Assembly: GCF_000158955.1 (NCBI RefSeq)
Contig: NZ_GG657757.1
Span: 1,271,331 to 1,335,330 of the forward strand
DNA length: 64,000 nucleotides
Reading direction: 5' to 3'
Source of the DNA: Streptomyces viridochromogenes DSM 40736
Lineage (GTDB): Bacteria > Actinomycetota > Actinomycetes > Streptomycetales > Streptomycetaceae
The notes under the pieces were generated by a model. The model ran no database searches. It worked only from the letters and a program-made list of their open reading frames with translations, and was not told the DNA's origin. The translations under genes and the position numbers were made by a program. Of this stretch, positions 1-64,000 are shown piece after piece; the stretch's first letter is position 1, and each line of letters starts with the position of its first letter.

Positions 1-1
1 T

Positions 2-931
2 CTGCCGCCCGAGGAGGTGCTGGCGCACCTCGACGACCTGGTGGGGCACTCGGCGCGGGAGGCGGGTGTGGAGCCGGGTGCGTCGGGCAACGCGGGCGCA
101 CAGTCCATGGGGTCGGGATGCCTGTACGTGGTGTACGACCCGGTCGACGGCGGGTGTTCGATGGCGGCCGCGGGCCATCCCGCGCCGGCGGTGGTGCTGC
201 CGGACGGCTCGGTGACGTTCGTCGATCTTCCGCAGGGGCCACCGCTCGGGGTGGGCGGCCCGCCCTTCGAGGCGGTGGAGCTGTCCCTGGCACAGGGCAG
301 CACGCTGGCCCTGCACACCGACGGGTTGCTGGCCCGCGGCGAGACCTGGGCCGTCGACGCCGGCCGGGAACGGCTGCGCCGGGCGCTGGAACAGGGCGGC
401 CCGCTCGACGACCACTGCCGGACCGTGGTCGACGCCCTGGTCCCGGCGCGACCGCACGACGACGTGGCCCTGCTCATGGCCCGTACCCGGCGCCTCGACT
501 CCGGGCAGGTCGCGGTCTGGGAGCTGCCGCCCGACCCGGCCGTGGTCGCCGACGCCCGCCGCGCGGCCACCCGGCGGCTGTCCGGCTGGGGCCTGGAGGA
601 GCTGTCCTTCACCACGGAGCTGGTGGTGAGCGAGCTGATCACCAACGCCATCCGGTACGCCACCGGGCCCATCCGGCTCCGGCTGATCCGGGAGCGTGCC
701 CTGGTCTGCGAGGTCTTCGACGGCGGCGCCACCGCGCCCCATCTGCGTCACCCCCGCGCCACCGACGAGGGCGGGCGCGGACTGCTGCTGGTCTCCCAGC
801 TGGCCCAGCGGTGGGGCACGCGCTTCGTCCCGGACGGAAAGATCATCTGGGCCGAGCAGCCGCTCACGGGCTTCGCCCCACCGGCGCCCGCGGCCTTCGC
901 CGGGGAGTCGCTGTCCGATCTCCTGGAGTGA
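2..931 (+). CDS. SpoIIE-family PP2C phosphatase with C-terminal ATP-binding domain (5' truncated)
   Basis: The 5' end lies before the window; 309 residues are visible and the frame is already open at base 2. The first ~150 visible residues are the end of a SpoIIE/PP2C phosphatase domain (AAGHPAPAVV, LHTDGLL, PHDDVALL). The last ~120 are an anti-sigma-type HATPase domain (ELVVSELITNAIRYA, then GGRGLLLVSQLAQRWG). Streptomyces proteins of this architecture are usually multi-domain (GAF/PAS, phosphatase, kinase) and act in partner-switching control of sigma factors. A second SpoIIE phosphatase follows 66 bases downstream on the same strand, so the two may be co-transcribed. The missing N-terminus prevents naming the sensor domain. 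Confidence 0.9.
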   Translation: MPPEEVLAHLDDLVGHSAREAGVEPGASGNAGAQSMGSGCLYVVYDPVDGGCSMAAAGHPAPAVVLPDGSVTFVDLPQGPPLGVGGPPFEAVELSLAQGSTLALHTDGLLARGETWAVDAGRERLRRALEQGGPLDDHCRTVVDALVPARPHDDVALLMARTRRLDSGQVAVWELPPDPAVVADARRAATRRLSGWGLEELSFTTELVVSELITNAIRYATGPIRLRLIRERALVCEVFDGGATAPHLRHPRATDEGGRGLLLVSQLAQRWGTRFVPDGKIIWAEQPLTGFAPPAPAAFAGESLSDLLE

Positions 932-997
932 GGACGAGGGCGCACACCCCATACCGTGGGAAAATAGTATGACCTCGGCACTGGTGAGGCGGCTGCC

Positions 998-2239
998 ATG
1001 AGCGATTCGGCGATCGACTACGCGGCGGTGTTCCAAGCCTTGCCCGGCATGGTGGCGCTACTGACGCCCGAGTTCGTGTACGCGGACGTCAACGAGGAGT
1101 TCGTCCGGGTCTCCGGCCGCTCCCGCGAGCAGCTGATCGGCAAGTACCTGTTCGACGTCTTCCCCGACAACCCCAACAACCCGAGCGCGACGGGCATGCG
1201 CAATCTCGAGGCCTCGCTGTACCGGGTGCTGGCGACCGGCGAGCGGGACGCGATGGCCCTGCAGCGCTACGACGTCGAGGATCCGCAGCGGCCCGGGGAG
1301 TGGGAGGAGCGCTACTGGAGCCCGGTGAACGCCCCGCTGCTCGGCCCCGACGGCAACGTGGTGCTGGTGCTGCACCGCGTCGAGGAGGTCACGGAGCTGA
1401 TCCGGGCCCGGGGCCGCTCGGGAGGGAACAAGGGCAGCCGGGCCCGGGTCCTGGAAGCCGAGCTGTACACCCGCGCCCGCGAGCTCCAGGAGCTGAACGA
1501 ACGGCTGCGCCAGGCGCACTCCCGGGAGCGGGAGGTGGCGCTCGCCCTCCAGGAAGCGATGCTGCCCGACCGCCGCCAGGTCAGCCACCACCACCGGGCC
1601 GCCGTCCGGTACCGGCCCGCCGTCGGCGCCCTCAACGTGTGCGGGGACTGGTACGACCTGGTCGACCTGGTCGGCGGCCACCGGGTCGGCGTGTCCGTGG
1701 GCGACGTGGTCGGGCACGGGCTGGAGGCCGCCGGTGTCATGGGCCAGCTGCGCAGCGCGCTCAGCGCGGCCTCCCGCGTGGCCGACGGCCCGGCCCAGGC
1801 GCTGGACGTGCTGGGGCGCTACGCCCACGTGGTCGAGGGCGCCGAGTCGGCGACCGCCGTGACGACTTTCATCGACTTCGACCGGCGGCGCATCACGTAC
1901 AGCAGCGCCGGTCATCTCCCGCCCGTACTGGTCCACCCGGACGGCCGTACGGAGTTCCTGGACGGGGCCACCGACACGCCGCTGGACGCCCGTCCCGACC
2001 CGATCCCGAGACCGCAGGCCGAGACGACGTTCACGCCGGGCGCCACACTCGTGCTCTACACCGACGGTCTGGTCGAGCGGCGCGGCGAGGACATCGACAC
2101 CGGCCTGGCCCGCCTCGCCGACGCGCTGCACCGGAGCCGGGACCAGGACCCCGAGGCCCTCGCCGACACCGTCCTGCTGGAACTGCTGCCGCCCGGCGGG
2201 AGCACCGACGACACCGCGCTGATCATCGTGCGGCTGTGA
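998..2239 (+). CDS. PAS-domain SpoIIE-type serine phosphatase
   Basis: 413 residues. An N-terminal PAS fold (about residues 8-125, starting near AVFQALPGMVALL) is followed by a coiled linker rich in Arg, Glu and Gln (about 145-190). A SpoIIE/PP2C catalytic domain follows, with the metal-binding motifs CGDWYDL (about 214) and GDVVGHG (about 233) and a C-terminal GGSTDDTALIIVRL. The expected role is dephosphorylation of an anti-sigma-factor antagonist in response to a PAS-sensed signal. The ATG at 998 is preceded by a purine-rich GTGAGGCGG. It follows another SpoIIE phosphatase and is convergent with the RpiB-like gene. Confidence 0.92.
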   Translation: MSDSAIDYAAVFQALPGMVALLTPEFVYADVNEEFVRVSGRSREQLIGKYLFDVFPDNPNNPSATGMRNLEASLYRVLATGERDAMALQRYDVEDPQRPGEWEERYWSPVNAPLLGPDGNVVLVLHRVEEVTELIRARGRSGGNKGSRARVLEAELYTRARELQELNERLRQAHSREREVALALQEAMLPDRRQVSHHHRAAVRYRPAVGALNVCGDWYDLVDLVGGHRVGVSVGDVVGHGLEAAGVMGQLRSALSAASRVADGPAQALDVLGRYAHVVEGAESATAVTTFIDFDRRRITYSSAGHLPPVLVHPDGRTEFLDGATDTPLDARPDPIPRPQAETTFTPGATLVLYTDGLVERRGEDIDTGLARLADALHRSRDQDPEALADTVLLELLPPGGSTDDTALIIVRL

Positions 2240-2272
2240 GCCGGACAGCACGCCTGGAGCCGGTCCTTACAC

Positions 2273-2728
2273 CTAGAGCCGGTCCTTTCCGTGGTCGAGC
2301 AGTCTGACGCGGTCCACGTTCTGCCGGTCCTCGGCGTCTGCGCTGGGCTCGCCCGCGAACCAGGCGTCGAGGATCTCCGACAGCAGCGGCTCGGACGTCA
2401 GCCGCAGGCTGAGCGCCAGCACGTTGGCGTCGTTCCAGCGGCGGGCCCCGTCGGCCGTGTAGGCGTCCGTGCACAGGGCGGCCCGGACGCCCGGCACCTT
2501 GTTCGCGGCGATCGATGCGCCCGTGCCGGTCCAGCAGCACACCACGGCCTGGTCGGCCGTCCCCTCGGCGACCTCGCGGGCCGCCGCTTCGGAGCACACC
2601 GCCCACTGTGCGTCGCCCCCGGGGCGCAGCGCGCCGTACGGGCGCACCTCGTGCCCTCTGTCCTGCAGCGCGGCCACGAGGGAGCGAGCGACAGGCTCGT
2701 CCATGTCCGAGGAAACAGAGATCCGCAT
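2273..2728 (-). CDS. RpiB/LacAB-family sugar-phosphate isomerase
   Basis: 151 residues from the ATG at 2728. The start MRISVSSDMDEPVA, the central VVCCWTGTGASIAANKVPGVRAALC and the later NDANVLALSLR match the RpiB/LacA/LacB fold, in which a Cys and a GTGxG-type loop bind the sugar phosphate. Family members interconvert ribose 5-phosphate and ribulose 5-phosphate or act on related sugar phosphates. The substrate cannot be read from sequence; the usual GTG(I/N)G loop is GTGAS here. An open frame upstream to 2884 exists but does not resemble the family, so I use the internal ATG. It is monocistronic and convergent with the phosphatase at 998-2239. Confidence 0.85.
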   Translation of the reverse strand: MRISVSSDMDEPVARSLVAALQDRGHEVRPYGALRPGGDAQWAVCSEAAAREVAEGTADQAVVCCWTGTGASIAANKVPGVRAALCTDAYTADGARRWNDANVLALSLRLTSEPLLSEILDAWFAGEPSADAEDRQNVDRVRLLDHGKDRL

Positions 2729-3046
2729 GTCTCGCAGACTACTCGGGAGGACCGCAAGAACCAGCGGTTGGCCAGGCACCCTTCGTATCCCGCCATGCCA
2801 CCCGTTCGGCTTGCCGATCACCCGCATGGAGCAGCACGCTGGTCCCGCGGTCCTCCCCAGCCGCATGAGCACCACCGGACGCACCCACCTGACTGACCAT
2901 CAGTCAAACGGTGAAGGATCGACGCGGTCTCGCCGCACGAGGTGCCCGGTGGTCGCGCCTGCACCTACACTGGCACCCCACGACATGCCGGTTGACCTGC
3001 TGGAACGCGGCGGCGAGTCCACCGCGAGAGTCGAGGAGCGCCCGCT
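2729..3046. other. Intergenic region upstream of plsC-like gene
   Basis: This 318-base gap separates the divergent RpiB-like gene and the acyltransferase. The only clear structure is a 17-base perfect palindrome at 2890-2906, annotated separately. I see no convincing small ORF or RNA. Confidence 0.6.
2890..2906. promoter_or_regulatory. TetR-type palindromic operator candidate
   Basis: TGACTGACCATCAGTCA is a perfect 7-bp inverted repeat around CCA. The TGACTGA half-site is typical of TetR/AcrR-family operators. It lies about 140 bases upstream of the acyltransferase, but no tetR gene is adjacent, so the cognate repressor would be elsewhere. Confidence 0.5.
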
Positions 3047-3763
3047 TTGTTCTACTACCTGCTGAAATACGTACTATTGGGCCCGCTGCTGAGACTGGTT
3101 TTCCGGCCTCGCATAGAAGGTCTGGAACACGTACCGTCGGAGGGCGCCGCCATCGTCGCCGGCAACCACCTGTCGTTCTCGGACCACTTCCTCATGCCCG
3201 CGATCCTCAAGCGGCGCATCACCTTCCTCGCGAAGGCCGAGTACTTCACGGGGCCGGGCCTCAAGGGCCGGCTCACGGCCTTCTTCTTCCGCAGCGCGGG
3301 GCAGATCCCCGTCGACCGCTCCGGCAAGGACGCCGGGCAGGCCGCGATCCGCGAGGGCCTCGGCGTGCTGAGCAAGGGCGAGTTGCTCGGCATCTACCCC
3401 GAGGGCACCCGCTCGCACGACGGCCGGCTCTACAAGGGCAAGGTCGGCGTCGCGGTGATGGCCCTGAAGGCCGGTGTCCCGGTGATCCCCTGCGCGATGA
3501 TCGGCACCTTCGAGGCGCAGCCGCCCGGCAAGGTCATCCCCAACATCCACCCGGTCGCGATCCGCTTCGGCAAGCCACTCGACTTCTCCCGCTACGCCGG
3601 CATGGAGAACGAGAAGGCCGTCCTGCGCGCCGTCACCGACGAGATCATGTACGCGGTCCTCTCCCTGTCCGAGCAGGAGTACGTCGACCAGTACGCGGCG
3701 GTCGTGAAGGCCGAGGAGGCCGCCACCAAGGAGCGGAAGTTCCCGCGGCTGCCGCTCCGTTGA
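3047..3763 (+). CDS. plsC: 1-acyl-sn-glycerol-3-phosphate acyltransferase (PlsC/LPLAT family)
   Basis: 238 residues from a TTG start at 3047 with a good GAGGAG site 8 bases upstream. The acyltransferase motifs are in order: NHLSFSD (catalytic H41 and D46 of HX4D), the RSAGQIPVDRSG block near 82-93, and the glycerol-phosphate-binding PEGTRSH (E119-R122). The hydrophobic N-terminus (YYLLKYVLLGPLLRLVF) probably anchors it to the membrane. The expected reaction is acylation of lysophosphatidic acid in phospholipid synthesis. Streptomyces carry several paralogues, so the exact acceptor is inferred. A lone TetR-like palindrome lies upstream. Confidence 0.9.
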   Translation: MFYYLLKYVLLGPLLRLVFRPRIEGLEHVPSEGAAIVAGNHLSFSDHFLMPAILKRRITFLAKAEYFTGPGLKGRLTAFFFRSAGQIPVDRSGKDAGQAAIREGLGVLSKGELLGIYPEGTRSHDGRLYKGKVGVAVMALKAGVPVIPCAMIGTFEAQPPGKVIPNIHPVAIRFGKPLDFSRYAGMENEKAVLRAVTDEIMYAVLSLSEQEYVDQYAAVVKAEEAATKERKFPRLPLR

Positions 3764-3821
3764 GGTCTGCTGTCGGCAGAAACCGTTTCCCCGTCCGGCC
3801 CCGGCGATCTACGTTCCCGGC

Positions 3822-4847
3822 ATGAGACGTGCTGTGGTGATCGGGGCGGCGGGGCAGATCGGACGGCCGGCGGTGGAGGCGCTGGCCCGGGACGGCTGGG
3901 AGGTGACGGCCGCCTCGCGCGGGGCGGGCCGGGACGAGAGCTGGCCCGACGGGGTACGGGCGCGGCGGCTGGACCGCGAGGACGACGCGGCGCTGAGCGA
4001 GCTGATCGGCGACGGCTGCGACCTCGTGGTCGACATGGTCGCCTACGGGGCCCGGCACGCACGGCAGTTGACTGCACTGGCGGACCGCATCGGTTCGGCC
4101 GTGGTCGTGTCCTCGGTGATGGTGTACGAGGACGGCCAGGGCCGCGGCTTCGAAACGATGAGCGAGCCGGACGGCTGTCCGCGGTACCCCGTGCCCATAC
4201 CGGAGGACCAGCCGACCATCGCGCCGGGGGACGCCACATACAGCACCGGCAAAGCCGCGCTGGAGAGAGAACTCCTGGCGGCGGGCGACCGGCTGCCCAC
4301 GACGGTGTTGCGCCCGGGCGCGGTCCACGGGCCGCACAGCCCGCTCCCCCGCGAGTTGTACTTCGTGAAACGGAACCTCGACGGCCGGCGCAGGCGGGTG
4401 CTCGCCTTCCGGGGCGAGAGCCGTTTCCACCCGTCGGCCGCCCGCAACCTCGCCGAGCTGATCCGGCTGGCGGCGGCCCGCCCGGGCTCGCGGGTGCTCA
4501 ACGCCTGCGATCCGCAGCCGCCGACGGTGTCCGAGATCGGGGCGGCGGTGGACGCCGTCATGGGGGTGGAGACGGAGACCGTCCTGGTGGACGGGCCCGC
4601 TCCCTCGCCGTCCGTGGGCAGCTCGCCCTGGTCGGCGGAGCTGCCGGTGGTGTTCGACATGGCCGCCGCGGAACGGGAGTTGGGCTACCGTCCCGTCGTG
4701 TCCTACCCCGACGCCCTGCCGGAGACGGTCGAGTGGCTCACCCGGCGGCTGTCCGGGCAGGACTGGAAGGAGGCGTTTCCCACCCTCGCGCGGGTCTACC
4801 CGGACCTCTTCGACTACGCGGCGGAGGACGCCTGGTTCGCGGCGTGA
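3822..4847 (+). CDS. NAD-dependent epimerase/dehydratase (extended SDR)
   Basis: 341 residues. The N-terminal Rossmann motif GAAGQIGRP (about 8-16) binds the dinucleotide. The active-site Tyr-Lys pair is probably YSTGKAALE (about 146), following SSVMVYED (about 93). The C-terminal half resembles sugar-nucleotide or flavonoid-type epimerase/reductases, but no substrate is evident. The stop lies just before a strong hairpin (4848-4881) that it shares with the convergent peptidase gene. It is probably monocistronic, starting 58 bases after the acyltransferase stop. Confidence 0.85.
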   Translation: MRRAVVIGAAGQIGRPAVEALARDGWEVTAASRGAGRDESWPDGVRARRLDREDDAALSELIGDGCDLVVDMVAYGARHARQLTALADRIGSAVVVSSVMVYEDGQGRGFETMSEPDGCPRYPVPIPEDQPTIAPGDATYSTGKAALERELLAAGDRLPTTVLRPGAVHGPHSPLPRELYFVKRNLDGRRRRVLAFRGESRFHPSAARNLAELIRLAAARPGSRVLNACDPQPPTVSEIGAAVDAVMGVETETVLVDGPAPSPSVGSSPWSAELPVVFDMAAAERELGYRPVVSYPDALPETVEWLTRRLSGQDWKEAFPTLARVYPDLFDYAAEDAWFAA

Positions 4848-4881
4848 GTGAGGGGCGGCCGGATGCCCGGCCGCCCCTCAC
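4848..4881. terminator. Bidirectional hairpin terminator
   Basis: A perfect 15-bp GC-rich stem (GTGAGGGGCGGCCGG pairing with CCGGCCGCCCCTCAC) with a 4-base loop lies between the convergent epimerase and peptidase genes. There is no U-tract, which is usual for Streptomyces terminators. Confidence 0.8.
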
Positions 4882-4897
4882 CTTCGTACAGCGCGGG

Positions 4898-6505
4898 TTA
4901 CGGCTTCGGTGTGGCGTGCGGCGCGCACGTCACATCGGCACCGTCCAGCTTCCCGGTGAGCAGGTACGCGTCCACCCGGTCGTTGACACACGCGTTCACC
5001 AGGCCGGTGACGCCGTGCGAACCGGCGTCCTTCTCGGTGATCAGGCGCGAGCCCCTGAACCGCTTGTGCAGCTCGACGGCGCCCTCGTACGGCGTGGCGG
5101 CGTCACGCTCGGACTGGACGATGAGCACACCCGGCAGTCCCTTGCCCGTGCGGACGTCGACCGGCGTCCGCTGCTTCACCGGCCAGGTGGCGCACGGCAG
5201 GTTCATCCACGCGTTGGCCCAGGTCATGAACGGGTGGTCGCGGTGCAGCCGGGTGTTGTCCCGGTCCCATCTGCGCCAGCTGGTGGGCCACTTGGCGTCG
5301 GTGCACTCGACCGCCGTGTAGACGGCGTTGCCGTTCTCCGAGGCCACGTTGCCCGCGGTGTCGGACAGGTCCGGAGCGGCGGCGTCGACGAGCGCCTGGG
5401 TGTCACCGGCGACGTACTTGCTGAAGACGGACGCGACCGGGGCCCACGAGGAGTCGTAGTACGGGGCGCTCTGGAAGAAGGAGATGACCTCGGCCGGGCC
5501 GACGACGCCGCCGATGGGGCTCTTCTTCGCCGTGGCGCGCAGCTGAAGCCACTTCGCCTGGACCGCGGCGCGGGTGGTGCCGAGGTGGTAGGTCGCGTCG
5601 TTGCGGGCGACCCAGTCCTGCCAGTCCTTCCAGCGGCCCTCGAAGGCGACGTCCTGGTCCAGGTTGGCCTGGTACCAGATCTTCTCGCGGGACGGGTTGA
5701 CGACACTGTCGACGACCATGCGGCGCACGTGCCCCGGGAACAGGGTGCCGTAGACGGCACCGAGGTAGGTGCCGTAGGAGACGCCGAGGTAGTTGAGCTT
5801 CTTCTCGCCGAGGGCGGCGCGGATGACGTCGAGGTCGCGCGCGGTGTTCGGCGTGGTCATGTGCGGCAGCATCCAGCCGCTGCGCTCGTAGCAGCCGTCG
5901 GCGTACTCGCGGGCCAGCTTGCGCTGGGCGAGCTTGTCGGCCTCGGAGTCGGGCACCGGATCCATCTTGGGCGCCTTGACGAACTCCTGCGGGTCGACGC
6001 AGGAGATGGGCGTGGACCTGCCGACGCCGCGCGGGTCGAAGCCTACGAAGTCGTAGGCCTTGGCCGTGTTGGCCCAGACGGGGTTCTTGCTGGTGACCCG
6101 GGCCGGGAAGCGCAGTCCGGAGCCGCCGGGGCCGCCGGGGTTGTAGAGCAGCGCGCCCTGCCGTTCGGCCTTCGTGCCCGTGTTGCCGATGCGGTCGACG
6201 GCGAGCTTGATCTGCTTGCCGTGCGGCTCGGCGTAGTCGAGCGGCACGGTGACGTACCCGCACTGGATCGGCTTGGCCAGGTTCCAGTCGGCGGGGCAGT
6301 CCTGCCAGTCGATACCGGCCTTCGCGGCCCGGGCGGCGGCGAGCGCGGCGCCCCGGGCCTCGCGGTCCTGGCCGTGGCGGGTACCCGCGCTCGCGCTCGC
6401 GTTCGCCGAGGGCGCCGCGACGGCGCCGGCTATGAGCGTGGCCGCGACGAGCGCTCCGGCCGAACCGAGCGCCGCCGTCCGTCTCTTCGGTCTCGTACCC
6501 CTCAA
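4898..6505 (-). CDS. Secreted tripeptidyl aminopeptidase, alpha/beta-hydrolase (TAP/Slp family)
   Basis: 535 residues from a TTG start at 6505, chosen because GGGGAGG lies 6 bases upstream and a signal peptide follows directly. That signal has basic RGTRPKRR, a hydrophobic core LGSAGALVAATLIAGAVAA and a likely cleavage after ANASA near residue 39. The oxyanion region is NPGGPGGSG (122-130). The nucleophile is S243 in GVSYG, with D468 (ERDAATP) and H497 (GSHGV) completing the triad. The C-terminal TAP-like domain is present. Family members release N-terminal tripeptides outside the cell and may also process propeptides. An inverted repeat sits in the 5' untranslated region. Confidence 0.93.
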   Translation of the reverse strand: MRGTRPKRRTAALGSAGALVAATLIAGAVAAPSANASASAGTRHGQDREARGAALAAARAAKAGIDWQDCPADWNLAKPIQCGYVTVPLDYAEPHGKQIKLAVDRIGNTGTKAERQGALLYNPGGPGGSGLRFPARVTSKNPVWANTAKAYDFVGFDPRGVGRSTPISCVDPQEFVKAPKMDPVPDSEADKLAQRKLAREYADGCYERSGWMLPHMTTPNTARDLDVIRAALGEKKLNYLGVSYGTYLGAVYGTLFPGHVRRMVVDSVVNPSREKIWYQANLDQDVAFEGRWKDWQDWVARNDATYHLGTTRAAVQAKWLQLRATAKKSPIGGVVGPAEVISFFQSAPYYDSSWAPVASVFSKYVAGDTQALVDAAAPDLSDTAGNVASENGNAVYTAVECTDAKWPTSWRRWDRDNTRLHRDHPFMTWANAWMNLPCATWPVKQRTPVDVRTGKGLPGVLIVQSERDAATPYEGAVELHKRFRGSRLITEKDAGSHGVTGLVNACVNDRVDAYLLTGKLDGADVTCAPHATPKP

Positions 6506-6514
6506 GTGTGACCT

Positions 6515-6543
6515 CCCCGTACATCGTTGCGATCAGTACGGGG
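6515..6543. promoter_or_regulatory. Inverted repeat in the 5' leader of the tripeptidyl aminopeptidase gene
   Basis: CCCCGTAC (6515-6522) and GTACGGGG (6536-6543) form a perfect 8-bp inverted repeat with a 13-base loop. It starts 10 bases upstream of the TTG start and overlaps the ribosome-binding region, so it could be an operator or an mRNA hairpin that limits translation. Confidence 0.45.
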
Positions 6544-6636
6544 ATCCTCCCGGCTGTGAGGTCCCTGAGAACAGGGGGCAGCCGTCCTTCTTTGCCAATC
6601 CGATAACCGGTGAGGCGCGTTCTGCTCTGCGGACGG

Positions 6637-7395
6637 CTACAAGAGGGACGTCAGCGCCTCGTCGAGCAGCCGTCTCAGCCGCAGGGCGTCCGGGGCCACG
6701 GCGGTGACCAGTGCGGCGGGCCCGGCGAGCGGAACGACCGAGGCTCCTTCCCCCAGCACCCGGGCCGTCACCGGATCGGCACCGAACTCCGGTCGTACGA
6801 CGACCAGTTGTCCGACGGTCCGGTGCCCCGCGAGCACGGCGGGCCCGTCCCAGCCGCCCGGGGCGCCGGGGCCGCAGGCCAGTTCCTGGTCGAGTACGAC
6901 CCGCTCGGCGACCCGCACGGTCAGACGGCTCGTCAGCCGCCCGGGTTCCTCACCGGCCCGCCCGAGCACCTGCTCCTCGCGCAGCAGGAGCCGGGACGCG
7001 GGGGCGAGGTCGACGCGGGTCGTGACGTGCAGGTCGCTGCCCTTCGCGGAGATCAGCTGCTCGGGCGTCCAGTGCAGTTCGGCATGGTCGGCGACGTCGA
7101 GCCGGACGTCGTAGCGGGCCTCGCCCTTGGCCTGTCCCGGCAGGGCGATGGTGGCGGCGGCGGACCCGACGGACAGCCGCGCTCCCTCCTCGACGCGGGC
7201 CCGGACGGTGAAGTGGTCGCCGCCGAGCGGCCCGCTCATCGCGCCGACCAGCATGACCCGCGCCTCGGCACCGCTCCCCCGGGTGCGCCGCAGCGCCAGC
7301 GGCCCGTCGCTCTCCAGCACGGGCAGGGCGGTGCCGCCCCGGCCGTCGTCACGCGCGACGATCCGCGCGACGGACCGCACCCCGGAGCTGTTCAC
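6637..7395 (-). CDS. ureD: Urease accessory protein UreD
   Basis: 252 residues from the GTG at 7395, whose last two bases are the first two of the ureG stop codon (GTGA overlap), implying translational coupling. An upstream in-frame GTG at 7410 is possible. UreD hallmarks include [16 protein letters not shown], a G-rich [13 protein letters not shown] stretch and [15 protein letters not shown]. UreD is the scaffold that binds apo-urease and recruits UreF and UreG for nickel insertion. It is the last gene of the ureABCFGD operon. Confidence 0.92.
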
Positions 7396-8075
7396 GCCCG
7401 AGCCGCCCACGCGTCGAGCTGTGCACGCACCCAGGCGGCGACCTCCGTCACCCCGGCTTCGCTCCGCAGCGACTGGAAGACGACCGGCAGTTCGGCCCGC
7501 TGCGCCTTGGCGTCGGCCGCCATCCGCGCCAGGTCGGAGCCCACGTACGGGGCGAGGTCGGTCTTGTTGACGATGAGCAGGTCGGCTGTGGTCACGCCCG
7601 GCCCGCCCTTGCGCGGGATGTCGTCCCCGCCCGCCACGTCGATCACGAAGATCTGCGCGTCGACCAGCCCCCGGGAGAAGGTGGCGGTGAGGTTGTCCCC
7701 GCCGGACTCCACGAGGACCAGGTCGAGCGGCCCGATGGCGTCCTCCAGGTCCTCCACCGCTTCCAGGTTCGCGGAGATGTCGTCCCGGATCGCGGTGTGC
7801 GGGCAGGCCCCGGTCTCCACGGCGGTGATCCGCTCGGGCGGCAGCACGGCCTCCCGGAGCAGGAACTCGGCGTCCTCCCGGGTGTAGATGTCGTTGGTGA
7901 CGACCGCGAGTGACAACTCGTCCCGCAGCGCGCGGCAGAGCGCGGCGACGGTGGCGGTCTTTCCGGACCCGACGGGTCCGCCGAGTCCGATGCGCAGGGC
8001 GCGGCGGGAGCCGTCGGGGCGGCGGGCGTCGGCGCTCACCGGGGACGGGCCGTCGTGGTGGTGGTCGAGGTGCAT
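7392..8075 (-). CDS. ureG: Urease accessory GTPase UreG
   Basis: 227 residues. The P-loop GPVGSGKT lies at 33-40, and the conserved metal-binding C-P-H is in [26 protein letters not shown] and [10 protein letters not shown] (GTPase specificity) also match. UreG drives nickel delivery to urease by GTP hydrolysis. The N-terminus MHLDHHHDG is histidine-rich, a local nickel-binding feature that may offset the lack of a ureE gene in the operon. A 178-base gap separates it from ureF, part of which is a dispersed repeat. Confidence 0.96.
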
Positions 8076-8160
8076 GTGCGGCTCCTGGTGGGGTGGTGGG
8101 TCCGGGTTGTGCGGGCGATGCGGGATGGCGGGCGCTGGTGTCGGGGTGCGGGTGAGTGAG

Positions 8161-8212
8161 GGCTGGTCGCGCTCACGCGGCGGAGCCGCACATCGAATAC
8201 GGCCCCGCGCCC
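8161..8212 (-). repeat. Dispersed Streptomyces intergenic repeat, copy 1
   Basis: Read on the minus strand this is nearly identical to 44120-44169: both share the core TCGATGTGCGGCTCCGCCGC followed by GTG(A/G)GCGCGACCAGCC. The core contains a 5-bp stem, GCGGC-TCC-GCCGC. Here it sits between ureF and ureG inside the urease operon. I recall similar intergenic sequences from other Streptomyces genomes, but that was not checked. Confidence 0.75.
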
Positions 8213-8253
8213 GTCAAGGCGGTGTGTTCCCGCTCGGCGTTGTCAGCAGGCGG

Positions 8254-8928
8254 CTACGAGGCGAACAGGCGTACCGGCCAGGCCGCGTGCGCCTCCGCCC
8301 CGATCTCCAGCAGGGGCGCCGACGCGGCGGGCAGGGCGTCGACCCCGCCGTCGACGGCCTGGCGTGCGGCCTCCACCGCCCGGTCCACGACGCGGTCCAC
8401 CTCCGGTGCCAGCCGGGCCAGGACCGCCGTGGCGTCGAAGGGGTCCAGGCTCAGCAGCCGCACGGTCGCCGTGGCCGGCCCGCTCACGTTCTCGTACGCC
8501 GCGCAGTACGCAGCGTCGACCGGCCCCAGACCCGCCGCCCGGGCCGCTAGGCCGAGCACCACCGGCTGGTGCGCCCCTTTGGGGAACTCCCGTCCCAGGG
8601 CGTCCAGTTCGGCGGACGGCCAGGTCGCACGGGCGGCCCGCAACAGCTGCCGTCCCAGTTTGCGCGCGGCGAGCCGCAGCGCGGGCGACGGGGTACGGGC
8701 GTCCGCGGCACGGTCGAGCGCGACGGGGTCGGTCCCGAGCGCGGCGGCCGCCGCGAGCCCCGCGGCCACCAGCCCCGCCGTGTGCAACCGCCCGCGGCAG
8801 AAGTCCGCCAGGCTCGCCGCGCCGCTGATCCGGCCCGCCTTGACGGCCGCCTCGGCCCCGCCGGAGTGGGCGTGTCCCCCGGCGGGAAAGCGGCCGTCGG
8901 CCAGCACGAGAAGCGCCGCACGTGACAT
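8254..8928 (-). CDS. ureF: Urease accessory protein UreF
   Basis: 224 residues from the ATG at 8928, 10 bases after the ureC stop. The opening MSRAALLVLADGRFPAGGHAHSGG matches the UreF ADxxFPxGGxxHSxG signature. The all-helical body and the final EIGAEAHAAWPVRLFAS are also typical. UreF bridges UreD and UreG in the maturation complex and acts as a GTPase-gating factor. Length is slightly short but within the actinobacterial range. Confidence 0.93.
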   Translation of the reverse strand: MSRAALLVLADGRFPAGGHAHSGGAEAAVKAGRISGAASLADFCRGRLHTAGLVAAGLAAAAALGTDPVALDRAADARTPSPALRLAARKLGRQLLRAARATWPSAELDALGREFPKGAHQPVVLGLAARAAGLGPVDAAYCAAYENVSGPATATVRLLSLDPFDATAVLARLAPEVDRVVDRAVEAARQAVDGGVDALPAASAPLLEIGAEAHAAWPVRLFAS

Positions 8929-8938
8929 CAGGACCGCC

Positions 8939-10652
<1,714 letters not shown>

Positions 10653-10660
<8 letters not shown>

Positions 10661-10964
10661 CGAGGGCACCTCCGGTCTCCCCGCGCAGACCGGGCACGAC
10701 ACGGGCGCCGGTGAGCGGAACGAGTTCGACGTCGACCGGGATTCCGGGCTCGAAGCGCACGGCCGTGCCGGCGGCGACGTTCAGCCGCTTGCCGTACGCG
10801 GCGGCGCGGTCGAACTCCAGCCCGGGATTGGCCTCGGCGAAGTGGTAGTGGGAGCCGACCTGGACGGGCCGGTCGGCGGCGTTGAGGACGGTGAGCCGCG
10901 TGACCTCGCGGCCCTCGTTGCAGACGATCGGCCCGTCGGCGAAGAGGATCTCTCCGGGAATCAT
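10653..10964 (-). CDS. ureB: Urease beta subunit UreB
   Basis: 103 residues, the normal length. It opens [20 protein letters not shown] and carries the conserved [20 protein letters not shown] block and [17 protein letters not shown]. It is a structural subunit of the UreABC trimer. It lies 12 bases after ureA and overlaps the start of ureC by 8 bases, so the three structural genes are tightly coupled. Confidence 0.97.
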
Positions 10965-10976
10965 CGGAACCCTCCC

Positions 10977-11279
<303 letters not shown>

Positions 11280-11391
11280 GTCCCACCTCACAGTCGTCGC
11301 TCCGGACCGTGCGGGGCCCGGTTGCCGCAGCCCCGGGGGGAAAAGCCCTGGTGGCGTGGCGGCAGGCTAGTTGGATCGGGTTTCAGGCACG

Positions 11392-12039
11392 TTAACCGAG
11401 CCGTGTCCCCTCGGCTGCCGCGGGGCCGTCGGGCATGCTCGTCAGCGCCCGCAGGCCGTCCCGGAGAACCTCGACCGGAGCGGGCCCGAAGAGGGACTGC
11501 TGTGCGATGAACCCGAGCACGGCGGCGATCATCGTGCGGGCCACGTGGTCCGGCGCCACGTCCGCCCGCATCATCCCGGCCTCCTGGTAGCCCTCGACGA
11601 TCCGCCCCCAGCTCGCGCGGACCGAGCCGTACCCCTCCCGCAGGACGGCCGCCAGCTCCTCGTTGCGCAGGGTCTCCGTCCAGACCTGGACGACGAGCCG
11701 CGGAAAGGCGGGCCGGCCGTCGACGACGAGGGACTCGCGGGCGGCGAGCGTCTTGCCGAGGACGGAGGCGACGAGTTCGTCCGGCGGCGGGGGCGGGCTC
11801 TGCCGTGCCGCCTCCTCGAAGGCCTCGCGGACGGAACCGAGCACGTCGCCGACGATCGCCCCGATCAGTTCCTCCTTGCCGCTGAAGTAGCGGTAGACGG
11901 CGCCGGCGGAGAGGCCGACCTCCTTGAGCACGTCCTGCATGGACGTGGCGTGGAAGCCGTTGCGGGCGAAGCAGAGGGCGGCGCCGTCGAGGATCTGGCG
12001 GCGGCGGGCGTCGAGATGTTCCTGGGACACGCGGGCCAT
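11392..12039 (-). CDS. TetR-family transcriptional regulator
   Basis: 215 residues from the ATG at 12039. The N-terminal helix-turn-helix is clear: RRRQILDGAALCFARNGF, then SMQDVLKEVGLSAGAVYRYFSGKEEL. The C-terminal ligand domain ends near residue 200. It is divergent from the membrane protein at 12162, and a GAATATTC palindrome lies in the shared promoter, so it probably represses itself and that gene. The ligand is unknown. Confidence 0.9.
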   Translation of the reverse strand: MARVSQEHLDARRRQILDGAALCFARNGFHATSMQDVLKEVGLSAGAVYRYFSGKEELIGAIVGDVLGSVREAFEEAARQSPPPPPDELVASVLGKTLAARESLVVDGRPAFPRLVVQVWTETLRNEELAAVLREGYGSVRASWGRIVEGYQEAGMMRADVAPDHVARTMIAAVLGFIAQQSLFGPAPVEVLRDGLRALTSMPDGPAAAEGTRLG

Positions 12040-12053
12040 GGTCAGCAAAATAA

Positions 12054-12067
12054 AACGAATATTCATT
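12054..12067. promoter_or_regulatory. Operator for the divergent tetR/membrane-protein pair
   Basis: AACGAATATTCATT is a 14-bp near-perfect palindrome (one mismatched pair) centred on GAATATTC, in an AT-rich patch 14 bases upstream of the tetR start. AATGAATATTCATT-like sites are common for TetR-family repressors of efflux genes. Confidence 0.65.
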
Positions 12068-12161
12068 CTTGACAAGGCCGTCCGGGCGGAGCACGGTGGG
12101 GAACACAGCAAAAACGAACGATCCTTCTTTTTAGCCGGTGCAGCCGTTCGCAGGAGATCCC

Positions 12162-13157
12162 ATGCCCTCCACGACCCACCACCGCCTGATCGCGGTCATC
12201 GTCCTCGTGCCCGCCCTCGCGGCCCTGGCCCTGTGGGCCTTCACCTGGCCCGCCGCCCGCACCGCGCCGCGCGACCTGCCTCTGGGTGTCGCGGGGCCGC
12301 CCGCCGCGACGGCGCAGCTGGAGAAGCGGCTGGAAGGCCACGGGGGCGCCTTCGAGATCCACCGCTACGCCGACGAGGCGGCGGCCCGGGGCGCCGTCGA
12401 GGACCGGACCGTGTACGGCGCGGTCGTGGTCACGCCCCGGGGGCCCGAGCTGCTCACGGCGTCCGCCGCCGGGCCGGCCGTGGCCCAGTTCCTCCAGCAG
12501 GCCGTGGCACGGCAGGCCTCCGCCGAGGGCGCGCAGGTGAAGACGGTCGACGTGGTGGCGGCCCCGGCGGGTGATCCGCGCGGCGCGGCACTGGGCGCCG
12601 CCGTGCTGCCGCTCGCGCTGGCCGGCATCGCGGCGGGAGCGGTGGTCACCCTGCTGGGGCTGCGCGGTGTGCGGGCCGTGATCGCGCTGCTCGGCGCGGC
12701 CGCCCTGGTGGGTGTGGTCGCGGCCGGGATCGCGCACAGCCGGCTCGGGGTGCTCACGGGTGACTGGTGGGCGGAGGCGGCCGCGCTGGGTCTGTCGGCG
12801 CTGGCCGTCAGCGGCGCCGTCGCCGGCCTCGCCGCCCTGCTCGGCACGGCGGGCATCGGGATCGCCGGAGCCGTGGTGATGTTCCTCGGCAACCCCTTCT
12901 CCGGGGCCGCCACGGCACCGGAGATGCTGCCGGAGCCGGCGGGCGCGATCGGCCAGTGGCTGCCGCCCGGCGCGGGCGCGACGCTGCTGCGCTCGGTGTC
13001 GTACTTCGACGGGGCGGCGGCGACCGGCCCGGCCCTCACCCTGGCCTGGTGGGCGGCGCTGGGCCTGGGCGCCGTACTGCTCGGCGGTTCACTCCGGGCA
13101 CGGAAGGCGGGCGGCGCGCCCACGGCCGACAGGCGGGAACTCGCGACCGTCGGCTGA
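12162..13157 (+). CDS. Membrane protein resembling ABC-2/YhgE-type permease, TetR-linked
   Basis: 331 residues from the ATG at 12162 with AGGAG 5 bases upstream. One N-terminal transmembrane helix ([19 protein letters not shown]) is followed by an extracytoplasmic domain of ~120 residues. About five further hydrophobic helices start near residue 150 ([19 protein letters not shown] onward). The topology matches the YhgE/Pip or DUF3533-like ABC-2 permease group, whose members are linked to export or stress. No ATPase gene is adjacent. The divergent TetR gene and shared palindrome point to inducible efflux, an inference. Confidence 0.7.
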
Positions 13158-13231
13158 ACCGTGGCCCCGCGCGCAGACGCACCGGCACCCGAGTGCGCCA
13201 CGACGGAACAACGAGCACACGGAAGAAGAAC

Positions 13232-13270
13232 GACCGTGCATCCCCGCACAGCGGACGGGAATACACGGTC
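13232..13270. terminator. Inverted repeat between convergent genes
   Basis: GACCGTG (13232-13238) and CACGGTC (13264-13270) pair across a 25-base loop, between the membrane-protein gene and the convergent antitoxin gene. A weak terminator candidate. Confidence 0.35.
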
Positions 13271-13291
13271 TTCCGTCTGCTCCGGGCCGGG

Positions 13292-13579
13292 CTAGGCGGG
13301 GTTCGGGCCCCGGTGCTCCGCCGCGATGCCGAATCGCTGCCGTTCGCGAGAAGCGGACGCGACCTCGTGGACCGTGGAGACGGCGCTGATCACCGCCTCC
13401 TCCGCGGGCTCCGCAAGCTCCTGGGCCTCTTCGAGTCGCCGCAGGTCATCGGCGGAGACGAGGGCGACGAGGGGCTTGCCGTGCCGGGTGACGACGACAC
13501 GCTCGCCGGCGTACACCACGCGGTTGATCAGGTCGGCGAGCTCAGCCCTGGCTTGCGTCACCGGAATCTCGTAGGCCAT
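13292..13579 (-). CDS. Phd/YefM-family antitoxin without an adjacent toxin
   Basis: 95 residues from the ATG at 13579. The start [42 protein letters not shown] follows the Phd/YefM DNA-binding and dimerisation domain closely. The C-terminus is a charged, probably disordered tail of the kind that neutralises a toxin. No YoeB, Doc or other small toxin ORF lies downstream: the next 134 bases run into the end of the convergent membrane-protein gene. It is divergent from clpP, with a TGTACA element between them. Confidence 0.9.
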
Positions 13580-13605
13580 GTCCCCATCATAACGGCACGT
13601 ACGTC

Positions 13606-13622
13606 CTGTACATTTTTTACAG
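13606..13622. promoter_or_regulatory. TGTACA-containing operator candidate for the YefM-like antitoxin
   Basis: CTGTA (13606-13610) and TACAG (13618-13622) form an inverted repeat in an unusually AT-rich stretch, and the left arm contains TGTACA (13607-13612). E. coli YefM is known to bind TGTACA hexamers in its own promoter. The site lies 27 bases upstream of the antitoxin start and 47 bases upstream of clpP, so it could affect both. Confidence 0.5.
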
Positions 13623-13669
13623 AGACAGCTGTCGCCGGAGACAGCCCTGCCCGCGAGGAGGGGTTCACC

Positions 13670-14305
13670 ATGACCCGACCGTCCGCCCGTTACGTGCTGC
13701 CCGAGTTCACCGAACGGACGGGGTCCGGGCAACGGACGATGGATCCGTACTCGAAGCTCCTGGAGGAGCGGATCGTCTTCCTCGGGACGCCCGTGGACGA
13801 GACCTCGGCGAACGACGTGATGGCCCAGTTCATGTACCTGGAACACCATGCGCCCGACCGCGACATCTCGCTCTACATCAACTCCCCCGGCGGCACGTTC
13901 CACGCGATGACGGCCCTCTACGACACGATGCAGTACATCAACTGCGACGTGGAGACGGTCTGCCTGGGCCAGGCCGGGGCGGCCGCCTCGATGCTGCTGG
14001 CGGCGGGGACGCCCGGCAAGCGATCCGTACTGCCGGACGCGCGCCTGGTGATCCATCAGCCCGCGCTGCCCGAGCCGGTCCACGGACAGGCCAGCGATCT
14101 GGCGATCCAGGCCGACGAGCTGATGCGCATCCGGACGCGCATGGAAGAGATGCTCGCGCGGCACACGGGCCGCACCCGGGAGCAGGTGAGCGCCGACATC
14201 GAGCGCGACAAGATCCTCACCGCCCAGGAGGCGGTGGAGTACGGCCTGGTGGACCGGATCGTCCCGAACCGCAAGGCCACCCTGGCCCCGCCGACCGGAG
14301 AGTGA
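13670..14305 (+). CDS. clpP: ClpP-like protease subunit with alanine at the nucleophile position
   Basis: 211 residues from the ATG at 13670 with GAGGAGG upstream. The ClpP fold is complete: LYINSPGG (68-75), [11 protein letters not shown] with catalytic H129, [17 protein letters not shown] with D180, and [11 protein letters not shown]. In normal ClpP the motif is GQAAS, with Ser 25 residues before the His. Here GQAGAAASM places A104 exactly 25 residues before H129, and the nearest Ser (S107) is three residues late. The subunit may be inactive on its own, act with another ClpP, or use a shifted Ser. There is also a two-residue insertion in the handle ([10 protein letters not shown]). It is divergent from an orphan antitoxin and followed by a small gene 7 bases downstream. 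Confidence 0.85.
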
Positions 14306-14312
14306 GCCTCCG

Positions 14313-14621
14313 GTGCTTCCTCCCGAACTGCCGCCGCTGCCCGCCCTGACCCGCGCCGAGGCGGAGTTGATCGACCGGTACCTCGAGGTCGTCGACCTGC
14401 TCGGCCGGATCAATCCGGCCCTGGACGGCGACACCTACCGTGGACTGCGCGCCGCCCAGGCCCTGGTCGGCAAGGCGACCGCGCTACGTGACGCACTCAC
14501 CCTGATGCACCAACGAGGCGAGACGGAACTGCACTCCGCCACACTCGCCAGAGCCCTGCGGGTGCTCGACGGCGAGCGGCGCACGGCGCGCGTCACCCTG
14601 CCCCCGGAGTCCGTCAGTTGA
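14313..14621 (+). CDS. Small helical hypothetical protein downstream of clpP
   Basis: 102 residues, starting 7 bases after the clpP stop and therefore probably co-transcribed with it. The sequence is proline-rich at the start (LPPELPPLPALT) and then predicted helical (RAEAELIDRYLEVVDLLGRI, LRAAQALVGKATALRDALTLMHQRG). There is no signal peptide, membrane segment or known motif. I do not recognise the family. Its position suggests a ClpP partner or adaptor, but that rests only on linkage. Confidence 0.7.
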   Translation: MLPPELPPLPALTRAEAELIDRYLEVVDLLGRINPALDGDTYRGLRAAQALVGKATALRDALTLMHQRGETELHSATLARALRVLDGERRTARVTLPPESVS

Positions 14622-14682
14622 CGCGGACTCATCGGCCCGGACGCTCGCTTCGACGACAAGGCGTCCGGGCCCGAGTCGAAAC

Positions 14683-14735
14683 GGCCCGAAAGACGTACCC
14701 CTGTTCGGAGTAGACGGGGATCGTATTTTCGGGCC
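14683..14735. terminator. 9-bp inverted repeat with long loop
   Basis: GGCCCGAAA (14683-14691) pairs with TTTCGGGCC (14727-14735) across a 35-base loop, about 60 bases after the clpP-linked small gene. It may be the terminator of that operon. Confidence 0.4.
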
Positions 14736-14871
14736 CTCGCAGTTGCGCAACACGCCTGACCGAGGGGCGGAATAAGGCATTCCATCCCAGGTCCGGCGGC
14801 CTGTGCGCCTGTGGACGGCGACTCGAACGCAGGGGTGTCCACCCGAACGGATGAGTGGTGAGTAACAACAC

Positions 14872-14895
14872 AAATCCCAGGTTCCGTTGGGATTT
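14872..14895. promoter_or_regulatory. 8-bp perfect inverted repeat in the promoter region of the NlpC/P60 gene
   Basis: AAATCCCA and TGGGATTT flank an 8-base spacer, about 110 bases upstream of the riboswitch. The position suits an operator near the transcription start. The regulator is unknown. Confidence 0.4.
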
Positions 14896-15004
14896 CCGGA
14901 CATCCATGCGCCAAGATCCCTGACTGACGACAAGCCCCCGCCACAGCGGCGGGGCGGTCCGGGCGGACGCCGAGTCCTGCCGCCGCCCGGATGACCGGTC
15001 GACA

Positions 15005-15166
15005 GAAGTGCATCGGCAGGAGTGGAGGACCCAAGCACGACGGGTCGCCGGGACGGTCACGCCATGACCGGGCCCGAGCAGCCCTTGGGGTGAAGCCGCG
15101 TCAGCGGCCGGGCAACTTCGCCAGCCCGAATCCGACAGGTCATCCTTCACAGGCGGCTGACGAAGG
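15005..15166 (+). ncRNA. c-di-AMP riboswitch (ydaO/yuaA class)
   Basis: The leader directly before an NlpC/P60 hydrolase contains the typical actinobacterial ydaO elements in order: GGCAGGAGTGGAGGACCCAA near 15013, a variable GC-rich hairpin, GGGTGAAGCCGC, GCGGCCGGGCAACTTCGCCA, GCCCGAATCCGACAG, then GGCGGCTGACGAAGGG just before the start codon. In Streptomyces this riboswitch class sits ahead of rpf and NlpC/P60 cell-wall hydrolase genes and turns expression off when c-di-AMP is high. The end coordinates are approximate. Confidence 0.88.
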
Positions 15167-15173
15167 GTTGCGC

Positions 15174-15647
15174 ATGACTGCGCTCAATCGTGTCCCGTCG
15201 CTCATGGTCCGGGCCGGTACGGCCTCGGCCCTCACCATCGCCGCCGTGGGCGGCTCGATCGTGGCCCCCGGCTTCTCCTCCGAAGCAGCGGCGGCCACGC
15301 CGGCGACGAAGGCGCTCCAGATAGCGGCCTCGAAGAAGGGTTCGCCCTACAAGTACGGAGCCACCGGGCCGCACCGGTTCGACTGCTCAGGTCTGACGCT
15401 GTACTCGTTCAAGAAGGCGGGCAAGAAGCTCCCCCGCACGGCCGCCCAGCAGTACAACAGGACGCGCCACATCTCCGCCAAGAGCCGCAAGGCGGGAGAC
15501 CTGGTGTTCTTCCACTCGGGCAGCAACGTGTACCACGTCGGTATCTACGCGGGTAAGAACAAGCTCTGGCACGCCCCGAAGAGCGGGGACGTCGTGCGAC
15601 TGCAGAAGCTCTGGACCAAGAGCGTCTGGTACGGGCGCGTGAAGTGA
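15174..15647 (+). CDS. Secreted NlpC/P60 cell-wall endopeptidase
   Basis: 157 residues from the ATG at 15174. The N-terminal signal peptide (VRAGTASALTIAAVGGSIVAPGFSSEAAAA) is cleaved near residue 40. The NlpC/P60 domain follows: YKYGATGPHRFDCSGLTLYSFKKAG with the catalytic Cys in FDCSG, then RKAGDLVFFHSG and NVYHVGIYAGKNKLWHAPKSG with the catalytic His in YHVGIY. The length is that of a minimal one-domain enzyme. It probably cuts peptidoglycan stem peptides during germination or growth. The upstream c-di-AMP riboswitch ties its expression to that second messenger. Confidence 0.92.
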   Translation: MTALNRVPSLMVRAGTASALTIAAVGGSIVAPGFSSEAAAATPATKALQIAASKKGSPYKYGATGPHRFDCSGLTLYSFKKAGKKLPRTAAQQYNRTRHISAKSRKAGDLVFFHSGSNVYHVGIYAGKNKLWHAPKSGDVVRLQKLWTKSVWYGRVK

Positions 15648-15695
15648 TCCGCCCGGCGTGCGGCGGCGTCCTGACGCGCCGCCGCACGCCGGAGC

Positions 15696-16370
15696 GTGAC
15701 ACGGGCTGAAGTGGTTACCCGTGACTCCATGGCCGAGCACCGTCCCTGCACCGCACGCGGCGAGACGCCGTTGCAGCGCGCCGACCGGAACTTCGTCGAG
15801 CTGCTCCAGGAACTCCGGGTCACCCAGACGGGCGTACAGATCCTCTTCGCCTTCCTGCTGTCGCTGGCCTTCACCTCGCGTTTCGGGTCCCTCGACTCCT
15901 TCCAGCGCGTCGTCTACGTCGTCACGCTGCTGCTGGCGGTCCTGGCCGCGGCGCTGTTCACCGCGCCGGCCGCGCTGCACCGCTCGCTCTTCCAGCAGGG
16001 CGCCAAGCCGCGCATCGTGCAGGTCTCCTCACGCCTGGCCACCACCGGGCTTATCGTTCTGGTGTTCGCTTTCAGTGGGTCCGTACTGCTGGTGGTGGAT
16101 GTGACGACCCTCCGGGCCGGCGGGATCGCGGCGGGCGCGGCGACCTTCCTGGTCTGCACCGGCCTGTGGGGGCTGCTCCCCCGGCTGGTGCGGCGGGCGG
16201 GGCAGCGCGACAGGGCGGACGGCGCCTCCGAGGAACCGGACACCCCCGTCGAGCGACCGGCGCCCCAGGGCACGGTCCAGATCCCCGCACCGCTGCGCGG
16301 CACCATCAGGCCGCCGTCAGCGGTTCGAGGGGGAGCAGCTCACCGGGAGGCGTCAGCGCGGCGCCGATGA
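15696..16370 (+). CDS. Four-helix membrane protein of the DUF6328 type
   Basis: 224 residues from the GTG at 15696; an ATG at 15729 is an alternative start. After the soluble segment LQRADRNFVELLQELRVTQTGVQILFAF come about four transmembrane helices (FAFLLSLAFTSRF, VVYVVTLLLAVLAAALF, TTGLIVLVFAFSGSVLLVV, GIAAGAATFLVCTGLWGLL). A polar, proline-rich cytoplasmic tail ends the protein. The ETPLQRADRNFVELLQELRV start resembles DUF6328. The function is unknown. Confidence 0.75.
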   Translation: MTRAEVVTRDSMAEHRPCTARGETPLQRADRNFVELLQELRVTQTGVQILFAFLLSLAFTSRFGSLDSFQRVVYVVTLLLAVLAAALFTAPAALHRSLFQQGAKPRIVQVSSRLATTGLIVLVFAFSGSVLLVVDVTTLRAGGIAAGAATFLVCTGLWGLLPRLVRRAGQRDRADGASEEPDTPVERPAPQGTVQIPAPLRGTIRPPSAVRGGAAHREASARRR

Positions 16371-16371
16371 C

Positions 16372-16815
16372 TCACGGTCCCGTGACGGGCTGAGCGGGGA
16401 CGGCCCAGGGGAGTTCGATGAGGATGGTCTTGCCGCCCTCACGGGTCGGGCGGATCCTGAGCTTGCCGCCGCATTCCGCGGTCAGCCAGCGGATGATGAC
16501 CAGCCCGCGCCCGTTGTCCTGCTGGACGGCGGCGGGCAACCGTCTGGGGAGCCGGGGGTGGCTGTCCGTGACGCCGATGCTCAGTCGTTCGTCCCGGTCG
16601 AGTACGACGTCCACCGTGAAGGTGGGCGACTGGCCGAAGGTGTGCTGGACGGCGTTGGTGGCGAGTTCGGAGACGATGAGCCTGACGGTGTCGGACACTT
16701 CCGTGTCCGCCGGCAGGCCCCACTCCGTGAGCGTGCCCACCACGTAGGCGCGTGCCGCGGAGACCGAGGCCGGATCGCTCGGCAGAGTGACGGATGCTTC
16801 CAGATGGTCTGCCAT
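16372..16815 (-). CDS. Anti-sigma-like ATP-binding protein (HATPase) linked to a DUF5753 regulator
   Basis: 147 residues. It is a single HATPase domain of the RsbW/SpoIIAB type: VSDTVRLIVSELATNAVQHTFG (N-box), then DNGRGLVIIRWLTAECGG and a final GKTILIELPW. Small ATPases of this kind lie next to DUF5753 helix-turn-helix regulators and DUF397 proteins throughout Streptomyces, as here. They may act as kinases or sequestering factors in the same pathway. It is divergent from the regulator, with a 212-base intergenic region. Confidence 0.88.
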   Translation of the reverse strand: MADHLEASVTLPSDPASVSAARAYVVGTLTEWGLPADTEVSDTVRLIVSELATNAVQHTFGQSPTFTVDVVLDRDERLSIGVTDSHPRLPRRLPAAVQQDNGRGLVIIRWLTAECGGKLRIRPTREGGKTILIELPWAVPAQPVTGP

Positions 16816-16943
16816 GGCGACGTCGTCCCTTTCCCACGGGACCGCAGTCCGACACGGAGCGGATGGTTCGAGTACGGTCCCGGACTGGTGCTTCGTCGTC
16901 AGACTGCCACCAGAACACCCGCGAGGGGCGGCGATCCACCAAG

Positions 16944-16957
16944 AGATGCATATATCT
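16944..16957. promoter_or_regulatory. AT-rich palindrome in the HATPase/XRE intergenic region
   Basis: AGATGCATATATCT has matching AGAT/ATCT ends and stands out as AT-rich in a GC-rich region. It lies about 70 bases upstream of the XRE start, so it may be part of a promoter or operator. Confidence 0.3.
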
Positions 16958-17027
16958 GTCGCTCAAAGCGGTGAACTCTGCGACGCGAGACCGTATTTGG
17001 GTGGCTCGTAAGGAGTAAGGAGAACCC

Positions 17028-17888
17028 ATGCAGCACGGTCCCGCGGTGCGCCGCCGGAAACTGGGCGCCGAACTCCGCGCACTGCGCACCTCGGCGGGGC
17101 TCACCAGTGGACAGGCGGCCCGCCTGGTGGGCTGGCACCAGTCGAAGGTCAGCCGGATCGAGACGGGCACGAGCGGGGTGAAACCGGCCGATGTGCGGTT
17201 ACTGCTCGACGCCTATGGTGTGGCGGACTCCCAACTGCGCGAGCTGCTCATGGTGTTGGCGGGGGCCGACGACAGCGGGGGCCGGCATCACTGGTGGCAC
17301 GCCTACCGCGGTGTCCTGCCGCCGACCTACCGGGACTTCATCAGCCTGGAGTCCCAGGCCGGCACGATGCGCACGCTGGAGACCACGGTCGTCCCGGGGC
17401 TGCTGCAGACCCCCGAGTACGCGCGTGCCGTGACGAGGGCCGCGGTGGAGGGCCTGTCGGAGGAGCGGCTGGACACACTGGTCGAGGTGCGGCTGGCCCG
17501 GCAGGACGTGCTGCGGGCGGATCCGCCGCTGGAGCTGAGCGCCGTCCTGGACGAGGCGGTGCTGCGGCGGGAGGTGGGCGGGCCCGGGGTCATGGCGCGG
17601 CAGCTGGAACGACTGGTCGAGGCGGCGCGGTTGCCTCAAGTGCGGTTGCAGGTGTTGCCGTTCACCGCCGGGGCGCACATCGGCGTCACCGGCCCTTTCG
17701 TTATTTTCTCATTTTCGAGCACCGCCGATCTGGATGTGGTTGTTCTCGACCACTTGACGAGTAGCCTCTACCTCGAACGGAAAGAAGACCTCCGGGTCTA
17801 CTCGGAGGCCTTCAACACCCTTCAGATCCACGCCCTTTCACCCGAGGACTCGTTGGATTTCATCGCCGGGACAGCCGCCGGCGCCTAA
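17028..17888 (+). CDS. XRE-family regulator with DUF5753 domain (WhiJ-like)
   Basis: 286 residues with AAGGAG upstream. The N-terminal helix-turn-helix is RRRKLGAELRALRTSAGLTSGQAARLVGWHQSKVSRIETG (about 8-47). The remaining ~200 residues are DUF5753, recognisable from YRDFISLESQAGTMRTLETTVVPGLLQTPEYARAV, LDEAVLRREVGGPGVMARQLERLVEAARLPQVRLQVLP and LDVVVLDHLTSSLYLE. Such proteins are developmental or antibiotic regulators in Streptomyces, usually paired with a DUF397 protein that modulates them. The DUF397 gene starts 9 bases downstream. Confidence 0.92.
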   Translation: MQHGPAVRRRKLGAELRALRTSAGLTSGQAARLVGWHQSKVSRIETGTSGVKPADVRLLLDAYGVADSQLRELLMVLAGADDSGGRHHWWHAYRGVLPPTYRDFISLESQAGTMRTLETTVVPGLLQTPEYARAVTRAAVEGLSEERLDTLVEVRLARQDVLRADPPLELSAVLDEAVLRREVGGPGVMARQLERLVEAARLPQVRLQVLPFTAGAHIGVTGPFVIFSFSSTADLDVVVLDHLTSSLYLERKEDLRVYSEAFNTLQIHALSPEDSLDFIAGTAAGA

Positions 17889-17897
17889 GGAGGCACC

Positions 17898-18128
17898 ATG
17901 CGTGCACTGCCTCGTCATGTCCCCTCAAGCCTCGAACTGCACGGTGTGCGGTGGTTGCGCAGCAGCTACAGCACCGGCGCGAACAACTGCGTCGAGACCG
18001 CGCGTCCGGTCACCCCCGACCGGTCCGGGCTGCTCGCCGTGCGCGACTCCAAGGACCCCGCCGGGCCCGCGCTGCTCTTCTCCCCGGAGAGCTGGGCGGA
18101 GTTCACGGCCGCGGTCGAGCGCATCTGA
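17898..18128 (+). CDS. DUF397 protein, partner of the DUF5753 regulator
   Basis: 76 residues. The DUF397 signature is complete: WLRSSYSTGANNCVETA, then VAVRDSKDP-like AVRDSKDPAGPALLFSPESWAEFTAAV. In known pairs (for example WhiJ and its partner) the small protein relieves or tunes DNA binding by the XRE protein. AAGGAGG lies just upstream of the ATG and overlaps the end of the regulator gene, so the two are one operon. Confidence 0.93.
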   Translation: MRALPRHVPSSLELHGVRWLRSSYSTGANNCVETARPVTPDRSGLLAVRDSKDPAGPALLFSPESWAEFTAAVERI

Positions 18129-18193
18129 ACCCGCTTCTCCAACCGTTCCTGATCAGTCCGTCATCGTCCGGTACCCGGCCGTGTCACGCCGAC

Positions 18194-19321
18194 TCATGGT
18201 CGCGTCCCGTCGATCAGCCGTACAGCGCGTTCGATCTGTTCCGCGGTCAGGTCCGCGCGGGCGGTCAGCCTGAGCCGTGAGATGCCGTCGGGCACGGAAG
18301 GAGGACGGAAGCAGCCCACGGCCAGGCCCGCCGCGCGGCACTCGGCCGCCCAGCGCACGGCGTCCTCGGCGGAGGGCGCCCGCACCGAGACCACCGCGGC
18401 GTCCGGACGTACCGCTTCCAGACCCGCGGCGGTCAGGCGTGCGTGCAGCTCGCCGGCCACCGCGCGGGCCCGCGCCGCCCGTTCCGGCTCGCGGACCAGC
18501 AGCCGCAGGGCCGCCAGGGCCGCTCCCGCCGCGGCGGGGGCGAGTCCGGTGTCGAAGATGAACGTCCGTGCCGCGTTGACCAGGTGCTCGACGACCCGGG
18601 TGGGACCGAGGACCGCTCCGCCCTGGCTGCCGAGCGACTTGGACAGTGTGACCGTCGCGACCACGTCGTCGGCGCCCGCGAGCCCCGCCGCGTACGGGGC
18701 GCCGCGGCCGCCGTCGCCGAGCACGCCCAGGCCGTGGGCGTCGTCCACCACCAGCCCGGCGCCGTGCTCCCGGCACGCCGCGGCGAGCGCGGCCAGCGGG
18801 GCGGCGTCGCCGTCCACCGAGAAGACCGTGTCGGACACGGTGATCGCCGTGCCCTCGTGCGTCTGGAGCGCCTTGCGGACGGCGTCCGGTTCGGCGTGCG
18901 CCACGACCTGGGTGGCGCCGCGGGCCAGCCGGCAGCCGTCGATCAGCGAGGCGTGGTTGCCCGCGTCGGAGACGATCAGGGAGCCGTGCGGGGCCAGCGC
19001 GGTGACCGCGGCGAGGTTGGCCGCGTAGCCGGAGGAGAAGACGAGGGCCGCCTCGAAACCGCAGAAATCGGCCAGCTCCCGTTCCAGTTCGGCATGCAGT
19101 TCGGTGCTGCCGGTCACGAGCCGGGAGCCCGTCGAGCCGCCGCCCCACACCCGCGCGGCGCGAGCCGCCCCCTCGGTGACCTCGGGATGGCGGGCCAGAC
19201 CCAGGTAGTCGTTGCTCGCCAGGTCGAGGAGCGGTGAAGCGGCCGGACGGGGGCGCAGAGTCCGTACGAGTCCCGCGCGGCCGCGCGCTCGCGCCTGCTC
19301 GTCGATCCAGCCGAACGCCAT
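18194..19321 (-). CDS. bioF: 8-amino-7-oxononanoate synthase BioF
   Basis: 375 residues from the ATG at 19321. It is an alpha-oxoamine synthase: [14 protein letters not shown], then [34 protein letters not shown], and the PLP lysine in [11 protein letters not shown] (about residue 228). It condenses pimeloyl-thioester with L-alanine, the first dedicated biotin ring step. It is divergent from bioBAD across a 150-base region that carries an inverted repeat, so the two units may share control. Confidence 0.94.
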
Positions 19322-19385
19322 GGGTGGTCCTCCGCGGAATTTGTAGGCAGTGCACAGACACTAGCGGGACCACCAGCAGGTCAGT

Positions 19386-19403
19386 GTGTGGCAATACCCA
19401 CAC
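19386..19403. promoter_or_regulatory. Inverted repeat in the bioF/bioB divergent promoter
   Basis: GTGTGGCAATACCCACAC has perfect 6-bp arms (GTGTGG/CCACAC) around a 6-base spacer, midway between the bioF and bioB starts. It is a candidate operator for a biotin repressor (BioQ or BirA type), but I could not match it to a known consensus. Confidence 0.4.
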
Positions 19404-19471
19404 CTCGAAGCGACTCTGTTGTGCGAACTCTCCTTGGCCAGGGACGGCTCCGTAGGACAGGATCGACTTTC

Positions 19472-20647
19472 ATGGACCTGCTGAACACGCTGGTGGACAA
19501 GGGGCTTCGGCGCGAGCTGCCGACCCGCGAAGAGGCACTCGCCGTCCTCTCGACGTCCGACGACGACCTGCTCGATGTGGTGGCCGCGGCCGGGAAGGTG
19601 CGTCGGCACTGGTTCGGCCGACGGGTGAAACTCAACTATCTCGTCAACCTGAAGTCGGGGCTGTGCCCCGAGGACTGCTCCTACTGTTCCCAGCGTCTGG
19701 GCTCCGAGGCCGGGATCCTGAAGTACACCTGGCTCAAACCCGACCAGGCCTCCGACGCCGCGGCGGCCGGAGTGGCCGGAGGCGCCAAGCGGGTGTGCCT
19801 GGTGGCCAGCGGGCGCGGCCCGACCGACCGGGACGTGGACCGGGTCTCCGACACGATCAAGGCGATCAAGGAGAACAACGAGGGCGTCGAGGTGTGCGCC
19901 TGCCTCGGACTGCTCTCCGACGGGCAGGCCGAGCGGCTGCGCGAGGCGGGCGCCGACGCCTACAACCACAACCTCAACACGTCCGAGGCGACGTACGGGG
20001 ACATCACGACCACCCACACCTACGCCGACCGCGTCGACACGGTCGAGAAGGCCCATGCGGCGGGCCTTTCCGCCTGTTCCGGGCTGATCGCGGGCATGGG
20101 CGAGTCGGACGAGGACCTGGTGGACGTCGTCTTCTCGCTGCGTGAGCTGGACCCGGACTCCGTGCCGGTCAACTTCCTGATCCCGTTCGAGGGCACCCCG
20201 CTCGCCAAGGAATGGAACCTCACCCCGCAGCGGTGCCTCAGGATCCTGGCGATGACGCGGTTCGTCTGCCCGGACGTCGAGGTGCGGATCGCGGGCGGGC
20301 GCGAGGTCCATCTGCGCACCCTGCAGCCGCTCGCCCTGCACCTGGCCAACTCGATCTTCCTCGGCGACTACCTCACCAGTGAGGGCCAGGCCGGCAAGGC
20401 CGACCTGGAGATGATCGCGGACGCCGGGTTCGAGGTGGAGGGCACCGACCAGGTGACGCTGCCCGACCACCGCGCCGCCGGCGGATGCCACGACGGAGGC
20501 GGTGCCTGCGGTTCCGAGGGCGGCGGCGTCTGCGGCTCCGGGGCCGCGCCGGAGGCTTCCGAGCCCCGTACGGCCGCCGACGCCCGGACCGACCTGGTCG
20601 CCGTGCGCCGCCGGGGCGCCGGGACGGACCTCGCGCCCAATGCCTGA
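19472..20647 (+). CDS. bioB: Biotin synthase BioB with Cys-rich C-terminal tail
   Basis: 391 residues from the ATG at 19472. The radical-SAM cluster motif is [10 protein letters not shown] (C65, C69, C72). Residues for the auxiliary cluster and substrate follow: [38 protein letters not shown], and [11 protein letters not shown]. The enzyme inserts sulfur into dethiobiotin. The catalytic core ends near residue 334; the last ~57 residues are a Gly/Cys-rich extension ([19 protein letters not shown], three cysteines), longer than the usual 320-350-residue enzyme. It is first in the bioBAD operon. Confidence 0.95.
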
Positions 20648-21920
20648 GCTGTCGGTGCCCGCCCTGCTGGAGCTCGACCGACGGCATGTGTGGCATCCGT
20701 ACGGTCCGATGCCCGGCCGGCAGGAACCGCTGGTCGTGGAGTCGGCGAGCGGAGTGCGGCTGAAGCTCGCCGACGGCTCGGGCGAACTGGTCGACGGCAT
20801 GTCGTCCTGGTGGTCGGCGATCCACGGCTACAACCACCCGGTGCTGAACGAGGCCGCCCGCGGGCAGTTGGGGCGGATGAGCCATGTGATGTTCGGCGGG
20901 CTCACCCACGAGCCCGCCGTACGGCTGGCGAAACTCCTTGTCGACATGTCGCCCGAGGGTCTCGAGCACGTGTTCCTCGCCGACTCCGGGTCGGTATCGG
21001 TCGAGGTCGCGGTCAAGATGTGCCTGCAGTACTGGCGTTCGCTGGGCCGCCCCGGCAAGCGACGGCTGCTGACCTGGCGCGGCGGCTACCACGGCGACAC
21101 CTGGCAGCCGATGTCGGTGTGCGATCCCGAGGGCGGGATGCACGAGCTGTGGACCGGGGTGCTCCAGCGTCAGGTGTTCGCCGACCCGCCGCCGGCCGAG
21201 TACGACGAGGCGTACGCCGAGCACCTGCGCACGACGGTCGCGCGGCACGCCGACGAGCTGGCCGCGGTGATCGTCGAGCCGGTGGTGCAGGGCGCGGGCG
21301 GGATGCGGTTCCACTCCCCCGCGTATCTGCGCGTGCTGCGCGAGGCGTGCGACGCCCACGACGTGCTGCTGGTGTTCGACGAGATCGCGACCGGCTTCGG
21401 CCGTACGGGCGCGCTGTTCGCGGCGGAGCACGCCGCCGTGACACCGGACGTGATGTGCGTCGGCAAGGCACTGACCGGCGGCTACCTGACGATGGCGGCG
21501 ACGCTGTGCACCGCTCGGGTGGCCGACGGCATCTCGCGCGGCGAGGTCCCGGTGCTCGCGCACGGGCCGACCTTCATGGGCAACCCGCTGGCGGCGGCGG
21601 TGGCGTGCGCCTCCATCGAGTTGCTGCTCGGCCAGGACTGGCTCGCGGAGGTCAAGCGGATCGAGGCGGGACTGCGGGACGGGCTCGCGGCGGCCGCGGA
21701 GCTCCCGGGCGTCACGGACGTGCGGGTGCTCGGCGCCGTCGGGGTCGTGCAGCTGGACCACGCCGTGGACATGAGGGCGGCCACGCAGGCGGCCGTACGC
21801 GAGGGCGTGTGGCTGCGGCCGTTCCGCGATCTGATCTACACCATGCCGCCGTACGTGACGGGCGACGCGGACGTGGCGCGGATCGCGCGTGCGGTGTGCG
21901 CGGCGGCACGGGAGGGATGA
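20640..21920 (+). CDS. bioA: Adenosylmethionine-8-amino-7-oxononanoate aminotransferase BioA
   Basis: 426 residues; the ATG at 20640 overlaps the bioB stop by 8 bases. Class III aminotransferase features: [24 protein letters not shown] (typical of BioA), [34 protein letters not shown], and the PLP lysine in [10 protein letters not shown] (about K277). It transfers the amino group of SAM to form 7,8-diaminopelargonate. The bioD start follows 1 base after its stop. Confidence 0.95.
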
Positions 21921-21921
21921 C

Positions 21922-22647
21922 ATGCCGGTACTGGTGATCACGGGCACGGGCACGGAGGTCGGCAAGACGGTCGTGACCGCCGCCGTCGCGGCGACGGCGC
22001 GGGCGGCCGGCCGTTCGGTGGCCGTGCTGAAGGCCGCGCAGACGGGTGTACGGCCGGACGAGCCGGGGGACGCCGCCGAGGTCGCGCGGCTCGCGGGCGC
22101 CGTCACGACGGCCGAACTCGCGCGTTATCCGGAGCCGTTGGCGCCGGCCACGGCGGCCCGCCGGGCCGGTCGCGCCCCGGTGCATCCGCACGCGGTCGCG
22201 GAGGCCGCCGCCAAACTGGCCACCGAGCACGACCTGGTGCTGGTCGAGGGCGCGGGCGGACTGCTCGTACGGTTCGACGCGGGCGGCGGCACCCTGGCCG
22301 ACGCGGCCGGGCTGCTGTCGGCCCCGGTGCTGGTGGTGACACCGGCGGGGCTCGGCACCCTGAACTCGACGGAGCTGACGGCGCGTGAACTGCGTTCCCG
22401 GCGACTGGACCTCGCGGGCGTGGTGATCGGGAGCTGGCCCGCCGCGCCGGACCTCGCCGCGCGCTGCAATCTCGCGGACCTGCCGGACGTGGCCGGAGCG
22501 CCGCTGCTGGGCGCCGTTCCCGCCGGGTCGGGGGGTCTCGACCCGGCCGCCTTCCGGACGGCGGCACCGCACTGGCTGGCGCCGCGTCTGGACGGAACGT
22601 GGGACGCGGCGGCGTTCCAGGTGCGGGAGGCGCCGCGGGTGTCCTGA
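21922..22647 (+). CDS. bioD: Dethiobiotin synthetase BioD
   Basis: 241 residues from the ATG at 21922. The P-loop GTGTEVGKT (8-16) is typical of Bio[11 protein letters not shown] carries the conserved Lys, and [12 protein letters not shown] is the second nucleotide-binding block. It closes the ureido ring of dethiobiotin using ATP and CO2. It is last in the bioBAD operon and the stop is 84 bases before the beta-lactamase gene. Confidence 0.94.
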
Positions 22648-22731
22648 GAGTCCCGGCAGGCGCGCGGTGGAACCGGCGCGGGTGTGGTCGCGTGTTGAAC
22701 CACGTAAGTGATCACATCCGAAGGGACCACT

Positions 22732-23632
22732 GTGCACACCAACGGATTACGTCCGTCCCGCCGTGCGGCCCTCGTGCTGGGCACGGCCGCCGCTCTCGCG
22801 GCGGGCGGCGGCACGGCCTTCGCGTCACCCGGCACGGGCGGCGTCACCGCGCGGCTCCGGGAGATCGAGCAGGAGCACACCGCCCGGCCTGGGCGTGTAC
22901 GCGCGGAACCTGCGCACGGGCCGGACGGTGACGTACCGGGCCGCCGAACGCTTCCCGATGGCCTCGGTGTTCAAGACGCTCGCCGTTGCCGCCGTCCTGC
23001 GCGACCTCGACCGCGACGGCGAGTTCCTGGCCCGGCGCATCCACTACACCCAGGACTACGTCACCGAGTCGGGCTTCTCCCCCGTCACCGAGGACCACGT
23101 CGCGACCGGCATGACCGTGGGCGAACTGTGCGACGCCACCATCCGCTTCAGCGACAACACCGCGGGCAACCTGCTCCTGAAGGAGCTGGGCGGGCCGACC
23201 GCCGTCACGCGCTTCTGCCGCTCGGTCGGTGACCGCGTCACCCGGCTCGACCGCTGGGAGCCCGAGCTCAACTCCGCGGAGCCCTGGCGCGTGACCGACA
23301 CGACCTCCCCGCGCGCCATCGGCCTGACCTACGCCCGGCTGGTGCTCGGCGACGTGCTTGAGCCCCGGGACAGGGCCCGGCTCACGGACTGGCTGCTGCG
23401 CAACACGACCAGCATCGACAGGTTCCGCAAGGGCCTGCCCGCCGACTGGCTGCTCGCCGACAAGACGGGTGGCGGACAGTACGGCAGCAACAACGACGTG
23501 GGCATCACCTGGCCGCCGGACGGCCCGCCGATCGTGATGTCCGTCCTGACCACCCAGCCGGAGGAGGACGCCCCGGCCGACAACCCGCTGGTGGCCGAGA
23601 CGGCCGCGCTGCTGGCGGCGGAACTCGGCTAG
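22732..23632 (+). pseudogene. Class A beta-lactamase gene broken by a +1 frameshift
   Basis: Translation from the GTG at 22732 (GAAGGG upstream) gives a Tat-type signal peptide (RPSRRAALVLGTAAALAAGGG) and then leaves frame near 22888. From there the rest of the enzyme continues in the next frame: SVFK (active-site SXXK), SDN, the Glu of RWEPELN (omega-loop E166 equivalent) and DKTGGG (KTG). Removing one C from GGCCTGGG at about 22886-22893 restores ...EHTARLGVYARN and a ~299-residue protein with every catalytic motif. It is therefore either a recent pseudogene or a base-calling error; the otherwise intact sequence favours error or very recent loss. Confidence 0.85.
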
Positions 23633-23766
23633 CGAGGCCGGGGTGAGGCCGGCGGGAGTGACCACCTTCCGGTGCTGGACCGCCTAGTCCCGCGGTAGGC
23701 GGCAGGGGTGGGCCGGGCTCCTGAGGGGGACAATCGCGATAGGCCCGTCTCGACAGGGAGGTCCCC

Positions 23767-24441
23767 ATGCCGCTGCGCTCCGGCAAGGTGCCCCGGGATG
23801 CCGTGCACCATCCGCTGTTCGCCCGTTGCTACGCCCGCGTCAGCGTGGCCGCCGAGACCCGGATGGGTATGGGCCGGGTGCGCGGGAGACTGCTCGCCGG
23901 GCTGTCCGGGCGGGTGATCGAGATCGGCGCGGGCAACGGGCTGAACTTCGGGCACTACCCGGGCACCGTCTCGGAGGTCGTGGCCGTCGAACCGGAGCGG
24001 CGGCTGCGGCACCTCGCCGTGGAGGCCGCCCTGCGCGCGGAGGTCCCGGTGGACGTGGTGCCGGGCGCGGCCGAGGCGCTGCCGGTCAAGAGCGAGGCCT
24101 TCGACGCGGCCGTGGTGTCCCTGGTGCTGTGCAGTGTGCGGGACGTGCCCCGGGCGCTCGGGGAGCTGCGGCGGGTGCTGCGGCCGGGCGGCGAGCTGCG
24201 GTTCTTCGAGCACGGGCGGGGCGGCGGCCGGGTGATGGCCTTCAGCCAGCGTGCCCTGGACAGGACGGTCTGGCCGGTGCTGGCCGGGGGCTGCCACCTG
24301 TCGCGGGAGCCGGTACGGGCGCTGCGGGACGCCGGCTTCGAACTCGGCCCCTACCGGCGGGTGCTGATGCCGGAGCAGGGGCCGGTCCTGCCCAGCTCGT
24401 ACTGCGTGCTGGGCACGGCGTGGCGCCCGCTCGACACGTAG
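23767..24441 (+). CDS. Class I SAM-dependent methyltransferase
   Basis: 224 residues. The SAM-binding Rossmann motifs are VIEIGAGNGLNFGHYP (motif I), VAVEPERRLR, AEALPVKSEAFDAAVVSLVLCSV (motif II/III) and LRPGGELRFFEH. The fold matches the UbiE/Methyltransf_11 group, and the similar METTL7-like proteins. The acceptor is unknown. It is convergent with the toxin-like gene at 24460, 18 bases away. Confidence 0.85.
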   Translation: MPLRSGKVPRDAVHHPLFARCYARVSVAAETRMGMGRVRGRLLAGLSGRVIEIGAGNGLNFGHYPGTVSEVVAVEPERRLRHLAVEAALRAEVPVDVVPGAAEALPVKSEAFDAAVVSLVLCSVRDVPRALGELRRVLRPGGELRFFEHGRGGGRVMAFSQRALDRTVWPVLAGGCHLSREPVRALRDAGFELGPYRRVLMPEQGPVLPSSYCVLGTAWRPLDT

Positions 24442-24459
24442 CCGGGCGGTGTCGGGCGG

Positions 24460-24834
24460 TCACAGGCTCCACTGACGCAGCTCCTGCTCGATGTCCCGCA
24501 CCGACGCCTCGCCGCTCTTGACCAGCCGGGCGAGGTCACGGACCTGCTCGGGCGAGGTGACGACCTTGGCGCCGCCGGCGACGAGGTACGCGTAGGCCAC
24601 GGCGGAGGCGAACAGGGCGTTGGAGCGTTCCAGCGCGGGGACGTGGATCAGGAGCTGGAGCAGCGCGGCGGCTCGGGCGTGGGGGCTGTCGTAGACGGGG
24701 ACGTCGAATATCTCGGCCTGGTGGCGTGCGACGGCGGCGACGAGGGCTCCCCAGTCGGTGACCTGGGGGTCTCCCGGGGTCTTCTGCTCGGCGAGCATCA
24801 GCAGCCAGGCGAGGTCGATCTCGAGGTTGTCCAA
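24460..24834 (-). CDS. Degenerate Fic/Doc-like protein, putative toxin of an RHH-linked pair
   Basis: 124 residues. The region DSPHARAAALLQLLIHVPALERSNALFASAVAYAYLVAGG (50-88) aligns with the core of Doc/Fic toxins, where the motif is HxFx(D/E)xNxR. Here it reads PALERSNAL: the catalytic His position is P66 and the Arg position is L74, and only N72 is kept. AMP- or phosphate-transfer by the canonical mechanism therefore looks impossible. Similar Streptomyces proteins are annotated as Fic-family toxin components. It starts 4 bases after the ribbon-helix-helix gene, the usual antitoxin-toxin arrangement. Activity, if any, is unproven. Confidence 0.75.
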   Translation of the reverse strand: MDNLEIDLAWLLMLAEQKTPGDPQVTDWGALVAAVARHQAEIFDVPVYDSPHARAAALLQLLIHVPALERSNALFASAVAYAYLVAGGAKVVTSPEQVRDLARLVKSGEASVRDIEQELRQWSL

Positions 24835-24838
24835 GGGT

Positions 24839-25078
24839 TCAGTGGCGACCTTCGCGCGTGCCCTCGCGGTCCGGGCCGAATTCCTCGGCGAAGACCGACT
24901 CGTACTGCTTCATGAAGTCGGCGGCGGCCTCCACGAAGGTGTGACCCACCTCGCCGGTGTCCTGCCTGACCAGCTCCTCGATGTAGCGGTTGACGCTCAT
25001 GCCGCGGGCCAGGGCGCGTTCGCGGGCGGCTCGGGCGGTGCCCTCGTCGACTCGCACGTTCAGCTGGGTCTTCGCCAT
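24839..25078 (-). CDS. Ribbon-helix-helix antitoxin-like protein
   Basis: 79 residues from the ATG at 25078. The N-terminal MAKTQLNVRVDEGTARAARERALARGMSVNRYIEELVRQD is a ribbon-helix-helix DNA-binding domain. The rest (EAAADFMKQYESVFAEEFG) is an acidic amphipathic tail of the sort that binds a toxin. Two GCTAGC palindromes lie 8-30 bases upstream of the start, consistent with autoregulation. It is followed by the Fic-like gene in the same operon. Confidence 0.85.
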   Translation of the reverse strand: MAKTQLNVRVDEGTARAARERALARGMSVNRYIEELVRQDTGEVGHTFVEAAADFMKQYESVFAEEFGPDREGTREGRH

Positions 25079-25086
25079 ACCTCGAA

Positions 25087-25107
25087 GCTAGCGCGTAGGT
25101 GCTAGCA
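25087..25107. promoter_or_regulatory. Paired GCTAGC palindromes, operator for the RHH/Fic-like pair
   Basis: GCTAGC occurs at 25087-25092 and again at 25101-25106 (14-base spacing); the second is extended to TGCTAGCA. Tandem short palindromes next to the start codon are typical operators for ribbon-helix-helix antitoxins. The site also lies in the divergent promoter of the ABC transporter genes at 25215. Confidence 0.6.
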
Positions 25108-25214
25108 CCGGCAAGGCCGGGGCTCCGACGCGCGGAGGATACCGGGTGTGGGCCGGGTCACATTACGCTCGAGCGGGGCGGGGAAGTCCTGACGTCCACC
25201 CCGAGGAGGCGGCC

Positions 25215-26030
25215 TTGTCCACACCTGCTGCGGAGCATGCCCCCGGCCTCGCGCCGGCCGACGGGATCGCGGCCCGTGCCCGCGGTCTGACCAAGGCGTA
25301 CGGCTCGGGCGAGACGGCCGTGCTGGCCCTCGACTCGGTGGACGTGGACGTCGTGCGCGGCCGGTTCACCGCGGTGATGGGACCCTCGGGCTCCGGTAAG
25401 TCCACGCTCATGCACTGCCTGGCGGGGCTCGACACCGTCTCGGCCGGTCACGTCTGGCTCGGCGACACGGAGATCACGGGGCTGAAGGAGCGAGAGCTGA
25501 CGCGGCTGCGCCGCGACCGGATCGGTTTCATGTTCCAGTCGTTCAACCTCATCCCCACCCTGAACGCGCTGGAGAACATCACCCTGCCCATGGACATCGC
25601 GGGGCACCGGCCCGACGCGACGTGGCTGGACCAGGTCATCGACACGCTGGGGCTGCGGGACCGGCTCCGGCACCGGCCGTCGCAGCTCTCCGGAGGCCAG
25701 CAGCAGCGCGTGGCGTGTGCGCGAGCGCTGGCCTCGCGGCCCGAGCTGATCTTCGCGGACGAGCCGACCGGCAACCTCGACTCGCGCGCGGGCCTGGAGG
25801 TGCTGGGCTTCCTGCGCGAGGCGGTGGACCGGCTCGGTCAGACGGTCGTCATGGTCACCCACGACCCGGGCGCCGCCGCCCACTCGGACCTGGTGCTCTT
25901 CCTGGGTGACGGCCGGATCGTCGACGAGATGCCCCGGCCGACGGCGGAGGCGGTGCTGGAACGCATGAAGCGCTTTGATGCCATCCGCGTCCGGCACGAG
26001 GACGCCCCGGCGCGGGGCGAGGAGAACTGA
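25215..26030 (+). CDS. ABC transporter ATP-binding protein, MacB/LolD type
   Basis: 271 residues from a TTG at 25215 with GAGGAGG 5 bases upstream. Walker A is GPSGSGKST (56-64), followed by the Q-loop in [18 protein letters not shown]. The signature is [15 protein letters not shown], and Walker B is [12 protein letters not shown], then the H-loop VMVTHDP. The LolD/MacB type works with an FtsX-like permease, encoded 4 bases downstream. It powers extraction or export of peptides, lipoproteins or drugs. Confidence 0.94.
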
Positions 26031-26034
26031 CGCC

Positions 26035-28602
26035 GTGCTCAAGGCGACCCTGAGGAGCTTTCTGGCGCACAAGGGGCGGCTGCTGCTCTCCGCGCTCGCC
26101 GTCCTGCTGTCCGTCGCGTTCGTCACGGGGAGCCTCATCTTCTCCGACACCGTCGGCCGAACCTTCGACCGGCTCTTCGCCTCCACCGCGGCCGATGTCA
26201 CGGTCAGCCCGAAGGAAGGCCTCGACGAGGCGGTGCCCTCCGGCCGGACGGCGACCCTGCCGGCCGCGCTCGCCGACCGGGTACGGCGGGTCGACGGGGT
26301 CGCGGCGGCCCGCGCCGAGGTGAAGGTGAACGGCATCACGGTCGTCGACAAGGACAACGAACCGGTCGGGCCGACCACCGGGGCCCCGACGCTCGGCAAC
26401 TCCTGGGAGCCGGACGGTCGCAGCCCCGTGGAACTGACCTCCGGCCACGCACCGCGCGGTCCCGCCCAGGCGCTGCTCGACTCGGAGACCGCCGACCGCA
26501 GGAACGTGCGCATCGGCGACACCCTCACCGTGATCGCACCGCCCGGTTCGTTCCGGGTCCGGGTCGTCGGCATCGTCACGTTCACCACGACCAACCCCGG
26601 CTCCGCCCGGGTCTACTTCGACGTCCCCACCGCGCGGACGAAGCTGCTGGGCGACCCGCGGGCGGCGACCGGCATCGAGGCCGACGCCGCCGACGGGGTC
26701 GGCGACGGGCAGCTCAAGCGGCGTGTGGCCGCCGCGCTCGGCGCGCACACCTACGACTTCCGGACGGCCGACGAGCAGGCCGAGTCGGACGTCGACAAGC
26801 TCGGCGGGTTCCTCGACGTCATCAAGTACGTGATGGTCGGCTTCGCCGGGGTCGCGGTGCTGGTGGGCGTGTTCCTGATCGTCAACACCTTCTCCATGCT
26901 CATCGCCCAGCGCACCCGCGAGCTGGGCCTGCTGCGTGCGCTGGGCGCCGACCGGCGCCAGGTCCGCGACTCGGTGCTCGCCGAGGCGCTGCTGCTCGGT
27001 CTGGCCGGCTCCACGCTGGGGCTCGCCGCGGGCATCGGGCTCGCGGCCGGGCTCATCGAGCTGATGGGCCTGCTCGGCATGAACATCGACGCCGACGAGA
27101 TGGTGATCGGCTGGGCGACGCCCGTGGCGGCGTACGTCGTGGGTCTCGGCGTCACCTTCGTGGCCGCGTATCTGCCGGCGCGGCGGGCCGCGGGCGTCTC
27201 TCCGATGGCCGCGCTGTCGGACGCCGAGGTCGCCGGGGTCGGCAGGCCGCTGCGGATGCGCGCGGTGGCGGGCGCGGTGGTCGGGGCGGTGGGTGCGGCG
27301 GCGCTCGTGGGCTGCGCGGTGTCGGAGCGGACGTCGTCTGCGGCGTCCCTGCTGGGGCTCGGTGTCGTGCTCACCCTGATCGCGACCGTGATCGCCGGGC
27401 CGCTGCTGGTGCGCCCCGTGATCCGGGTCCTCGGCTCGGCCTTCCCCGCGCTGTTCGGGCCGATCGGACGGATGAGCCAGCGCAACGCCCTGCGCAACCC
27501 CCGCCGGACGGGGGCCACCGCGGCCGCCCTGATGGTGGGCATCGCCCTGGTCGGCGGGATGTCGGTGGCGAGCGCCTCGATGAACCGGTCGTTCGACCAG
27601 CAGATCGACAGAACGCTGGGCGCCGACTTCGTGATCCAGAACGGCACCTTCATGCCCTTCCCGCGGGAGATCACCGAGGCGGTGCGGGACACCGACGGCG
27701 TGGGTCTGGTGGTGCGCGGACGGTTCACGCCGGTCGCGGTGCGGCTCCCGGACGGCGACCGGGTGGAGACGACCGCCGCGGGCTACGACCCACGGCTCGA
27801 CGAGGTCGCCGACATCACCTACGCGCGAGGGGACTCGGCCGCCGCGCTCGCGGACGGGCACCTCGCCATGGACCGGGACTTCGCACGCGACCACGGCGTC
27901 CGGGTGGGCAGCTCGGTCCCGGTGGAGTTCCAGGGCGGACGCCGGGCCGCGCTGACGGTCGGCGCCCTGACCGACCAGGACACCGCCGAGGGCTTCGGCA
28001 CGCAGGGCGGACTCTACTTCGGGCTCGCCACCCTCGAACGGTACGCGCCGGGCGGACAGGACGCGGCGCTGTACGTCAACGCCGCCCCCGGCACGAGCGA
28101 CGACGACCTGCGCGCCGGTCTGGAGGAGACCCTGGACCCGTACCCCCAGGTGCAGGTGCGGGACCTGGCCGACTACAAGCGGCTGGTCCACGACCAGATC
28201 GCCGTCCTGCTGTACCTCGTGTACGCGTTGCTGGGGCTGGCGATCGTCATCGCGGTGCTCGGCGTGGTCAACACCCTCGCGCTGTCGGTCGTCGAACGCA
28301 CCCGGGAGATCGGGCTGCTGCGGGCGATCGGGCTGGCGCGGCGTCAGCTGCGGCGGATGATCCGTCTGGAGTCGGTGGTGATCGCGGTGTTCGGCGCGGT
28401 TCTGGGGCTCGCGCTGGGACTGGTGTGGGGCGTGTGCATGCAGCAGGTGCTGGCGCTCCAGGGCATGACGGCCCTCGCGATCCCGTGGGGCACGATCGTC
28501 TCGGTGGTGATCGGCTCGGCGGTGGTGGGGGTCGTGGCGGCGCTGCTGCCGGCCTTGCGGGCATCCCGCATGAACGTACTGGCGGCGATCGCGCACGAAT
28601 GA
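26035..28602 (+). CDS. FtsX/MacB-type ABC permease (two-repeat)
   Basis: 855 residues from the GTG at 26035, with GAGGAGAA upstream overlapping the end of the ATPase gene. The layout is one N-terminal helix (LLLSALAVLLSVAFVTGSLIF), a MacB-like extracytoplasmic domain, an FtsX helical block (VMVGFAGVAVLVGVFLIVNTF onward), then a second periplasmic-type domain. A second FtsX block (AVLLYLVYALLGLAIVIAVLGVVNTLALSVVERTREIGLLRAIG) ends the protein. This duplicated form is common in actinobacteria. The substrate is unknown. It pairs with the ATPase gene immediately upstream. Confidence 0.93.
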   Translation: MLKATLRSFLAHKGRLLLSALAVLLSVAFVTGSLIFSDTVGRTFDRLFASTAADVTVSPKEGLDEAVPSGRTATLPAALADRVRRVDGVAAARAEVKVNGITVVDKDNEPVGPTTGAPTLGNSWEPDGRSPVELTSGHAPRGPAQALLDSETADRRNVRIGDTLTVIAPPGSFRVRVVGIVTFTTTNPGSARVYFDVPTARTKLLGDPRAATGIEADAADGVGDGQLKRRVAAALGAHTYDFRTADEQAESDVDKLGGFLDVIKYVMVGFAGVAVLVGVFLIVNTFSMLIAQRTRELGLLRALGADRRQVRDSVLAEALLLGLAGSTLGLAAGIGLAAGLIELMGLLGMNIDADEMVIGWATPVAAYVVGLGVTFVAAYLPARRAAGVSPMAALSDAEVAGVGRPLRMRAVAGAVVGAVGAAALVGCAVSERTSSAASLLGLGVVLTLIATVIAGPLLVRPVIRVLGSAFPALFGPIGRMSQRNALRNPRRTGATAAALMVGIALVGGMSVASASMNRSFDQQIDRTLGADFVIQNGTFMPFPREITEAVRDTDGVGLVVRGRFTPVAVRLPDGDRVETTAAGYDPRLDEVADITYARGDSAAALADGHLAMDRDFARDHGVRVGSSVPVEFQGGRRAALTVGALTDQDTAEGFGTQGGLYFGLATLERYAPGGQDAALYVNAAPGTSDDDLRAGLEETLDPYPQVQVRDLADYKRLVHDQIAVLLYLVYALLGLAIVIAVLGVVNTLALSVVERTREIGLLRAIGLARRQLRRMIRLESVVIAVFGAVLGLALGLVWGVCMQQVLALQGMTALAIPWGTIVSVVIGSAVVGVVAALLPALRASRMNVLAAIAHE

Positions 28603-28649
28603 TGGAATCGCGACGGGTACTCAAGTCCGCTGATGTGTGAGGAGAGTTC

Positions 28650-29540
28650 ATGTCGCGTCCGTTCCGTTTCGCCGTCAACCTGCTCGAACCCGCCTCCGCC
28701 GAGGAGTGGCGTGCCAAGTGCCGCCGGGCCGAGGAACTCGGCTACGACGTGATCCTCGTCCCCGACCACCTGGGCATGCCCGCGCCGTTCCCGGCGCTCG
28801 TGGCGGCGGCCGAGGCCACCGAACGTCCGCGGGTCGGCACCTTCACGCTCAACGCGGCCTTCTGGAACCCGGCCCTGCTGGCCCGCGAGGTGGCCACGAC
28901 GGACGCGCTGACGGGCGGCCGCCTGGAGCTCGGCCTCGGCACCGGCTACGTCCGGGAGGAACACGAGACGGCCGGGCTGCCCTTCGGCTCGCCCGGCGAG
29001 CGGGTGGACCACCTGCGGCGCACGGTGAAAGAACTGGAGCGACTGCTGGGCTCGAAGGAGCACCAGCCGCAGCCCACGCAGCGGCCCCGGGTGCCGCTGC
29101 TGATCGGCGGGAACGGCGACCGCATACTGCGGTTGAGCGCCGAGCACGCGGACATCGCGTCGTTCACCGGGGCACGTACCGCGCCGGGCAGCACGACCGG
29201 GCAGCTGACACCGATCTCGGCGGACGAGCTGGACGAACGCGTGGGGCGGACTCTGGAGTTCGCGGAGCACCGTGCTGAGCCGCCCGAGCTGAACCTGCTC
29301 ATCCAGATGGTGATCGGCACCGAGGACCGCGAGGCCGCCGTCCGGCCGTTCCTCGAACTGGTCCCGGACATGACGGTGGATCAGGTACTGGAGCTCCCCA
29401 TCACCCTGCTCGGCACCGTGGACGAGATCACGGAGCAGGTGCTCGCCCGGCGCGAGCGGTACGGCTTCACGTACTTCACGGTCCTGGAGCCCTACATGGA
29501 GGCGTTCGCGCCGGTCATGGAGCGGGTGCGCGGACTCTGA
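28650..29540 (+). CDS. LLM-class F420-dependent oxidoreductase
   Basis: 296 residues with GAGGAG upstream. It is a luciferase-like monooxygenase fold of the F420 type: FRFAVNLLEPASAEEW, AEELGYDVILVPDHLGMPAPFPAL, TTDALTGGRLELGLGTGYVREEHETAGLPFGSPGERVDHL, and LLIGGNGDRILRLSAEHADI. Enzymes of this group transfer hydride from F420H2, or use FMN, on varied substrates. The substrate cannot be predicted. It begins 47 bases after the permease stop, perhaps in a separate unit. Confidence 0.88.
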   Translation: MSRPFRFAVNLLEPASAEEWRAKCRRAEELGYDVILVPDHLGMPAPFPALVAAAEATERPRVGTFTLNAAFWNPALLAREVATTDALTGGRLELGLGTGYVREEHETAGLPFGSPGERVDHLRRTVKELERLLGSKEHQPQPTQRPRVPLLIGGNGDRILRLSAEHADIASFTGARTAPGSTTGQLTPISADELDERVGRTLEFAEHRAEPPELNLLIQMVIGTEDREAAVRPFLELVPDMTVDQVLELPITLLGTVDEITEQVLARRERYGFTYFTVLEPYMEAFAPVMERVRGL

Positions 29541-29595
29541 CGTCCGCATCCTGGAATGATGCACCGCTACTCACGGCGCGTGGTGTGATCATCGC

Positions 29596-30021
29596 ATGAC
29601 CGAGTTGCGCATCCGGGCAGCGACGCCCGAGGACCTCGACACCGTGCTGGCCTTCTGGAAGGTGGCCGCCGAGGGCACGAGCATCAGCGACGATCGCGCC
29701 GGCGTGGAGCGGCTGATCGCGCGCGACCCCGAGGCCCTGATCCTGGCGGAGTGGGACGGCGAGCCGGCCGGCACGGTGATCGCGGGGTTCGACGGGTGGC
29801 GCTGCCATCTGTACCGGCTGGCCGTTCATCCGGACCTCCGCCGCCGGGGCATCGGCTCCGCGCTGCTCGCCGCGGCCGAGGAGCGGTTCGTACGGCTCGG
29901 CGGGCGGCGCGCGGACGCGATGGTGCTGACGCGCAACGAGACCGCGCACCACGCGTGGGGTGCCGCGGGTTACGGGCCCGAGGAGCAGTGGCGACGCTGG
30001 GTGAAGCCCCTCACCGACTAG
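29596..30021 (+). CDS. GNAT-family N-acetyltransferase
   Basis: 141 residues. The acetyl-CoA-binding motif A is LAVHPDLRRRGIGSALLAAAEE, followed by motif B around NETAHHAWGAAGYGPEEQWRRWVKPL. The N-terminus ELRIRAATPEDLDTVLAFW is typical. The substrate is unknown (small molecule or protein). Its TAG stop lies inside the left terminal repeat of a 137-bp inverted-repeat element. Confidence 0.9.
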   Translation: MTELRIRAATPEDLDTVLAFWKVAAEGTSISDDRAGVERLIARDPEALILAEWDGEPAGTVIAGFDGWRCHLYRLAVHPDLRRRGIGSALLAAAEERFVRLGGRRADAMVLTRNETAHHAWGAAGYGPEEQWRRWVKPLTD

Positions 30022-30154
30022 TGCCGCGGCAGGCACCGTTTGCCCGTCGAGGAGCGGCGTCCGGTGCGTGCTCTGGGGGTACCCCCTGCTCGAAGAGCTC
30101 GGGGGAGCGTGCCGGGCGTCGCGACGGGGCGAACGTCGCCTGTCGGGGCACTAG
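30018..30154. repeat. 137-bp imperfect inverted-repeat element (MITE-like or terminator)
   Basis: Both ends read CTAGTGCC inward. The outer arms match at 27 of 33 aligned positions (for example CAGGC, CGTT, GCCC, GTCG blocks). The centre contains the palindrome GGGGGTACCCCC (30075-30086) and a second hairpin, CCCCCTGCTCGAAGAGCTCGGGGG in two parts. It fills the space between two convergent genes and supplies the TAG stop of each. It could be a small non-autonomous mobile element, a bidirectional terminator, or both. Confidence 0.75.
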
Positions 30155-30729
30155 CCGGGGGAAACCCTCTCACCGGCCGGGGTGAGGACGCCTGCCACGA
30201 GCCGGTGGGCGTAAGAGGTGTCGAGGCCGTCCGGGCGGAAGAGAATGCGGTACATCATGGGGGCGACGACCTGGTCGATGACTGTCTCCACGCCGGGTGC
30301 CGGCTCCCCTCGCCCGGCCGCCCGGGCGAGGACGACACCGATCTGCTCGGCGGCGTAGGCCGAGCACCGGCCGGCGTTGCCGCCGTCCGGGTCGCCGAGC
30401 AGGGCGTCGCGGATGTAGGCGCGGCCGGCGGGCGAGGACATCTCGTCGAGGAACTGCTCGGCCCATGCCGTCAGGTCGCAAGACAGGGTGCCGTGGTCCT
30501 GTGGCGCGGTGTCCGGCCGCAGCCGCTCCACCGCCACGTCCGACAGCAGCTCCTGGAGGTCTCCCCAGCGGCGGTAGACCGTCGACGGTGTCACGCCCGC
30601 GCGCTGGGCGATCATCGGCACGGTGAGCGCGTCCCGGCCGACTTCCGACGCGAGTTCGCGCACGGCGGCGTGGACCGACGCCTGGACCCGGGCGCTGCGC
30701 CCGCCGGGGCGCACCATCTGCCTGCTCAT
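30151..30729 (-). CDS. TetR-family regulator of the amidase/hydrolase module
   Basis: 192 residues from the ATG at 30729. The helix-turn-helix is VQASVHAAVRELASEVGRDALTVPMIAQRAGVTPSTVYRRWGDLQELLSDVA. The C-terminal domain matches the TetR_C_16-like group (SPAGRAYIRDALLGDP). It is downstream of the amidase on the same strand. Palindromes with the same AAxGCxAAxxxxTTGC pattern lie just upstream of it (30742) and in the amidase/hydrolase divergent promoter (32357, 32404), so it very likely regulates the whole module. The TAG stop lies in the repeat element. Confidence 0.9.
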   Translation of the reverse strand: MSRQMVRPGGRSARVQASVHAAVRELASEVGRDALTVPMIAQRAGVTPSTVYRRWGDLQELLSDVAVERLRPDTAPQDHGTLSCDLTAWAEQFLDEMSSPAGRAYIRDALLGDPDGGNAGRCSAYAAEQIGVVLARAAGRGEPAPGVETVIDQVVAPMMYRILFRPDGLDTSYAHRLVAGVLTPAGERVSPG

Positions 30730-30741
30730 GACACCCAGCTT

Positions 30742-30760
30742 AAAGCGAAATCGTTGCGTC
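30742..30760. promoter_or_regulatory. TetR operator site 1 (upstream of tetR)
   Basis: AAAGCGAAATCGTTGCGTC matches the two sites at 32357 and 32404 in AA-GC-AA----TTGC-T (11 of 19 positions invariant in all three). It lies 13 bases upstream of the tetR start, consistent with autoregulation. Confidence 0.6.
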
Positions 30761-32181
30761 TAACGGGCGGCCGCGGTCTGACGAGCGGCCGCGGTCGCCG
30801 TCGCGAGCCCGTGGGCGGGCCGGGTCTGTTCGTAGGCGTGGCCGACCCTCAGGAGCAGGCTCTCGCCGAGCGGCCTGCCGAGGAGCTGCATGCCGATCGG
30901 CAAGCCCGCGGTGTCGTGGCCGACCGGTACGGACAGGGCGGGCACGCCGGTGATGTTGGCGGGGGCGGAGAGCCGCACATAGGCGTCGGCGACATCCTCG
31001 ACGGTGCCGTCGGCCCAGGTGATCGCCTCCTGGCCGGCCTCGACCGCGGTGACTGGGACGGCGGGGGCGGCGATCAGGTCGACGTCCCGCAGCACGCGCT
31101 CCCACTCCTGTCGCATGAGGGTGCGCGAGCGCTGGGCGCGCAGGTAGTCGCCCGCGGGCATCAGCTCACCGGCCTCGAGAAGGACCCGGACGTCGTCCTG
31201 GTAGAGCTCGGGGACCGTGCGCAGGGTGTCCTCGTGGTAGGCGGTGGCCTCGGGCACCATGAGGCCCCACTGGGTGGGCTTCACGTAGCGGGCCATGGGG
31301 ATCTCGACGTCGACGAGCCGGGCACCGAGGGCCTCGAGCTGCCCGATGGCGCGGCGGACGGCGGCCTCCACCTCCGGGTCGACACGGTCGAAGTAGTAGG
31401 TGCGCGGCACGCCGATCCGCAGCCCGGTCAGGTCGGTGTCCGGGCCCGGCAGGTACCGCGCCGGGGGTGTGGCCAGGGATGCGGAGTCGCGCGGGTCGTG
31501 GCCGGCCACGGCGGCGAGGACCAGGGCCGCGTCCTCGACGGTGCGGGTGAGCGGACCGACATGGTCAAGGGACCAGGACAGGGACGTGACGCCGTGGCGC
31601 GGCACGAGGCCGTAGGTCGGTTTGAGGCCGACGACGCCGTTGAGTGCGGCGGGCACCCGGATGGATCCGCCGGTGTCGGTGCCCAGGGCGAAGGTGGCGG
31701 TGCCCGCGGCCACGGCGACGGCCGATCCACCGCTGGAGCCGCCGGCGACCCGGCCGGGGTCCCAGGCGTTGCGGGTCTGCGGTGTGGTCAGGCCGTAGGC
31801 GAACTCGTGGGTGTGGGTCTTGCCCACCAGGACGGCTCCGGCGTCCGACAGCCGTGCGGCGACGGTACTGTCGGCCGGCGCGCGGTGGCCGGACCTGACC
31901 CGCGAACTGGCCGACGTGGGCAGGCCGGCGACATCGATCAGGTCCTTCAGACCCATCGGGATGCCGTGCAGCGGACCGCGGTGGCGCCCGGCGGCGATGT
32001 CGTCCGCGGCCTCGCGCGCCGCCCGGCGGACGCGCTCGGCCCTGACCGTGACGTAGGCCCCGAGGTGCGGCTCCACCCGCTCGACGCGCTCCAGCACGGA
32101 GTCCGCCAGTTCGACGGGGGACAGCCGCCGGGCCCGGATCTCGTCGGCGGCGGCGCTCAGGGTCAGTTCACTGGGCTGCAT
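30760..32181 (-). CDS. Amidase-signature hydrolase (AtzE/GatA-like)
   Basis: 473 residues from the ATG at 32181. The Ser-cisSer-Lys triad is visible: K79 in GLKDLID, S149 in VAGGSSGGSA, and nucleophile S173 in GTDTGGSIRVPA. The Gly/Ser-rich signature and the C-terminal GLPIGMQLLGRPLGESLLLRVGHAYEQ are typical. Because a 58-residue GatC/AtzG-like ORF precedes it with a 14-base overlap, the AtzE type (working with a small partner) is more likely than a stand-alone amidase. It may instead be a glutamyl-tRNA amidotransferase paralogue, but no gatB is present. It is controlled by the TetR. Confidence 0.9.
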   Translation of the reverse strand: MQPSELTLSAAADEIRARRLSPVELADSVLERVERVEPHLGAYVTVRAERVRRAAREAADDIAAGRHRGPLHGIPMGLKDLIDVAGLPTSASSRVRSGHRAPADSTVAARLSDAGAVLVGKTHTHEFAYGLTTPQTRNAWDPGRVAGGSSGGSAVAVAAGTATFALGTDTGGSIRVPAALNGVVGLKPTYGLVPRHGVTSLSWSLDHVGPLTRTVEDAALVLAAVAGHDPRDSASLATPPARYLPGPDTDLTGLRIGVPRTYYFDRVDPEVEAAVRRAIGQLEALGARLVDVEIPMARYVKPTQWGLMVPEATAYHEDTLRTVPELYQDDVRVLLEAGELMPAGDYLRAQRSRTLMRQEWERVLRDVDLIAAPAVPVTAVEAGQEAITWADGTVEDVADAYVRLSAPANITGVPALSVPVGHDTAGLPIGMQLLGRPLGESLLLRVGHAYEQTRPAHGLATATAAARQTAAAR

Positions 32182-32344
32182 CGTGCGTCTCCTTCGTCGC
32201 CGCGGCGCGATAGGCAAAGGCGGGCGGGGTGTCGCCGAAGTCCAGCTCCCGCAGGACCGCGACGACGGAGCGAATGTGGTCGGCGGTGGCCGCGACCGCG
32301 GCACGGTGGGCAGCTTCACGCGGCGTCACTTCGGCTTGAGACAT
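32168..32344 (-). CDS. Small AtzG/GatC-like amidase partner
   Basis: 58 residues from the ATG at 32344, with GGAGGG 4 bases upstream. The ORF overlaps the amidase start by 14 bases, so the two are translationally coupled. The sequence is helical (EAAHRAAVAATADHIRSVV, AVLRELDFGD) and ends with TPPAFAYRAA, resembling the small AtzG subunits whose C-terminal DxxPA(F/V)xYR segment reaches the amidase. The gene is too short for standard ORF calls. The family assignment is an inference from size, position and motif. Confidence 0.65.
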   Translation of the reverse strand: MSQAEVTPREAAHRAAVAATADHIRSVVAVLRELDFGDTPPAFAYRAAATKETHDAAQ

Positions 32345-32356
32345 CGACCCTCCACA

Positions 32357-32375
32357 AAAGCTAAACGTTTGCTTT
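32357..32375. promoter_or_regulatory. TetR operator site 2 (amidase promoter)
   Basis: AAAGCTAAACGTTTGCTTT pairs at 7 of its 9 arm positions as an inverted repeat. It sits 12 bases upstream of the small AtzG-like gene and matches sites at 30742 and 32404. Confidence 0.7.
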
Positions 32376-32403
32376 AGGGGACACTAGGACCTACGGTCGC
32401 CTT

Positions 32404-32422
32404 AACGCAAACAGATTGCTTT
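32404..32422. promoter_or_regulatory. TetR operator site 3 (hydrolase promoter)
   Basis: AACGCAAACAGATTGCTTT is the third copy. It ends 22 bases before the start of the metallo-beta-lactamase-fold gene, so bound repressor would block that promoter too. Confidence 0.7.
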
Positions 32423-32444
32423 AATGACGGTCGAAGGAGCTCCC

Positions 32445-33335
32445 ATGACCACACCCGCCTCCTGGACCGTGGGCGACGTCACGGTTCACCGCGTCGACGA
32501 GATCCTGCTGCCTCGCGCCACCGGGCCCTGGCTTCTGCCCGACGCCACACCGGACGTCGTCGCGGGGCAAGCCTGGCTGCGCCCCGACTTCGCCGACGAC
32601 GAGAACATCCTGCGCATCGACAGCCACAGCTTCGCGTTCACCGTCGACGGGCTGAGGATCCTGGTGGACACCGGGATCGGCAACGGCAAGGAGCGGGCCA
32701 ACCCCGCCTGGCACCGGCTCGACACCGACTTCCCGCAGCGCCTCACCGCCGCCGGGCACTCCCCGGACTCGGTCGACCTGGTACTCCTCACCCACCTGCA
32801 CGCCGACCACGTCGGCTGGAACACCCGGGAGGCGGACGGCGAGTGGGTCCCCACCTTCCCGAACGCCCGGTACCTGACCTCCCGCACCGAGCGGGAGTTC
32901 TGGGCCGGGTACGCCATGGACGAGGCGCGCCGGCAGATGTTCCGCGACTCCGTGATCCCGGTGGAGGAGGCGGGACTGCTCGACCTCGTGGACGTTCCCG
33001 CCGAGGGCGTCGAGGTCGCTCCGGGCCTGCGCCTGCTCCCGACGCCCGGTCACACGCCCGGCCACGTCGCCGTCGAGCTGACCAGCCGCGGGCGGACGGC
33101 GCTGATCACCGGCGACTGCGTCCACCACCCCGTCCAGCTCGCCCACCCGGGCATCGGCGCCTGCGTGGACATCGACCCCGGCCGGTCCGAGGTCACACGC
33201 CGCGAGCTGCTCGGCTCGCTCGCCGGTACGGACACCCTTCTCCTGGGCACCCATTTCGCACCGCCCACCGGGGGCCGCGTCGTCTCCCACCAGGGTGCGT
33301 ACCGGCTCTCATCCGTCCCCGCCGGCCCCGCGTGA
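32445..33335 (+). CDS. Metallo-beta-lactamase-fold hydrolase
   Basis: 296 residues from the ATG at 32445 with AAGGAG 5 bases upstream (an ATG at 32424 is in frame but has no ribosome site). The metal-binding motif is THLHADHVGW (H117, H119, D121, H122). A further His is in PTPGHTPGHVAV, then the bridging Asp in ITGDCVHHPVQ and a last His in LGTHFAPP. It belongs to the group that includes lactonases and esterases of quorum signals or small esters. The divergent amidase and shared TetR operators suggest that both act on one compound or pathway. Confidence 0.88.
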   Translation: MTTPASWTVGDVTVHRVDEILLPRATGPWLLPDATPDVVAGQAWLRPDFADDENILRIDSHSFAFTVDGLRILVDTGIGNGKERANPAWHRLDTDFPQRLTAAGHSPDSVDLVLLTHLHADHVGWNTREADGEWVPTFPNARYLTSRTEREFWAGYAMDEARRQMFRDSVIPVEEAGLLDLVDVPAEGVEVAPGLRLLPTPGHTPGHVAVELTSRGRTALITGDCVHHPVQLAHPGIGACVDIDPGRSEVTRRELLGSLAGTDTLLLGTHFAPPTGGRVVSHQGAYRLSSVPAGPA

Positions 33336-33488
33336 GTCCCCCCACAGGACTTTGCCCATCCTTTACTCTTGGATGGCCACTCGGTTCTGCATGAAAGGTT
33401 GTGAGCGTCCGTCCATGGGCGAGCCTCCCCGTGCGCGACATCGCGCGTTCCGCCCCGTCCTGGAGAAGCATGCAACGGGGGTGAACCG

Positions 33489-34829
33489 ATGACCGAAGTG
33501 CTGCTGCTCCTGGCGGCGATCCTGCTCTCACTCGCCTGCGGTGCCTTCGTGGCGGCCGAGTTCTCGCTCACCACGGTCGAGCGCGCAGAGCTGGAGCAGG
33601 CGGTGCAGCGCGGCGAGCGAGGCGCGCAGGGCGCGCTCAAGGCCGTACGGAACCTGACGTTCCAGCTCTCCGGGGCGCAGCTCGGCATCACGGTCACGAA
33701 CCTGGTCGTCGGCATGCTCGCCGAACCGTCGATCGCCGCGCTGATCGCCGGGCCGCTGGAGGACGCCGGCGTCTCCCGCTCCGCCTCGCACAGTCTCGCG
33801 CTGGTGCTCGGCACCGCCCTGTCGACGGTGTTCCTGATGGTCGTCGGCGAACTGGTGCCCAAGAACTGGGCGATCTCCTCGCCGCTGGCCGTCGCCAAGA
33901 CCGTGGGCAACGCCCAGCGCTGGTTCAGCGCCGCGTTCCGGCCCTTCATCACCCACCTGAACAACACGGCGAACCGGGTCGTGCGCCGGATCGGGGTGGA
34001 ACCGGCCGAGGAGCTGGCCTCGGCGCGCGGTCCGCAGGAGCTGGCGGCGCTCGCCCGGCACTCCGCCAAGGAGGGCGACCTGGAGGCCGACACCGCCGAG
34101 CTGTTCGTGCGGACCCTGAACCTCGCCGACCTGACGGCGGAGAACGTCATGACGCCCCGGGTCCAGGTCGTCGCCCTGGAGGTGCAGGCGACCCTGGAGG
34201 ACGTGGCGAACGCGACCCGGGCCACCGGCCTGTCCCGGTTCCCGGTCTACCGCGGCACCCTCGACTCGGTGGTCGGAACCGCGCACGTCAAGGACGTCCT
34301 GGCGGTACCCGCGGAGCGCCGGACCAGGATCTTCGTCTCCGAGCTGATGCGCGAACCCCTGCTGGTCCCCGAGACGCTCACGGTCGACCGGCTCCTGGAC
34401 CGGCTCTCCGGCAAGCGCACCATGGCCGTGGTGATCGACGAGTACGGCGGCACCGCCGGTGTCGCCACCCTGGAGGACATCGTCGAGGAGGTCGTCGGCG
34501 AGGTGCGCGACGAGCACGACCCGCACGAGCTGCCGGACCTCGCACCCGCCGGCACGGACGAGTCCGGCCATGCCCTGTACTCGGCCGACGGCTCCGCGCG
34601 CGTGGACCACCTGGAGCGCATCGGGCTGCGCGCGCCGGAGGGGCCGTACGAGACGCTCGCCGGGCTGGTGGCGACGGTGCTCGGCCGGATACCGGCCGTC
34701 GGCGACACCCTCGAGGTCGCGGGCTGGCGGATGGAGGTCCTGGACGCGACCGGGCGCCGGGCGGCCCGCGTCCTGCTGCGCGCGCCCCTCGACGACGAGA
34801 AGCCCGACGAGAAGGGGGTGAAGCTGTGA
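33489..34829 (+). CDS. CNNM/CBS membrane protein, HlyC/CorC family (first of pair)
   Basis: 446 residues. The CNNM membrane domain (about 1-180) begins with LLLAAILLSLACGAFVAAEFSLTTV and includes GAQLGITVTNLVVG and FLMVVGELVPKNWAI. Tandem CBS domains follow (TAENVMTPRVQVVAL ... SRFPVYRGTLDSVVG; DEYGGTAGVATLEDIVEEVVGEVRDEHD). A CorC_HlyC domain ends the protein (about 365-440). Such proteins act in divalent-cation transport or resistance, mainly of Mg2+ or Co2+; the direction is disputed. The stop overlaps the start of a second paralogue by 4 bases, so the two may form a heterodimer. Confidence 0.9.
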   Translation: MTEVLLLLAAILLSLACGAFVAAEFSLTTVERAELEQAVQRGERGAQGALKAVRNLTFQLSGAQLGITVTNLVVGMLAEPSIAALIAGPLEDAGVSRSASHSLALVLGTALSTVFLMVVGELVPKNWAISSPLAVAKTVGNAQRWFSAAFRPFITHLNNTANRVVRRIGVEPAEELASARGPQELAALARHSAKEGDLEADTAELFVRTLNLADLTAENVMTPRVQVVALEVQATLEDVANATRATGLSRFPVYRGTLDSVVGTAHVKDVLAVPAERRTRIFVSELMREPLLVPETLTVDRLLDRLSGKRTMAVVIDEYGGTAGVATLEDIVEEVVGEVRDEHDPHELPDLAPAGTDESGHALYSADGSARVDHLERIGLRAPEGPYETLAGLVATVLGRIPAVGDTLEVAGWRMEVLDATGRRAARVLLRAPLDDEKPDEKGVKL

Positions 34830-35839
34830 CCGCCGTCCAGCTGCTGATCGGTCTGGCGACGCTCGTCGTGAACGCCTTCTTCGTCGGCGCGGAGTTCGCG
34901 CTGATCTCCGTGCGCCGCAGCCAGATCGAGCCCTACGCCGACCAGGGCGACCGGCGCGCCAAGAGTGTGCTGTGGGGGCTGGAGCACGTGTCCGCGCTGA
35001 TGGCGGCGGCACAGCTCGGCATCACGCTGTGCACGCTGGTGCTGGGTGTGGTCGCCGAGCCGGCGATCGCGCATCTGCTGGAGCCGGTGTTCCACGCGGT
35101 GGGTGTGCCCGAGGGCGCGGGGCACGCGGTGTCCTTCGTGATCGCGCTGGCCCTGGCGACGTATCTGCACATGCTGCTCGGCGAGATGGTGCCGAAGAAC
35201 ATCGCGCTCGCGGAGCCGGTGCGCAGCGCGCTGGCGCTCGGCCCGCCCCTGGTGGCGCTGTCCCGGGCGCTGCGCCCGGTGATCTTCACGGTGAACACCT
35301 TCGCCAACACACTGCTGAAGCTGCTGCGGGTGGAGGCCCGCGAGGAGGTCGCCGCCTCCTACTCGGACGCGGAGATAGCGCAGATCGTGAAGGACTCCAG
35401 CGAGGCCGGTCTCATCGACGACCGCGCCCAGGAGCGGCTGCACGACGCGCTGGAACTGGGCCGCCGCCCCGTGCGCGACGTGGTGCTGCCGCTGGAACGC
35501 GTGGTGTACGCGCGTGTGGGAGTCACTCCGGACGAGCTGGAGCGGCTGTCTGCGGAATCCGGGTTCTCCCGCTTCCCGGTGGTGGACGAGGGCCGGCGGA
35601 TCGTCGGCTACCTGCACGTGAAGGACGCCCTGGACGCCGCTGGGCGGAATACGCCGTTCCGGTTGCGCGACATGCGGCCCATCGCCCGGGTGCGGGAACA
35701 CACGCCGCTCGACGACGTCCTCACGGCGATGCGGGGCAGCCGTACGCACCTCGCGGCCGTGCTCGGCGCGGACGGGCGGCTGGCCGGTCTGGTGACCATG
35801 GAGGACGTGCTGCGGGAGCTGTTCGGCCAGAGGGCGTGA
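34826..35839 (+). CDS. CNNM/CBS membrane protein, HlyC/CorC family (second of pair)
   Basis: 337 residues; GTG at 34826 overlaps the previous stop (GTGA), so translation is coupled. The CNNM domain (LATLVVNAFFVGAEFALISVRR, YLHMLLGEMVPKNIALAE) is followed by two CBS domains (VRDVVLPLERVVYARVG ... SRFPVVDEGRRIVGYLHVKDAL; AAVLGADGRLAGLVTMEDVLRELFG). Unlike its partner it ends right after the second CBS and lacks a CorC_HlyC domain. The asymmetric pair is a recurring arrangement in actinobacteria. Confidence 0.88.
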   Translation: MTAVQLLIGLATLVVNAFFVGAEFALISVRRSQIEPYADQGDRRAKSVLWGLEHVSALMAAAQLGITLCTLVLGVVAEPAIAHLLEPVFHAVGVPEGAGHAVSFVIALALATYLHMLLGEMVPKNIALAEPVRSALALGPPLVALSRALRPVIFTVNTFANTLLKLLRVEAREEVAASYSDAEIAQIVKDSSEAGLIDDRAQERLHDALELGRRPVRDVVLPLERVVYARVGVTPDELERLSAESGFSRFPVVDEGRRIVGYLHVKDALDAAGRNTPFRLRDMRPIARVREHTPLDDVLTAMRGSRTHLAAVLGADGRLAGLVTMEDVLRELFGQRA

Positions 35840-35902
35840 GAACCGGGTCCGGCGGGACCGACCGACCGCTGGGTATGTGCACGGGATACTATTTCCGTCG
35901 CC

Positions 35903-36676
35903 ATGCAGACGAATCCCACCTACAGCAGCCTGGTCGCGGTCGGCGACTCCTTCACCGAGGGCATGTCGGACCTGCTGCCCGACGGCACCTACCGGGGCTG
36001 GGCCGACCTGCTCGCCGCCCGGATGGCGGCCCGTACGCCCGGCTTCCGGTACGCCAACCTCGCGGTGCGCGGCAAGCTGATCCAGCAGATCGTCGACGAG
36101 CAGGTGGACGTGGCCGCGGCCATGCGGGCCGATGTCGTCACCCTGGTCGGCGGGCTCAACGACACGCTGCGCCCCAAGTGCGACATGGGCAGGGTGCGCG
36201 CGCTCCTGGAAGAGGCCGTGGAGAAGCTGACCCCTTCGTGCGAGCAGCTCGTGCTGATGCGCAGCCCCGGCCGGCAGGGGCCGGTCCTGGAGCGGTTCCG
36301 GCCGCGCATGGAGGAGCTGTTCGCCTGCGTCGACGAGCTGGCCGCGCGGCACGGCGCGCTCGTCGTCGACCTCTACGGCGCCCCCTCGCTCAGCGACCCG
36401 CGGCTGTGGGACGTGGACCGGCTGCACCTGACGGCGGAGGGCCACCGACGGGTCGCGGAGGCGGTGTGGCAGGCGCTCGGCCACGAGCCCGAGGACGCCG
36501 AGTGGCACACACCGATGCCGGCGACGCTGCCGCCCGGCTGGGTCGAACGGCGCGTGGCGGACGCGCGGTTCGCCCGGCAGCACCTGCTGCCCTGGATAGG
36601 ACGCCGTCTGACGGGCCGCTCCTCGGGCGACGGACTGCCGCCGAAGCGGCCCGAGCTGCTGCCGTACGAGCTGTAG
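35903..36676 (+). CDS. SGNH/GDSL-family hydrolase
   Basis: 257 residues, starting MQTNPTYSSLVAVGDSFTEGMSDLL. The nucleophile is S16 in GDSFTEG; the oxyanion residues are in ANLAVRG and VGGLNDT (N86), and the Asp-His pair is in WDVDRLHLTAEGH. There is no signal peptide, so it is probably cytoplasmic. Likely an esterase or lipase; its substrate is unknown. It lies 63 bases after the CNNM pair and 85 bases before purB. Confidence 0.9.
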   Translation: MQTNPTYSSLVAVGDSFTEGMSDLLPDGTYRGWADLLAARMAARTPGFRYANLAVRGKLIQQIVDEQVDVAAAMRADVVTLVGGLNDTLRPKCDMGRVRALLEEAVEKLTPSCEQLVLMRSPGRQGPVLERFRPRMEELFACVDELAARHGALVVDLYGAPSLSDPRLWDVDRLHLTAEGHRRVAEAVWQALGHEPEDAEWHTPMPATLPPGWVERRVADARFARQHLLPWIGRRLTGRSSGDGLPPKRPELLPYEL

Positions 36677-36761
36677 GGCCCGGTGCACGAGCACCTCTCG
36701 TAGGTTCCGACGAAAAGGCCGGTGCGCTGGCCTGCACGAATCGCCAGTAGAATCCGTCCAC

Positions 36762-38204
36762 GTGACTTCTGCGCCCGCCAAGCCCCGCATCCCGAACGTC
36801 CTCGCCGGACGCTACGCCTCCGCCGAGCTCGCCACGCTCTGGTCGCCCGAGCAGAAGGTGAAGCTGGAGCGGCAGCTCTGGCTCGCCGTGCTGCGGGCCC
36901 AGAAGGACCTCGGGATCGAGGTGCCGGACGCGGCGCTCGCCGATTACGAGCGCGTCCTCGACACCGTCGACCTGGCCTCCATCGCCGAGCGTGAGAAGGT
37001 CACGCGGCACGACGTGAAGGCGCGGATCGAGGAGTTCAACGACCTCGCCGGGCACGAGCACGTGCACAAGGGCATGACCTCCCGCGACCTCACCGAGAAC
37101 GTCGAGCAGCTCCAGATCCGGCTCTCGCTGGAGCTGGTGCGCGACCGCACGGTGGCCGTGCTGGCGCGGCTGGGCAAGCTCGCCGGCGAGTACGGCGAGC
37201 TGGTCATGGCCGGCCGTTCGCACAACGTGGCCGCGCAGGCCACCACCCTCGGCAAGCGTTTCGCCACCGGCGCCGACGAGCTGCTCGTCGCGTACGGCCG
37301 TATCGAGGAGCTGCTGGGCCGCTACCCGCTGCGCGGCATCAAGGGCCCCGTCGGCACCGCGCAGGACATGCTGGACCTGCTGGGCGGGGACGCCGCGAAG
37401 CTCGCGGAGCTGGAGCAGCGGATCGCCGGGCATCTGGGCTTCTCGCAGGCGTTCACCTCGGTCGGCCAGGTCTACCCGCGCTCGCTGGACTACGAGGTCG
37501 TGACGACGCTGGTGCAGCTGGCGGCGGCGCCGTCGTCGCTGGCGAAGACGATCCGGCTGATGGCCGGGCACGAGCTGGTCACCGAGGGCTTCAAGCCGGG
37601 CCAGGTCGGCTCCTCCGCGATGCCGCACAAGATGAACACCCGCTCCTGCGAGCGGGTCAACGGCCTGATGGTGATCCTGCGCGGCTACGCCTCGATGACC
37701 GGTGAGCTGGCGGGCGACCAGTGGAACGAGGGCGACGTGTCCTGCTCGGTGGTGCGCCGGGTCGCGCTGCCGGACGCGTTCTTCGCGCTGGACGGTCTGC
37801 TGGAGACGTTCCTGACGGTCCTCGACGAGTTCGGCGCTTTCCCGGCGGTCGTGGCGCGTGAGCTGGACCGGTACCTGCCGTTCCTCGCCACCACCAAGGT
37901 GCTGATGGGCGCGGTGCGCGCGGGCGTGGGCCGGGAGCTGGCGCACGAGGCGATCAAGGAGAACGCCGTCGCCTCCGCGCTCGCGATGCGCGAGCAGGGC
38001 GCCGAGCGCAACGAGCTGCTCGACAAGCTGGCCGCCGACGCGCGCATCCCGCTCGACCGGGCCGGGCTGGACGCCCTGATGGCCGACAAGCTGTCCTTCA
38101 CGGGTGCCGCGGGCGACCAGGTCGCCACCGTCGTCGCCCGGGTCGAGGAGATCGTGAAGCAGCACCCCCGGGCCGCGGGCTACACGCCCGGCGCGATCCT
38201 CTGA
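36762..38204 (+). CDS. purB: Adenylosuccinate lyase PurB
   Basis: 480 residues from the GTG at 36762. The fumarase/aspartase-superfamily signature GSSAMPHKMN lies near residues 283-292. The earlier HDVKARIEEF, KGMTSRDLTENVEQ and AGRSHNVAAQATTLGKRF blocks are purB-specific. It cleaves adenylosuccinate and SAICAR in purine synthesis. The length and start are normal. The stop is 13 bases before mug. Confidence 0.96.
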   Translation: MTSAPAKPRIPNVLAGRYASAELATLWSPEQKVKLERQLWLAVLRAQKDLGIEVPDAALADYERVLDTVDLASIAEREKVTRHDVKARIEEFNDLAGHEHVHKGMTSRDLTENVEQLQIRLSLELVRDRTVAVLARLGKLAGEYGELVMAGRSHNVAAQATTLGKRFATGADELLVAYGRIEELLGRYPLRGIKGPVGTAQDMLDLLGGDAAKLAELEQRIAGHLGFSQAFTSVGQVYPRSLDYEVVTTLVQLAAAPSSLAKTIRLMAGHELVTEGFKPGQVGSSAMPHKMNTRSCERVNGLMVILRGYASMTGELAGDQWNEGDVSCSVVRRVALPDAFFALDGLLETFLTVLDEFGAFPAVVARELDRYLPFLATTKVLMGAVRAGVGRELAHEAIKENAVASALAMREQGAERNELLDKLAADARIPLDRAGLDALMADKLSFTGAAGDQVATVVARVEEIVKQHPRAAGYTPGAIL

Positions 38205-38217
38205 CGCGCCGCTCACG

Positions 38218-38763
38218 ATGGCGCGCTTCACGCCCGAGGAACTGGAGGCCGCCCGTGACCGCGTCGTGCCCGACGTGGTCGCGGACGGTCTGCGGGTGCT
38301 GTTCTGCGGGATAAATCCCGGTCTGATGACCGCCGCGACGGGCCATCACTTCGCCCGCCCCGGCAACCGCTTCTGGCCGGTGCTGCACCGGTCCGGGTTC
38401 ACGCCCAGGCTGCTGAAACCGGCGGAGCAGCAGGAGCTGCTGTCGTACGGGCTCGGCATCACCAACGTCGTGGCCCGGCCGACCGCGCGGGCCGACGAGC
38501 TGAGTCCCGAGGAGTACCGGGAGGGCGGGCGGCTGCTCGCGCTGAAGGTGGAACGGCTGCGGCCGCGGCTGCTCGCCGTGGTGGGGGTGACCGCCTACCG
38601 CGCCGCGTTCGACGACCGCAAGGCCCGGGTGGGACCGCAGTCGCGGACCATCGGGGACACGCGGGTGTGGGTGCTGCCCAACCCGAGCGGGCTGAACGCG
38701 CACTGGACGGCCGAGACCATGGCCGAGGAGTTCCGGCGCCTGCGGGAGGCCGCGGAGTCCTGA
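38218..38763 (+). CDS. mug: G/U mismatch-specific DNA glycosylase Mug
   Basis: 181 residues. The Mug active-site motif is CGINPGLMTAATGHHFARPGNRFW (N33 corresponds to the conserved Asn), and the DNA-intercalating/second motif NPSGLNAHW lies near the C-terminus. It removes uracil or ethenocytosine from mismatches. It follows purB by 13 bases and probably shares its transcript, though the two functions are unrelated. Confidence 0.94.
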   Translation: MARFTPEELEAARDRVVPDVVADGLRVLFCGINPGLMTAATGHHFARPGNRFWPVLHRSGFTPRLLKPAEQQELLSYGLGITNVVARPTARADELSPEEYREGGRLLALKVERLRPRLLAVVGVTAYRAAFDDRKARVGPQSRTIGDTRVWVLPNPSGLNAHWTAETMAEEFRRLREAAES

Positions 38764-38767
38764 CCGG

Positions 38768-39199
38768 TCACGGCGGGTCCGTCTCCGTGACCACGGCGAG
38801 CAGCCGCACGTCCTGGGAGGGGTCCCGGTCCGCGACCGCCACGGCGACCCAGCGGCCGGTGCCCTCCACCTCCCACACGTGCGCCACGCCGGCCCATGCG
38901 CTCAGCTCGGCCCACGGCCGGGGAATTGCTTCCCGCTCGGTGCGCAGGAGGACGGTCTGCAGGTTGTAGGGATCGGTGTCGCCCCAGCGCGAGGCGAGCA
39001 GTTCGTAGACGGCGTCCCGGTCCTTCTCGAACTGGTCGACCGTCACCGCCCGGGTCGCGGGGTCGCCGTCGGCCGCGCTCTCTAACACCGCGACGTGGTA
39101 GCCGGGGCCCGAGGTGCCGACGTCCGACGGGCCGTGTTCCGCCGGAAAGGGGCGGAAGCACAGCTCGTCGACGAAGGCGATGTGCTGCGCGATGTTCAT
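38768..39199 (-). CDS. Hypothetical soluble protein
   Basis: 143 residues from the ATG at 39199 (an upstream frame adds 15 residues of unlikely sequence). It has an acidic, mixed alpha/beta composition (YHVAVLESAADG, DAVYELLASRWGDTDPYNLQTVLLRTE, WVAVAVADRDPSQDVRLLAVVTE), with no signal peptide, membrane helix or motif that I recognise. It is convergent with mug, 4 bases away. Confidence 0.7.
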   Translation of the reverse strand: MNIAQHIAFVDELCFRPFPAEHGPSDVGTSGPGYHVAVLESAADGDPATRAVTVDQFEKDRDAVYELLASRWGDTDPYNLQTVLLRTEREAIPRPWAELSAWAGVAHVWEVEGTGRWVAVAVADRDPSQDVRLLAVVTETDPP

Positions 39200-39256
39200 G
39201 AGGTCCAGTAAACCCGCCGCCACTGACACTTGGCGGGGCATCACACCTGTTGCCGG

Positions 39257-39991
39257 TCAGGCGTCCCGCCGGCGCAGGCTCCACGCTCCCGCCAGCAGGG
39301 CGGCCGCCGTCCAGAGCGCGGTCACCGCGAGCCCCGACCACGGCCCGAGGGACGATCCCGCGTACGTCCCTCGGATGACCAACTGGCCCGCCTTGTCGGG
39401 CAGGAAGTCGGCGACCGTGCCCGTCGCGTCGCCGATCACGAACGACACGACGAGGATGAACGGGATCAGCAGGGACAGGGTGGCCGTGCCGCTGCGCAGC
39501 AGGGCGGCGAGCCCGGCGGCGAACAGGGCCATCAGCATGAGGTAGACACCGCAGCCCACGACACCGCGCACCTGTTCGCCGGTGGTGAGCCCGTCCGCCG
39601 CCGGACCGAGCCCCGCCCGTGCGACGAGCAGGGCGGCGAGGGCGGTCACCCATCCCACGAGGAGGGTCGGCACGGCGATGACGGCCGACTTGGCCGCGAA
39701 CCAGCTGCCGCGTTGCGGCACCGCGGCCAGCGAGAGCCGGAGCGCGCCCGGCCGGAACTCCGAGGACACGGCCATGGCCCCGAAGGAGACGGCGGCGATC
39801 TGGCCGGGGACGACACCGGACAGGGCCATGAACAGCGGGTCGAAGCCGGGGTCCGAGGTGTTCGAGGCACCGGCGATCGCGGAGAACGCCGTGGTCGCGG
39901 CGAACAGGGCCAGCAGCGTTCCCGGGAGGGAGCGCAGTGTGCGGATCTTCAGCCACTCGGAGCGGAGGACGGGGGTGAGTTCCATGGTCAT
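39257..39991 (-). CDS. ABC-2 family transporter permease
   Basis: 244 residues from the ATG at 39991 with GGAGG upstream. There are about six transmembrane helices (LPGTLLALFAATTAFSAIA, IPGQ-adjacent GQIAAVSFGAMAVSSEF, VPTLLVGWVTALAALLVA, VGCGVYLMLMALFAAGLAALL, LSLLIPFILVVSFVIG, LAVTALWTAAALLAGAWSL). It carries the ELTPVLRSEWLKIRTLRS start typical of ABC-2 permeases in actinobacteria. Its ATG overlaps the stop of the ATPase gene. With the damaged sensor kinase and response regulator nearby, it may be a stress-induced transporter. Confidence 0.9.
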   Translation of the reverse strand: MTMELTPVLRSEWLKIRTLRSLPGTLLALFAATTAFSAIAGASNTSDPGFDPLFMALSGVVPGQIAAVSFGAMAVSSEFRPGALRLSLAAVPQRGSWFAAKSAVIAVPTLLVGWVTALAALLVARAGLGPAADGLTTGEQVRGVVGCGVYLMLMALFAAGLAALLRSGTATLSLLIPFILVVSFVIGDATGTVADFLPDKAGQLVIRGTYAGSSLGPWSGLAVTALWTAAALLAGAWSLRRRDA

Positions 39992-40908
39992 GCCTCCTGC
40001 GGCTGCGCGGTGAACTCGGCCTCGGCCGAGGTGAGGTCGAAATAGGCCTGTTCCAAGGTGCCCTCCTCGGCCGCGAGTTCCAGGACCGGCACACCCGCGG
40101 CGGAGGTGACGCGACCGATGTCGTCCACGCGTGCGTGGTCCACGCTCCAGTGCCCGTCCACGTGTTCCACGGCTTCGTGGCCGTGCTCGGCGAGAGCACT
40201 CTTGAGCGCCACGGGGTCGGTCGTACGGATCCGCACCCGGGGTCGCACGCGTGCGTGGATGAACTCGCGCATCGGGGTGTCGGCCAGGAGCCGGCCCCGG
40301 CCGAGGACGACGAGGTGGTCCGCGAAGGACGCCGTCTCGTTCATCAGATGGCTGGAGACCAGGACCGTGCGCCCCTCCCCCGCGAGCCGGCGCAGCAGCT
40401 GCCGGATCCACACGATGCCTTCCGGGTCGAGGCCGTTGGACGGCTCGTCCAGCATGACCACCTCGGGATCGCCCAGCAGGGCGGCCGCGATGCCGAGTCG
40501 CTGGCGCATGCCCAGGGAGTACGTCCGCACCCGGCGCCGGGCCACCGAGGCCAGGCCCGTCTCCTCCAGCACCTCGTCCACGCGGTGGTCCGGGATGCGG
40601 TTGCTCACCGCCAGCACACGGAGATGGTCGCGGGCGGTACGGGAGCCGTGTGCGGCCTGCGCGTCGAGCAGGGCGCCGACGTGGCGCAGGGGTTCGCGCA
40701 GGGCCCGGTAGGCGCGGCCGCCGATGGTGGCGCAACCGGCGGTCGGCCGGTCGAGGCCGAGCACCAGCCGCATGGTGGTGGACTTTCCGGCTCCGTTGGG
40801 GCCGAGGAAGCCGGTGACACGGCCGGGCAGGACACGGAAGGTGAGGTCGTCCACGGCTCGTGCGGTGCCGAACTCCTTGGTGAGATCCTGGACTTCGATG
40901 CTGGTCAT
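39988..40908 (-). CDS. ABC transporter ATP-binding protein
   Basis: 306 residues from the ATG at 40908. Walker A GPNGAGKST, signature YSLGMRQRLGIAAALLG, Walker B VVMLDEPSNGLDPEG and H-loop LVSSHLM are all present. It belongs to the ABC-2 exporter group (antibiotic or peptide export). The stop overlaps the permease start (ATGA), so both form one operon. It is divergent from the two-component genes. Confidence 0.93.
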   Translation of the reverse strand: MTSIEVQDLTKEFGTARAVDDLTFRVLPGRVTGFLGPNGAGKSTTMRLVLGLDRPTAGCATIGGRAYRALREPLRHVGALLDAQAAHGSRTARDHLRVLAVSNRIPDHRVDEVLEETGLASVARRRVRTYSLGMRQRLGIAAALLGDPEVVMLDEPSNGLDPEGIVWIRQLLRRLAGEGRTVLVSSHLMNETASFADHLVVLGRGRLLADTPMREFIHARVRPRVRIRTTDPVALKSALAEHGHEAVEHVDGHWSVDHARVDDIGRVTSAAGVPVLELAAEEGTLEQAYFDLTSAEAEFTAQPQEA

Positions 40909-40964
40909 GGCAGCAGCGTGGCGTTCCGCCGGGGGTGCCGTCCTCCCCCGGCCGTGGAGATCCT

Positions 40965-40982
40965 CTCCCCCGTGCGGGGGAG
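40965..40982. promoter_or_regulatory. G/C hairpin in the ABC/two-component divergent promoter
   Basis: CTCCCCCG/CGGGGGAG form an 8-bp inverted repeat with a 2-base loop (GTGC in the loop region), midway between the ATPase and kinase starts. It may be an operator for the response regulator, but could also be just a GC-rich leader. Confidence 0.3.
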
Positions 40983-41016
40983 GCTCGCTGTCAGTGGCGG
41001 CTGGCACGATGGCGCG

Positions 41017-42194
41017 ATGGTCCGCATGCTGCGCCCGCTCACGCGGGCGGTGACGTACAAACGGTGGCTGCACATGGTGGTGGCCATCGTGTGGCCGTCG
41101 TTGTGGATTTTCATCCAGGAAGCGTGGTGGACCCAGGTCACGGCCGCCGTGCTGCTGGGGCTCGCGGGTCTCGTGCCCATCACACGGGTCGTGGAGGGAT
41201 TCCAGGCCAGGCTGCTGCTGATCGACCACCGGCAGGAGGGTGACAGCCCGGAGATCGCGACCACCCCGTCGGCCACATGGGGGGACCGCGGGCGAACGGT
41301 GGTGTGGCTGGAGGCGCGGCTTGTCTTCGGCTGGGCCGTGGCCCACCTCTCCCTCCAGTTGCCCCTTTTCGCGATCGACTTGCTGACGACCGGGCTCGGT
41401 CTCGGGCCCTGGGCCGATGGATTCGTGACCGTCGAGGAGAACCACTGGTGGCACGCCGTGGTCGCACCCGTGCCGTTGATTCTGTGCCCCGTCGTCGTGG
41501 TGTGGTCCGGCCGCCTAATAAACCGTGCTGGCCGGGCGGCTCCTCGGGCCGTCGCCCGCCGAGCGGATGGCGGCGCTGGAGGAGCGCACCGAACAGTTGC
41601 TGGAACGCACGCGTATCGCCCGCGAGTTGCACGACTCCATCGGGCACGCGCTGACGGTCGCCGTGGTGCAGGCGGGCGCCGCACGGGCGGCCGGTGACCC
41701 GGGGTTCACGGACCGGGCGCTGGTCGCCATCGAGGAGACCGGCCGGGCCGCCCTGGAGGACCTGGAGCGGGTGCTGGGCGTTCTGCGCGAGTCGCGGAAG
41801 CCCGTGAGCAGCAGACCGACCCTGGCGGACGCGGACCGGCTGCTGGAGTCCGCGCGGGCCTCCGGAGCGAAGGTCGAGGCCGAGGTGACCGGACCCCGTG
41901 GACACCGTGCCGGGGTCCGGGTGTCCCGTGGAGGGCCTACCGGATCCTCCAGGAGGGCGCTGACCAATGTGCTGCGGGCATGCGGGGGCGGTTCCGGCTC
42001 ACGTACGCGTCCAGGTCACCGGCGACACCCTCGTCCTCGCGATACGCAACCCGCTGACCTCGCCGATACCCGGCCCCGGACGTGGCAGCGGCCTGCGCGG
42101 CATACGCGAGCGCACGGCCCTGCTCGGCGGACGCGCCCGGACCGGACCGGACGAGGGAGACTGGCAGGTTCATGTCGAGCTTCCACTGAGTTGA
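41017..42194 (+). pseudogene. Histidine kinase of the HisKA_3 (NarL-system) family, frameshifted
   Basis: Translation from the ATG at 41017 gives four or so membrane segments (WLHMVVAIVWPSLWIFI onward) and then leaves frame at 41519-41522, an AATAAACC run. Removing one A there restores ...SGRLITVLAGRLLGPS and reaches the H-box (RIARELHDSIGHALTVAVVQAGAARAA). A second cluster of single-base G/C insertions at 41891-41978 disrupts the start of the HATPase domain, which finally resumes in a third frame (VRVQVTGDTLVLAIRNPLTSPIPGPG, ELPLS). The gene has at least five indels. It should form a pair with the regulator 14 bases downstream. Confidence 0.8.
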
Positions 42195-42208
42195 TCTAGG
42201 CTGGCCGG

Positions 42209-42871
42209 ATGCCGGTCACCGTTCTCCTCGTCGACGACGAACCCCTGGTACGCGCGGGTCTGCGGGCCGTGCTGGAGGCACAGCCCGACATCGAGGTGGT
42301 CGGGGAGGCCGCGGACGGGGCGGCGGTGATCCCGCTCGTGCGTCGGCTGCGGCCGGACGTGGTCGCCATGGACGTACGAATGCCGCTGCTGGACGGTATC
42401 GAGGCCACCCGGGCGTTGCTGCGGACGGTCGACGATCCGCCGCGGATCCTCGTGGTGACGACGTTCGAGAACGACGAGTACGTGTACGAGGCGCTGCGGG
42501 CGGGGGCCGACGGGTTTCTGCTGAAGAGGGCCCGGCCGGCCGAGATCGTGCACGCGGTGCGGCTGATCGCCGAGGGCGATTCGCTGCTCTTCCCGGCCTC
42601 GGTACGGCAGCTCGCCGCCGAGTACGGGGACGAGGGCGGGAACCGGGCCGCGCGGGCGGCGATGGAACGGGCGCAGCTGACCGAGCGGGAGGCCGAGGTA
42701 CTGCGGCTGATGGCGCGGGGGCTGTCGAACGCGGAGATCGCCGGCCGGCTGGTCGTCGGTACGGAGACGGTCAAGTCGCATGTGAGCGCCGTGCTGGCGA
42801 AGCTGGGAGCGCGGGATCGTACCCAGGCGGTGATCGCGGCGTACGAGTCCGGGTTCGTGGCGCCGGGGTGA
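42209..42871 (+). CDS. NarL/LuxR-family response regulator
   Basis: 220 residues. The receiver domain has the acidic pocket VDDE and phosphorylation site D55 (AMDVRMPLLDG), then TTFENDEYVYEALRAGADGFLLK. The C-terminal LuxR helix-turn-helix is LTEREAEVLRLMARGLSNAEIAGRLVVGTETVKSHVSAVLAKLGARDR. Its cognate kinase is the frameshifted gene 14 bases upstream, and the likely target is the divergent ABC operon. Confidence 0.94.
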   Translation: MPVTVLLVDDEPLVRAGLRAVLEAQPDIEVVGEAADGAAVIPLVRRLRPDVVAMDVRMPLLDGIEATRALLRTVDDPPRILVVTTFENDEYVYEALRAGADGFLLKRARPAEIVHAVRLIAEGDSLLFPASVRQLAAEYGDEGGNRAARAAMERAQLTEREAEVLRLMARGLSNAEIAGRLVVGTETVKSHVSAVLAKLGARDRTQAVIAAYESGFVAPG

Positions 42872-42958
42872 GCGGCGGGCCGGGTGCCTGCCCCTCGCCG
42901 GGGCCCGGCGGGCCGAGTACGATCCGGCCAACACGCGCACGAGCTGGGAGGACGGACG

Positions 42959-44101
42959 GTGGGGCGGCTGACCGGCGGGGACCCCTCGCTGCTGCGAAGG
43001 ATCAACTCCGCGGTGGTGCTGCACGCGCTGCGTGCCACGGACAGCGCGACGCTGACCGAGATCACCCGGGTGACGGGGCTGTCCCGGCCGACCGTCGAGG
43101 GCGTGGTCGAGGGACTCATCGAGGCCGGGCTCGTCGTCGAGAAGGCGGCCGAGGAGGGTGCGGCGCGGCGGCAGGGGCGGCCGGCGCGGCGGTTCCGGTT
43201 CCGTGCGGAGGCCGGGCATCTGCTGGGGCTGGAGATCGGGGCGCACCGGGTGGCCGCGCTCCTGGCCGACCTGGACGGGCGGGTGATCGGCTCCCAGGCC
43301 AGGGAGGTGGCCGAGACGGCCGGGGCCGACGAGCGCCTGGAACGGCTGCGCGGGGTCGTCGCCGAGCTGCTGCGCCGGGCCGGTGTCGCCCGCGGCTCGC
43401 TGCGGGCTGTGGGTGTGGCGACACCAGGGATCGTCGAGGCGGACGGCACGGTACGGCTGGGCACGGCGCTGCCCGGGTGGACGGGGTTGCGGCTGGGCGA
43501 GCGGCTGAGCCGGTCCTTCAAGTGCCCGGTGCTGGTCGAGAACGACGCGAACGCGGCGGCGGTCGCCGAGCACTGGAAGGGCGCGGCCTCCGAGTCGCAG
43601 GACGTGGTGTTCGTGCTGGCGGGGCTCAGTCCCGGGGCCGGCGCGCTGATCGGGGGCCGACTGCACCGGGGCTACGGCGGGGCGGCCGGCGAGATCGGCG
43701 CGCTGCACCTGCTGGGCCGGGAGGTGACGCCCGAGACGCTCCTGTCCACCACGGACGAGCCCCTCCACCCGCTGGACGAGCAGGCGGTAGCCGAGGTCTT
43801 CGCGCAGGCCCGGGAGGGCGACCAGCGGGCCCGCGCGGCCGTGGACCGCTTCATCCAGCGCCTGGTCCACGACGTGGCGGCCCTCGCCCTGGCCCTCGAT
43901 CCGGAACTGGTCGTCATCGGCGGCTGGGCCGCGGGCCTGGACGGTGTCCTCGACCCCCTCCGTCACGAACTCGCCCGCTACTGCCTGCGCCCACCCGAGG
44001 TGACCCTATCCCGCCTCGGGGACGCGGCGGTGGCGACCGGCGCCCTGCGCCTGGCCCTGGACCACGTGGAGGAACAGCTGTTCACGGTGGAACGCCGCTG
44101 A
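42959..44101 (+). CDS. ROK-family regulator lacking the zinc motif
   Basis: 380 residues from the GTG at 42959 with GGGAGGA upstream; an ATG at 42884 is in frame but gives an implausible start. The N-terminal winged helix (RRINSAVVLHALRATDSATLTEITRVTGLSRPTVEGVVEGLIEAGLV) precedes the ROK sugar-kinase fold (LGLEIGAHRVAALLADL, PVLVENDANAAAVAE, GGAAGEIGALHLLG). The usual CxCGxxGCLE zinc site is absent: after GEIGALHLLGREV comes TPETLLSTTDEPL with no cysteines. It is probably a sugar-responsive repressor with altered metal dependence. Confidence 0.88.
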   Translation: MGRLTGGDPSLLRRINSAVVLHALRATDSATLTEITRVTGLSRPTVEGVVEGLIEAGLVVEKAAEEGAARRQGRPARRFRFRAEAGHLLGLEIGAHRVAALLADLDGRVIGSQAREVAETAGADERLERLRGVVAELLRRAGVARGSLRAVGVATPGIVEADGTVRLGTALPGWTGLRLGERLSRSFKCPVLVENDANAAAVAEHWKGAASESQDVVFVLAGLSPGAGALIGGRLHRGYGGAAGEIGALHLLGREVTPETLLSTTDEPLHPLDEQAVAEVFAQAREGDQRARAAVDRFIQRLVHDVAALALALDPELVVIGGWAAGLDGVLDPLRHELARYCLRPPEVTLSRLGDAAVATGALRLALDHVEEQLFTVERR

Positions 44102-44119
44102 CGACAACGCCCCTCTCGG

Positions 44120-44169
44120 GGGCGCGGGCTGTGTCGATGTGCGGCTCCGCCGCGTGGGCGCGACCAGCC
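44120..44169 (+). repeat. Dispersed Streptomyces intergenic repeat, copy 2
   Basis: This is nearly the same ~50-bp sequence as 8161-8212, but on the other strand. It contains GGGCGCGGG, then TCGATGTGCGGCTCCGCCGC and GTGGGCGCGACCAGCC. Here it lies between the convergent ROK and GntR genes. Confidence 0.75.
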
Positions 44170-44221
44170 ACGACGCACCCGCGGCCGCCGGCTCACCGCC
44201 CCCTTGAAACCGACGTGACGG

Positions 44222-45049
44222 TCAGGACGCCTGCCGCTGAGGCCCGGTGTGAATCTCCACCCCACCCGAGTCACCGAAGGTCAGTCGGCACGTGTCAGCG
44301 CGATACGTCGCAACCGACAGCGCGGCCGCACGCCCCGCGGACACGAACCGAGTCGTGACGACGAGAACGGGCGCCCCGGGAAGCCGGTCCAGCTCCTTCG
44401 CGTCGTCCGCCCCGGCGGAGCCGAGCTCCACCGCGTTCTCCTGGCGCTCCAGCTCCACACGCCGCAAGTCCCTCAGCACCGCACGCGCCCGTGCCGCCCC
44501 CGAGGACGCGTCGATCGCGGAGAGCTCGGACACCGATGACCGCGGGACGTACAGCAGCTCGGCGGCCACCGGCCTGCCCTGCGAGACGCGCGAGCGGCGC
44601 ACGATGTGCACGGACTCGTCGCGTCCGGTCTCCAGTGCGTCGGCGACGGCCGCGGGCGGCACGGCCGCCGTGCAGTCGACGGGCTGCCAGGCGTCCTCGG
44701 AACCACCCGGCCAGGTGTGCGGGCCGGCGCCGAGGGAGACGCCCATGCGGGGCGGCGCGACGGTCGTGCCGACACCGCGGCGGCGCTGCAGCCTGCCCTC
44801 CAGTTCCAGCTGCTCCAGGGCCTGACGGAGCGTGGCGCGGGCGACGCCGAAACGGGCCGCGAGGTCGCGCTCGTTGGGCAGGATCTCCCCCACCGCGAAC
44901 TCCGAGTCGAGCGCTTCGCTGAGCACGGTCTTGAGGTGCAAGTACTTCGGTTCCGGCACCGATTCCAGCTGCGTGGTCCCCACCCTGTCCTCCGCGATCG
45001 CCGTGGTCGGCGGCGTTTTAGCGCCCTTGTTTTTTAAAGGTTGTTTCAC
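44222..45049 (-). CDS. GntR-family regulator with UTRA domain
   Basis: 275 residues from a GTG at 45049. After a variable 35-residue start comes the GntR winged helix (KYLHLKTVLSEALDSEFAVGEILPNERDLAARFGVARATLRQALEQLELEGRLQRRRGVGTTV), then a UTRA effector domain (ESVHIVRRSRVSQGRPVAAELLYVPRSSV ... FVSAGRAAALSVATYRADTCRLTF). It belongs to the HutC/DasR type, usually responding to a sugar phosphate. Its first 12 codons are unusually AT-rich, unlike the rest. A later start near VPEPKYLHL cannot be excluded. Confidence 0.92.
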   Translation of the reverse strand: MKQPLKNKGAKTPPTTAIAEDRVGTTQLESVPEPKYLHLKTVLSEALDSEFAVGEILPNERDLAARFGVARATLRQALEQLELEGRLQRRRGVGTTVAPPRMGVSLGAGPHTWPGGSEDAWQPVDCTAAVPPAAVADALETGRDESVHIVRRSRVSQGRPVAAELLYVPRSSVSELSAIDASSGAARARAVLRDLRRVELERQENAVELGSAGADDAKELDRLPGAPVLVVTTRFVSAGRAAALSVATYRADTCRLTFGDSGGVEIHTGPQRQAS

Positions 45050-45164
45050 TTCTCTGCGACCATAGGTCCGCCCTGATCCTTGGTCAAGACCAATGCCCGG
45101 GAACGTTCACGGGGCGTTCGTCCGCGCGGTAAGGACGGTGGCGTACGGGCTGCGGCGGCGCCGT

Positions 45165-46058
45165 CTACGCGGTGGCCAGCGACCCCAGCTTGTCGGGGTT
45201 GCGGATGATGTAGACGGCCTGGACGCGGCCGTCGGCGATGTCGAGCTGGAAGACACTGTCGGGCCTGTCGCCCGACAGGACCAGCACGGCCGGGCCGCCG
45301 TTGAGTTCCAGGAAGCGCAAGGAGTGATCCGGGACGCCCTTCCGCGCGGCACCGACGAGGCAACGGCCCACCTTGTCGGCGCTCCGCAGCACCCGCAGCG
45401 GCGCCCGCGACTTGCCGCCGCTGTCGCCGACGAGACGGACGTCGGGGGCGAGCAGTTCCATCAGCCCTTCGAGGTCGCCGTCCGTCGCGGCGGCGAGGAA
45501 CCGTTCGGTGAGGTCCCGGCGCTGGGCGGGGTCGACCTCGTAGCGCGGCCGGCGCTCCTCGACGTGTTTGCGGGCCCGCCCGGCCAGCTGGCGTACCGCC
45601 GCCTCGCCGCGGTCGAGCATGGCGGCGATGTCGGCGTACGGGAAGCCGAACGCCTCGCGGAGCACGAACACCGCCCGCTCCAGCGGCGACAGCGACTCCA
45701 GCACGACGAGGACGGCGAGCGAGACGGAGTCGGCGAGCACGGCCCGTTCGGCGGTGTCCGGCACGGTGTCGCCGAAGTCGGTGACGTACGGCTCGGGCAG
45801 CCAGGGGCCCACGTACGTCTCCCCGCGCGCCTTGATCTGGCGCAGCCGGTCGATGGCGAGACGGGTGGTGATCCGGACGAGGTAGCCGCGGGGTTCGCGC
45901 ACATCACGGCGGTCCCCGCCCGACCAGCGCAGCCAGGCTTCCTGGACCACGTCCTCCGCGTCGGCCACACGGCCGAGCATGCGGTAGGCGACGCCCGTCA
46001 GGACGGGGCGGTGCGCTTCGAAGACGTCGGTCGCGGTCTCGGTGGTCACGGACTCCAT
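45165..46058 (-). CDS. ECF41-type RNA polymerase sigma factor (SigJ-like)
   Basis: 297 residues from the ATG at 46058. Sigma-2 (FEAHRPVLTGVAYRMLGRVADAEDVVQEAWLRW) and sigma-4 (LSPLERAVFVLREAFGFPYADIAAMLDRGEAAVRQLAGRARKHV) regions are followed by a SnoaL-like C-terminal domain. The ECF41 hallmark NPDKL is near the end (YIIRNPDKLGSLAT), and SGGK near residue 228 fits the DGGGK motif with two changes. In ECF41 factors that C-terminal domain regulates activity without a separate anti-sigma. It is divergent from an NADP-binding oxidoreductase. Confidence 0.93.
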   Translation of the reverse strand: MESVTTETATDVFEAHRPVLTGVAYRMLGRVADAEDVVQEAWLRWSGGDRRDVREPRGYLVRITTRLAIDRLRQIKARGETYVGPWLPEPYVTDFGDTVPDTAERAVLADSVSLAVLVVLESLSPLERAVFVLREAFGFPYADIAAMLDRGEAAVRQLAGRARKHVEERRPRYEVDPAQRRDLTERFLAAATDGDLEGLMELLAPDVRLVGDSGGKSRAPLRVLRSADKVGRCLVGAARKGVPDHSLRFLELNGGPAVLVLSGDRPDSVFQLDIADGRVQAVYIIRNPDKLGSLATA

Positions 46059-46159
46059 CCCAGCCCACGGGTGCGGCCCTGTCCAGGCGGAATCGCCCGT
46101 TGCCGGACAGAATGGCCGGCAGGACGCCGGTGATCGGCGGCACAGCACAGGAGGTGGCG

Positions 46160-46813
46160 ATGCGGTACGCGGTTCTGGGCACGGGGCAGGTCGGGCGCAC
46201 GCTCGGTGGCCGGCTGGTGGAGCTGGGGCACGAGGTGCGGCTCGGCTCGCGGACGGCGGACAATCCGGCCGCCGTGGAGTGGGCCGCCGCCGCGGGCGCC
46301 GGGGCGAGCGCGGGGACGTTCGCGGAGGCGGCGGCGTTCGGCGAGGTCGTGGTGAACGCGGTCGGCGGGCGAGTTGCGCTCGCGGCACTGGAGGCGGTGA
46401 GGCCGGAGGACCTCGACGGGAAGGTCCTCGTGGACGTCTCCAACCCGCTGGCGTTCGAGGAGGGCGAGCTGCGGCTGTCCCCCGTGGAGTCGGACAGCGT
46501 GGGCGAGCAGATCCAGCGGGCCTTTCCGAACGCGCGCGTGGTGAAGACGCTCAACACCGTCAACTGCCAGGTGATGGTCGACCCCGGGCGGGTGCCGGGC
46601 GAGCACAACGTGTTCGTCTGCGGGGAGGACGCGCGCGCCAAGGAACAGGTGACGGCCCTGCTCGGGGAGTTCGGCTGGCCGGCCGACCGGGTGCTCGATC
46701 TCGGGGGCATCCGGGCGGCGCGCGCCGTCGAGATGTGGCTGCCGCTGTGGATGGGCCTGATGCAGAAGTTCGGGCACGCGGACTTCAACCTGGAGCTGCG
46801 CCGGGCGCGTTGA
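46160..46813 (+). CDS. NADP(H)-binding F420-type reductase-like protein
   Basis: 217 residues from the ATG at 46160 with CAGGAGG 5 bases upstream. The Rossmann motif is YAVLGTGQVGRTLGGRLVELGHEVRLGSR. Later VKTLNTVNCQVMVDPGRVPGEHNVFVCGEDARAKEQVTALL matches NADP:F420 oxidoreductases (NpdG) and similar NAD-binding proteins. It may reduce F420 or a related cofactor, but members of this family are often annotated only as NAD-binding. It is divergent from the ECF41 gene. Confidence 0.85.
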   Translation: MRYAVLGTGQVGRTLGGRLVELGHEVRLGSRTADNPAAVEWAAAAGAGASAGTFAEAAAFGEVVVNAVGGRVALAALEAVRPEDLDGKVLVDVSNPLAFEEGELRLSPVESDSVGEQIQRAFPNARVVKTLNTVNCQVMVDPGRVPGEHNVFVCGEDARAKEQVTALLGEFGWPADRVLDLGGIRAARAVEMWLPLWMGLMQKFGHADFNLELRRAR

Positions 46814-46922
46814 GCCGGGCGGGCGCCGGGAAGGTGGTCGCGACTCGGGGCTACCCGCCGGTAGTAATTGCTGACAAGCTGTCTACAGCGTCCGTCAGCG
46901 AGTCCAGCCGAGGAGCACCTCC

Positions 46923-47753
46923 ATGCCCGCCACCGTCTCCTTCAAGGTCGCCTCCGCGCGAGGCGAGCAGAACGTGACCCTGTCCTACACGCGCGAGGGC
47001 AGCGGCGAACCGCTGCTCCTGCTGCACGGCATCGGCCACCACCGGCAGGTGTGGGACCCGGTCATCCCGGCGCTGGCGGCCGAGCGGGACGTGATCGCCG
47101 TGGACCTGCCCGGATGCGGCGAGTCGCCGGCGCTTCCGGACGGCATGGCGCACGACCTGCCGACGATGAACACCGTCCTCGCGGCACTGTGCGAGGCGCT
47201 GGCGATCGAACGGCCGCACGTGGCGGGCAACTCGCTGGGCGGCCTGCTGGCCCTGGAGCTCGCCCGGGCCCGGCTCGTCCGCTCCGTCACCGCCCTGTCG
47301 CCCGCCGGGTTCTGGAACGAGGCCGAGCGCCGCTACGCGTTCGCGGTGCTGACGGCGATGCGGCAGATCGCCCGGCGCATGCCGCTGCCCGTGGTCGAAC
47401 GGCTGGCCCGCCCGGCGATCGGCCGCACCCTGCTGACGAGCACCATCTACGCCCGCCCGGGCCGCCGTTCGCCCGAGGCCGTGATCGCCGAGACCCTCGC
47501 GCTGGCCCGGGCCCAGGGCTTCTCCGAGACCCTGCGTTCGGGCAGGACCGTGCAGTTCACCGAGGACATCGTCGGCACGCCGGTCACCGTGGCGTGGGGC
47601 AACCGGGACCGGCTGCTCATCCCCCGCCAGGGCGTGCGGGCCAAGGGCGTCATTCCCCGTGCCCGGCTGGTGCGGCTGCCCGGCTGCGGCCACGTCCCGA
47701 TGAACGACGACCCGGCCCTCGTCGCCCGGGTCGTCCTCGACGGCAGCCGCTGA
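46923..47753 (+). CDS. Alpha/beta-fold hydrolase
   Basis: 276 residues with GAGGAG upstream. The nucleophile is Ser in VAGNSLGGLLALELA, the oxyanion motif is LLHGIGHHRQVWD, the acid is in VAWGNRDRLLIP, and the His is in LPGCGHVPMNDDP. It is close to the lipase/dehalogenase group and to acyl-hydrolases of the MhpC type. The substrate is unknown. A short imperfect palindrome (GACAAGCTGTC, 46873-46883) lies in the promoter. Confidence 0.9.
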   Translation: MPATVSFKVASARGEQNVTLSYTREGSGEPLLLLHGIGHHRQVWDPVIPALAAERDVIAVDLPGCGESPALPDGMAHDLPTMNTVLAALCEALAIERPHVAGNSLGGLLALELARARLVRSVTALSPAGFWNEAERRYAFAVLTAMRQIARRMPLPVVERLARPAIGRTLLTSTIYARPGRRSPEAVIAETLALARAQGFSETLRSGRTVQFTEDIVGTPVTVAWGNRDRLLIPRQGVRAKGVIPRARLVRLPGCGHVPMNDDPALVARVVLDGSR

Positions 47754-47818
47754 CCGGACACGGTCGTGCCCCTCGAACCTGCTCGGGGAACGCCCCGCCC
47801 GTCGGGCAGACTGACGGC

Positions 47819-49240
47819 ATGAACCGCAACGCTCCCGCGTCCGCCGCCTGGGAACTGCTGCTCCCCGCCGTCTCGGCACCGGCACGCACCCGTGGCCGGG
47901 CGCTGCAGACGGCCCTGCGCGAGGCGGTGCGTTCGGGCAGGCTGGCGCCGGGCACGCGGTTGCCGTCGAGCCGGGATCTCGCGGCGGACCTGGGGGTCTC
48001 GCGCGGGCTCGTCACCCAGGCGTACGAGCAGCTGACGGCGGAGGGCTATCTGCGCAGCGGCCAGGGCGCCGGGACGTGGGTCGGCGCGGCGGTGCGGTCC
48101 GCCCGGCCTCGGGCGCGGGACCTCGCTCCGCGCCTGCCCGGTGCCCGGGCGGACTTCGTACCCGGGACGCCGGACCTGTCACTGTTCCCGCGCTCGGCGT
48201 GGGCGGCAGCGCAGCGCGGTGTGCTGGCGGAGCTGCCGCACCAGGAGCTGGGCTATCCCGATCCGCGCGGGCTGCCCCGGCTGCGCACCGCGCTGGCCGA
48301 ACTGCTCGCCCGGCGGCGGGGCGTGGTGGCCGACCCGGAGCGGATCGTCGTCGTCTCGGGGGTGGCCCAGGCGACGACGCTGCTCGGATTCGCGCTGCAC
48401 GCGCGCGGTGTGCGCACGGTCGGTGTGGAGGACCCGGGCAGTCCCCAGCACGACGCGCTGTACGCCTCGGCCGGCGTCACCGTCGTACCCCTGCCCGTGG
48501 ACGGCGAGGGCATCACCCTGGAGCCGCTGCGGGCGTCGGGCGTCCGCGCCGTGGTGACGACACCGGCGCATCAGTTCCCCACCGGGATCGCCTACTCGGC
48601 GCGGCGCCGTGCGGACCTGCTCGACTGGGCGCGGGACGTGGACGGCATCGTCCTGGAGGACGACTACGACGGCGACTTCCGCTACGACCGTGCCCCGGTC
48701 GGCGCGCTCCAGGGCCTCGACCCGGACCACGTCGCCTACACCGGCTCGGTCAGCAAGTCCCTCGCCCCGGGACTGCGGCTGGGCTGGCTGCTGGTGCCCG
48801 AGTCGTGGGCGGAGGAGATCATCGAACGCAAGCGCACCATGGATCTCGGGCACCCGGCCCTCGACCAGGCCCTGTTCGCCTGCTTCCTGGAGCGCGGTGA
48901 CTACGACCGCCAGCTGCGCCGCTGCCAGCGCGCCTACCGCGACCGCCGGGACGCCCTCACCACGGCCCTCACCGAGCACTTCCCCGGCTCCGAGGTCTCC
49001 GGGATCGCCGCGGGCCTGCACGTGATCGCCACCCTCCCCGAGCGGTACGGCCCCGAGGAGCGTTTCCTGGAGCACGTGACAACGGCCGGAGTGGCGGTAC
49101 GCCCCCTGTCGGCCTACGCCCACACGCGAGCCGGGACCGCGGACGGGAAGAAGACGCGGCTGGTCCTGGGCTACGCCCATGTGCCGCCCGCCCGGATCCA
49201 CGAGGGCATACGCCTGATGGCGGAGGCCGCCACGGGGTGA
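47819..49240 (+). CDS. MocR/PdxR-family regulator (GntR helix plus aminotransferase fold)
   Basis: 473 residues from the ATG at 47819. The N-terminal GntR winged helix (LQTALREAVRSGRLAPGTRLPSSRDLAADLGVSRGLVTQAYEQLTAEGYLRSGQGAGTWV) is fused to a fold-type-I aminotransferase domain with PLP lysine in TGSVSKSLAPGLRLGWL. MocR proteins sense PLP or an aminated ligand and usually control PLP or aminotransferase genes. No pdxS/pdxT genes are nearby here. The closest neighbour is an alpha/beta hydrolase. Confidence 0.92.
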   Translation: MNRNAPASAAWELLLPAVSAPARTRGRALQTALREAVRSGRLAPGTRLPSSRDLAADLGVSRGLVTQAYEQLTAEGYLRSGQGAGTWVGAAVRSARPRARDLAPRLPGARADFVPGTPDLSLFPRSAWAAAQRGVLAELPHQELGYPDPRGLPRLRTALAELLARRRGVVADPERIVVVSGVAQATTLLGFALHARGVRTVGVEDPGSPQHDALYASAGVTVVPLPVDGEGITLEPLRASGVRAVVTTPAHQFPTGIAYSARRRADLLDWARDVDGIVLEDDYDGDFRYDRAPVGALQGLDPDHVAYTGSVSKSLAPGLRLGWLLVPESWAEEIIERKRTMDLGHPALDQALFACFLERGDYDRQLRRCQRAYRDRRDALTTALTEHFPGSEVSGIAAGLHVIATLPERYGPEERFLEHVTTAGVAVRPLSAYAHTRAGTADGKKTRLVLGYAHVPPARIHEGIRLMAEAATG

Positions 49241-49291
49241 CTCCCCCGGGCTCGCGCGCTTTTGCCGGTTCCCCTCCCCCCGCGGTCAGTT

Positions 49292-49313
49292 GTTCACTTG
49301 GGGTTCGCGTGTG
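49292..49313 (+). promoter_or_regulatory. PHO box (PhoP-binding direct repeats) upstream of phoD
   Basis: Two adjacent 11-base direct repeats, GTTCACTTGGG and GTTCGCGTGTG, fit the Streptomyces PhoP operator. They lie about 67 bases upstream of the phosphatase start. phoD of Streptomyces is known to be under PhoR-PhoP control. Confidence 0.7.
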
Positions 49314-49379
49314 CGCTGCGGCGTGCCAGTAGTTGTGGCTGTGCACACCTGGCCGGATCCCGTCCCTGGAGGCGTATCC

Positions 49380-50954
49380 ATGTCACACCGTCCGTTCCCC
49401 GGGCGCCGTAGCGTCCTGCGTGGCTCGCTCGTCGCGTCGGCGGCCCTGTCCCTGCCCACCGCGCTCGGCGCGGCACCGGCCTTCGCACGGTCGGGGCGCC
49501 CGAAGGCGGGGTGGGGCGTCCAGGCGGGCGACGTGACCTCCGACTCCGGGCTGGTGTGGGTGCGGTCCGACCGTCCCGCCCGGATGATCGTCGAGACGTC
49601 GGCGACCGAGTCGTTCCGCAATCCGCGCAGATGGCAGGGCCCGCTGCTGGGCTCGGGCACGGACTTCACCGGCACCACCCGGCTGCGTGGCCTGCCGCCC
49701 GGCGAGCAGATCCACTACCGGGTGCTGCTCGCCGACCCGGACGACCCCCGCCGCACCGGCGAACCGGTCACCGGAACCTTCCGCACGGCGTCCGCCAAGC
49801 GCGGCGACGGCGTACGGTTCGTCTGGTCCGGCGACCTGGCCGGGCAGGGCTGGGGCATCAACCCGGAGTTCGGCGGCTACCGGATCTACGACGCGATGGC
49901 CGCACTCGACCCGGACTTCTTCCTGTGCAGCGGCGACAACATCTACGCCGACGGCCCGATCACCGAGACGGTCGCCCTGCCCGACGGGCGCACCTGGCGG
50001 AACATCACCACCGAGGAGAAGTCGAAGGTCGCCGAGACCCTGACGGAGTTCCGCGGCAACTTCCGCTACAACCTGCTGGACGAGAACCTGCGCGCCTTCA
50101 ACGCCCGGATCCCGTCGATCATCCAGTGGGACGACCACGAGGTCACCAACAACTGGTACCCGGGCGAGATCCTCACCGACTCCCGGTACACCGAGAAGCG
50201 CGTCGACGTGCTCGCCGCCCGCGCCCGTCAGGCGTTCTCGGAGTACTTCCCGATCTCCACGCTGCGCCGCCCCGACGGCCGTGTCTACCGGGTCCAGCAC
50301 CACGGCCCGCTGCTGGACGTCTTCGTCCTGGACATGCGCACCTACCGCAACGCCAACTCGCCGGACGACCAGCCCACCGACCCGCAGGGCATCCTCGGAC
50401 GCGAGCAGCTGGAGTGGCTCAAGCGCGAGCTGGCCCGCTCCCGGGCGGTGTGGAAGGTGATCGCCTCCGACATGCCGATCGGCCTGGTCGTCCCGGACAC
50501 CGGTGACGGCAAGCCGAACATCGAGGCCGTCGCGCAGGGCGATCCCGGCAAGCCGCTCGGCCGAGAGCTCCAGATCGCCGAATTGCTGCGGTTCGTCAAG
50601 CACCAGCGCATCACGGGCACGGTGTGGCTGACGGCCGATGTGCACCACACCTCGGCGCAGCACTACCAGCCGTCGCGGGCCGCCTTCACCGACTTCGAGC
50701 CGTTCTGGGAGTTCGTGTCGGGTCCCCTGAACGCCGGCGCCTTCCCGGCGAACGCGCTCGACGGCACCTTCGGCCCGGACCGGGTGTTCGTGAAGGCGCC
50801 GACCACCGCGAACGTCTCGCCCGCCGGTGGCTACCAGTTCTTCGGCGAGGTGGCCATCGACGGCGGCAGCGGCGAGCTGACGGTCCGTCTGCGGGAACAG
50901 GACGGCACCGTGCTGTTCACGAAGGTGCTCCAGCCGGGCCTGGTCGGCCAGTGA
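49380..50954 (+). CDS. phoD: Secreted alkaline phosphatase/phosphodiesterase PhoD
   Basis: 524 residues from the ATG at 49380. A Tat signal (GRRSVLRGSLVASAALSLPTALGAAPAFA) is followed by an N-terminal beta domain. The PhoD metallophosphatase domain has FLCSGDNIYADGPI (metal Asp and Asn), IIQWDDHEVTNNWYPGE, LDMRTYR, and WKVIASDMPIG; WLTADVHHTSAQHY supplies the C-terminal His residues. It releases phosphate from organic esters and teichoic acids outside the cell. A PHO box lies upstream. Confidence 0.95.
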   Translation: MSHRPFPGRRSVLRGSLVASAALSLPTALGAAPAFARSGRPKAGWGVQAGDVTSDSGLVWVRSDRPARMIVETSATESFRNPRRWQGPLLGSGTDFTGTTRLRGLPPGEQIHYRVLLADPDDPRRTGEPVTGTFRTASAKRGDGVRFVWSGDLAGQGWGINPEFGGYRIYDAMAALDPDFFLCSGDNIYADGPITETVALPDGRTWRNITTEEKSKVAETLTEFRGNFRYNLLDENLRAFNARIPSIIQWDDHEVTNNWYPGEILTDSRYTEKRVDVLAARARQAFSEYFPISTLRRPDGRVYRVQHHGPLLDVFVLDMRTYRNANSPDDQPTDPQGILGREQLEWLKRELARSRAVWKVIASDMPIGLVVPDTGDGKPNIEAVAQGDPGKPLGRELQIAELLRFVKHQRITGTVWLTADVHHTSAQHYQPSRAAFTDFEPFWEFVSGPLNAGAFPANALDGTFGPDRVFVKAPTTANVSPAGGYQFFGEVAIDGGSGELTVRLREQDGTVLFTKVLQPGLVGQ

Positions 50955-51076
50955 GGGACGAAGTACGGTACGGAGCACAACGTTTGAAGGATCGATAAGG
51001 AGGGCAAGCCAACTCTTTTACCCGCCAGTCACAGGGCGTTTGTGATCACGCAACACCGTTCGGTCACAGTGGGTGC

Positions 51077-52330
51077 ATGACGCGAAAAGTGACTGAAGTG
51101 TCGGACCTGAACGACTGCCGCCCCGCCACCCCGTGGCAGCGGGTCACGGGCGCGGTCCACGCCTGGCGAACACGACGCCACGAACACGCGCCGCCGACGG
51201 GTGATACCGGGTCCTCGGCACCGGAGCAGGTGCCGGGGGCGAGCACGCTGTGGCGAATGCGGACGACGGTGAAGGACGAGCCGGGGTCCCTGGCGGTTCT
51301 GTGCACGGCCCTCGCCGAGCACCGGGTCGACATCCTGAGCCTGCAGACGCATCCGCTGGCCGCGGGCACGGTGGACGAGTTCCTGCTGCGTGCCCCTGGC
51401 GAGCTCCCGGCGTCCGGGATCGCCACGGCGGTCCGGACGGCCGGCGGCACCGACACCTGGATCGAACGGGCCGACGCCCACGACCTGGTGGACGCGCCGA
51501 CCCGGGTCCTGGGGCTCGCCGCCCGCACCGCCGTGGACGCCGCGGAACTGCCCCTGGCGTTGCGCCAGTTGCTGGGCCGGTGCACGATCCGCTCGCTGCC
51601 CGCGCAGGCCGGCGGCGGCCGGGCGCCCGACGGGGTGCCCGTGGAGGGAGCCCTCGACGAGACGGTGATGCGCCTGCGCGGCCCGGAAGGCGGAGTGATC
51701 ACCGTGGAGCGGCCGTACCTGCCGTTCACGCCGACCGAGTTCGCCCGGGCCAGGGCCCTGGTGGAACTGGACGCCCGGCTCGGTCCGCGCGTTCCGCACG
51801 GCCGGGACGTGCTCACCCTCGCCGAGGGGCGCGACATCACCGTGCGGCGGGCCGACACGCGTGATCTGGAGGCCGCGCGGGCGATGCACGAGCGGTGCTC
51901 GGATCGCACGCTGAAGCTTCGCTACCACGGGCCGGTCGGTGACGCCGGTCGCTACCTGAACCACCTCCTGAGTCCCCGCTACGGCCGCACGCTCGCCGTG
52001 CAGACGGCTTCCGGGCGCCTCGTCGGTCTCGGTCATCTGCTGTGGGACGGGGACGAGACGGAGGTCGCGCTGATCGTCGAGGACGCCTGGCAGCGGCGGG
52101 GTGTGGGGGCGGAGTTGCTCCGCAGGCTGGTGGGGATGGCCGGCGAGGCGGGGTGCTCGAGTGTGTACGCCGTGACGCAGGCGTCCAACACCGGGATGGT
52201 CGCGGCGATGCGGGGGCTGGAGCTTCCTCTCGACTACCAGGTCGAGGAGGGGACGCTGGTGATCACCGCACGACTCGGTGACGCTGCCGCCGAGCAGGCG
52301 GCCAGTCTGGGGAACGCCTCAGCGCCGTAG
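51077..52330 (+). CDS. ACT-domain GNAT acetyltransferase fusion
   Basis: 417 residues. An N-terminal ACT domain (WRMRTTVKDEPGSLAVLCTALAEHRVDILSLQTHPL, about 57-100) is joined through a ~180-residue linker to a GNAT domain. The GNAT domain spans about 250-410: ITVRRADTRDLEAARAMHERCSDRTLKLRYHGPVGD, then VALIVEDAWQRRGVGAELLRRLVGMA. ACT domains normally bind amino acids. The fusion suggests allosteric control of a protein or metabolite acetyltransferase by an amino acid. The architecture recalls actinobacterial AAPatA-like acetyltransferases, which combine an amino-acid-binding ACT domain with GNAT, and is consistent with protein lysine acetylation. Confidence 0.85.
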   Translation: MTRKVTEVSDLNDCRPATPWQRVTGAVHAWRTRRHEHAPPTGDTGSSAPEQVPGASTLWRMRTTVKDEPGSLAVLCTALAEHRVDILSLQTHPLAAGTVDEFLLRAPGELPASGIATAVRTAGGTDTWIERADAHDLVDAPTRVLGLAARTAVDAAELPLALRQLLGRCTIRSLPAQAGGGRAPDGVPVEGALDETVMRLRGPEGGVITVERPYLPFTPTEFARARALVELDARLGPRVPHGRDVLTLAEGRDITVRRADTRDLEAARAMHERCSDRTLKLRYHGPVGDAGRYLNHLLSPRYGRTLAVQTASGRLVGLGHLLWDGDETEVALIVEDAWQRRGVGAELLRRLVGMAGEAGCSSVYAVTQASNTGMVAAMRGLELPLDYQVEEGTLVITARLGDAAAEQAASLGNASAP

Positions 52331-52339
52331 GCGCCCTGG

Positions 52340-53560
52340 TCAGCGTGCGGGTGCGGGTTCGGTGTGGTCGTTCGCGCGGTTCCCCGCGCCCCTGGAGGGG
52401 CGTTGTCCCAACGCCGCGTCCAGGTCCGACCACAGGTCCTCCACGTCCTCCAGGCCGACCGACATGCGCAACAGTCGGTCGCTCACCCCGGCGTCCCTGC
52501 GGTCCTCCGTGTCCACGATGCGGTGGCTGATGGACGCCGGGTGCTGGATGAGGGTGTCGACGCTGCCGAGGCTGACAGCGGGGGTGATCAGGCGGACTCC
52601 GGCGATGACCTCGTGCGGGTCGCCGTGCACCTCGAAGGACACCATCGCGCCGCCGATGCGCGGGTAGTGCACACGGACCGTACGCGGGTCGGCGGTGAGG
52701 CGGCGGGCGAGTTCGGCGGCGGTGGCGGAGGCCGCGCGGACCCGGACGGGGAGGGTGGACAGGCCGCGCAGCAGGAGGTAGCCGGCCAGCGGGTGCAGCA
52801 CGCCGCCCGTGGCGAACCGCACCTGCCGCAGCCGTCCCGCGAACTCCTCGTCGCAGGCCACGACACCCGCCAGCACGTCCCCGTGCCCGCCGAGGTACTT
52901 GGTGGCGCTGTGCAGCACCAGCCGGGCGCCCTGTTCGGCGGGGCGCTGGAGGACGGGTGTCGCGAAGGTGTTGTCCACGAGCAGCGGGACCGAACCGCAG
53001 GCATGCGCCACCGCCCGCAGGTCGACTTCGGCGAGGGTCGGATTCGCCGGGGACTCCACCATCACCAGGCCGGTGTCCGGGCGCAGCGCGTCGGTGATCC
53101 CGGCCGGGTCGGTCCAGGTCACCTCCGAACCCAAAAGTCCGGCGGTCAGCAGGTGGTCGCTGCACCCGTAGAGCGGCCGCACGGCGACGACGTGGCGCAA
53201 TCCCATCGAGGCCCGCACGAGAAGCACCGCGGTCAGCGCCGCCATACCGCTGGCGAACGCGACCGCCGCCTCGGTGCCCTCCAGGCGGGCCAGCGCGGTC
53301 TCGAAGCGGGCGACGGTCGGATTGCCCAGCCGCCCGTACACGGGCGGGCCGTCCGGCTCCGCGCCGGTGGCGGCGAAGGCGTCGATACGGGCGGCCTCGC
53401 CACGGCTGTCGTACGACGGGTAGGTGGTGGACAGGTCGATCGGCGGGGCGTGCAGCCCCTGTCGGGCGAGGTCGTCCCGCCCGGCGTGCACGGCCTCGGT
53501 CGCGAGTGCTCGTGGTGCGGTACGTATGTCGCCGTGGGCGCCCATGCTCGCTGTGTCCAT
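52340..53560 (-). CDS. Trans-sulfuration PLP enzyme (cystathionine gamma-synthase/lyase family)
   Basis: 406 residues from the ATG at 53560. The Cys/Met-metabolism fold is plain: PIDLSTTYPSYDSRGEAARI, VYGRLGNPTVARFETALARLEG, FASGMAALTAVLL, YGCSDHLL, LLVDNTFATPVLQ, and the PLP lysine K221 in HSATKYLGGHGDV. It may be cystathionine gamma-synthase, gamma-lyase or methionine gamma-lyase; sequence alone does not decide. It is divergent from an Lrp-family regulator (60 bases), which probably controls it. Its last ~20 codons run into a dispersed Streptomyces repeat. Confidence 0.92.
   Translation of the reverse strand: MDTASMGAHGDIRTAPRALATEAVHAGRDDLARQGLHAPPIDLSTTYPSYDSRGEAARIDAFAATGAEPDGPPVYGRLGNPTVARFETALARLEGTEAAVAFASGMAALTAVLLVRASMGLRHVVAVRPLYGCSDHLLTAGLLGSEVTWTDPAGITDALRPDTGLVMVESPANPTLAEVDLRAVAHACGSVPLLVDNTFATPVLQRPAEQGARLVLHSATKYLGGHGDVLAGVVACDEEFAGRLRQVRFATGGVLHPLAGYLLLRGLSTLPVRVRAASATAAELARRLTADPRTVRVHYPRIGGAMVSFEVHGDPHEVIAGVRLITPAVSLGSVDTLIQHPASISHRIVDTEDRRDAGVSDRLLRMSVGLEDVEDLWSDLDAALGQRPSRGAGNRANDHTEPAPAR
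52361..52402. repeat. Dispersed GC-rich repeat within the 3' end of the Cys/Met lyase gene
   Basis: The sequence GGTTCCCCGCGCCCC next to CTGGAGGGGCG forms a hairpin (CGCCCCT/AGGGGCG) and resembles an abundant Streptomyces intergenic repeat. It encodes the C-terminal tail (SRGAGNRANDHTE) of the lyase, so the gene has apparently captured the repeat. Confidence 0.5.
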
Positions 53561-53619
53561 GACGGAAGGGTGAACACCGAGCGGGTCTTCGACGGGAAAC
53601 CCCGTGTTACGTTCGGCCT

Positions 53620-54111
53620 ATGGCTGAAACCGTCGTACTGGATCCGGTGGACCTCCACCTGCTGCGGCTGCTGCAGAACGACGCCCGGACGACGTACCGG
53701 GACCTCGCCGCACAGGTCGGTGTGGCGCCGTCGACGTGCCTGGACCGGGTGGCCCGGCTGCGCCGCTCGGGCGTGATCCTCGGCCACCGTCTGGAGCTGG
53801 ATCCGGCCAAGCTGGGGCGCGGGCTGGAGGCGCTGCTGTCGGTGCAGGTCCGGCCGCACCGGCGGGAGCTGGTCGGGCCGTTCGTGGAGCGGATCCGGGC
53901 CCTGCCGGAGTCGCGGACCGTCTTCCATCTGACCGGGCCGGACGACTATCTCGTGCATGTCGCGGTCGCCGACATGGCCGACCTTCAGCGGCTCGTGCTG
54001 GACGAGTTCACCGCGCACCGGGAGGTCGCCCGGGTGGAGACCCGGCTGATCTTCCAGCAGTGGGAGTGCGGTCCGCTGCTGCCGCCTACGCCCTCGGCTC
54101 AATCCGGATGA
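53620..54111 (+). CDS. Lrp/AsnC-family transcriptional regulator
   Basis: 163 residues. The N-terminal helix-turn-helix is VDLHLLRLLQNDARTTYRDLAAQVGVAPSTCLDRVARLRRSGVILGHRLELDP. The C-terminal RAM domain begins near EALLSVQVRPHRRELVGPFVERIRALPESRTVFHLTGPDDYLVHVAVADMADLQRLV. It is divergent from the Cys/Met lyase gene (60 bases apart). A likely job is amino-acid-responsive control of that enzyme. Confidence 0.93.
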   Translation: MAETVVLDPVDLHLLRLLQNDARTTYRDLAAQVGVAPSTCLDRVARLRRSGVILGHRLELDPAKLGRGLEALLSVQVRPHRRELVGPFVERIRALPESRTVFHLTGPDDYLVHVAVADMADLQRLVLDEFTAHREVARVETRLIFQQWECGPLLPPTPSAQSG

Positions 54112-54143
54112 CGCGCGCTGCCCCGCGTACCAGGATGGTCGGC

Positions 54144-55835
54144 ATGTCTGAGATCAAGAGCCCGCTGCCCCGAGAGGTCGCCGACACGTACGTCGACGAG
54201 CTCGTCGCCCTCGACCCGATCACCGGCACGTTCCTCGGCGTGAAGGAGAGTTCGAGCAGGCTGCCCGACACCTCACCCGCGGGCCAGGAGGCGGTCGCCG
54301 AGCTGGCGCGCCGCACGCTGGCGCGGCTGGACGAGGCGGAGCGGCGGCCCGGCGCGGACAGTGACGTCGAACGCCGTTGCGCGCGGCTGCTGCGCGAGCG
54401 GCTCACCGCCGAACTCGCGGTGCACGAGGCCGACGAGAGCCTGCGTTCCGTGAGCAACCTGAGCTCGATCGCCCATGCGGTGCGGCAGGTGTTCACCGTG
54501 ACGCCGGCGCAGACGGAGGAGGACTGGGCCGCGATCGCCGAGCGGCTGCGCGCGGTCCCCACCGCCCTGGAGGGCTACCGTGAGTCCCTGGCCCTCGGCC
54601 TGGAACGGAAGCTGTACGGCGGGCCGCGTGCCACGGCCACGTTCGTGCGGCAGCTCGGCGAGTGGGCGGACACCGACGGCCAGGGGCTCGGCTGGTTCGA
54701 GACCTTCGCGGCCACCGGCCCCGACGCGCTGCGGTCCGAGCTGGACACCGCGGCCCGCCAGGCCACCGAGGCCGTCGTACGGCTGCGGGACTGGATGCGG
54801 GACGTGTACGCGCCGGCGGTCGAGGGCGCCCCGGACGTGGTGGGCCGGGAGCGGTACGCGCGCTGGGTGCGCTACTTCAACGGCACCGACCTCGACCTGG
54901 ACGAGGCGTACGCGTACGGCTGGTCCGAGTACCACCGCCTCCTCGGCGAGATGAAGGCGGAGGCCGAGAAGATCCTGCCCGGCGCGGCCACGCCATGGGT
55001 GGCGCTGGCGCACCTGGACGAGCACGGCACGCACATCGAGGGCGTCGACGAGGTGCGGGAGTGGCTCCAGTCGCTGATGGACGAGGCGATCGAGGCGCTC
55101 GACGGCACCCACTTCGACCTGGCCGAGCGGGTCCGCCGGGTCGAGTCGCGCATCGCCCCGCCGGGCAGCGCCGCGGCCCCGTACTACACGGAGCCGTCGG
55201 ACGACTTCTCGCGGCCGGGCTGCACCTGGCTGCCCACCATGGGCAAGACACGTTTCCCGGTCTACGACCTGGTCTCCACCTGGTACCACGAGGGCGTGCC
55301 CGGCCACCACCTCCAGCTGGCCCAGTGGAAGCACGTGGCGCAGGACCTCTCCCGCTACCAGGCCGGTGTCGGCATGGTGAGCGCCAACGCCGAGGGGTGG
55401 GCGCTGTACGCGGAGCGGCTGATGGACGAACTGGGCTTCCTGACCGACGCGGAGCGCCGGCTGGGCTACCTGGACGCGCAGATGATGCGGGCCGTCCGCG
55501 TCATCATCGACATCGGCATGCACCTGGAGCTGACGATCCCCGACGACTCGCCCTTCCACCCCGGCGAGCGGTGGACGCCCGAGCTGGCGCAGGAGTTCTT
55601 CGGCTCGCACAGCAGCCGTCCCGCGGACTTCGTGGAGAGCGAGCTGACCCGCTACCTGTCCATGCCGGGCCAGGCCATCGGCTACAAGCTCGGCGAGCGG
55701 GCCTGGCTGCTGGGCCGTGAGCAGGCCCGCGCACGTCACGGTGCCGCCTTCGACCCGAAGGCATGGCACATGGCCGCCCTGTCGCAGGGCTCGCTGGGCC
55801 TGGACGACCTGGTGGACGAACTGTCGCAGCTGTAG
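54144..55835 (+). CDS. DUF885-family zinc peptidase-like protein
   Basis: 563 residues from the ATG at 54144, 32 bases after the Lrp stop. The DUF885 metal motif is STWYHEGVPGHHLQLAQWKH, with H-E...H around residue 382. The AEGWALYAERLMDELGFL block supplies a further Glu. There is no signal peptide. Members resemble M32/oligopeptidase folds and are thought to be intracellular peptidases, but the substrate is unproven. It may share a transcript with the regulator upstream. Confidence 0.88.
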   Translation: MSEIKSPLPREVADTYVDELVALDPITGTFLGVKESSSRLPDTSPAGQEAVAELARRTLARLDEAERRPGADSDVERRCARLLRERLTAELAVHEADESLRSVSNLSSIAHAVRQVFTVTPAQTEEDWAAIAERLRAVPTALEGYRESLALGLERKLYGGPRATATFVRQLGEWADTDGQGLGWFETFAATGPDALRSELDTAARQATEAVVRLRDWMRDVYAPAVEGAPDVVGRERYARWVRYFNGTDLDLDEAYAYGWSEYHRLLGEMKAEAEKILPGAATPWVALAHLDEHGTHIEGVDEVREWLQSLMDEAIEALDGTHFDLAERVRRVESRIAPPGSAAAPYYTEPSDDFSRPGCTWLPTMGKTRFPVYDLVSTWYHEGVPGHHLQLAQWKHVAQDLSRYQAGVGMVSANAEGWALYAERLMDELGFLTDAERRLGYLDAQMMRAVRVIIDIGMHLELTIPDDSPFHPGERWTPELAQEFFGSHSSRPADFVESELTRYLSMPGQAIGYKLGERAWLLGREQARARHGAAFDPKAWHMAALSQGSLGLDDLVDELSQL

Positions 55836-55881
55836 GAGGGGACCACCGCCGGAAGCCGCCGGCGTCGCTGAGGCGTGGCGG

Positions 55882-56400
55882 CTACCGGGGGGACACGAGG
55901 CGGAGTTGGACGAGGTCCAGCCAGGTCTCGGGGCCGGGCTGGACCCTTGCCGCGCGCACCGCGTATCTGCCCGGCTCCAAGCGGACTCGTACGTGGTCGG
56001 ATGCCGACGGGTCCGTGCCGGGCCACGCGGCGTCGAACAGGAGGACCGTGCCCGGCACGTCCCAGTGCACCTCCGGCTCCCACTCCGCGGCGGCGACGGC
56101 CGGTGGGACGCTCGCCAGCAGTTCGGCCTCGGAGTCGCCCGCGCACCACCGGACGAAGACACCCTGGTCAGGCAGGTAGGCGGTGGATGCGGGCTCGCCG
56201 CCGAGCACCAGCGCCGTGCAGTCGCCGACCGGCAGCAGTCCGACGTGTCCGTCCACCTCGCAGGCCCGGTCGTAGTCCGACGCCGTCTCCTCACCGTCGG
56301 CGCCCGCCCAGAACGGCAGGACCGTCTCGGGTACCGCTATCAGCGGCCCGCCGCCCGACTCGACCCACTCCACCGCGCCCGGCTCCGCGTATCGCACCAT
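55882..56400 (-). CDS. Imm21-family immunity protein, orphan
   Basis: 172 residues from the ATG at 56400. The sequence WVESGGGPLIAVPETVLPFWAGADGEE, then DYDRACEVDGHVGLLPVGDCTALVLGGEPASTAYLP, and SEAELLASVPP and LLFDAAWPGTD match the Imm21 family. Those proteins protect cells from polymorphic toxins. No toxin or secretion gene is adjacent: the neighbours are DUF885 and sbcC. Orphan Imm21 genes are scattered through Streptomyces and may defend against toxins from other strains. Confidence 0.85.
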   Translation of the reverse strand: MVRYAEPGAVEWVESGGGPLIAVPETVLPFWAGADGEETASDYDRACEVDGHVGLLPVGDCTALVLGGEPASTAYLPDQGVFVRWCAGDSEAELLASVPPAVAAAEWEPEVHWDVPGTVLLFDAAWPGTDPSASDHVRVRLEPGRYAVRAARVQPGPETWLDLVQLRLVSPR

Positions 56401-56464
56401 GGGGCAAGAACCTACAAGGCCAGCTCGCCACATCACGTAGCGGGTTAGGACCTTCCGACAATCC

Positions 56465-59461
56465 TCACGTGCCGCGCTGCCGCAGCACCGATCCCGACCT
56501 GCCCTTGACGACCTCCAGTTGCGCGTGGATGCGCCGCCGCAGGTCGGCCACATGGCTGACGATGCCGACGCTGCGGTCGCGTTCGCGCAGGGAGTCCAGG
56601 ACGTCGAGGACCTCGTCGAGCGTCTGGTCGTCGAGGCTGCCGAAACCCTCGTCGATGAAGAGGGTGTCCAGCCGCACCCCGCCCGCCTCGTCCGTGACGA
56701 CATCAGCGAGTCCGAGGGCGAGGGCGAGGGAGGCGAAGAACGTCTCGCCGCCCGACAGCGTCGCCGTGTCCCGCTCGCGGCCCGTCCAGGCGTCGACGAC
56801 GTGCAGTCCGAGTCCGCTGCGGCCGCGTCCGGTGCGGTCGTCGGAGTGGACGAGGGTGTAGCGGCCGGACGACATGCGCCGCAGCCGTACGGGTCGCCGC
56901 CGCGGCGACCTGTTCCAGCCGGGCCGCGAGCACGTACGACTCCAGCCGCATCCGGCGTTCGTTGTCGGTCGATGTGCCGGCGGTGAGGCCGGGCCATACG
57001 GGGCGGCCCGGTCGTACTCCTCGCGCAGCGGCGCCAGCCGGCGCACGGAGGCGGTCGCCCTGGCGGACAGGCGGTCGAGTTCGGCGCACCGACGCCGGGC
57101 GGCGTCGTGTGCGGAGGCGGCGCCGCGCAGGCGGAGGGCCGCCTCGTCGGCGGCCTGCTGCGCCGAGACGACATCGGCGGGATGCCGCCCGGCGGCGGCC
57201 GTGGTGTCGGCCTCGGCGAGGACGGCCCGGACGGCGGCCTCCTCGTGCTGCCAGGCGTCCAGGCGGCGTTGCAGTTCGCGGTGGGTCTCGTGGTCGAGGA
57301 GGGCGGCGGCCGCGTCCTGGGGGGTGTCGAAGCCGGCACGGAAGGCGGCGTCGGCGAGCCGGGCGTCGGCGTCCTTGAGCCGCTGTGCGGTGTCGGCGGC
57401 GGCGCGGGCGGTGTCGGCGGCGTCGGTGAGCAGCGCGGCGCGGCGCTCCAGCTGTGCGGCCCGTGCGGCGACGCTGTCCAGGGTGCCTCGCGCCAGGTCC
57501 AGTTCCTCCTCCAGGGCGGCGCGTTCGCGCTCCAGCCGCTCCCGGCGGCCCACCCGTGCGGCGGTCCGCACCGCGGCCTCCTGCCGGGCGGCGACGCGCT
57601 GTTCGTGCTCGTGCCCGGCCTGCCGCAGCCGCTCCTGCGCGAAGTGCAGTCCGGCGGCGCCGTCGCGGGCCCGCGTGTACCGCTGCTCCAACTCGGCCGC
57701 CTCCTGGGCGAGGCGGTCGGTGGGGGTGTCACCGGCCTCGGCGGTGGCGGCGGCGAGCGCCTCCCGGGCGACACCCAGCCGCCGCTCGTCCTCGGCGCGC
57801 TGTTCGTCGGCGCGCTGGTAGGCGGCCAGGGCGTCTTCCTCCGCCTCGCGGTCGACGTGTCCGGCGACCTTGCGGGCGGGGGCCGGGTGTTCGGTGGCGC
57901 CGCAGACGGCGCAGGGCTCGCCGGTGGCGAGGTTCGCGGCGAGTTCGGCGGCGATGCCGGTCAGGCGCTGTTCCTTGAGGTCGAGCCAGTGCTGCTTGGC
58001 GCGCAGTGTCCGGTCCCGCGCCTCGCGGACCCGGTCGGCGGCCTGGTCCGTGTCCTCGGCGAGCCGGTCACGCTGCCGGGCCGCCTTCAGCCGCTGCCGC
58101 GCGGGCTCACGCCGTTCGGCGAGCTGTTCGGCGAGGGCGGCGGCCCGCTGCGCGGAGTCGACGCGGTCCTGCAGGGCGGTGCGGGTCTCCTCCCAGCCGT
58201 CGAGCCAGGCCTCCGCCTCCTGGAGGACGTCCGCGTCGGCGCGCTCCTGGCGGTCCAGGCCGGTGCGCTCGTCGAGGAGTTCGGCGAGTCGCCATTCGGC
58301 GCGGCGGGCCGAGTCCAGTCCGCCCAGTTCCTCGGCGGTGCGGCGGGCGGCGGTGGCGAGTCCGGCCACGCCCGCGTCGGCGAAGCTCTCGGGCAGCAGG
58401 GCACGCGCGCGTGTCTCGGCGGCTGCTGCCCGCCGGTGTTCGGCCTCGGCCGACTCCCGCAGGTCGAGTGCGGGCGCGACCGCCTCGGCCTTGCGGGAGC
58501 GCTCCATGCGCGCCTGTGCCTCCCGGTACGCCTCGGCGCCCTCCTCCAGGCGCGCCGCGCGTTCCCGCGCCTGCGCGTGCCGCCCCTGGAGCCGGGCGAG
58601 TTCGCGTACGTCGTCGAGGGCGCGGTCGGCGGCGGCCTGGGCGGACTCGGCGGCGGTGAGGGTGCGCTCGGCGACGGTGAGCTGCTCGCGGGCGGTGCTG
58701 CGGGCGACGGCCGCCGCACCCAGGACCGCCTCGGCCAGTCCGGGTTCGCCCGGGGCCAGCTCCGGCAGCTCCATGGCGTCGCCCGCGGCCTGCTGCATGC
58801 GGTGGGCGTCGGCCAGCAGTTCGGCGTCCCCGTCCCGTACCCGGGCCTCGGTGGCCCGGCGGCGCTCGGCGAGGCGCTTCTCGACGTCGGCGAAGCGGCG
58901 GGTGTCGAACAGCCGGCCGAGCAGTTTGCCGCGGGCCTCGGCGTCGGCGCGCAGGAACCGTGCGAAGTCGCCCTGCGGCAGCAGGACGACCTGGCAGAAC
59001 TGTTCCCGGCTCATGCCGAGCAGCTGGGTGATCTCCTCGCCGATCTCCTGGTGCGAGCGGCTGAGGTCCTTCCAGGCGCCGGCTGTGGAGTCGTACTCGC
59101 GGAGCCAGGTCTGGGCCTTGTCCAGGGTCGTGCCGGTGCCGCGTTTCTTGGGGCGTTCCCAGGGCGGCTGCCGAGTGATCTCCAACCGGCGTCCGGCGAC
59201 GGTCAGTTCGAGGGCGACCTCGGTGCGGGTCGCGGGCGCGGCGTGGTCGCTGCGCAGGGTGACGCCCTGTCCGCCGCCCTGCCGTGCGCCCGGCACCGAG
59301 CCGTACAGGGCGTAGCACACGGCGTCGAGGACGGAGGTCTTGCCCGCGCCGGTCGGTCCGTGCAGCAGGAACAGCCCGGCCGCCGACAGTTCGTCGAAGT
59401 CGACGGTCTGGGTGCCTCCGAAGGGGCCGAAGGCGGTGATCGTGAGCCGGTGCAGCCTCAC
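56465..59461 (-). CDS. sbcC: Nuclease SbcC, with three compensating insertions
   Basis: 998 residues as read, from the GTG at 59461. Walker A is GPTGAGKT (35-42), the zinc-hook CxxC (CAVCG) is near residue 517 between long coiled coils, and the signature/Walker B region is TLSGGETFFASLALALGLADVV then TLFIDEGFGSLDD near the C-terminus. SbcCD cleaves DNA hairpins and ends. Near 56891-57003 about 36 codons read out of frame; the expected sequence appears in the next frame (TSTDNERRMRLESYVLAARLEQVA). Runs at 57000-57003, 56991-56993 and 56891-56893 each look one G too long, together restoring the frame. The gene is probably intact in reality. Confidence 0.88.
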   Translation of the reverse strand: MRLHRLTITAFGPFGGTQTVDFDELSAAGLFLLHGPTGAGKTSVLDAVCYALYGSVPGARQGGGQGVTLRSDHAAPATRTEVALELTVAGRRLEITRQPPWERPKKRGTGTTLDKAQTWLREYDSTAGAWKDLSRSHQEIGEEITQLLGMSREQFCQVVLLPQGDFARFLRADAEARGKLLGRLFDTRRFADVEKRLAERRRATEARVRDGDAELLADAHRMQQAAGDAMELPELAPGEPGLAEAVLGAAAVARSTAREQLTVAERTLTAAESAQAAADRALDDVRELARLQGRHAQARERAARLEEGAEAYREAQARMERSRKAEAVAPALDLRESAEAEHRRAAAAETRARALLPESFADAGVAGLATAARRTAEELGGLDSARRAEWRLAELLDERTGLDRQERADADVLQEAEAWLDGWEETRTALQDRVDSAQRAAALAEQLAERREPARQRLKAARQRDRLAEDTDQAADRVREARDRTLRAKQHWLDLKEQRLTGIAAELAANLATGEPCAVCGATEHPAPARKVAGHVDREAEEDALAAYQRADEQRAEDERRLGVAREALAAATAEAGDTPTDRLAQEAAELEQRYTRARDGAAGLHFAQERLRQAGHEHEQRVAARQEAAVRTAARVGRRERLERERAALEEELDLARGTLDSVAARAAQLERRAALLTDAADTARAAADTAQRLKDADARLADAAFRAGFDTPQDAAAALLDHETHRELQRRLDAWQHEEAAVRAVLAEADTTAAAGRHPADVVSAQQAADEAALRLRGAASAHDAARRRCAELDRLSARATASVRRLAPLREEYDRAAPYGPASPPAHRPTTNAGCGWSRTCSRPGWNRSPRRRPVRLRRMSSGRYTLVHSDDRTGRGRSGLGLHVVDAWTGRERDTATLSGGETFFASLALALGLADVVTDEAGGVRLDTLFIDEGFGSLDDQTLDEVLDVLDSLRERDRSVGIVSHVADLRRRIHAQLEVVKGRSGSVLRQRGT

Positions 59462-60621
59462 CGGGCCACCTCCCGTACGGTCTCGTCGGTCCGCACGGCG
59501 TCGAACGCGTCCCGCAGCACGCCCTGTTCGCGGGCGTCGGGTCCGGCGCCGCGCACGTGGGCGACGAAGTCCTCCGCGATCTGCTGGTCGGTGCGGCCGG
59601 CGAGACGCCGGGCGTAGGACACCTCGGGGTCGTCCTCGGCCCGGTCGGGGTCGAAGACGAGGCTGAGGGTGTGCGGGAAGCGCTCGGTGAGGCGGGCCAT
59701 GGGGTCGGCCGGGCGGACCGGGTCGGTGAGCGTCGCCTCGACCCAGGCCTCCTCGTGCCGCGCGAGTTCCGGGTCGGCGAGCAGGTCCTCCAGCGGGCCC
59801 CGGATCCGGGCCAGGGGGCGCGGCACGGGGCAGTCGAGGCGCTCGGCGTCGACGGTGCCGTCGGCGGCCAGGTCGACGAGCCACATGCTCTTGCGGTGGG
59901 TGGCCTCGGAGAAGGAGTAGGGCAGCGGGGAGCCGGAGTAGCGGACGCGGTCGGTGAGGGTCTGGCACCCGTGCAGATGCCCGAGCGCCACGTAGTCGAC
60001 ACCGTCGAACACGCCGGCGGGCACCGCCGCCACGCCGCCGACGGTGATGTCCCGTTCGCTGTCGCTGGGTTCGCCGCCGGTGACGAAGGCGTGCGCGAGG
60101 ACGACGGAGCGGGTGCCGGGCGTGCGCGTGGCGAGGTCGGCGCGGACCCGGTCCATGGCGGCGGCCAGCACGGCCTCGTGCCCCGCCTTCTCCACGCCGA
60201 ACTCGTCCTTCACCAGCGCCGGTTCGAGGTACGGCAGCCCGTAGAAGGCGACGTCTCCCCGGGCGTCGGCCAGGACCACCGGGGTGCCCGCCGCCGAGGG
60301 CTCGGTCCGCAGGTGGATCCCGGCCCGCCCGATCAGGCCCGCTCCGACCCCCAGCCGGCGGGCCGAGTCGTGGTTCCCGGAGATCATCACCGTGGGCACG
60401 CCCAGGGCGGCGAGCCGGTGCAGGGCGTCGTCGAACAGCTCGACCGCGGCGAGCGGTGGCACCGCCCGGTCGTACACGTCGCCCGAGACGACCACCGCGT
60501 CCACGGCCCGCTCCCGCACGGTCGTGACGAGGTGGCCGATGAACTCGGCCTGGGCGCCGAGCATGTTCACCCGGTGGAACGACCGGCCGAGATGCCAGTC
60601 GGACGTGTGCAGCAGTCTCAA
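59458..60621 (-). CDS. sbcD: Nuclease SbcD (Mre11-like)
   Basis: 387 residues from the TTG at 60621, immediately before LLHTSDWHLGRSF; no better start was found. The metallophosphoesterase motifs are HTSDWHLGRSF, VVSGDVYDRAVPP, ISGNHDSARRLG, VLAHAFVTGG and VALGHLHGCQ. It is the nuclease subunit of SbcCD. Its stop overlaps the sbcC start by 4 bases (GTGA), so the two are coupled. Confidence 0.94.
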   Translation of the reverse strand: MRLLHTSDWHLGRSFHRVNMLGAQAEFIGHLVTTVRERAVDAVVVSGDVYDRAVPPLAAVELFDDALHRLAALGVPTVMISGNHDSARRLGVGAGLIGRAGIHLRTEPSAAGTPVVLADARGDVAFYGLPYLEPALVKDEFGVEKAGHEAVLAAAMDRVRADLATRTPGTRSVVLAHAFVTGGEPSDSERDITVGGVAAVPAGVFDGVDYVALGHLHGCQTLTDRVRYSGSPLPYSFSEATHRKSMWLVDLAADGTVDAERLDCPVPRPLARIRGPLEDLLADPELARHEEAWVEATLTDPVRPADPMARLTERFPHTLSLVFDPDRAEDDPEVSYARRLAGRTDQQIAEDFVAHVRGAGPDAREQGVLRDAFDAVRTDETVREVAR

Positions 60622-60805
60622 GACCCTGCTCCGACCTGCATGTCTCCCCCTGTTACCGCTCCACGATCCGGGCGGGCCGGAGTGGCCCGCTGTCAGCACC
60701 CACCACGCTAACGCGTGCGGGCACCTGGTCCACCACGAACCTCGGCACACCACTCACAACCGGTGCCGAATCACCGGAATTGTCCGTGATCGCGGGTGGA
60801 TCGGG

Positions 60806-62659
60806 TCACTCCGGGGCGATGTCGTACTCCCGCATCCACCGGTCGAGGTACAGGGCGGTCTCCAGGCCGTTGCGGTGCAGTTGGGTGTGGAAGTGGCCCT
60901 GCGGGAGGTCGAGCAGCCGGGTCAGCTCGGTGATGTCGACCACGTCGAAGGCGGGTGAGGAGCGGTCGGCGAGCAGTGCCTGGGTCCGGGTGCGCAGGTC
61001 CTTCTCGTAGAGCTGGTCGGCGGTGGTCGGGTAGGGGCTCTTCCGCCGTTCCAGCACGGACCTCGGCACGATGTCGCGGGTGGCCCGCTTGAGGAGACCC
61101 TTGGGGTCGCCGTCGGGTGTCTTGAGGTCCCAGGGCGTGTTGTGCACGTACTCGACCAGCCGGTGGTCGCAGAAGGGCACGCGGACCTCCAGGCCGGCGG
61201 CCATGCTGAGCCGGTCCTTGCGGTCGAGCAGGGCGGGCAGCCAGCGGGTGAGGTGCAGGTGGCTGATCTCGCGCATGCGGCGTTCCGACGGGGAGTCGCC
61301 GGGCAGGTGCCGGACCTCGGCGAGGGCCTCCTGGTAGCGGTCGGCGCGGTACTGCTCGAAGCGGGTGGCCGTGCGGAAGGCCGGGGAGAGCAGCTCGGGA
61401 GTGATGAGCTGCATCCGGCTGAGCCAGGGGAACGCCGCCGCCCGGATGACGGCGGGGTCGTGGAACCAGGCGTAGCCGCCGAAGACCTCGTCGGCCGACT
61501 CGCCGGACAGGGCGACCGTGGAGTGCTCGCGTATCCCGCGGAAGAGCAGGTGCAGCGAGGTGTCCACGTCACCGAAGGTGTAGGGCAGATCATGGGCGCG
61601 CAGGACTGCGTCGCGGTTGACGTCTCGGGTGAGCTCGTCGGCGGACAGCTCGATGAGCCGGTGGTCGGTGCCGATGTGCCGTGCGGCTTCGAGGGCGTAG
61701 GGGGAGTCGCGCTCCGGCCGGAAGTCGCTGGCCCGGAAGTCGGCCTCGCTGCCGGTGAAGTCCACCGCGAAGGACCGCACGGGAGGCTCCCCGGCGTCGG
61801 CCTGCACCCGGGCGGCGAGTGCGGTGAGGACGGTGGAGTCCAGGCCTCCGGAGAGCAGGGTGCACAGCGGCACGTCGGTGACCATCTGGCGGGAGACCGT
61901 GTCCTCCAGCAGGGCCCGCACGGTGTCGGCGGTGGTGCCGGCGTCGTCCTCGTGGGGCTGCCGTTCCAGGCTCCAGTACCGCTCGACGCGCAGCCCGTCG
62001 GCGTCGTAGGCGGCCACGCACCCCGGCGGCACCTCCTCGATGTCGCGGTAGGGGGTGACGCCCGGTGACTTCATCAGGCCGAGGAGGTCGGCGAGTCCCT
62101 GGCTGTCGAGCCGGGCCCGGAAGCGCGGGTGGGCGAGGATCGCCTTGGGTTCGGAGCCGAACAGGACGCCGCCGGCGAGCCGTCCGACGTACAGGGGCTT
62201 GATGCCGAGCCGGTCACGTACCAGGAGAAGGCGCCGATCCCGCTCGTCCCACAGGGCGAAGGCGAACATGCCGTTGAGGCGCCTGACGAAGTCCTGACCC
62301 CACTGGAGGTAGGCGCGCAGGACGACTTCGGTGTCCGAGCGGGTGCGGAAGGTGTGACCGAACCCACGGAGCTCCTCCCGGAGTTCGCGGAAGTTGTACA
62401 CCTCGCCGCTGTAGCTGAGCACCACGGCCGGCTTCTCACCGGCGGGCCGGTCCGGCTCCGCGGACGCGGCCATGGGCTGCCTGCCGCCCTCGATGTCGAT
62501 GATGGCCAGTCGGCGATGTCCGAGGACGGCGTGCGCGCCGACGTGGATCCCGGCGGCGTCCGGCCCGCGGCAGGCCATGGTCCGCACCATCGGCTCGACG
62601 CTGTCCACCTCCCGCGTCAGGTCGCCTCCGACGTCGGCCCAGCCTGCGATTCCGCACAT
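60806..62659 (-). CDS. asnB: Glutamine-hydrolysing asparagine synthetase (AsnB-type amidotransferase)
   Basis: 617 residues from the ATG at 62659. The class-II glutaminase begins at the catalytic C2 (MCGIAGWADVGGDL) and includes RGPDAAGIHVG, RLAIIDIEGGRQPM, and SYSGEVYNFRELR. The synthetase P-loop is SGGLDST (about 271). SGESADEVFGGYAWF and RVPFCDHRLVEY follow. It could make asparagine, but the divergent adenylate-forming enzyme suggests an amidation role in a secondary-metabolite cluster, as reported for AsnB-like enzymes in some such clusters. Confidence 0.92.
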   Translation of the reverse strand: MCGIAGWADVGGDLTREVDSVEPMVRTMACRGPDAAGIHVGAHAVLGHRRLAIIDIEGGRQPMAASAEPDRPAGEKPAVVLSYSGEVYNFRELREELRGFGHTFRTRSDTEVVLRAYLQWGQDFVRRLNGMFAFALWDERDRRLLLVRDRLGIKPLYVGRLAGGVLFGSEPKAILAHPRFRARLDSQGLADLLGLMKSPGVTPYRDIEEVPPGCVAAYDADGLRVERYWSLERQPHEDDAGTTADTVRALLEDTVSRQMVTDVPLCTLLSGGLDSTVLTALAARVQADAGEPPVRSFAVDFTGSEADFRASDFRPERDSPYALEAARHIGTDHRLIELSADELTRDVNRDAVLRAHDLPYTFGDVDTSLHLLFRGIREHSTVALSGESADEVFGGYAWFHDPAVIRAAAFPWLSRMQLITPELLSPAFRTATRFEQYRADRYQEALAEVRHLPGDSPSERRMREISHLHLTRWLPALLDRKDRLSMAAGLEVRVPFCDHRLVEYVHNTPWDLKTPDGDPKGLLKRATRDIVPRSVLERRKSPYPTTADQLYEKDLRTRTQALLADRSSPAFDVVDITELTRLLDLPQGHFHTQLHRNGLETALYLDRWMREYDIAPE

Positions 62660-63116
62660 GAGAAAGCTCCAAGTGAGGGAGTGAAAATGCGTGCTCACGG
62701 ATTCGGATGAGGGTCGCGGACGGCCGTGGAAAACGGCGTGCGGCAGGCGCTTCAATGAGCGCGAAACCCGCTGTTTGAGATCATTTAACCGCGACTTCGA
62801 AAAGACTCCGGATTCACACCGGCGCCATAGAGGCTAAGCCGGAAAACCGACTCGGGCAACGTACCGATCGGTAGCCGCGTTGACATGACAACAGGTCCGT
62901 CGATTTTCAGTCGCACATGGCCGATTGAGGCCCCCGAGGCCGGTTGCACCGTCGACCTTTAGTGCTATACGTTCGCTGCGAGTCGGGTTCCTGGCCCCTC
63001 TGCCAAGCCCTGAGCTGTGGCCTCCCGACTCCCGCCGGGCGGCCCGTCGACGCCGACGTCACGGGAGCACGCACAGCCCCTCCCCTCTCCGGCTGTGCGC
63101 AAGCGACAAGCGATAA
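62660..63116. other. Divergent promoter region between asnB and an adenylate-forming enzyme
   Basis: 457 bases without a gene. It is less GC-rich than the neighbours, with AT-rich patches at 62776-62800 and 62960-62972. A -35/-10 pair (TTGCAC, 16-base spacer, TATACG) at 62944-62971 points toward the plus-strand gene, and TTGACA at 62880-62885 is another possible -35. I see no conserved operator. Confidence 0.5.
62944..62971 (+). promoter_or_regulatory. Predicted sigma-70-type promoter for the adenylate-forming enzyme
   Basis: TTGCAC (62944-62949) and TATACG (62966-62971) are separated by 16 bases, about 145 bases upstream of the start codon. Both boxes have four or more matches to consensus. 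Confidence 0.4.
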
Positions 63117-64000
63117 ATGAGCGAGGTTCGTGTGATCCTGCACACCGACAAACGCCAGACATTACTTCGTGAGGCACAGGCCGAGATTCGGGAGAATCAA
63201 GGCCGCATCCCGACCGAGGACTTCTACGCGAGGAAACTCTCCGAAGCCTGGCGACGCGCGCGCGGAACAAGGGCCTACGGCCCTGGTGAGGGCCGGGACG
63301 ATATCGGGGAGTTCTCCCCCGACCGATTCAGGGACCTGCCCGTGACCCCGCGTGAGTCGCTGAAGGCGCAGCCCATGCGCTACGCGGCCGTCACCCCCAC
63401 CGACGCCTCGAAGTACTACGAGACCACCGGCACGACCGGGCAGCCCACGCCCACCCCGCGCCTGGCCGAGGACACCATCTGGAACACCGTCTCGGTGGCC
63501 GAGGCGTGGCGTCCGCTGCTCGGAGCGGACGAGCGCGTGGTGATCCTGCTGCCGTCCGACATCGTTCCGGTGGCGGATCTGGTCGCCGGGGTCTGCGAGT
63601 ACCTGGACGTCGCCCACATCCGGGCCTATCCGTTCGCCACCGGCATCTCCGGCTGGGACCGGCTGGAGGCCATGTGGCGGGCCTACCGCCCCACCACGGT
63701 CTTCGTGGCCCCCGGTGTCGCCCTGCAGTTCACCCGGCTGCTGGCACAGCGCGGGGAGTTGGACGACCTGAGCTCGTCGGTCGACCGGCTGATGCTGCTC
63801 GGCGAGGTCAACACCGAGCCGTTCCGTACACGGCTGGGCACGTGGTGGAACGCCGAGGCCCACGACGCGAGTTACGGCAGCACGGAGACCGGCACGCTGG
63901 CCGCGGCCTGCGCGCACGGCCGCCAGCACCTGCTGCCCGCCGCCACCTACTTCGAACTGGCCACTCCCGAGGGAGCCGTCCCGCTGCACGACCGGGGCGG
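63117..64000 (+). CDS. Adenylate-forming enzyme (phenylacetate-CoA ligase-like), 3' truncated
   Basis: The first 294 codons are visible, with no stop before the window ends. The ATG at 63117 follows an in-frame stop (63114), so the gene starts there or at the GTG at 63132. The AMP-binding P-loop is YYETTGTTGQPTPTPR, and DASYGSTETG is the second core adenylation motif. The family activates aromatic or other carboxylic acids as acyl-adenylates. No carrier protein or other tailoring gene is visible before the end. Divergence from asnB suggests a shared biosynthetic locus. Confidence 0.85.
   Translation, partial: MSEVRVILHTDKRQTLLREAQAEIRENQGRIPTEDFYARKLSEAWRRARGTRAYGPGEGRDDIGEFSPDRFRDLPVTPRESLKAQPMRYAAVTPTDASKYYETTGTTGQPTPTPRLAEDTIWNTVSVAEAWRPLLGADERVVILLPSDIVPVADLVAGVCEYLDVAHIRAYPFATGISGWDRLEAMWRAYRPTTVFVAPGVALQFTRLLAQRGELDDLSSSVDRLMLLGEVNTEPFRTRLGTWWNAEAHDASYGSTETGTLAAACAHGRQHLLPAATYFELATPEGAVPLHDRG

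Follow-up and report, generated by a model that had tools for sequence, protein, structure and literature searches.

P1 Doc, a PF02661 protein, is the EF-Tu kinase of the Phd-Doc type II toxin-antitoxin module. Doc also has a described part in phd-doc regulation, as co-repressor at some ratios to Phd and as derepressor at others (PMC4803016, PMC3920265), and Doc H66Y was crystallised with Phd (3dd7). The E. faecalis Phd-Doc system is described with toxin dimers and a single palindrome (PMC13034048), and two phd/doc-type loci have been proposed for S. coelicolor (PMC3303803).

Of interest here is a gene pair in Streptomyces viridochromogenes DSM 40736, found within a 64-kb window (the whole stretch of DNA that was analysed). 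An RHH-like gene is followed by a Doc-like gene whose product, termed pseudo-Doc, has a degenerate FIC motif. No description of such an RHH/pseudo-Doc family was found in a search of open-licence PMC papers, and the available excerpts of PMC2701414 and PMC3303803 do not describe it.

The gene pair and its predicted promoter

Orthologous loci were gathered as two sets: 24 loci from 61 genomes, without choice by pattern, and the best 80 of 389 named-species loci, found with peptide patterns. The two window genes lie 4 nt apart on the minus strand, RHH-like gene first (Table 1), and the same spacing is found in 70 orthologous loci. The antitoxin-first order holds in 104 of 104 loci and would be that of a type II toxin-antitoxin module. 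The sequence-only reading of this DNA had given the ORF positions, the 4-base spacing and the gene order, all borne out by the ORF check and by the order in the 104 loci; its suggestion of a toxin-antitoxin-like operon with a paired operator likewise gains support.

Table 1. Features of the RHH/pseudo-Doc locus (window positions)
Feature	Position	Strand	Description
Pseudo-Doc second gene	24460..24834	minus	124 aa, TTG start; ORF
Degenerate FIC motif PALERSNAL	24613..24639	minus	residues 66-74 of pseudo-Doc
RHH-like first gene, putative antitoxin	24839..25078	minus	79 aa, ATG start; ORF
-10-like hexamer TAGCTT	25085..25090	minus	6 nt before ATG; predicted leaderless start
Proximal GCTAGC box	25087..25092		overlaps -10-like hexamer; in tandem of 104/104 loci
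Distal GCTAGC box	25101..25106		14 bp from proximal box; in tandem of 104/104 loci
-35-like hexamer TTGCCG	25109..25114	minus	putative, by consensus resemblance

To which families do the two proteins belong? With either of them, every Pfam and NCBIfam model stays below its cut-off. The second protein has no Pfam match up to E 1 and falls short of the PF02661 cut-off, and there is no PF02661 match in the whole genome at E 0.001. The first has weak matches to HicB, RHH_1 and CopG_antitoxin up to E 1, with no Phd/YefM-type antitoxin family among its Pfam/NCBIfam matches in that range. The earlier labels 'RHH' and 'Fic/Doc' thus stand by alignment with relatives and by predicted fold, and do not stand by family match, because no model reaches its cut-off. 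For the first protein there are the sub-threshold RHH-type matches, the place upstream of the second gene in all 104 loci and the ribbon KTQLNVRV, which is invariant from K3 to V10 in these loci. For the second, a Fic/Doc fold is assigned from a profile match to Doc and from prediction: queried by itself against solved structures, the protein returned nothing meaningful, and the search with a profile found Doc, with Fic-1 and AvrB far weaker. Relatives carry the database names 'fic family toxin-antitoxin system, toxin component' or 'prophage maintenance system killer protein'. Elsewhere in the window, at 22708-23632, a serine beta-lactamase-like gene (PF13354) has its signal-peptide part and its catalytic part in different frames, which represents a pseudogene or a sequencing error.

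GCTAGC is found three times in the window, against 8.8 expected from shuffles, and two of the three are the operator boxes. All 104 orthologous loci carry the tandem 8-9 bp ahead of the first gene, and their 574 kb contain no other copy, which is beyond chance. The proximal box overlaps a TANNNT hexamer in every one of these loci (TAGCTT in 59, TAGCGT in 45), and at least 87 of the 104, a lower bound taken from the 12 commonest promoter types, have a TTGCC hexamer 17-18 nt upstream of the TAGCNT. Since the hexamer ends so close to the ATG, a leaderless mRNA from an operator-covered promoter is predicted. A palindromic operator over a predicted promoter, as looked for in type II toxin-antitoxin modules, would then be present in all 104 loci.

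Two other roles of the operator were considered. Control of the divergent ABC transporter is disfavoured, as the tandem is kept in 15 of 104 loci that have no ABC ATPase match, some of these 15 being short. A regulon is also disfavoured: the exact GCTAGC-N8-GCTAGC occurs once in the 8.65-Mb genome, with one further place at one mismatch, and the 152 places at two mismatches are uninformative because a reversed control pattern is commoner (965). The one-mismatch place is a run of 7-bp repeats GCTAGGT (L132 about 1490-1520; G000:C1:80050-80076).

An erased FIC motif shared by a clade

Alignment to P1 Doc reads H66 as Pro, D70 as Arg, K73 as Ala and R74 as Leu, with N72 retained; the motif HxFx(D/N)(A/G)NKR is not matched, and PALERSNAL stands at the aligned place. 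This confirms the motif as first read, with P66 and L74 in place of His and Arg, and extends the losses to the Doc D70 and K73 positions, which had gone unmentioned. Conservation of PALERSN among homologues, proposed earlier as a check, is pronounced: P66, A67, L68, E69 and N72 do not vary across the 104 loci, and none has a histidine at position 66, a count that is biased for the 80 named-species loci, as the peptide patterns for finding them included LIHVPALE. PALE..N is read in all 24 loci gathered without pattern choice.

How far does the loss extend? Among 188 different relatives collected, N72 is present in all, and the histidine is kept in 36 and lost in 152. A K/R rule divided these relatives into 150 'degenerate' and 38 'canonical' proteins, with L047, which keeps its histidine, misfiled as degenerate, and L177, L187 and L191, which have lost it, filed among the 38. 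The degenerate groups display the motif types PALExxN, (R/K)PLPxxN, RPFxxYN and RWLERSN. In a tree of 38 rows, 5 canonical and 33 degenerate proteins split with support 100/100, two of the five canonical rows being on long branches. Residues W10, H38, Y83 and W122 are present in 19, 18, 19 and 19 of 20 degenerate representatives, L047 with its kept histidine being one of the 20, and in 0, 0, 0 and 5 of 22 canonical representatives.

With a plasmid-type relative as query, 41 of 148 genomes sampled across the class gave a match, of which 11 are Streptomyces; loci read number 19 from the 30 matching genomes outside this genus. In 16 of the 19 the histidine and the rest of the motif are present, and an RHH-like ORF is found upstream, also in 16 of 19. 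The other three have lost the histidine alone, to Pro once (L177, NPALVDGNKR) and to Arg twice (L187 and L191, NRALVDGNKR), and are otherwise canonical actinobacterial Doc proteins. The histidine has therefore been lost more than once, once also by a His-to-Pro change. Complete loss of the motif is confined, among loci read, to Streptomycetaceae and four loci from another family of the order.

As judged from these alignments, the loss of catalytic residues in pseudo-Doc extends through an entire clade, which carries its own set of conserved residues. The proposal of the sequence-only reading that the second protein works in a non-canonical way follows well from this, because the loss is fixed across the clade and accompanied by clade-specific conserved residues.

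Might the clade have re-tooled its enzyme? The FIC loop would then be non-catalytic, and R37-H38 at the flap base, with N72, would perform other chemistry on the same fold. The gained clade-specific residues keep this idea alive, but W10, Y83 and W122 may be core packing only, and we consider it rather unlikely. A kindred notion, to which we give a small but appreciable chance, is that the clade lost the FIC active site and that W10, R37-H38, Y83 and W122, with the retained N72, form a new conserved one on the same fold. That the invariant histidine would have moved from the FIC loop to the flap base is a part of this notion and equally doubtful. If the new site were real, nearly every Streptomyces and many plasmids would carry a new chemistry or binding function, still wired as a toxin-antitoxin operon.

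Selection and genus-wide co-occurrence

Both genes are under purifying selection. Median dN/dS (NG86, which is rough on GC-rich codons) is 0.225 for the second gene and 0.182 for the first in 103 loci, L024 being left out as it is cut off by a contig end; the 23 complete loci collected without pattern choice give 0.243 and 0.198. The dN/dS check proposed earlier thus comes out in favour of selection (medians 0.18-0.24). In the second protein, residues 63-76 give a pooled pN/pS of 0.134 and the remainder 0.309, compared with 0.77 for the antitoxin tail. The chromosomal place of the pair is fixed, apparently by vertical descent, as synteny suggests: the neighbouring methyltransferase is matched in 79 of 80 named loci and 21 of 24 in the other set, and the ABC ATPase in 73 of 80 and 16 of 24.

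The second gene is present in 125 of 199 Streptomyces genomes, a search not chosen by pattern, once in each and with no stop inside the match (E up to 1e-40). The first gene is found in all 125 and also, as a fragment in a decayed copy, in G196; the second gene is never alone. These 125 genomes give co-occurrence, and adjacency was checked in the 104 loci. A scatter of homologues into pseudogenes, which had been named as the outcome that would speak against a functional pair, was not encountered; the one decayed copy is that of G196 (L229; G196:C1:1208400-1210600), where the genes are interrupted and both boxes read GCTGGC.

The exact operator occurs in 127 of the 199 genomes, at one place in 113 and at more than one in 14. 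Gene and operator are together in 124 genomes and both lacking in 71; the gene alone is found in G136, which has the operator at one mismatch, and the operator alone in three (G012, G144 and G200), such that the exact operator is absent from 71 of 74 genomes without the second gene. Among the operator places listed (75, in 63 genomes), 62 are within 460 bp of an orthologue and 13 elsewhere. From the genomic distribution, operator and gene pair are kept, and lost, as one unit. In G108 (C147:67934-67981), three overlapping tandem matches come from an array of 14-bp repeats located apart from the pair. As to the wider family, a mixed profile that includes five canonical rows matches 190 of 199 Streptomyces genomes, both kinds counted, and canonical PF02661 proteins of all sizes are present in 154.

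Is pseudo-Doc a decaying Doc relic, conserved by chance or by its neighbouring genes? The FIC residues are gone, and G196 does hold a decayed copy. Nevertheless, the median dN/dS of 0.18-0.24 contrasts with a pN/pS of 0.77 in the antitoxin's own tail, the matched stretch of the second gene is free of stops in 125 genomes, and the operator is invariant in 104 loci. A relic or pseudogene is rejected by the dN/dS values and the 125 uninterrupted copies, and we find it hardly credible.

Paralogues and plasmid relatives

The genome of S. viridochromogenes DSM 40736 holds three pairs of the family. One paralogous pair (L031; G000:C1:12496-14852), 13.5 kb from the contig start, has the motif RCRWLERSNLT and no tandem palindrome seen upstream. 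The other (L032; G000:C1:8153700-8156076), at 8.15 Mb, has RPLPSANARF and is a member of a second conserved group, with the RHH ribbon PALNVEF and a tandem GTAC-N7-GTAC at 18 of the 20 starts recognised among 27 loci given. As ribbon and operator differ together between groups, each RHH protein probably reads its own operator.

Related pairs are frequent on Streptomyces plasmids, and with three family pairs in this genome one may ask if the chromosomal pair counteracts related RHH/Doc modules borne on plasmids, i.e. is an anti-addiction or cross-neutralising module. However, RHH parts and operators have diverged between groups, which favours specificity over cross-talk, and the antitoxin C-terminal parts differ as well, making such a role improbable.

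The window protein matches 115 plasmid records, 109 of them from Streptomyces. Its plasmid-type relative matches 147, of which 142 are Streptomyces and the remainder come from genera that we take to be Streptomycetaceae; a canonical Streptomyces Doc used as query matches 557, with 34 from Streptomyces. The best plasmid match of the window protein (78.7%) is on a 578-kb plasmid, within a chromosomal neighbourhood that includes bioD and ABC genes. This linear Streptomyces plasmid carries a bioA-bioD-methyltransferase-pair-ABC block (L198; NZ_CP139046.1 11815-20180), as if a chromosome arm and the plasmid had swapped DNA. In four other plasmid loci, a small upstream gene, annotated as hypothetical, precedes the plasmid-type relative, and a primase/polymerase, dnaE or partition gene is within about 3 kb in three of the four. 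A phage origin was rejected, as 50,697 phage records searched at E 0.01 gave no match.

The plasmid occurrences bring up the prospect of a binding toxin in an addiction module, where free pseudo-Doc would block its target by binding, leaving it unmodified, and would be neutralised by the RHH protein; the target might be the ancestral one in translation. The antitoxin-first operon in 104 of 104 loci, a second gene always accompanied by the first in the 199 genomes searched, the 147 plasmid records (142 Streptomyces) versus 34 Streptomyces records for canonical Doc, and the replication or partition gene near three of four plasmid loci are all in keeping with this. Yet, unlike a typical addiction module, the chromosomal copy keeps its neighbours and seems to be inherited vertically (methyltransferase in 79 of 80), and the residues known for Doc toxicity are gone. 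We hold a binding toxin to be unlikely, though it is to be reckoned with.

A predicted complex and a possible function

Both genes share one reading frame, with a TGA between them, in 32 loci, and read-through of the TGA provides a single linked chain that was used as a stand-in for the complex. The linked-chain model of L054, whose second protein is 97% identical, has an antitoxin helix at residues 42-67, with mean pLDDT of 82 in residues 41-50, 90 in 51-60 and 71 in 61-70. The RHH domain is poorly predicted (pLDDT 31 in residues 1-10 and 60-68 in 11-40), with helices 12-24 and 29-40 placed at low confidence after an extended N-terminus and RHH family matches below cut-off. Alignment to FICD covers 118 residues with the second protein alone and 128-130 with the linked chain, where it starts at antitoxin residue 54 against FICD 225-226, presumably the region of FICD's inhibitory helix. 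The C-terminal helix of the first protein is thus predicted to dock on the Doc fold near the place of the Fic inhibitory helix, where the antitoxin would guard an active site that is no longer there. The model fits a complex of both proteins without proving one.

What, then, does the pair do? The reading we prefer, with a rough probability of 0.45, is that the pair is an RHH/pseudo-Doc switch that regulates itself, the Doc-like protein being non-enzymatic and acting by binding, as co-repressor and scaffold. RHH dimers would bind both GCTAGC boxes over their own predicted promoter; pseudo-Doc, by analogy with Doc and Phd, would bridge or stabilise these dimers as co-repressor; and the promoter would open when the two proteins change in ratio. 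In the simplest reading, pseudo-Doc would retain the regulatory half of Doc's work, with the kinase half lost. Free pseudo-Doc may in addition have an output by binding some partner, since a purely self-regulating loop should not be kept.

Several observations are consistent with this switch. Operator and pair are kept or lost together (124 of 125 with the exact tandem, and both boxes changed in G196), the boxes overlap a -10-like hexamer in 104 of 104 loci, both genes are together in 125 genomes under purifying selection, and a paralogue group with a different ribbon has a different tandem. The modelled antitoxin helix on the Doc fold would suit it as well, and Doc itself, as ratio-dependent co-repressor/derepressor and as H66Y with Phd, offers a precedent by analogy. 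On the other side, self-regulation alone explains neither the strong selection nor the 147 plasmid records, which an addiction toxin fits equally or better; the exact operator is unique in the genome, with no sign of a regulon as output; the RHH domain is poorly predicted (pLDDT 31 in residues 1-10), with RHH families below cut-off; and H38, like other newly conserved residues, could belong to a new active site.

Comparison with known systems

Changed Fic or Doc motifs are already known. The E. coli FicT/FicA pair is similar in being a vertically kept pair with a deviating Fic motif and a proposed new function, but, as described in PMC5033356, FicT is a Fic protein whose partner bears the inhibitory motif, and its own motif is changed in part only. 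Campylobacter fetus Fic2 also has a degenerate Fic motif in a toxin-antitoxin setting, yet its histidine is reported as kept and needed for toxicity (PMC5651007). Closer in kind is a Doc subclade with an Asp-to-Asn change, noted as possibly inactive for want of a catalytic residue (PMC4454073); one residue is changed there, whereas H, D, K and R all are here. AvrB, Fic-like and compared by name and structure only, differs as a larger, plant-directed effector in an unrelated genetic setting.

Relative to P1 Phd-Doc, pseudo-Doc is without H66, D70, K73 and R74 and has no PF02661 match, and the first gene is RHH-like rather than Phd. Canonical actinobacterial RHH-Doc pairs (for example L044, L045, L049 and L175) share with it the gene order, the RHH-like upstream ORF and a gap-poor alignment across the whole toxin, but they keep NHALVDGNKR and match PF02661, and their antitoxin tails end in NRRLA or EALERLGQ, in contrast to the acidic, aromatic tails found here. 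Database names imply a Fic or Doc enzyme, and the aligned positions hold none of the residues of that chemistry; selection nonetheless keeps pseudo-Doc, its RHH partner and the operator together. The family therefore makes testable, in harmless soil bacteria, what role a toxin-antitoxin pair has once the enzyme activity of the toxin is gone. Controls are at hand in the almost absolute link of the pair with its operator, in the copy that has decayed in nature and in a paralogue whose operator is different.
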